20,824 nt of DNA, from assembly GCA_934512105.1 (NCBI GenBank), contig CAKSWQ010000038.1, positions 1 to 20,824 on the forward strand, written 5' to 3'. How positions within the stretch are numbered: position 1 is the first letter of the stretch; each line of letters starts with the position of its first letter. A model generated the notes under the pieces. That model saw only the letters and a program-made list of their open reading frames with translations, was not told the DNA's origin and did not search any database. This document shows positions 1 through 20,824 of the stretch, one piece after another. The position numbers were made by a program, and so were the translations under genes. This DNA comes from an uncultured Faecalibacterium sp. Lineage in GTDB: Bacteria > Bacillota > Clostridia > Oscillospirales > Ruminococcaceae.

Positions 1-72
1 CACCTTCTTTGACTCTGTTATATCACTTTTTCTCAAAAGTTAAAGCACTCGATGCTGTATTATTGAAAATTG

Positions 73-102
73 CTATACTTGCGCCTTAAAATTTGATTTC
101 AT
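73..102 (-). other. Nine-codon leader-like ORF or gene remnant
   Basis: A well-spaced ribosome site (AAAAAGGAG, 8 nt) precedes an ATG that opens only nine codons (MKSNFKAQV) before TAG. It lies 47 nt past the stop of the gene at 150-497, on the same strand. No continuation is evident in the same frame to the window edge. It may be the start of a gene broken by a nonsense or frameshift change, or a leader peptide. The ribosome site is seen; the rest is guesswork. Confidence 0.25.
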
Positions 103-149
103 AATAGTTGCTCCTTTTTAGTTGGAATTATCAATTTGTGCCTAAATTT

Positions 150-497
150 TTACTTTTTGTGGTCAGGACGTAAATGATTTCCTCGAAGAATTTGCTTTCG
201 GAGCTTCTTCCAACGTCCGTAGGCAATGTGCTGCTCCAACTGAACAATGCCAGCAAGTGCAATGCCATCCAGAATTCCCTGTAAGTAGAGAGCGTGCTTT
301 TCGGCGGCTTCTTGTTCAGCCAGTTCGTTCAGATAGCTGCGCAGGCTGTCGTTCTGCTCTTTGGGGAGAGACACCAGAACATCTTCGGCCTTGCGGCTGG
401 TTTCGGTTTCCTGCCAAGGTGGAAGATTGGATAAAGCGTCTTCCATGATTTGGTTGAGTACGGTGTCGAGCAGATGGTCAAAGTGTAAATGCTTCAT
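150..497 (-). CDS. Small helical hypothetical protein of the mobile region
   Basis: A 115-aa protein of unknown function. The start is supported by GGAGG six nt upstream of the ATG. The sequence is hydrophilic and strongly helical, with acidic stretches in the middle (about residues 37-66) and a basic C-terminus rich in Lys, Arg and His. No signal peptide, membrane segment or catalytic motif is visible. The layout (helical, an acidic middle, then an Ala/Gly-rich helix around residues 68-90) recalls small DUF6809-like proteins common in Clostridia mobile elements, but this is only a resemblance. It is divergent from the rep genes across a 432-nt AT-rich spacer, which suggests it belongs to the same element. 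Confidence 0.7.
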   Translation of the reverse strand: MKHLHFDHLLDTVLNQIMEDALSNLPPWQETETSRKAEDVLVSLPKEQNDSLRSYLNELAEQEAAEKHALYLQGILDGIALAGIVQLEQHIAYGRWKKLRKQILRGNHLRPDHKK

Positions 498-929
498 GGT
501 GAACCTCCAATACTATAATTGCGTGTAAAATAAAAAGACACACAAATTCGCTGAAATTTGCGTGTCTGACGGTTTGATATGCGTGTTTAACAAAGCGGGA
601 AATTATCCCAAATGTCGAAACTACTTTTTGAAGAATTGCAGTAGGCGATTCTGTTTTTTGCAAAAGCTGAGGGATTTATAAGAATACAAAAGTTACTTTC
701 GGAAAGTGGATTTCTCTATAAGAGATAGAAGGGCACTCTAATGAATGGTAGTTAGTTATTATGATGATATATCGTAAAGATATAAGTTGATTAAATGAAA
801 TATATATTTATAAAAATAATTTAATAAATTAAACAATAGATTAAATTGGATTATTTATATTGATTGTTGTTGAATTAAATTTTAATTGGTTCATAACATC
901 ATGATAAATTATGAAAGGAGACCATTTTT
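498..929. other. AT-rich divergent intergenic region, possible origin or control region
   Basis: This 432-nt gene-free stretch separates the leftward hypothetical gene from the rightward rep genes. Positions 750-910 are extremely AT-rich. Positions 537-566 form an imperfect hairpin (12-nt arms GACACACAAATT and AATTTGCGTGTC, 6-nt loop). The heptamer TGCGTGT occurs three times in direct orientation, at 520-526, 559-565 and 580-586. Hairpins, short direct repeats and AT-rich DNA beside a rep gene are what a replication origin or a Rep autoregulation site would show, but no nick-site consensus was recognised. The leftward ORF at 478-663 is judged spurious. Confidence 0.4.
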
Positions 930-2081
930 ATGACTATGGCTAAAAAGTTACCTATATTTTATCCCTCGATTCATACATTTGAGCTTCACGGGAAGTATCA
1001 TAGTTACGCTATTATGACGGATTTATTTGAAAGAATGAAGGAGCTGATAGCAGAAGGAAAATATCACCGCACGAAAAATAAGAAGAAAAAGGATAAGCAG
1101 AGAATCGAAAAGCAAAAACGTTACTGCTATACGAAAAAAGGTGGTGGCTTAAAAGTTGAGTTGAATAAATCCACAGGACATGGAGATTGGCAAATAATCT
1201 TATCTGGTATAAATCTGGCGCGGATTGCTGGAAATCCATCGAGATTGGCATTGGCAGATTTATCTCCCGATGGCTTTAATTATCAGATGCAGCATTTCTT
1301 CATGGAATTAGAGCAACTGGGGCTTTTGAACTGGGAAGGAAGAATCGAATGGATTCTTTACAGAGCCGATGTTACGCAGGATTTTTATGTGAAATGCGAC
1401 CCGGTGCTTCCGATAAAACTGGCTCGATATGCAGGTGAGGCGATGCCTTATGGGAAAGGAACTGAGAAGCACTATGATAAGCACAACGAGATGCGAAGCG
1501 GCAGATTTGAAAAAGAGGAATATGATTTTGAGATCTATGATAAGCATAAAGCCTTATTAACTGATATAAGAAATGGGTGTCCGGTTTCGGAGGGTGATCT
1601 GGAAAAATCGAGAAATCTGATTCGATGCGAGATACAGCTCAAACGAAAATTCCTATTAGAGTTCGAAAAGCAAACATTCCAAATTGAAAATGGTCAGGAT
1701 AGGAAGCTTGAACTGCAAGATATACCGTATGCTTTATGGAAGCTTGGCGAACGTGCGCCGGGAATCTTATATGATAAGACAGAAAAGCTGTTTGGCACTG
1801 ATCCGTGGTATCATGCACAAAGCGCATTGAAAGTGCTGGAATCAAGCAACTTGGACGAATCAACGACTGCGTTAGTTAAAAATTACATTGTATCAGTGAA
1901 TGACGAAGAGCAATACAGTTCATATACTGCATACCAGGAAGCGAAAATAAAAAGAGTATTGAAGCAGTTGGCAATCAACCTTGTAATCGTTCCTGACAAA
2001 ATTTTGAATGAACGCCAGTTTGCACGGCTACCATTTGATTCTTTTTGCTCAAGGGTTCAGAACTGTGAGAAAAATCTATGA
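930..2081 (+). CDS. Rep_trans-like rolling-circle replication initiator
   Basis: A 383-aa protein with the signature of rolling-circle initiators of the Rep_trans / replication initiation factor type. Seen features: a basic N-terminal third with a Lys-rich run at about residues 48-70; the motif R145-A-D147-V-T-Q-D151 before a short strand, matching the metal-binding Arg/Asp block of the family; and E201-I-Y203-D-K205, resembling the R-x-Y-D-K block that holds the nicking tyrosine in pT181-like initiators. Such proteins nick one strand at an origin hairpin and stay covalently bound. The ATG has AAAGGAG nine nt upstream. A paralogue follows 287 nt downstream. The low GC content differs sharply from the genes right of 6,260 and suggests acquired DNA. 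The family is inferred from motifs; a MobT-like relaxase-related role is possible. Confidence 0.75.
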   Translation: MTMAKKLPIFYPSIHTFELHGKYHSYAIMTDLFERMKELIAEGKYHRTKNKKKKDKQRIEKQKRYCYTKKGGGLKVELNKSTGHGDWQIILSGINLARIAGNPSRLALADLSPDGFNYQMQHFFMELEQLGLLNWEGRIEWILYRADVTQDFYVKCDPVLPIKLARYAGEAMPYGKGTEKHYDKHNEMRSGRFEKEEYDFEIYDKHKALLTDIRNGCPVSEGDLEKSRNLIRCEIQLKRKFLLEFEKQTFQIENGQDRKLELQDIPYALWKLGERAPGILYDKTEKLFGTDPWYHAQSALKVLESSNLDESTTALVKNYIVSVNDEEQYSSYTAYQEAKIKRVLKQLAINLVIVPDKILNERQFARLPFDSFCSRVQNCEKNL

Positions 2082-2226
2082 CCCTTTCTATGTTCCGCAG
2101 CAGCCGGCTCTACCGAATGCGCACCATTACTAGGAAATAATATATATTTCATAGGAAAATCAATGCGATTCTGCGAAATTTATTAGCAAAACAACAAAAG
2201 TTGAGGGGGCGGGAAGCCTAATGTGG

Positions 2227-2244
2227 AGGGTTATCATATACCCT
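2227..2244. repeat. Short inverted repeat between the rep paralogues
   Basis: AGGGT (2227-2231) and ACCCT (2240-2244) flank an 8-nt AT-rich loop. It lies just after a G-rich stretch (2202-2230) in the 287-nt spacer between the two rep genes. A small hairpin next to rep could be a double-strand origin or part of a terminator. No nick-site consensus was recognised. The rest of 2082-2359 is AT-rich, with a TATACT at 2332-2337 that could be a -10 box for the second rep gene although no good -35 box is correctly spaced. Confidence 0.3.
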
Positions 2245-2368
2245 TTGACGCTTTTTAGCCCATTTTAGACTAGAAAAGTAGTAGATATTGCTGTTTGATA
2301 AAAGTTGAAAAAATACAAAAATAATAAACGATATACTGCACTAAATTAAAACGAAAAGGATGATTGAT

Positions 2369-3514
2369 ATGTTGAAAAATAATATAAATCCTACGATTGG
2401 AAAATTTGATTTACAATGTACGATTTACAAAACAGACTGGAGAATACTGAATGGGCTGAACAAAATGTGCGATGAAGGAAGATATGTCTGCACAAAAAAT
2501 GGTTATGAGTTCCAGAAAAGCGATAGGAGTTTGATTGTTACATACTGGGTGGAATGGAAAAAAGACCGCACTATCATAAAAATCAAGAATATTGATTTGC
2601 CGCTGTTGCAGGGGAATTGGTCGAAACTGGCTCTGACAGATTTAGCAGAAAGAAGTATCAAGAATGGGGCAGAGACACTCTTGAAAGAATTGGAGGATCT
2701 TGGCATCCTGTGCTTCAGAAGATACCAATGGAGTATAAATAAACTTGCGCTGGTACAAGATTTTTATACGGAAGAGCCGTCACATACTTTCATGAAAACC
2801 GTAAAATATTACACAGAATATATGGAATATGGCACGAAAGGTACTGCTTGCTCCAAAAAGGATATAGGGACGATGCCTTTGAATGCAATAAGTTTTGGAG
2901 ATGGAAAGTTTGAACTGGTGGATAAAGAACGTGAGTTGGAGGTTCTATCAAGAACTACGGGAACAATTCCAGAAGCAATTTTGCATCGTGCGGCACATCG
3001 GTTACGATATACAGTCAATCTGGGATGGAAAGAACTGCGTGCTCTGGAAGAATGGAATCCAGAATTACGCTCAATCAGTCTGAATATGGACGTGCAAGAT
3101 GGTCTGATTTCAAAATACCTTATGGAGATAAGAGATAAAATTCCGCAGATTATAATGCAGAAGACAGAAGCGTACTTTGGACATAACCCTTGGATCGTGG
3201 CTAGTATGGTGCAAGAAAAGATGAAACGGACGGAAGAAGAGGAAAACATTAGATTTGGAACAGAAGTATGGGCCGGGATGAAACACTATCTGGAAAAAGT
3301 TAAAGAACTAGAAATACCAGAAGTTCTACGGAATTGGTCGATGGATAATATGGTATTTGATGATTATATGAAAGAAAATGTAAAAAAGACATTGTGGAGG
3401 ATGGGATTGAACGCAGTTGTGATACCTGATGAAATCTTTGAATCCGAAGAACTCCAATACTTCCCATGTCCTAACATTAAGGCAAGGATTTATCGGACAG
3501 AATGCGTCAAATGA
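2369..3514 (+). CDS. Divergent Rep paralogue, probably catalytically inactive
   Basis: A 381-aa protein homologous along its whole length to the Rep protein just upstream. Shared blocks include GN-S-LAL-DL (near residue 82), VQDFY (residues 129-133), a G-NPW block in the C-terminal half and a conserved end (N-VVIPDEI against N-VIVPDKI). The paralogue lacks the signature residues: the Arg-x-Asp block has become K125-L-A-L, and the Tyr of the Y-D-K block has become V184. The second in-frame ATG (2369) is preferred because AAAGGA lies eight nt upstream, while the ATG at 2360 overlaps that site. It may act as a partner, copy-number regulator or origin-binding protein without nicking activity. That role is inference. 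Confidence 0.7.
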   Translation: MLKNNINPTIGKFDLQCTIYKTDWRILNGLNKMCDEGRYVCTKNGYEFQKSDRSLIVTYWVEWKKDRTIIKIKNIDLPLLQGNWSKLALTDLAERSIKNGAETLLKELEDLGILCFRRYQWSINKLALVQDFYTEEPSHTFMKTVKYYTEYMEYGTKGTACSKKDIGTMPLNAISFGDGKFELVDKERELEVLSRTTGTIPEAILHRAAHRLRYTVNLGWKELRALEEWNPELRSISLNMDVQDGLISKYLMEIRDKIPQIIMQKTEAYFGHNPWIVASMVQEKMKRTEEEENIRFGTEVWAGMKHYLEKVKELEIPEVLRNWSMDNMVFDDYMKENVKKTLWRMGLNAVVIPDEIFESEELQYFPCPNIKARIYRTECVK

Positions 3515-3578
3515 TGAAAAGACGTACTGATATGAACAACATTATAGTAAATTGAACTTATGAATGGGAGTGATTGTA

Positions 3579-3752
3579 ATGCTAGACGAATATCCTATTG
3601 TTCTAAATTTCAAGCAAGTACGAGAAATTTTACATATCAGTAAGAATCTTCTGCTAAATCTCTTGAATATGGGTGAAATTCCCGGATACAGAGTGGGAAA
3701 TCTCTGGCGAGTGAACAGAGAAGATTTAATTGAGTACATGAAACAACGCTAA
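3579..3752 (+). CDS. Excisionase-like helix-turn-helix DNA-binding protein
   Basis: A 57-aa protein made of essentially one winged helix-turn-helix of the MerR/excisionase type: a strand, L-x-V-REIL-HISKN recognition-helix start, then the wing G-x-IPGYRVGN-WRV, then the helix NREDLIEYM. The ATG at 3579 is chosen because GGGAG sits eight nt upstream; the in-frame ATG at 3564 overlaps that site. Proteins of this family act as excisionases that direct a recombinase, or as small transcription factors. It follows the two rep genes by 64 nt on the same strand, an order seen in integrative elements, where an integrase gene usually comes next. No integrase is found here, which is notable. Confidence 0.75.
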   Translation: MLDEYPIVLNFKQVREILHISKNLLLNLLNMGEIPGYRVGNLWRVNREDLIEYMKQR

Positions 3753-3878
3753 AAGGCGAACGAGCAACCGACAGCAGGCGGTGCAGTCAAAGTTGAAGAA
3801 CCAACGATGGCTGCGCTGCCTGTTTGTTAGATGTTTTGTATCTGCTAAAAAATCCTTTTATTTCGGACAGAAATCAGC

Positions 3879-3884
3879 TATAAT
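3879..3884 (+). promoter_or_regulatory. Probable -10 box for the ATPase-nuclease operon
   Basis: A perfect TATAAT lies 54 nt before the ATPase start codon. The -35 region is weak (TTTATT about 16 nt upstream), so this promoter may be poor or regulated. The hexamer is seen; promoter use is inferred. Confidence 0.45.
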
Positions 3885-3938
3885 AAGAGATAAAGTGGAA
3901 GAGAATTCCGAAATCACACGCTGAGAGGGACTTTACCT

Positions 3939-5000
3939 ATGAAAATCAAGAGCCTTGCCTTAGAGAATTTTATGATTTTCGATTCTGTTGATGTGGAGTG
4001 GTCTTCGGGCATCAATGTGATTTTAGGCGATAATAGTACTGGCAAGACCACGTTGTTGAAAGCTTTGTATGCGCTGGTAAAGCCGTACAGCCGAAAAGAC
4101 TTCCCCAAATGCACACTGCCGCAGCAGGAAGATATGATCGTCAATAAGATGGTTGGTGTTTTTCGTCCTGATGAGGGGAAAATTGGACGCATGGCAAGCC
4201 GCAAGCGTGGTGCATCGAAGACAACGCAGATGAAGGTCTGCATGGCTGAAGGCGATATAATCAATGTGTCGTTCGGAAGCCGTAAGGAAAATCATGCTGA
4301 CGTGTCCATTCAGGCAGCGGAGAAAGAGAAGCCGTTTGAACCTGTCTACCTGCCGCCTAAAGAGATGATTTCGGCAACAGAACATTTCCAGAGTCTGTAT
4401 GAGGAGTATCATATTGACTTTGAAGAAATGTACTATGACCTCACCAAATTGCTGGACAAGCCGCTGAAAAAGGGCGCATATACCAGCGAGCAGAACGAAG
4501 TTCTCTCAAAATTTGAGGAAAGCATGAAGGGTAAGGTTGTTCAGAAGGACAAGAAGTTCTACCTGAATGTAGAAGGCGAAGGCTCTTTTGAAATGGGCCT
4601 GCTGTCCGAGGGCTATAAAAAGCTTGCAACAATCGTTTACCTGATTCAGTCTGGCAGTCTTAGCAAAGGCTCGATTCTGTTCTGGGATGAGCCTGAAACC
4701 AATATGAATCCAAAGATGGTGGAGCCTATTGCGCAGGCATTGGGAGCATTGGCTCGTGCAGGAGTTCAGGTCTTTGTTACGACCCATGATTATTTTACCA
4801 TGCAGAGCTTTAACCTGATGGCAAAATATCCACAAGGTAAGCCTGTCGATGTGCAGTTCATCTCGTTGTACCGTGACGAGGACGGAAAAATTGCGATGGA
4901 GACAGGAAAAGAACTGGCCGACCTTGACCATAATTCGATTATGGAAGAGTTTGACGAGCTGTACAATCGGGAACAGGATTTGATTTATGGTACTAACTGA
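3939..5000 (+). CDS. AAA/ABC-type ATPase of a two-gene putative defence module
   Basis: A 353-aa SMC/ABC-class ATPase of the AAA_15/AAA_21 or OLD-like kind. Seen motifs: N-terminal KSLALENFMIF strand; Walker A GDNSTGKTT at residues 30-38; ABC-like signature LLSEG at 221-225; Walker B ILFWDEPE at 246-252 with the D-E pair 250-251; and the switch His in TTHD at 280-283. The region between Walker A and the signature (about residues 55-215) is a variable helical insertion. No membrane segments are present, so it is cytoplasmic. The ribosome site GAGAGGGA is eight nt upstream. The stop overlaps the start of the downstream nuclease-like gene by 14 nt, implying coupled translation and a joint complex. 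ATPases of this type paired with nucleases commonly sense phage or plasmid DNA. A RecF-like repair role is less likely given the context. Confidence 0.85.
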   Translation: MKIKSLALENFMIFDSVDVEWSSGINVILGDNSTGKTTLLKALYALVKPYSRKDFPKCTLPQQEDMIVNKMVGVFRPDEGKIGRMASRKRGASKTTQMKVCMAEGDIINVSFGSRKENHADVSIQAAEKEKPFEPVYLPPKEMISATEHFQSLYEEYHIDFEEMYYDLTKLLDKPLKKGAYTSEQNEVLSKFEESMKGKVVQKDKKFYLNVEGEGSFEMGLLSEGYKKLATIVYLIQSGSLSKGSILFWDEPETNMNPKMVEPIAQALGALARAGVQVFVTTHDYFTMQSFNLMAKYPQGKPVDVQFISLYRDEDGKIAMETGKELADLDHNSIMEEFDELYNREQDLIYGTN

Positions 5001-5586
5001 AGGAAAACTGCAATTTACGTTTCCGGGTGAAAAGGCCATCAAATTTGATGATACCGAATTTTATCGGAAACGGTTCAATAAGCTGTCAGGCGCAAAGGGT
5101 GTGGACTTCATCTGCGATACGGATGATTTTCTGATGCTGCTGGAGGTCAAGGATTGCCTTGGCAATGAGGCGGAGAACCGTTGGAGAGTGGCAGTAGACA
5201 ATACCAAAGTAGACACTTCACCAACGTCAGTTGATACGGAGGGCAGAGAAAGCTTTGATAATGAAGTAGCGCATAAGGTGGCTATGACGATCTCCTGTCT
5301 GCTTGGCGCGCAGACCTTCGGTGAAAACCGTCCATTCCAGCAGGAAGAACTGATTCCGTATGCAAAGGCATTGGAAAATGAGAAAATTGCGCAGCGTAAT
5401 AAGAATGTTTTTGTTGTCCTGCTGCTGGAAGGTGACTTTCAATCTGGCACCCGAACCAAGAAAATGAACATGGACAGAATCCAGCTCAGCATTGAAAAGA
5501 AATTGAAATGGCTGAATTGTAAGGTTTCGGTCGTGGATGCCAGTACATACAGGAGCAATCTCTTTGAAGTGGAACGGATAACCTGA
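4987..5586 (+). CDS. PD-(D/E)XK-like nuclease partner of the ATPase
   Basis: A 199-aa protein whose start overlaps the ATPase by 14 nt. Residues 38-55 show G-V-D40, a hydrophobic stretch, then L-L-E53-V-K55, preceded by a helix containing E24. This spacing (E, D, E-x-K) is the classic PD-(D/E)XK nuclease core. A second conserved-looking block, ESFDNEVAHKVAM (88-100), could be the helix after the core and may contact the ATPase. The strand VFVVLLLEGD (141-150) resembles the later core strand of the fold. There is no signal peptide or helix-turn-helix. I do not recognise it as a member of a named defence family; the nuclease assignment rests on the motif. It would be the effector, with the ATPase as sensor. 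A terminator lies about 150 nt downstream. Confidence 0.75.
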   Translation: MVLTEGKLQFTFPGEKAIKFDDTEFYRKRFNKLSGAKGVDFICDTDDFLMLLEVKDCLGNEAENRWRVAVDNTKVDTSPTSVDTEGRESFDNEVAHKVAMTISCLLGAQTFGENRPFQQEELIPYAKALENEKIAQRNKNVFVVLLLEGDFQSGTRTKKMNMDRIQLSIEKKLKWLNCKVSVVDASTYRSNLFEVERIT

Positions 5587-5739
5587 AAGGACACCTTATT
5601 ATAATAGGAAGCACATCTGTTGAGCAAGAATGACAGAAATGAACGCATTTCCATCCATCACCCTCAGCAGCTCAGGCTGCAATCAAGAACCCTCGCAAGG
5701 TTTTGCGTGAGCGCCCCCAAAAGCACAAATAAAGCAAAC

Positions 5740-5780
5740 AAACCGCCCCGGTTTCCGCAACAGGAAGCCGGGGTGGTTTT
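5740..5780 (+). terminator. Terminator downstream of the ATPase-nuclease pair
   Basis: A 17-bp stem with a few G-U pairs (arms at 5740-5756 and 5763-5779, 6-nt loop GCAACA) ends in TTTT. A-rich flanks on the left side make it potentially bidirectional. It is the first strong terminator after the nuclease gene. Confidence 0.7.
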
Positions 5781-5854
5781 GTATGCAGGAGACCGGAGAG
5801 CAAAGGCGGTTCTTCCGACCCTACGCTTTCTTGCATTTCACAGAAAAATGTGCA

Positions 5855-5907
5855 AACAAAAAGCAGGCAGTGTCGTGGAAAGGAGGAGGAAAGCGACACT
5901 GCCTGCT
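5855..5907 (-). terminator. Strong hairpin terminator on the minus strand
   Basis: Perfect 14-bp arms AGCAGGCAGTGTCG (5862-5875) and CGACACTGCCTGCT (5894-5907) surround an 18-nt loop. On the minus strand the stem is followed by TTTTTGTTTG. No protein gene lies directly upstream on that strand, because metH already has its own terminator at 6204-6243. This hairpin therefore probably ends a non-coding transcript or is part of a repeat. Confidence 0.65.
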
Positions 5908-6203
5908 GTATAGGAACCCCTGAACATTGCGGCTTGGTCAGGAGGGATTTGGTAGTCTGTCCGCCGTTCTGGCTATTGCCTCGCATAGAAACGGGAGACA
6001 GTTTTTTATGGGCCTGCTGTGCGCCGCTGCTGCGGCCGCACCCGCAGGGAAATGTGCCTGCATGGGCATTTGCGGGGAGAACCTTTCGGAGGTTATGGGG
6101 GATGTCCGTTCCGTTCTCCCTGAGTGCACCCTTATTATGCCAGACAATCGTGGCAATTCTTTGTGGTAATTTTGAACAGTTTGCAAATAAATACCCTGCC
6201 CAT

Positions 6204-6243
6204 GAAAAAAGACTGCTGAAAAGTCCGCGCTTCTCAGCAGTCT
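6204..6243 (-). terminator. metH terminator
   Basis: Arms AGACTGCTGA (6210-6219) and TCAGCAGTCT (6234-6243) form a perfect 10-bp stem. It is followed on the minus strand by TTTTTTC and sits 19 nt past the metH stop codon. Confidence 0.85.
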
Positions 6244-6261
6244 GAATCTGAATTTTTTGCG

Positions 6262-8685
6262 TTACACCCCAAAGAACTCCTTGGCAATGTCGGCGCTGCG
6301 CTTGGCGTCCTTTGCGTACCAGTCCGCGCCGATCTTTTCGGCGTATTCCGGGGTCAGCACGGCACCGCCTACCATGATCTTGCAGTCCAGCTGTGCCGCG
6401 TGCAGGGCGGCGATGGTCTCCTCCATGCTTTTCAGGGTGGTGGTCATCAGGGCCGAAAGGCCTACCAGATGCACGTCCTTTTCCCGCACGGTGTCCACTA
6501 CCGTCTCCACCGGCACGTCCCGGCCAAGGTCCAGCACCTCAAAGCCGTAGTTTTCCAGAATGACCCGGACGATGTTCTTGCCAATGTCGTGCACATCGCC
6601 CTTGACGGTGGCAAGGACGATGCGTCCCTTGCTGGCGCTGCCCTCGCCCTTTTGGGCAATGGCGGTCTTGATCTCCTCAAAGGCGCTCTGGGCGGCGCTG
6701 GCGGCCTGCAGCAGCTGCGGCAGGAACAGGGTGCCTTTTTCGTACTTGGCACCCACGACGTCCAAAGCGGGGATCAAGGCTTCGTCTACCACCTCCAGCG
6801 GTTGCTTTTCCACCAGCAGGGCGCGGGTATGGGCGGCGGCGTCACCCTTCAAGCCCTTTTCCACCGCTTTCATCAGGGCGGCGTAGGGGCCGGTAAGCTC
6901 CGCTTCGGCGGCACTGGCGGCAGGCGCGGCCTTTGCAGCCTGTGCCAGCGCGGTGCTGGCGGGCACGCGGTCGGCAAAGCGCTCAATGTACTTTGTGCTC
7001 TGCTTGTCCCGGTTGGTCAGCACGTTGTAGGCGTATACCGCCGCCATCATCTCCTCGCTGGAGGGGTTCATGATGGCAAGGTCCAGCCCGGCGTACATCG
7101 CCATGGTCAGGAAGGTGGTGTTCAGGTAGGTACGGCAGGGCAGACCAAAGCTGATGTTGGACACGCCCAGCACAGTGCGCACTCCCAGCTCCTTTTTGCA
7201 GGCTTCCAGTGCCTGCACCGTGGCAAGCACATCCTCCTGCTGGGCGCTGGCGGTCAGGGTAAGGCAGTCGATGTAGATATCCTCCCGGGGGATGCCTGCT
7301 GCCAGCGCCGCCTCGGTGATGCGGCGGGCAATGGCCACACGGTCTGCGGCCTTGGGCTGGATGCCTTTTTCGTCGATGGCAAGGCCCACGATGGCAGCGC
7401 CGTACTTTTTGCACAGCGGCAGGATGGCAGCAAGCTTTTCCGGCTCGCCGTTGGTGGAGTTGACGATGGGCTTGCCGTTGTACACCCGCAGACCCCGCGC
7501 CAGCGCCTCCACATTGGAGGAATCCAGCTGCAAGGGCAGGCTGGTCACGCTTTGCAGCGCCTTGACCACCTGCTCCATCAGCACCGGCTCATCCACGCCG
7601 GGTGCGCCTACGTTCACGTCCAGAATTTGCGCCCCGGCCTCTGCCTGACTGACGGCCTGTTCCAGCACATAGTTCATGTCGCCCTCCCGCAGTGCCTGCT
7701 GGAAGCGCTTTTTGCCGGTGGGGTTGATGCGCTCGCCCACCACCGTGATGCCGTCCACCGTGACCGTGTCCACCGGGGAGCACAGCACCGAGGGCATCCG
7801 GTGCGCGGGACGCCCCGGGGTGCAGCCTGCAAAGGTGCCGTTGAGCAGCTTGATGAACTCCGGGGTGGTGCCGCAGCAGCCGCCGGCGGCAAACAGGTGC
7901 AGCTCCCGGTAGGGCTTCATCTGTAAAGCGAACAGCTGCGGGGTGATGTCGTAGCCGCTGCCGTCCGCCCGGGGCAGACCGGCGTTGGGCTTGACGAACA
8001 CCGGGAAGTTGCCGGGCACGGCTTCTGCCAGCCGTTTTGCCATGGGGAAGATCTCCTTGGGGCCCAGCGAGCAGTTGATGCCCACGGCGTCGGCACCCAA
8101 GCCCCGGGCGGTGGCGGCAAAGCTTTCCACCGTGCAGCCGGTAAAGGTGCGCCCGCCCGCTTCAAAGCTCATGCTGGCCAGAATGGGCAGATGGGTGTTT
8201 TCCTTGGCAGCCAGCAGGGCGGCTTTCAGCTCGTACAGGTCAGTGTAGGTCTCAAAAAAGATCAGGTCTGCCCCGGCGGCTTCGCCCGCCTTGACGATGC
8301 GGGCATACTCGGCCACAGCATCCTCAAAGGCCAGCGTTCCGCTGGGCTCCAGCAGCTCGCCCAGCGGGCCCACGTCCAGCGCGGTCAGCGCACCGTAGGG
8401 CGCACAGGCACGCTTGCAGTTTTCAATGCCTGCGGTGATGATCTGCTCCAGCGTGTAGGCGCTGCCCGCCAGCTTGTGGGCAGAAGCGCCGAAAGTGTTG
8501 GCGTTGACGATGCGGCTGCCGGCCGCAGCGTACTGCGCATGGATGCCCTCGATGAGCGCCGGGTCGGTGATGTTCAGCTCCTCCGGGCGTGCGCCCAGCT
8601 TGAGCCCGGCAGCTTGCAGCATGGTGCCCATGCCGCCGTCCAGCAGGATGGTATTGCTCTGCTTGAAAAGTTCATTCACTTGCAC
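6262..8685 (-). CDS. metH: Cobalamin-dependent methionine synthase without activation domain
   Basis: This 807-aa enzyme transfers a methyl group from 5-methyltetrahydrofolate to homocysteine through methylcobalamin, making methionine in the cytoplasm. Domains seen: a homocysteine S-methyltransferase barrel (about 5-300) with zinc ligands C205 and C270-C271; a pterin-binding barrel (about 312-565); an Ala-rich linker (575-598); and a cobalamin cap plus binding domain (600-807) with the D697-V-H-D-I-G702 motif, whose His699 is the lower cobalt ligand. The C-terminal S-adenosylmethionine activation domain of the long E. coli enzyme is absent; a separate protein encoded just upstream supplies it. 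GTG at 8685 is chosen because AGAGGGG sits about eight nt upstream, giving a 14-nt overlap with the upstream gene. No cobalamin riboswitch was recognised. Confidence 0.95.
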   Translation of the reverse strand: MQVNELFKQSNTILLDGGMGTMLQAAGLKLGARPEELNITDPALIEGIHAQYAAAGSRIVNANTFGASAHKLAGSAYTLEQIITAGIENCKRACAPYGALTALDVGPLGELLEPSGTLAFEDAVAEYARIVKAGEAAGADLIFFETYTDLYELKAALLAAKENTHLPILASMSFEAGGRTFTGCTVESFAATARGLGADAVGINCSLGPKEIFPMAKRLAEAVPGNFPVFVKPNAGLPRADGSGYDITPQLFALQMKPYRELHLFAAGGCCGTTPEFIKLLNGTFAGCTPGRPAHRMPSVLCSPVDTVTVDGITVVGERINPTGKKRFQQALREGDMNYVLEQAVSQAEAGAQILDVNVGAPGVDEPVLMEQVVKALQSVTSLPLQLDSSNVEALARGLRVYNGKPIVNSTNGEPEKLAAILPLCKKYGAAIVGLAIDEKGIQPKAADRVAIARRITEAALAAGIPREDIYIDCLTLTASAQQEDVLATVQALEACKKELGVRTVLGVSNISFGLPCRTYLNTTFLTMAMYAGLDLAIMNPSSEEMMAAVYAYNVLTNRDKQSTKYIERFADRVPASTALAQAAKAAPAASAAEAELTGPYAALMKAVEKGLKGDAAAHTRALLVEKQPLEVVDEALIPALDVVGAKYEKGTLFLPQLLQAASAAQSAFEEIKTAIAQKGEGSASKGRIVLATVKGDVHDIGKNIVRVILENYGFEVLDLGRDVPVETVVDTVREKDVHLVGLSALMTTTLKSMEETIAALHAAQLDCKIMVGGAVLTPEYAEKIGADWYAKDAKRSADIAKEFFGV

Positions 8686-9361
8686 AGGTCTTTCCCCTCT
8701 TTCTGTATTCGCAGCGGGTGCGCAGCACACAATGGCCGCACCCGGCCAGATGTCCCTTTACCGGGTGGTCGCTGACTCCCAGCAGGGCGGTCACGCTCTT
8801 GCGCGGGGTCATCAGGTTGGTGTCGGTGACGCATAGTCCGGCCTTGCGCGCGGTGTCCAGCGCCGCTGCCACCAGCGGCTGCACCGCGATGTCCCAATCG
8901 CCGTAGCCGGGCGAAAAGCGCCCGGTCAGATACTTTCCCTCAGTCGCCGCCCACTGGCGCAGCTGCGCCTCGGCAGCATCGGCGGTCTGCTCGGCCAGTG
9001 CGCTGCCCAAGGCATCGGAGGCTACCCCGGCGGCAATGTCGCCCACGCCCGCCCGGCGGATCTGGGCATCCACCCCGGGCCCCAGCGTCACCGCCAGCAG
9101 AATGGCCTGCTCGCAGCCAGCCAGATGCTTGTGCACGTCCTCGCCGGGCAGAAGCCCGGCTTCGGTCAGGGCAGGGACATCTGCCAGCAGCCACACCGCC
9201 CGGGGCGTCGCCGCCGCCAGCAGCGGCACCGCGCAGTTTTGCAGCAGTGCCAGCGTGGCAGCGTCCGGCTCGCCGTGCGCGCCGAAATACCGCGCCGCCT
9301 GTGCCAGATCTGCCGCCTGCGGCTTTTCCAATGCCAGCGGGCGTGGCACACCGATCGCCAT
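8672..9361 (-). CDS. Stand-alone methionine synthase activation domain protein
   Basis: A 229-aa protein of the vitamin B12-dependent methionine synthase activation family, which in E. coli is the last domain of MetH. It binds S-adenosylmethionine for reductive remethylation of inactivated cob(II)alamin. Seen: the R148-F-S-P-G-Y-G-D-W block typical of the AdoMet site, then TNLMTPRKSVTALLG (181-195), and a C-terminal cysteine cluster (C208, C211, C217, C226) as in the short clostridial form, perhaps for metal or redox binding. The start at 9361 has GGAGGT eight nt upstream and a good promoter 41 nt before it; the open frame continuing to 9616 runs through the promoter and is rejected. It overlaps metH by 14 nt, so both are made together. 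Confidence 0.92.
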   Translation of the reverse strand: MAIGVPRPLALEKPQAADLAQAARYFGAHGEPDAATLALLQNCAVPLLAAATPRAVWLLADVPALTEAGLLPGEDVHKHLAGCEQAILLAVTLGPGVDAQIRRAGVGDIAAGVASDALGSALAEQTADAAEAQLRQWAATEGKYLTGRFSPGYGDWDIAVQPLVAAALDTARKAGLCVTDTNLMTPRKSVTALLGVSDHPVKGHLAGCGHCVLRTRCEYRKRGKTCASE

Positions 9362-9401
9362 GAGCCGCACCTCCTTACTTCGCTCGAATAAAGTACTATT
9401 C

Positions 9402-9430
9402 AGTATACCGCACTTGTGGGCTTTTATCAA
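9402..9430 (-). promoter_or_regulatory. Promoter of the activation protein-metH operon
   Basis: Read on the minus strand: -35 TTGATA (9425-9430), a 17-nt spacer and -10 TATACT (9402-9407). The start codon follows 41 nt after the -10 box, leaving no room for a cobalamin riboswitch in the leader. Confidence 0.85.
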
Positions 9431-9733
9431 TCCCGCAAAAGGGGGGAAAAAGAAAAAAGGCTGCTCTGTTTTATCGCAAGGCAAGAAATTGGTGCAACAT
9501 AAAGACTGTGACATGAAATTAGACCTGCCTATCCGGCAGATTTCCGCGCTTTTTATATAGAGAAAACACGCTTTTTTGCCTGTTGGAACAGCAGAACTAT
9601 CCGGCTGATTGAACAAGATTTCCTAGCATTTTTGAGCACTTTTCACGAAGATAGCGTGATGATTTGTCCGGTGGAAAGTTTTGTTGAATGATGTTGAAAA
9701 CTGGAGCTGTTGTCCTCCTACGCGAAGCGTTCA
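9431..9733. other. Intergenic stretch between two divergent promoters
   Basis: About 300 nt without a supported gene. It contains a G/A-rich run at 9440-9460 and the start of a composition shift towards AT-rich DNA. No hairpin terminator, repeat or RNA gene was recognised. It separates the metH operon from an accessory segment. Confidence 0.5.
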
Positions 9734-9762
9734 TTGACTTATGGATTGTCGAATCGTATACT
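9734..9762 (+). promoter_or_regulatory. Promoter of the zinc-ribbon protein gene
   Basis: -35 TTGACT (9734-9739), a 17-nt spacer and -10 TATACT (9757-9762). The ATG at 9806 lies 43 nt after the -10 box. Confidence 0.85.
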
Positions 9763-9805
9763 TGTATCAGCGGTCGAATGATACAAAATGTCGAGGTTGA
9801 ATATT

Positions 9806-10387
9806 ATGAAGTTTGGAGAAATGAAAATCGATGTCAACCATTCTTGGGGATACAAAAAGAATTACTTTGAAAAGAAGGCAGAAGCAAAAGAAGGCAGACG
9901 ACTTTTAAAAACACATCAAGAGTATCAAAAAGTTAGAAACGACAAGGCTATAAAAACAGAAGATGAATTTTATAGATTGGTTTTATACTCATATATGGTT
10001 GACTGTATTTTGATTGAGAATCCGGATCTAAGAGACATGTATCAAGAAATTTACGATCGATGCAAAAAGAACAATGGCTTTCAGCCAGCTTATTATTGGA
10101 CTGTTGACGAATTTCTCGTAATGTATGACAATCCAGAACTATACGAAAAAAATCTTCATAAAGAAAACAAAGAAAACATCAATAAAATAGTCTCTGAAAG
10201 ATTAGAACAAATTCAAACTCAGCAAGACCTCGCCAGCGGCAAGCGTGTCGTCTGTCCCTACTGCAAGTCCACGAACACTGAGAAGATCAGCACCGTGAGC
10301 CGTGCCGTGTCTGTGTCCCTCGTGGGTGCTGCCAGCGGGAAGATCGGCAAACAGTGGCATTGTAAGCAGTGCGGGAGTAATTTCTAA
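9806..10387 (+). CDS. Hypothetical protein with C-terminal zinc ribbon
   Basis: A 193-aa protein of unknown function. The first two thirds (about 1-140) are charged, helical and AT-rich in codon use, with no motif I recognise. The last 48 residues form a zinc ribbon: a CPYCKS knuckle, then a hydrophobic Ala/Gly-rich hairpin containing GKIGKQWH, then CKQCGSNF at the very end. This C-terminal module appears on many different clostridial hypothetical and phage-like proteins. The ATG at 9806 is preferred because GAGG lies nine nt upstream; an in-frame ATG at 9788 has no ribosome site. Codon composition changes abruptly near 10,228, from AT-rich to GC-rich, at the border of the ribbon. It has its own promoter and terminator, so it is monocistronic. 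Confidence 0.75.
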   Translation: MKFGEMKIDVNHSWGYKKNYFEKKAEAKEGRRLLKTHQEYQKVRNDKAIKTEDEFYRLVLYSYMVDCILIENPDLRDMYQEIYDRCKKNNGFQPAYYWTVDEFLVMYDNPELYEKNLHKENKENINKIVSERLEQIQTQQDLASGKRVVCPYCKSTNTEKISTVSRAVSVSLVGAASGKIGKQWHCKQCGSNF

Positions 10388-10428
10388 CGCCGAACTGCAA
10401 GGTGTGCCGTCCTATCAAGCAACACTAA

Positions 10429-10462
10429 AGCCCCTGCCCAAAAGGCAGAGGCTGATTTTTTT
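10429..10462 (+). terminator. Terminator of the zinc-ribbon gene
   Basis: A stem of AGCCCCTGCC (10429-10438) with GGCAGAGGCT (10444-10453), one mismatch, is followed by a run of seven T at 10456-10462. Confidence 0.85.
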
Positions 10463-10511
10463 AGATGAGAGATTTACAGGTAAGCCATGTTTGAAAGCAT
10501 CCGGCGGGCTT

Positions 10512-10579
10512 ATGCTGCGCAGTCGGGATTTCTATCTACGCCCCATACAAGGGGCGACTATTCATGCTGCACAGTCAGG
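10512..10579. repeat. Duplicated 16-nt tail flanking a small hairpin
   Basis: ATGCTGCGCAGTCGGG (10512-10527) and ATGCTGCACAGTCAGG (10564-10579) differ at two positions and lie 52 nt apart. Between them is a hairpin, CGCCCC (10539-10544) with GGGGCG (10551-10556). Read on the minus strand, both copies encode PDCAA followed by a stop codon; the right copy is the actual end of the YgiT-like gene. Confidence 0.6.
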
Positions 10580-10792
10580 GAAGTTCACAACAGTGATTTC
10601 GGCCACGGCCTTTTCGACCGTCTGCAAGATGTGCTCTATCTTCTCCACCGTGTCAGCTGACAGAACGACCTCGCCGCACTGTTCGCACTTCAGGCAAGGC
10701 ACGTTCTTGATGACCACAACACAGTTCTTGAGTTGCACCGTGTGAATGGTCGTGCTGGGCTTCATTTCGCCCTTGCAAAAAAAGCAAGTCAT
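10562..10792 (-). CDS. YgiT/MqsA-type zinc-finger antitoxin
   Basis: A 76-aa protein with the N-terminal zinc finger of MqsA/YgiT antitoxins: CFFC near the start and CLKCEQCGE about 30 residues later give the paired CxxC ligands, followed by VVLSADTVEKIE. The C-terminal DNA-binding helix-turn-helix of full-length MqsA is missing, so it probably binds the toxin only. The second ATG (10792) is chosen because AAAGGGG lies seven nt upstream; the first ATG (10798) is almost on top of that site and would overlap the upstream gene by 4 nt. It is the third gene of a three-gene operon with a DUF4258 protein. The tail of the gene is partly duplicated downstream. Confidence 0.85.
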   Translation of the reverse strand: MTCFFCKGEMKPSTTIHTVQLKNCVVVIKNVPCLKCEQCGEVVLSADTVEKIEHILQTVEKAVAEITVVNFPDCAA

Positions 10793-10794
10793 AA

Positions 10795-11121
10795 TCATTC
10801 CCCTTTCTTCTTTCGTTCAGTATACGTTGCGTTCCAGTGGTCGAGATCAGGCCAATAGGCCGTCAGAATCCACAGAGCGTCCTCATGAATGCCGCAGACA
10901 ACGTGCAGCCAGCGGCCTGCCAGATTGACCCCTAACACCAGACAGGACGGACACCGGTAATCATTCGGGCGGTATTCGATGATCTTCCCGCTCTGGATAG
11001 CCTGCCGGATGTCTGCCAGCAAAATGCCGCGTTCATAAAGCCGGGCTTGTGAATGGGCTGTCAGGAAGATTTGCCCGCTGAGGGATAGTGTGCGCAGGTT
11101 CTCTATTGTCAATTCCATCAT
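10795..11121 (-). CDS. DUF4258 protein, probable type II toxin
   Basis: A 108-aa protein of the DUF4258 family, small RelE/MqsR-like proteins that are commonly paired with YgiT-type zinc-finger proteins and thought to be mRNA-cleaving toxins. Seen: the L-x-AHSQARLYERGI segment, IRQAIQSGKIIEYRPND, and the strands LVLGVNLAGRWLHVVCGI and LWILTAYWPD; the order is typical of the family. His and Arg in AHSQARLYERG would be the candidate catalytic or substrate residues (inference). The start codon overlaps the upstream gene's stop as ATGA, and the end abuts the downstream antitoxin, so the three genes are one operon. Confidence 0.85.
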   Translation of the reverse strand: MMELTIENLRTLSLSGQIFLTAHSQARLYERGILLADIRQAIQSGKIIEYRPNDYRCPSCLVLGVNLAGRWLHVVCGIHEDALWILTAYWPDLDHWNATYTERKKKGE

Positions 11122-11429
11122 GCATCTTCCTCTTCATCTGGTTCACTGAGAATCTTTTTGAAAAGTTCTTCCGTGGAGCCTGTGAAGAGTTCACCGCCGC
11201 CGTTGTCAAGTTCTTCAATGGCCGCTTTCGTCTGGGCGTTCGGAATCTCATGTTCACGTATAAAATCCTCTGCTGCCTGTTTTAGAACTGCATTTGAAGT
11301 TGTCCCGGCGGCCGCACACACGGCTTTGAACTCTTCCGCAAAGTCTTTTCTGACTCTACACGCCAAGGAAGTCATGTTTTCCTTGTCCCATCGCGCATTG
11401 CTTATCTTTTTCTTTTCGGAAATAGCCAT
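11118..11429 (-). CDS. Ribbon-helix-helix-like DNA-binding protein, operon leader
   Basis: A 103-aa protein. Residues about 18-55 have the ribbon-helix-helix pattern: a strand (TSLACRVRK) followed by a helix (DFAEEFKAVCAAA), a turn (GTTSNA) and a second helix (VLKQAAEDFIREH). The C-terminal 45 residues are very acidic, suiting a toxin-binding or spacer tail. The start at 11429 has AAGGTGG seven nt upstream; the longer frame to 11504 reads through the promoter. It likely represses its own operon through the palindromes at 11477-11558 and may serve as a co-antitoxin. A third gene of this kind ahead of a DUF4258/YgiT pair is not the minimal arrangement. Confidence 0.75.
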   Translation of the reverse strand: MAISEKKKISNARWDKENMTSLACRVRKDFAEEFKAVCAAAGTTSNAVLKQAAEDFIREHEIPNAQTKAAIEELDNGGGELFTGSTEELFKKILSEPDEEEDA

Positions 11430-11459
11430 TTGCTCACCACCTTCTATTTTTTCAATAAT

Positions 11460-11488
11460 AGTATACCACCAAAAGGCACTGTTTACAA
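11460..11488 (-). promoter_or_regulatory. Promoter of the toxin-antitoxin operon
   Basis: Read on the minus strand: -35 TTGTAA (11483-11488), a 17-nt spacer and -10 TATACT (11460-11465). The -35 box lies inside the first operator-like palindrome, which fits autorepression. Confidence 0.8.
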
Positions 11489-11558
11489 TGCTCAAATTGT
11501 ACAAATCAACACTATAAACATTGTCCGTTTTATCAATTCGCAGACACTATAAACAGTG
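11477..11558. promoter_or_regulatory. Three operator-like 14-bp imperfect palindromes
   Basis: CACTGTTTACAATG (11477-11490), CACTATAAACATTG (11510-11523) and CACTATAAACAGTG (11545-11558). All read CAYTRTAAACARTG or its complement, with CACT/AGTG ends. Centres are 33 and 35 nt apart, about three helical turns, so bound proteins would lie on one face. The first covers the -35 box of the toxin-antitoxin promoter. They are the natural targets for the ribbon-helix-helix protein of this operon. Confidence 0.7.
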
Positions 11559-11610
11559 CTGCAATAAAGACACAGCAAGGGAGGCACGACCGGAAGGCAA
11601 GGGGCGAAGG

Positions 11611-11763
11611 ATGTACCGGGAGCGCAAAGACCTAGAGTTAGCTAAGACAGTAACCCACTTCCTGATAAGTTGTATAAAAGAAAGTGGCGCGGTGCCAGCT
11701 ACCAACTACACACCACGCCAAACCCACAACAGGGTCAAGCTCAAGGCATTTTTTGAGTTATAA
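11611..11763 (+). CDS. Possible 50-aa hypothetical protein or gene remnant
   Basis: An ATG preceded by AAGGGGCGAAGG opens a 50-codon frame (MYRERKDLELAKTV at the start, KAFFEL at the end). It has no recognisable domain and no clear promoter. It lies between the operator cluster and the tRNA terminator, and could be the degraded end of a larger gene. It is listed so that this 430-nt gap is accounted for. Short direct repeats TAAGGCA follow at 11762-11768 and 11773-11779. Confidence 0.2.
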   Translation: MYRERKDLELAKTVTHFLISCIKESGAVPATNYTPRQTHNRVKLKAFFEL

Positions 11764-11813
11764 GGCATAAATAAGGCACATTCCAACTGAATTTCAAGAA
11801 GCAAGCAACAAAT

Positions 11814-11858
11814 AAAGCCACGACAAAACCGCATTTATAAGCGGTTTATCGTGGCTTT
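11814..11858 (-). terminator. Terminator of the tRNA-Pro transcript
   Basis: A nested stem: outer arms AAAGCCACGA (11814-11823) and TCGTGGCTTT (11849-11858), inner arms AACCGC (11827-11832) and GCGGTT (11841-11846). It is T-rich after the stem on both strands, so it could work in both directions. It starts 5 nt past the tRNA 3' end. Confidence 0.85.
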
Positions 11859-11863
11859 TCTTG

Positions 11864-11939
11864 TGGTCGGAGTGGCGAGACTCGAACTCGCGGCCTCCTG
11901 CTCCCAAAGCAGGCGCGCTACCAACTGCGCAACACCCCG
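11864..11939 (-). tRNA. tRNA-Pro (anticodon UGG)
   Basis: A complete 76-nt tRNA with an encoded CCA end. Acceptor arms CGGGGTG and CACTCCG pair with one G-U. The D arm is GCGC...GCGC. The anticodon arm is CCTGC-TTTGGGA-GCAGG with anticodon TGG at loop positions 3-5. The T arm is GCGAG-TTCGAGT-CTCGC. UGG reads proline codons CCA and CCG by wobble. The leftward accessory genes end at its 3' side, where elements often insert, but no duplicated 3' end was found in this window. Confidence 0.97.
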
Positions 11940-11972
11940 GCATCCGGCGGCACAGCTGCACCGCCAGAATAT

Positions 11973-12001
11973 AGTATATCGTTTTTTGCGCGGTTCGTCA
12001 A
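11973..12001 (-). promoter_or_regulatory. tRNA-Pro promoter
   Basis: Read on the minus strand: -35 TTGACG (11996-12001), a 17-nt spacer and -10 TATACT (11973-11978), about 34 nt before the mature tRNA 5' end. The remaining stretch to 12,160 shows no supported gene. Confidence 0.85.
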
Positions 12002-12161
12002 TACAGAATCCACAGCTGACGGCACTGCACGGTCTGCTTTTTTTTCAGCCGACAGAAGCGGCAGCTGGCAACAGCGGAAAAGGGCGTGGTAGCAGGCGGT
12101 TTTTATGGGAACTGGGTGCGGGTTTGGTGCAACTGCCGAAAAGCGGATGCAAAAACTATAC

Positions 12162-12185
12162 AGAGTGCAAAACTTGTTGCACTCT
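12162..12185. promoter_or_regulatory. Perfect 9-bp dyad upstream of the HPt promoter
   Basis: AGAGTGCAA (12162-12170) and TTGCACTCT (12177-12185) are exact inverted repeats with a 6-nt spacer. They end 2 nt before the -35 box of the HPt gene. The motif TGCAA/TTGCA recurs around it (12128-12132, 12148-12152, 12189-12193). The geometry suggests an activator or repressor binding site. Confidence 0.65.
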
Positions 12186-12187
12186 AG

Positions 12188-12216
12188 TTGCAAACAGGCC
12201 GGAAAGGTGCTATCAT
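12188..12216 (+). promoter_or_regulatory. Promoter of the HPt gene
   Basis: -35 TTGCAA (12188-12193), a 17-nt spacer and -10 TATCAT (12211-12216). Transcription would begin near 12,223, giving a leader of about 77 nt. Confidence 0.75.
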
Positions 12217-12226
12217 AACACTATAT

Positions 12227-12293
12227 CGCCGTGAAGCGTAGTGAGATGCGGCGGTGGGAAAGCAGACGATAGCTAAAAAAGAAAGGCACGGCG
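12227..12293 (+). promoter_or_regulatory. Leader with two mutually exclusive stems before the HPt gene
   Basis: CGCCGTG (12227-12233) is exactly complementary to CACGGCG (12287-12293), which lies between the AAAGG ribosome site (12282-12286) and the ATG at 12300. The same 5' segment can instead pair with CGGCG (12249-12253) in a local hairpin. Such alternative pairing is the layout of a riboswitch or translational switch. No known riboswitch consensus was recognised. Confidence 0.4.
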
Positions 12294-12299
12294 TAAGCG

Positions 12300-12647
12300 A
12301 TGACGATACAGGAATGCTATAATAAGATGGGCGCGGACTATCAGGAGGTGCTGGGGCGGCTGTATAACGAGACCATGATCTGCAAATTTGTGCGAATGTT
12401 CTTGCAGGACGACAGCTTTCAGATCTTGGAGGAAGCGCTGCGCAGGGGAGACGTGAAAGAGGCGTTCCGTGGGGCGCATACCCTCAAGGGCGTCTGCCAG
12501 AATCTGGGCTTTTCCAATCTGTACGCGCCCACCTATACCCTGACCGAGACTCTGCGTGCCGGACAGCTGGATGGCACACAGGAGCAGTTTGCAAAGGTGA
12601 AAGAGCAGTATCAGTGCACGGTGGATGCCATCCGTGCGCTGGACTGA
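12300..12647 (+). CDS. Orphan HPt phosphotransfer-domain protein
   Basis: A 115-aa protein consisting of a single histidine phosphotransfer (HPt) four-helix domain. The phospho-accepting histidine is H60 in AHTLKGVCQNLGF, with the typical H-x-L-K-G-x-x-x-x-x-G pattern. HPt proteins shuttle phosphoryl groups between receiver domains in phosphorelays. No kinase or response regulator is nearby, so the partners are encoded elsewhere. The ribosome site is weak (AAAGG 13 nt before the ATG) and may be occluded by leader structure. It has its own promoter with an upstream dyad and its own terminator. The protein is cytoplasmic, with no membrane segments. Confidence 0.88.
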   Translation: MTIQECYNKMGADYQEVLGRLYNETMICKFVRMFLQDDSFQILEEALRRGDVKEAFRGAHTLKGVCQNLGFSNLYAPTYTLTETLRAGQLDGTQEQFAKVKEQYQCTVDAIRALD

Positions 12648-12659
12648 AATATAATGCGG

Positions 12660-12696
12660 TGTCGGGCGGCTTTCGGGCTGCTCGGCATTGTTTTTT
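12660..12696 (+). terminator. HPt gene terminator
   Basis: An 11-bp stem with three G-U pairs (12660-12670 with 12677-12687), loop TTTCGG, followed by TTG and six T. It starts 13 nt after the stop codon. Confidence 0.75.
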
Positions 12697-12728
12697 ACGG
12701 GTGCAGTTGAAAACAGCAGAACCGCCCC

Positions 12729-12757
12729 TTGTACCGCCGCGCAGTTTGCGGTATGAT
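12729..12757 (+). promoter_or_regulatory. Promoter of the D-2-hydroxyacid dehydrogenase gene
   Basis: -35 TTGTAC (12729-12734), a 17-nt spacer and -10 TATGAT (12752-12757), 28 nt before the start codon. Confidence 0.8.
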
Positions 12758-12784
12758 AGACAAAAAAGGGAGGGAGAACCTATT

Positions 12785-13777
12785 ATGTCCAAACATATCC
12801 TTGTCTGCCTGTCCATCAGCGCGGAGCAAAAGGCTCGCATCGAGGCAGTGCAGGGCTTTGCATACCGTTTTACCACCCCGGATACCGCCACAGCGGAGGA
12901 TGCCCTGTGGGCCGAGGCCGTGCTGGGCAATCTGCCGGTGCCGCTGATCCGGCAGAACGACCATCTGGAGTGGTTCCAGTCCAATGCAGCTGGTCCCAAT
13001 AACTATCTGGAGCCGGGTGTGCTGCCGGAGAGCTGCATCGTGACCAACGCTACCGGTGCTTACGGTCTGGCCATCAGCGAGTGTATGCTGGCAATGTGGC
13101 TCAGCCTGCTCAAGGAGCTGCCCACCTACCGGGACAACCAGCGGGAGCACCGCTGGGCACCCACCGGCCACTCTGTGGGCAGCATCGCGGGCAGCCGGGT
13201 GCTGTGCGTGGGCATGGGCGATATCGGCTCTAACTTTGCCCGGCGGGCGTATGCGCTGGGCGCTGAGGTGGTGGGCGTGCGCCGCACCGTGCACCCGGAC
13301 ACCCCCTGCCCGGACTACTGCACCCGTGTGGTGGCGCAGAGCGAATTGGACGCAGAGCTGCCGCAGGCCGACCTTGTGGCGCTGAGTTTGCCCGGCACGC
13401 CGGAGACGCTGCATCTGTTCGGCGCTGAGCGGCTGGCGCTCTGCAAGCGCGGCGCTATCCTGCTCAATGTGGGACGCGGCACCACCGTGGACGGAGAGGC
13501 GCTGGCAGCGGCGGTGCACAGCGGGCAGCTTTCCGGCGCAGGGCTGGATGTGACCGACCCGGAGCCGCTGCCGCCGGAGCATCCCCTGTGGGCAGAGCCG
13601 AACGTGATCATCACGCCTCACGTCACCGGCGGATTCAGCCTGCCCAAGACGCTGGACAATATCGTGGATATCTTTGCGCACAACCTCAAGCGCTATGCCG
13701 CCGGTCAGCCGCTGGATAACCAGATGGATCGCCGCACCCAGTATGCCAGCGGCGCACGGCTGCAAAGCACACTGTAA
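12785..13777 (+). CDS. D-isomer-specific 2-hydroxyacid dehydrogenase family protein
   Basis: A 330-aa NAD(P)-dependent oxidoreductase that would interconvert a 2-keto acid and its D-2-hydroxy acid. Seen: Rossmann motif V-G-M-G-D-I-G at 142-148, and the catalytic triad R231 (NVGRGTTVD), E260 (DVTDPEPLP) and H279 (ITPHVTGG), all conserved. The length matches the family. No ACT or other regulatory domain is present, so phosphoglycerate dehydrogenase of the long type is unlikely. The substrate cannot be told from sequence; the divergent N-terminal substrate domain fits the uncharacterised GhrA/CtBP-like branch. The ATG at 12785 has GGGAGGG ten nt upstream. Its frame continues upstream to 12614 through the promoter and is rejected. 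No strong terminator of its own is seen before the next promoter. Confidence 0.92.
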   Translation: MSKHILVCLSISAEQKARIEAVQGFAYRFTTPDTATAEDALWAEAVLGNLPVPLIRQNDHLEWFQSNAAGPNNYLEPGVLPESCIVTNATGAYGLAISECMLAMWLSLLKELPTYRDNQREHRWAPTGHSVGSIAGSRVLCVGMGDIGSNFARRAYALGAEVVGVRRTVHPDTPCPDYCTRVVAQSELDAELPQADLVALSLPGTPETLHLFGAERLALCKRGAILLNVGRGTTVDGEALAAAVHSGQLSGAGLDVTDPEPLPPEHPLWAEPNVIITPHVTGGFSLPKTLDNIVDIFAHNLKRYAAGQPLDNQMDRRTQYASGARLQSTL

Positions 13778-13789
13778 AGCCTGCGCTGC

Positions 13790-13818
13790 TTGACAAAACG
13801 GCGTGGGGGCGTTATACT
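13790..13818 (+). promoter_or_regulatory. Consensus promoter of a short RNA
   Basis: -35 TTGACA (13790-13795), a 17-nt spacer and -10 TATACT (13813-13818): one of the best promoters in the window. No protein-coding gene follows on this strand before a terminator about 100 nt away. Confidence 0.85.
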
Positions 13819-13824
13819 ACAAAT

Positions 13825-13927
13825 AGAAAAGGTGCTGCCTGCAATGGTCAGCTACCCTCTCTGGCAATCGATTAAAAAAGTAAACGACCGCTCAGGATTG
13901 GAAAGCTGGGGCGGTCGTTACTTTTTG
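13825..13927 (+). ncRNA. Putative antitoxin RNA convergent with the 47-aa peptide gene
   Basis: Predicted from a consensus promoter and an intrinsic terminator about 100 nt apart, with no coding sequence between. It runs into the 3' end of the small peptide gene and overlaps its mRNA through the shared terminator. The 5' part (13831-13866) resembles, in the same RNA sense, the leader of the peptide mRNA (minus strand, 14186 down to 14147) at most aligned positions. The 9-mer CCTGCAATG at 13838-13846 recurs directly at 14167-14175, so the two RNAs also share complementary segments. This is the layout of type I toxin-antitoxin loci such as Fst/RNAII or TxpA/RatA. No transcript evidence is available here. 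Confidence 0.6.
13874..13926. terminator. Bidirectional terminator shared by toxin mRNA and short RNA
   Basis: Arms at 13879-13892 and 13911-13923 form a 13-bp stem with one bulged A. There is a T run on the plus strand (13922-13926), and an A run at 13874-13879 gives T on the minus strand. The peptide's stop codon (13918-13920) lies inside the stem. Confidence 0.85.
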
Positions 13928-14061
13928 TTGTGAGAATAATGCTTTGCGCGCGGCTTATCCCGAAAGACATCCCGCGAGATCGTCCATGTCAACTGAATGA
14001 CACCGATGATGACTGTGGCCAGAAGGTTCAGTGCACTGAAAACAATATTCAAAACTTCCAT
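13918..14061 (-). CDS. 47-aa membrane peptide, probable type I toxin
   Basis: A small protein with one hydrophobic membrane helix (about residues 5-27: NIVFSALNLLATVIIGVIQL) and a basic, hydrophilic tail (RDVFRDKPRAKHYSHNKK). This is the design of Fst, TxpA and holin-like type I toxins, which damage the membrane when overproduced. The start at 14061 has a very strong ribosome site, AAGGAGGAG, seven nt upstream. The mRNA would start near 14,204, leaving a leader of about 143 nt in which CTCCTCC (minus strand, 14117-14111) can pair with the ribosome site (14075-14069) and mask it, as in known type I toxin mRNAs. The longer frame to 14220 is rejected. The toxin role is inferred from architecture. 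Confidence 0.75.
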   Translation of the reverse strand: MEVLNIVFSALNLLATVIIGVIQLTWTISRDVFRDKPRAKHYSHNKK

Positions 14062-14146
14062 GATGGAACTCCTCCTTTGGGTATCCTGTTGTAAAACATT
14101 CAAACCGTCCGGAGGAGAACAGTAAGTAACTCTCTCCGGACATTTC

Positions 14147-14186
14147 TGCCAAGAGGGAGCCGACCACCTGCAATGCAGACAGCACC
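14147..14186 (-). repeat. Toxin-leader copy of the short-RNA 5' element
   Basis: Read on the minus strand this segment matches 13831-13866 of the plus strand: both start GGTGCTG, continue YCTGCA, then GGTC-GCT, CCCTCT and TGGCA. There is a 6-nt insertion, two 1-nt indels and a few substitutions. The two copies therefore form an inverted repeat about 320 nt apart. Both sit near the 5' end of their transcripts. Confidence 0.65.
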
Positions 14187-14210
14187 TGCCGCTTTTGCTG
14201 CGGCAGACTA

Positions 14211-14239
14211 AGTATAGCATGATTTAGCGTGCTTTGCAA
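14211..14239 (-). promoter_or_regulatory. Promoter of the 47-aa peptide gene
   Basis: Read on the minus strand: -35 TTGCAA (14234-14239), a 17-nt spacer and -10 TATACT (14211-14216). The long leader to the ATG at 14061 is structured. Confidence 0.85.
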
Positions 14240-14320
14240 TGAAAAACGACCTGCTGCACAGTGCTTGTAAGGATGATAGCACAATATGTAGCTTTCCTTT
14301 ACGACCCCAACCGTGAAAAT

Positions 14321-14356
14321 GTAGAGCCGGAGCGTCCGCAGACGCTCCGGCTCTAC
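14321..14356. repeat. Perfect 16-bp hairpin without T run
   Basis: GTAGAGCCGGAGCGTC (14321-14336), loop CGCA, and GACGCTCCGGCTCTAC (14341-14356) form an uninterrupted stem. Neither side is followed by a U tract, so a simple terminator is unlikely. A smaller palindrome, TTCTGAA-TCG-TTCAGAA, lies at 14409-14425. The open frame covering this stretch (from 14261) has no ribosome site and is not called. Confidence 0.8.
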
Positions 14357-14440
14357 GAAATTATAAATAGCTTTTCTGCTGATGATGCGCAGAGCAACGC
14401 GGAGCGCATTCTGAATCGTTCAGAACGGAGGAACAGAAAC

Positions 14441-14474
14441 AAAAAACTGCCGCACAGGTGTACGGCAGTTTTTT
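14441..14474. terminator. Bidirectional terminator after the FMN-binding gene
   Basis: Perfect 12-bp arms AAAAAACTGCCG (14441-14452) and CGGCAGTTTTTT (14463-14474) with a 10-nt loop. It lies 13 nt past the stop codon of the leftward glnS-FMN operon, and a T run is present in both directions. Confidence 0.9.
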
Positions 14475-14487
14475 CTGTTTTACAGCA

Positions 14488-14877
14488 TCACTGCGCCTGT
14501 GCGAGGCAGGCGTCCATGGCGGTAAAGATGGCCTCGCTGGTCATGGTGGAGCCGGTGATAGCGTCCACACCGGCGGTGGAGCCGGTCTGGGTCAGCTGGG
14601 CTGCCAGCGTCTCAGCGGCTTTGCCGCCCAAGTCCGGGGTCTCGGCAGAGGCGTCCACCTGTACGGCAGTTACCTTGCCGCCGGTCACGGTGACTGTGAC
14701 GGTCACCTCGCTCAGGCAGCCCTGTGCAGAGGAGGTGTAGCTGCCATCGGTCAGGGGAGCGGCGTTGTCGGCGGCGGGTACGGTGCCGGTGTTGTGGATA
14801 TACAGGTTCAGCACAATGCCCATCAGCACGGTGGCCACCAGCATGAGCAGGATATTACGGGTCATTTTTGCGGTCAT
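14488..14877 (-). CDS. Membrane-anchored FMN-binding domain protein
   Basis: A 129-aa protein with an N-terminal membrane helix (about residues 8-28) that would act as a signal anchor, followed by an FMN_bind domain outside the membrane. Near the C-terminus, D105-A-I-T-G-S-T111-M-T-S matches the flavinylation motif (D-x-x-S/T-G-A/S-T) to which ApbE attaches FMN; T111 is the likely attachment residue. Family members carry electrons outside the cytoplasmic membrane, as in the RnfG and NqrC subunits and the flavin-based extracellular electron transfer protein PplA. It lies 27 nt after glnS with AAGGAG in the gap, so it is probably cotranscribed, although a functional link to glnS is not obvious. 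No apbE gene is visible in the window. Confidence 0.9.
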   Translation of the reverse strand: MTAKMTRNILLMLVATVLMGIVLNLYIHNTGTVPAADNAAPLTDGSYTSSAQGCLSEVTVTVTVTGGKVTAVQVDASAETPDLGGKAAETLAAQLTQTGSTAGVDAITGSTMTSEAIFTAMDACLAQAQ

Positions 14878-14904
14878 GGTATGGTATCTTCTCCTTGGGG
14901 GTGA

Positions 14905-16563
14905 TTATTTTGCGGGCTTGAAGCTGTCGCGCAGGGTGACCACCCGGTTGTACACGCCGGGGTTCTTGCTGTCCGGGGTAAAGAAGCCGGTGCGCACGAA
15001 CTGGAACTTTTCGCCGGGCTTTGCGTCCTTCAGGCTCTCCTCCAGCTTGCAGCCGGTGCGCACGGTGACGCTTTCCGGGTTCAGGTAGTCCTTGTAGTCG
15101 CTGCCTTCGGGGATGCCGTTCATGTTGGCTTCGGTGAACAGCTTGTCGTACAGGCGCACTTCGGCGTCCACACAGTGTGCGGCGCTTACCCAGTGGATGG
15201 TGCCCTTGACCTTGCGGCCGTCAGCGGGGTTGCCGTTACCGGTCTCGAGATCGGCGGTGCAGTGGATGGCGGCAATGCTGCCGTCGGCGTTCTTGTCCAC
15301 GCCGGTGCACTTGACGATGTAGGCACCCATCAGACGCACCTCACCGTCCACAGTCAGACGCTTGAACTTGGGAGGCGGCACCTCGGCAAAGTCCTCGGCG
15401 TCGATCCACAGCTCGCGGGTAAAGGCCACCTTGCGGGTGGTGGTATCGTTGGCTTCGCGGTTGGGGTTGTTGGCCACGTCAAAGTATTCGGTCTTGTCGG
15501 CGGGGTAGTTGTCCACCACCAGCTTGACCGGCTCTAGCACGGCAATGCGGCGCTGTGCGGTCAGGTCCAGCTCGCTGCGGATGCAGGCTTCCAGCTGGCG
15601 CATATCGATCAGGTTGTCAGACTTGGAGATGCCAGCCTCCCGCACGAAGGTGAAGATGGAGGTGGGGGTGTAGCCGCGGCGGCGCAGACCGCACAGGGTG
15701 GGCATACGGGGATCGTCCCAGCCGTCCACGATGCCCATCTCCACCAGCTCACGCAGGTAGCGCTTGCTCATGACCGTGTTGGTCATGTTCAGGCGGGCGA
15801 ACTCGCGCTGCTTGGGGAACTCGGCACCAAAGATGTTCTCGATGACCCAGTTGTACAGCGGGCGATGGTTCTCGAATTCCAGACTGCACATGCTGTGGGT
15901 GATGCCCTCGATGGCGTCCTGAATGGGGTGGGCGAAGTCGTACATGGGGTAGATGCACCACTTATTGCCCTGACGGTGATGCTCGGCATACTTGATACGG
16001 TAGATGGCCGGGTCACGCATATTCATGTTGGGGCTTGCCAGATCGATCTTGGCACGCAGGGTCTTTTCACCTTCCTTGAACTCACCGGCACGCATCCGGC
16101 GGAACAGATCAAGGTTTTCCTCCGGGCTGCGGTCGCGCCACGGAGAGGGACGGGAGGGCTTGCCGGCATCGGAGCCGCGGTACTCGCGCATCTCCTCGCG
16201 GGTCAAATCGTCCACATAAGCCTTGCCCTCGGTAATGAGCTTCTCGGCGTATTCGTAGCACTTATCAAAGTAATCGCTGCCGTAGAAGATGCCGCCGTTG
16301 GGGTCGGCACCCAGCCAGTGCAGGTCCTCGATGATGCTGTTGACATACTCCTCGCCTTCGCGGGCGGGGTTGGTGTCGTCCAGACGCAGGTTGAATTTGC
16401 CGCCGTACTGGTTGGCAATGGACCAGTTGATATAAATGGCCTTGGCGCTGCCGATGTGCAGATAGCCGTTGGGCTCCGGCGGGAAGCGGGTGTGGATCTG
16501 CTGCACCTTGCCCTCGGCAAGGTCGGCATCGATGATATCTGTCAGAAAGTTTTTATCAGCCAT
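14905..16563 (-). CDS. glnS: Glutaminyl-tRNA synthetase
   Basis: A 552-aa class I synthetase that charges tRNA-Gln with glutamine. Seen: the HIGH-type signature PPEPNGYLHIGSA (28-40), the KMSKS-type V264-M-S-K-R268, and the GlnRS block PRMPTLCGLRRRGYTP, followed by the anticodon-binding beta-barrel domains (about 330-552). The length matches bacterial GlnRS without the N-terminal eukaryotic extension. Many Gram-positive bacteria lack GlnRS and make Gln-tRNA by the GatCAB route; some Clostridia, including this one, carry GlnRS. The start at 16563 has AGGGGG seven nt upstream, and the longer frame to 16590 is not needed. A 7-bp hairpin lies in the leader just upstream of the ribosome site. Confidence 0.97.
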   Translation of the reverse strand: MADKNFLTDIIDADLAEGKVQQIHTRFPPEPNGYLHIGSAKAIYINWSIANQYGGKFNLRLDDTNPAREGEEYVNSIIEDLHWLGADPNGGIFYGSDYFDKCYEYAEKLITEGKAYVDDLTREEMREYRGSDAGKPSRPSPWRDRSPEENLDLFRRMRAGEFKEGEKTLRAKIDLASPNMNMRDPAIYRIKYAEHHRQGNKWCIYPMYDFAHPIQDAIEGITHSMCSLEFENHRPLYNWVIENIFGAEFPKQREFARLNMTNTVMSKRYLRELVEMGIVDGWDDPRMPTLCGLRRRGYTPTSIFTFVREAGISKSDNLIDMRQLEACIRSELDLTAQRRIAVLEPVKLVVDNYPADKTEYFDVANNPNREANDTTTRKVAFTRELWIDAEDFAEVPPPKFKRLTVDGEVRLMGAYIVKCTGVDKNADGSIAAIHCTADLETGNGNPADGRKVKGTIHWVSAAHCVDAEVRLYDKLFTEANMNGIPEGSDYKDYLNPESVTVRTGCKLEESLKDAKPGEKFQFVRTGFFTPDSKNPGVYNRVVTLRDSFKPAK

Positions 16564-16580
16564 ATAGGTTCCCCCTGTCA

Positions 16581-16597
16581 GGGCACGCAACGTGCCC
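16581..16597 (-). promoter_or_regulatory. Leader hairpin next to the glnS ribosome site
   Basis: GGGCACG and CGTGCCC form a 7-bp hairpin with a 3-nt loop immediately 5' of the AGGGGG ribosome site. It could tune translation or mRNA stability. It is too small for a T-box. Confidence 0.5.
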
Positions 16598-16617
16598 CCT
16601 TTTTCTCATAATACTAT

Positions 16618-16646
16618 ATAATACACTATTTTGCGTTTTTCTTCAA
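16618..16646 (-). promoter_or_regulatory. glnS promoter
   Basis: Read on the minus strand: -35 TTGAAG (16641-16646), a 17-nt spacer and -10 TATTAT (16618-16623). Confidence 0.75.
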
Positions 16647-16718
16647 GTACGGACTTGCGCGGCACATGGAAACCAGTTTTGCGGATCGACCTGTGGCGGC
16701 GGCAAAGCTTGCGGGAGT

Positions 16719-16754
16719 GCTAAAGGCTTCCCCCGACCGGGGGAAGCCTTTAGC
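16719..16754. repeat. Perfect 16-bp hairpin between yitT-family gene and glnS
   Basis: GCTAAAGGCTTCCCCC (16719-16734), loop GACC, and GGGGGAAGCCTTTAGC (16739-16754). The arm and loop lengths match the hairpins at 14321 and 17852. It lies 33 nt past the stop of the leftward YitT-family gene but lacks a U tract on either strand, so it may be a dispersed repeat or an RNA-stabilising hairpin rather than a terminator. Confidence 0.8.
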
Positions 16755-16787
16755 GGAAAATGGATCAAAAAAGGATACGAAGCGGTC

Positions 16788-17672
16788 TTAGTTAAAGGAG
16801 CGGAAGCCCTTGCCGATGATCTCGCTGGAGTTGACGATGGTGATAAAGCTGTGGGGGTCGTTCTCCCGCAGGAAGTTGCGCAGCTGCAAAGCCTGACGGC
16901 GGGTGAGCACGGTCACCAGCACGCTGAGCTCGTGGTGGGTGTAGGCACCGTAGGCCTTTTCCACCGTGGCGGAGCGGTTCATATTGTGGATGATGAAGTC
17001 CAGAATGGGCTGCGGGTTCGCGGTCATAATGGTGCACACCTTGCGCAGGCGGATGTTTTCGATGGCACCGTCCACCACGAAGGATTTGCCGATGAGGCCA
17101 AGGATACAGTACAGGCCCGTGCCCATGCCGAACCGCACGGCGGCTGCCAGCACGATGAGGATATCGCTGACCATCAGCGCCTTGCCGATCTCCATGGAGG
17201 TGTACTTGGCAAGGATCAGCGCCACGATGTCGGTGCCGCCGGTGGAAGCACCGATGTCAAACACGATGGCAGCGCCCAGCGCGGGCAGAAACACTGCAAA
17301 CACCAGATCCAGCATGGCATCGCCGCTCAGGGACACGCCGGAGGGATACAGCCACTCGCAGCCGGAAACGAAAAAGGAGAGCGCAAAGGAGGAGTAGATC
17401 GTCCAGCCCATGCACTTGATGCCCAAAAAGATAAAGCCCAGCACCACCAGCACCATGTTGATGATCCACATAAAGCCGCCCACGTTGATGCGGGGGAACA
17501 GGTCTGCCAGCAGGATGGACAGACCCGAGGTGCCGCCGAAGGCGAAGTGGTTGGGATTTTTAAAATATACGATGCCTACTGCCGTAAGCACAAGGCCGAG
17601 GTTCAGCAGGAAAAAGAAATTTAGATTCTTCAGCAGATTTTCGCGGCTGAAGGCTTCTTTTAAACCGTTCAT
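16788..17672 (-). CDS. YitT family membrane protein (DUF161 plus DUF2179)
   Basis: A 294-aa inner-membrane protein. The first two thirds contain about five or six hydrophobic helices (near residues 18-36, 66-86, 88-106, 117-138, 170-186 and 188-205) separated by G-rich loops such as AFGGTSGLSILLA and GASTGGTDIVALILAKY, typical of YitT/YpjC. The last 85 residues are the soluble DUF2179 domain ending VTVLTRRQALQLRNFLRENDP...ITIVNSSEIIGKGF. The transported substrate of this family is not established. The start at 17672 has GGAGG six nt upstream; the frame extending to 17717 lacks a start signal. It is monocistronic, with a promoter carrying a palindrome between the -10 and -35 boxes. Confidence 0.92.
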   Translation of the reverse strand: MNGLKEAFSRENLLKNLNFFFLLNLGLVLTAVGIVYFKNPNHFAFGGTSGLSILLADLFPRINVGGFMWIINMVLVVLGFIFLGIKCMGWTIYSSFALSFFVSGCEWLYPSGVSLSGDAMLDLVFAVFLPALGAAIVFDIGASTGGTDIVALILAKYTSMEIGKALMVSDILIVLAAAVRFGMGTGLYCILGLIGKSFVVDGAIENIRLRKVCTIMTANPQPILDFIIHNMNRSATVEKAYGAYTHHELSVLVTVLTRRQALQLRNFLRENDPHSFITIVNSSEIIGKGFRSFN

Positions 17673-17722
17673 GGATTTCCTCCAACAAAAAATACAGTGA
17701 TCTGGCCTGAATGCCATGCAAA

Positions 17723-17751
17723 AATATACTACCCTTGTACAAGGAAGTCAA
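17723..17751 (-). promoter_or_regulatory. YitT-family promoter with palindromic spacer
   Basis: Read on the minus strand: -35 TTGACT (17746-17751), a 17-nt spacer and -10 TATATT (17723-17728). The spacer holds the perfect 12-bp palindrome CCTTGTACAAGG (17733-17744). Repressors often bind such a site between the two boxes. Confidence 0.75.
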
Positions 17752-17844
17752 GGGATAAAGGAGAAGTTGTGGAAAAAGACGGAAAACAGCCGATAAAAGG
17801 TGAAAAAAACGACATATCCGGTGCGTTTTGGGCGTAAAAAGGCA

Positions 17845-17887
17845 AAACAAAGCGCCGCCCGCAGACAGAGCTGTCTGCGGGCGGCGC
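17845..17887 (-). terminator. uxaC terminator
   Basis: A perfect 16-bp stem, GCGCCGCCCGCAGACA (17852-17867), loop GAGC, TGTCTGCGGGCGGCGC (17872-17887). On the minus strand it is followed by TTTGTTTTG. It lies 31 nt past the uxaC stop codon. Confidence 0.85.
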
Positions 17888-17918
17888 GGAGATTCAGTTC
17901 AGGAAAAAGGGAAAGGGC

Positions 17919-19352
17919 TTACAGGTTGAAGTAACGCTTTGCGTTGTCGAAGCAGATGCCCTTGACAATCTTCTCCAGAGCCTTCTCGTCGTTGGGGTAC
18001 TCGCCGTCCTCGACCCACTGGCCGATGATGTTGCACAGGATGCGGCGGAAGTAATCGTGGCGGGTGTAGCTCAGGAAGCTGCGGCTGTCGGTCAGCATAC
18101 CCACAAAGTTGCCCAGCAGGCCAAGGCTTGCCAGACGGATCATCTGATCCTCCATGCCGATCTTGTGGTCGTTGAACCACCATGCGGAGCCGTGCTGGAT
18201 CTTGCCCGGCACCTCGCTGTTCTGGAAGCAGCCCAGAATGGTGCCGATCTGTGCGTCGTCGGCGGGGTTCAGGCTGTAAATGATGGTCTTGGGGCACTCG
18301 TCGGTGTCGTTCAGGGCGCTGAGCAGCTGTGCGATCTCGCCGCCGCAGGTGGCGGTGTTGATCATGTCAAAGCCGGTGTCGGGGCCCAGCAGGCTGTTCA
18401 TCTTGCGGTTCACGCCGCGCAGGCAGTTGTAGTGGATCTGCATGGCAATGCCCAGACGATGGTACTGCTTGCCCAGATGGATCAGGATGTAGGTCTGGTA
18501 CTTCTCAGCCTCTTCCACGGTGCAGCTCTCGCCCTTCATCACCTTCTGGTAGATGGCGTTCACCTCGTCCTTGGTGGCCTCACGGTAGGGGATGTAGTCC
18601 AGACCGTGGTCAGAAGCGCGGCAGCCCATCTCGGCAAAGAACTCGATGCGCTTGGTCAGGGCATCGGTCACGCAGTCGATGCAGGCCAGCTTTTCCTTGC
18701 CCACAACGGCAGCCAGCTTGGCCATGTACTCGGCAAAGCCGGGCTTGTTGATGTTGATGGCCTTATCGGGACGGAAGGAAGGAGCCACGGTGAACTTGAT
18801 GGTGGGATCTTCCTTGATCTTCTGGTGCCAGTACAGGTCGTCGATGGGGTCATCGGTGGTGCCGATGAAGGCCACGTTGCTCTGCTCGATCAGGCCGCGG
18901 ACGGTCAGCTTGGGATCGTGCTGCAGCTTGTCGTTGCACAGGTTCCACACTTCCTCAGCGGTGTCGCCGTTCAGCACGCCGTCGTAGCCGAAGAAAACGT
19001 GCAGCTCCAGATTGGTCCAGTGGTACATCGGGTTGCCGATGGCCATGGGCAGAGCCTCGGCAAACTTCTGGAAGCGCTCGCGGTCGGGCTTATCGCCGGT
19101 GATGTACTCCTCGGGCACGCCGTTGGAACGCATCACGCGCCACTTATAGTGGTCGCCGAAGTAGCTGCCGTCCGGGTTGCGGCCGCCCAGCCACACCTGA
19201 GCGATGTTCTCGAAGCGGCGGTTCTCGTAGATCTCGCGGGGAGGAATGTGGCAGTGATAGTCGCAGATGGGCATAGCAGCTGCATAGTCGTGATACAGAT
19301 GCTGTGCGGTAGCAGACTGGAGCATGAAGTCCTTATCCATAAATGCTTTCAT
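17919..19352 (-). CDS. uxaC: Glucuronate isomerase (uronate isomerase)
   Basis: A 477-aa cytoplasmic enzyme of the amidohydrolase-like uronate isomerase family. It converts D-glucuronate to D-fructuronate and D-galacturonate to D-tagaturonate, the first step of hexuronate catabolism. Seen: the metal-binding CDYHCHIPPREI block at 30-41 with H33 and H35; conserved DDPIDDL in the middle; and VGMLTDSRSFLSYTRHDYFRRIL near the C-terminus. The length is the family norm. The ATG at 19352 has AAGGAG ten nt upstream. It is divergent from uxaB, which uses its tagaturonate product. The promoter at 19451-19479 overlaps a TTGTATACAA-like operator, so it is probably induced by uronates. Confidence 0.97.
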   Translation of the reverse strand: MKAFMDKDFMLQSATAQHLYHDYAAAMPICDYHCHIPPREIYENRRFENIAQVWLGGRNPDGSYFGDHYKWRVMRSNGVPEEYITGDKPDRERFQKFAEALPMAIGNPMYHWTNLELHVFFGYDGVLNGDTAEEVWNLCNDKLQHDPKLTVRGLIEQSNVAFIGTTDDPIDDLYWHQKIKEDPTIKFTVAPSFRPDKAININKPGFAEYMAKLAAVVGKEKLACIDCVTDALTKRIEFFAEMGCRASDHGLDYIPYREATKDEVNAIYQKVMKGESCTVEEAEKYQTYILIHLGKQYHRLGIAMQIHYNCLRGVNRKMNSLLGPDTGFDMINTATCGGEIAQLLSALNDTDECPKTIIYSLNPADDAQIGTILGCFQNSEVPGKIQHGSAWWFNDHKIGMEDQMIRLASLGLLGNFVGMLTDSRSFLSYTRHDYFRRILCNIIGQWVEDGEYPNDEKALEKIVKGICFDNAKRYFNL

Positions 19353-19450
19353 GGGATTTTAACTCCTTTTCTCTGATGAATTTGTTAAAATTTAGACAAA
19401 AACGGGCATGGAATTGCACCTGCTTGGAACGGGCAGGCTGCCTTACCCTT

Positions 19451-19479
19451 AGTATACCGGAAAACTCCGATGTATACAA
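19451..19479 (-). promoter_or_regulatory. uxaC promoter overlapping operator 1
   Basis: Read on the minus strand: -35 TTGTAT (19474-19479), a 17-nt spacer and -10 TATACT (19451-19456). The palindromic site ATGTATACAA (19470-19479) covers the whole -35 box. Confidence 0.8.
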
Positions 19480-19593
19480 CTGAAAAACTGCCAAAATTTC
19501 ACCCTTGGAATTGTACAAACCGCTGGAAATGCGCTAAATAGCCATTTTTGGACTAAAAACATTGCACAAAACACTTGACTTCTTTGTATACAA
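19470..19593. promoter_or_regulatory. Pair of TTGTATACAA-like operators in the uxa divergent region
   Basis: ATGTATACAA (19470-19479, one mismatch) and TTGTATACAA (19584-19593, perfect 10-bp palindrome) are 114 nt apart. Each sits inside one of the two divergent promoters. The half-site TTGT-ACAA is typical of GntR-family operators, the family of UxuR/KdgR-type uronate repressors. A related TTGTACAA (8 bp) lies at 19511-19518. The regulator gene is not in the window. Confidence 0.75.
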
Positions 19594-19604
19594 CAGCATA
19601 AAAT
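19575..19604 (+). promoter_or_regulatory. uxaB promoter with internal operator 2
   Basis: -35 TTGACT (19575-19580), an 18-nt spacer and -10 TAAAAT (19599-19604). The perfect TTGTATACAA palindrome lies within the spacer. Confidence 0.75.
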
Positions 19605-19673
19605 AAGAGCAGAAGATGGCAGGGGAAACGAGAGCCTGTCATGCAAAGCAAGTTTATAAAGGAGATCAATAAG

Positions 19674-20824
19674 ATGGAAACTTTGAACTACAAGGTTCTG
19701 GAAGGCACTGGCTACAACGGCTACATCCTGAAGGATGCTCCCGTTAAGGTGATGCAGTTCGGCGAGGGCAACTTCCTGCGCGCATTCGTGGACTACTTCT
19801 ACGATGTCGCAAACGAGAAGGCCGGCTACAACGGCAAGGTCAAGCTGGTGCAGCCCATCGGCAACTTCCCCCAGATGGCAGACTGGATCAACGAGCAGGA
19901 GGGTCTGTACACCCTGTACCTGCGCGGCAGCGAAAAGGGCCAGAAGGTGGACGCAAAGCGGGTGATCTCCTGCGTGTCCGACTGTGTGTGCCCCTACGTT
20001 GACGGCAAGTGGGACGAGGTTCTGGCTCTGGCTCGCTCTGAGGATCTGGAGACTGTTGTATCCAACACCACCGAGGCCGGCATTGCCTACACCAAGGGCG
20101 ACAGCCAGTTCGATCAGGTTCCTCCCAACAGCTTCCCCGCAAAGCTGACCCGCGTGCTGTTCGAGCGCTACAAGGCTTTCAACGGCGCTGCCGATAAGGG
20201 TCTGGTCATCCTGAGCTGCGAGCTGATCGACAACAACGGCAAGGAGCTGCAGAAGTGCTGCAACAACTACGCTAAGGATTGGGATCTGGAGCCCGCCTTC
20301 ATCGACTGGATGAACACCGCCAACACCTTCTGCTCCACTCTGGTGGACCGCATCGTTCCGGGCCGCATCCGTGACCCGCAGGAGCTGGCTGCTCTGGAAG
20401 AGGTCAACGGCTACCACGATACCGTTCTGGACGTGGGCGAAGTGTTCGGCGTCTGGGTCATCGAGGGCCCCGCAGGTCTGGAGGACAAGCTGCCGTTCAA
20501 GAAGGCCGGCGTCAACGTCATGGTCGTGCCCGACGTTACCCCCTACAAGAAGCGCAAGGTCCGCATCCTGAACGGCGCACACACCGGCTTTGTGCTGGGC
20601 GCTTATCTGGCAGGCTTTGATATCGTCCGCGACTGCATGCACAACGACACCGTGCGCGGCTTTATGAACAAGATGCTGCACGAGGAGATCATCCCCACCC
20701 TGCCGCTGGACAAGAAGGATCTGGAGGACTTTGCCTCTGCTGTTGAGGACCGCTTCAACAACCCCTTCGTCAACCACGAGCTGATGAGCATCTCCCTGAA
20801 CTCCACCTCCAAGTGGAAGGCCCG
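19674..20824 (+). CDS. uxaB: Tagaturonate reductase (altronate oxidoreductase), 3' end beyond window
   Basis: A partial gene, with 383 codons visible and no stop before the right edge. It reduces D-tagaturonate to D-altronate with NADH and belongs to the mannitol dehydrogenase / polyol long-chain dehydrogenase family. Seen: the N-terminal nucleotide-binding strand V-M-Q-F-G-E-G-N-F-L-R-A (26-37); SNTTEAGI (near 140) as in this family; VDRIVPGRI (near 224); and the C-terminal helical domain entry KVRILNGAHTGFVLGAYLAG (near 294-313), which carries the catalytic Asn and His region. The ATG has AAAGGAG nine nt upstream. It is divergent from uxaC and probably co-regulated by the paired operators. 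Altronate dehydratase and aldolase genes would be expected further right or elsewhere. Confidence 0.95.
   Translation, partial: METLNYKVLEGTGYNGYILKDAPVKVMQFGEGNFLRAFVDYFYDVANEKAGYNGKVKLVQPIGNFPQMADWINEQEGLYTLYLRGSEKGQKVDAKRVISCVSDCVCPYVDGKWDEVLALARSEDLETVVSNTTEAGIAYTKGDSQFDQVPPNSFPAKLTRVLFERYKAFNGAADKGLVILSCELIDNNGKELQKCCNNYAKDWDLEPAFIDWMNTANTFCSTLVDRIVPGRIRDPQELAALEEVNGYHDTVLDVGEVFGVWVIEGPAGLEDKLPFKKAGVNVMVVPDVTPYKKRKVRILNGAHTGFVLGAYLAGFDIVRDCMHNDTVRGFMNKMLHEEIIPTLPLDKKDLEDFASAVEDRFNNPFVNHELMSISLNSTSKWKA

Follow-up and report, generated by a model that had tools for sequence, protein, structure and literature searches.

Does a pair of overlapping genes in an uncultured Faecalibacterium sp., a probable gut bacterium, encode a new kind of defence system, or is it a further copy of one already catalogued? 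The pair lies in a 20,824-nucleotide stretch of DNA that was analysed as a whole (contig CAKSWQ010000038.1; hereafter the window), and an earlier note had read it as an undescribed module made of an ATPase and a restriction-like nuclease. The two ORFs proposed there were confirmed, and they share 14 nt on the same strand (Table 1). The first product contained every motif that had been attributed to it: a Walker A motif (GDNSTGKT, residues 30-37), a signature-like motif (LLSEGYKK, 221-228), a Walker B motif (ILFWDEP, 246-252) and a switch histidine, H283. Residues G30, N32, G35, K36, G225, K228, D250 and E251 did not vary across the 36 sequences aligned (the window's protein, 24 of the 120 matches listed among 889 found, and 11 proteins from the loci described below), and H283 was kept in 35 of them. 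The predicted structure was of the SMC/Rad50/PtuA type, with a head equally close to SMC/Rad50 and to PtuA, and the model lacked a long coiled coil.

Table 1. Features of the gene pair and of its probable carrier element (positions in the window).
Feature	Position	Strand	Evidence or remark
383-aa gene, possible replication protein of the carrier element	930..2081	+	1 of 39 homologues with precomputed PF05144
384-aa relative of the 930..2081 gene	2360..3514	+	25% identity over 311 aa, E 3e-23
HTH_17/excisionase-family DNA-binding protein, 62 aa	3564..3752	+	PF12728, E 1e-11; TIGR01764, 38.4 bits (cut-off 28.8)
ABC-type (AAA_15/AAA_21) ATPase, 353 aa, HEC-02 ATPase subunit	3939..5000	+	
PD-(D/E)XK-like protein, 199 aa, Pfam DUF6661 (PF20366), HEC-02 nuclease subunit	4987..5586	+	PADLOC, Pfam, motif, AF2
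Probable right junction of the element, start of homology to metH-side DNA	5667..5708	.	overlaps the repeat 5667-5780

The second product appears to be a PD-(D/E)XK-like putative nuclease with a predicted active site. For this protein the pattern E24...D40...E53-x-K55 had been proposed, and its last three residues were invariant in all 40 aligned sequences (the window's protein plus 39 of 60 matches). E24 did not hold up: glutamate occupied this position in only 11 of the 40 sequences, the others carrying lysine (6), arginine (5), aspartate (4) or further residues. It was therefore rejected as a catalytic residue, E5 and D21 being invariant instead, together with D91, E93, K97 and E148. In the AF2 model (pLDDT 92.1, pTM 0.90), D40 stood immediately before strand 41-44 while E53 and K55 lay inside strand 48-56, so that the motif D...E-x-K was placed at two adjacent strands, as is typical of the core of the PD-(D/E)XK superfamily. 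Several PD-(D/E)XK enzymes were present among the families listed in the VIA rows for the nuclease, and a Foldseek run with the model returned nothing informative.

Both genes matched profiles of the PADLOC candidate system HEC-02 across nearly their full length and in the same gene order. The ATPase aligned with PDLC04213 at 383.4 bits (1-333 of 337), its best match outside HEC-02 being AriA at 79.2 bits; the nuclease aligned with PDLC04228 (HEC-02B) at E 1.3e-74 and 248.4 bits (1-196 of 199). All seven PADLOC families matched by the nuclease at E <= 10 were HEC-02, and DUF6661 was the only Pfam family that it matched (177.7 bits, cut-off 27). Judged by sequence, the pair is a new copy of HEC-02 and not a new system. 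The designation as undescribed was thus mistaken, because both genes match HEC-02 profiles and because the pairing of domains is already in print: PMC12839542 describes, from BREX and related loci of 594 taxa, OLD-ABC ATPases coupled to a nuclease of the HNH, PD-(D/E)XK or PIN type, and it refers to older accounts of ATPase-nuclease coupling. The abbreviation HEC stands for Hma-embedded candidate (PMC12988326 and PMC10855318). The former, citing a 2024 preprint (Payne et al.), describes several HECs, HEC-06 among them, as antiviral, in a passage that does not name HEC-02. A literature search for the spelling 'HEC-02', supplements aside, matched only an unrelated nano-silver study, and a search for the name DUF6661 gave no match.

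Two observations on the HEC-02 family were made along the way. The A and B labels of two PADLOC models are apparently swapped relative to the other HEC-02 models, as PDLC04146 'HEC-02B' (344 positions) matches the ATPase and PDLC04145 'HEC-02A' (170 positions) matches the nuclease. Two ATPase homologues (P0066 and P0069, alignment A2) were similar to the window's ATPase as far as the Walker B region, and past this region to other branches of HEC-02, a pattern that suggests recombination or assembly chimaeras.

The earlier note was right that the partner fits none of the effector types of Septu (HNH), PARIS (Toprim) or Gabija (helicase). The Septu label was rejected since all PADLOC and Pfam assignments of the partner pointed to HEC-02 and DUF6661 and none to an HNH PtuB; the partner is PD-(D/E)XK-like and matched no PtuB profile. 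PARIS shares with the pair a small ABC ATPase and a nuclease encoded by a separate gene, and AriA gave the best PADLOC match outside HEC-02; however, AriB is a Toprim protein according to PMC10568477 and PMC12839542, whereas the window's partner matched neither AriB nor Toprim in PADLOC or Pfam, and this label was rejected as well. Gabija was discarded because no Toprim family appeared among the Pfam matches of the ATPase and because the ten other window proteins scanned matched no PADLOC model, those of GajB included. The BREX dyads of PMC12839542 resemble the pair in joining an OLD-ABC ATPase with a PD-(D/E)XK nuclease, an arrangement that recurred in two of our loci (L012 and L023). The likeness is one of domain type, the families being possibly different, and the window's copy lies outside a BREX locus.

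The two genes form a conserved two-gene unit. A search of genomes with the nuclease yielded 37 loci, and the ATPase lay directly upstream in 34 of them (in pieces in L004, L011, L026 and L027, and at a contig edge in L024). As to the other three, the start of L021 is 98 nt from the end of its contig; L036 and L037 each consist of a short, partial nuclease match in which no nuclease ORF was recognised. An ATPase remnant stood just upstream in L037, and in L036 the sole ATPase match was weak and 880 nt distant. Conversely, a search with the ATPase gave 12 loci (two of which, L068 and L070, come from the same genomes as L016 and L007, respectively), and a small (D/E)...ExK partner directly followed in 11, the downstream partner in L073 being a broken remnant. 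Five of these partners (L067 and L074-L077) were missed by the profile built from alignment A1, and the three that were tested matched other HEC-02 models. These counts bear out the proposed co-occurrence of the homologues. Moreover, ATPase and nuclease distances correlated across 29 complete pairs, six incomplete ones being excluded (r 0.94, a value reached by none of 2000 permutations), and still did so over 22 pairs after proteobacterial loci had been removed (r 0.85), although shared host ancestry could contribute to the correlation. The pair is a well-conserved candidate defence pair that is probably functional.

Its distribution was patchy. The closest named nuclease locus (L001) came from an uncultured Subdoligranulum, and the ATPase was found at E <= 1e-60 in one of 391 genomes of the class. 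DUF6661 occurred in none of 61 related genomes and likewise in none of 14 control genomes, hence its absence from the former is not proven. Among PLSDB plasmids the nuclease had no match at E <= 1e-3, and a search of viral contigs gave 36 pattern matches with no relatives among them. One record of a phage collection, MT839135, contained the pair, with a nuclease 48% identical and the ATPase upstream; this fecal contig is unannotated and marked 'UNVERIFIED', and is therefore no proof of phage carriage.

Homologues were found near known defence genes: in at least six of 35 loci, Hma or BREX-type genes were mapped beside the pair. In L034 the order was HmaA-HmaB-ATPase-nuclease-HmaC, the pair starting 12 nt past HmaB; in L031 HmaA and HmaB stood directly upstream with a gap of 8 nt after HmaB, and in L029 HmaB was directly upstream. 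Among BREX-type loci, L012 read BrxB-BrxC-pair-PglX (29 nt after BrxC, with an internal stop in the nuclease frame), L023 read PglX-PglZ-pair-DrmD, and L018 had BrxA and BrxC downstream of the pair. The neighbours comprised the two nearest ORFs of at least 100 aa on each side, 128 proteins for the 35 loci, of which 112 were scanned together and 16 separately. The joint PADLOC scan, run without a random-locus control, matched 60 families at E <= 1e-30, each from at most two proteins; the 25 families listed of these 60 included BrxA and PDC-M33A (two proteins each), HmaB, HmaC, PglZ, BrxB, PtuB, Cas1 and HerA. In three scans of proteins picked by size or likely identity, the first two of which covered these 16, PADLOC matches were obtained for 4 of 8, 9 of 10 and 4 of 10. 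Within the window, PADLOC models were matched at E <= 0.001 by none of ten other proteins, among them the nearest neighbours of the pair, so that HmaA, HmaB and HmaC were not found beside it. The window's copy thus agrees with HEC-02 in both profiles, in gene order and in having a relative between HmaB and HmaC (L034), but it differs in standing alone on a probable mobile element and in having a nuclease of the DUF6661 branch.

The position of the relatives raises a rival explanation, namely that the pair is a back-up or guard module that senses the inhibition of a co-resident restriction-type system (Hma, BREX) by a phage and responds with arrest of the cell, like PARIS on meeting Ocr, the stand-alone copy guarding systems elsewhere in the host. 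The short gaps in L031, L034 and L012 speak for it, as does the proposal, in PMC12839542, that OLD-ABC/nuclease dyads are back-up effectors of BREX. Nevertheless, the mapped Hma or BREX-type neighbours were those of the six loci given above, out of 35, and none were found beside the window's copy, and embedding may reflect nothing beyond the clustering of defence islands; we consider this explanation rather unlikely. In a more general form, which we hold to be improbable, HEC-02 would be a mobile guard module whose ATPase senses phage-encoded inhibitors of restriction-type systems instead of phage parts, with the DUF6661 nuclease as the cell-arresting effector. This would explain why the same pair recurs within operons of the Hma and BREX kinds yet also travels by itself.

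The window's copy probably rides on a mobile element. The GC content was 40% in 1-5586 vs 64% in 6262-8730, which encodes the methionine synthase MetH (metH). The window was collinear with the metH site of three nearest-genus genomes, the homology starting at 5708 (L060), 5690 (L061) and 5667 (L062); in a fourth genome (L063) it was rearranged, with a start at 6259 and an inverted piece at 5846-6191. The stretch at 5667-5780, about 110 bp long and ending in what by eye is a terminator-like hairpin, had many copies in the nearest genus, mostly at about 73-89% identity, and the left end of the window (1-78) matched four nearest-genus genomes away from the metH site. Upstream of the pair, where plasmid-like rep genes had been claimed, two related genes of about 384 aa were indeed present, yet their identity as replication genes was weak: besides the single homologue with PF05144 (Phage_CRI, a replication protein), the best PHROG match was a replication protein at E 0.11, and a direct Pfam search of the putative rep gene gave no match. 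The 62-aa HTH_17 protein probably belongs to the carrier element. Past the junction, L060 (3751-19901) contained a Bunzi-like gene (BnzB, 402 bits), a match to PDC-M09A (177 bits), two GTPase-like genes and, further along, a homologue of the window's first replication-like gene. Seven of eight proteins scanned at this site matched PADLOC at E <= 0.001, strongly only in the case of BnzB and PDC-M09A, while neither of two proteins scanned at the metH site of L061 did. The DNA next to metH thus varies between genomes, and in one genome besides the window's it carries defence-like cargo. Also in L060, a 318-aa P-loop-like protein without Pfam match adjoins a DUF4869 protein (10684-12225, minus strand), possibly another ATPase-plus-partner cargo at the metH site. 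Elsewhere in the window (10562-11121, minus strand), a DUF4258 protein (84.9 bits) adjoins a weakly YokU/MqsA-antitoxin-like protein (below cut-off); the two may possibly be a toxin-antitoxin pair.

Since the pair adjoins replication-like and excisionase-like genes, and Pfam describes AAA_21 as a putative AbiEii toxin of a Type IV TA system, it might instead maintain its carrier as an addiction module, with a toxin nuclease held by the ATPase and phage defence as an incidental effect. We regard this as very unlikely, as relatives recur in Hma and in BREX-type operons, which are unrelated defence loci, and are not bound to one carrier, and as the PLSDB plasmids were free of nuclease matches at E <= 1e-3. 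A role in the repair of DNA or in the replication of the element, for which the ATPase would act like Rad50 together with its nuclease, would accord with the nearness of the head to SMC/Rad50, but is exceedingly improbable given the lack of a long coiled coil, the patchy distribution and the recurrent embedding in defence operons.

Instead, the pair is likely to be a stand-alone HEC-02 copy carried as mobile-element cargo and built on a Septu- and PARIS-like plan with another nuclease fold. On our analysis, it is best read as a Septu-like module whose PD-(D/E)XK nuclease would be gated by a sensor of the ABC ATPase type. The ATPase would form an ATP-dependent, PtuA-like oligomer that holds the nuclease inactive, and a cue derived from the phage would alter its ATP state. 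The nuclease would then be freed or switched on and would cut nucleic acid, either the DNA of the phage or the DNA or tRNA of the host, and infection would be stopped directly or via growth arrest. This working plan would be that of Septu (PtuA/PtuB) and PARIS (AriA/AriB), except for the fold of the nuclease; to our knowledge, that of DUF6661 is present in no solved assembly of the Septu or PARIS type. Among these systems, AriB is reported to cut host tRNA after Ocr has been sensed (PMC12839542), and Septu to cut tRNA-Tyr (PMC13096335).

Altogether, the pair is ordinary as a discovery and useful as a test case. It gives the database names HEC-02 and DUF6661 a concrete form, that of two genes whose function can be tested and whose active site is predicted, and a family named for its position in Hma operons is also found by itself, on what is probably a mobile element. 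The proposed mechanism, if true, would support the idea that ATPases of the PtuA/OLD type serve widely as a sensor chassis to which unrelated nucleases are fitted.
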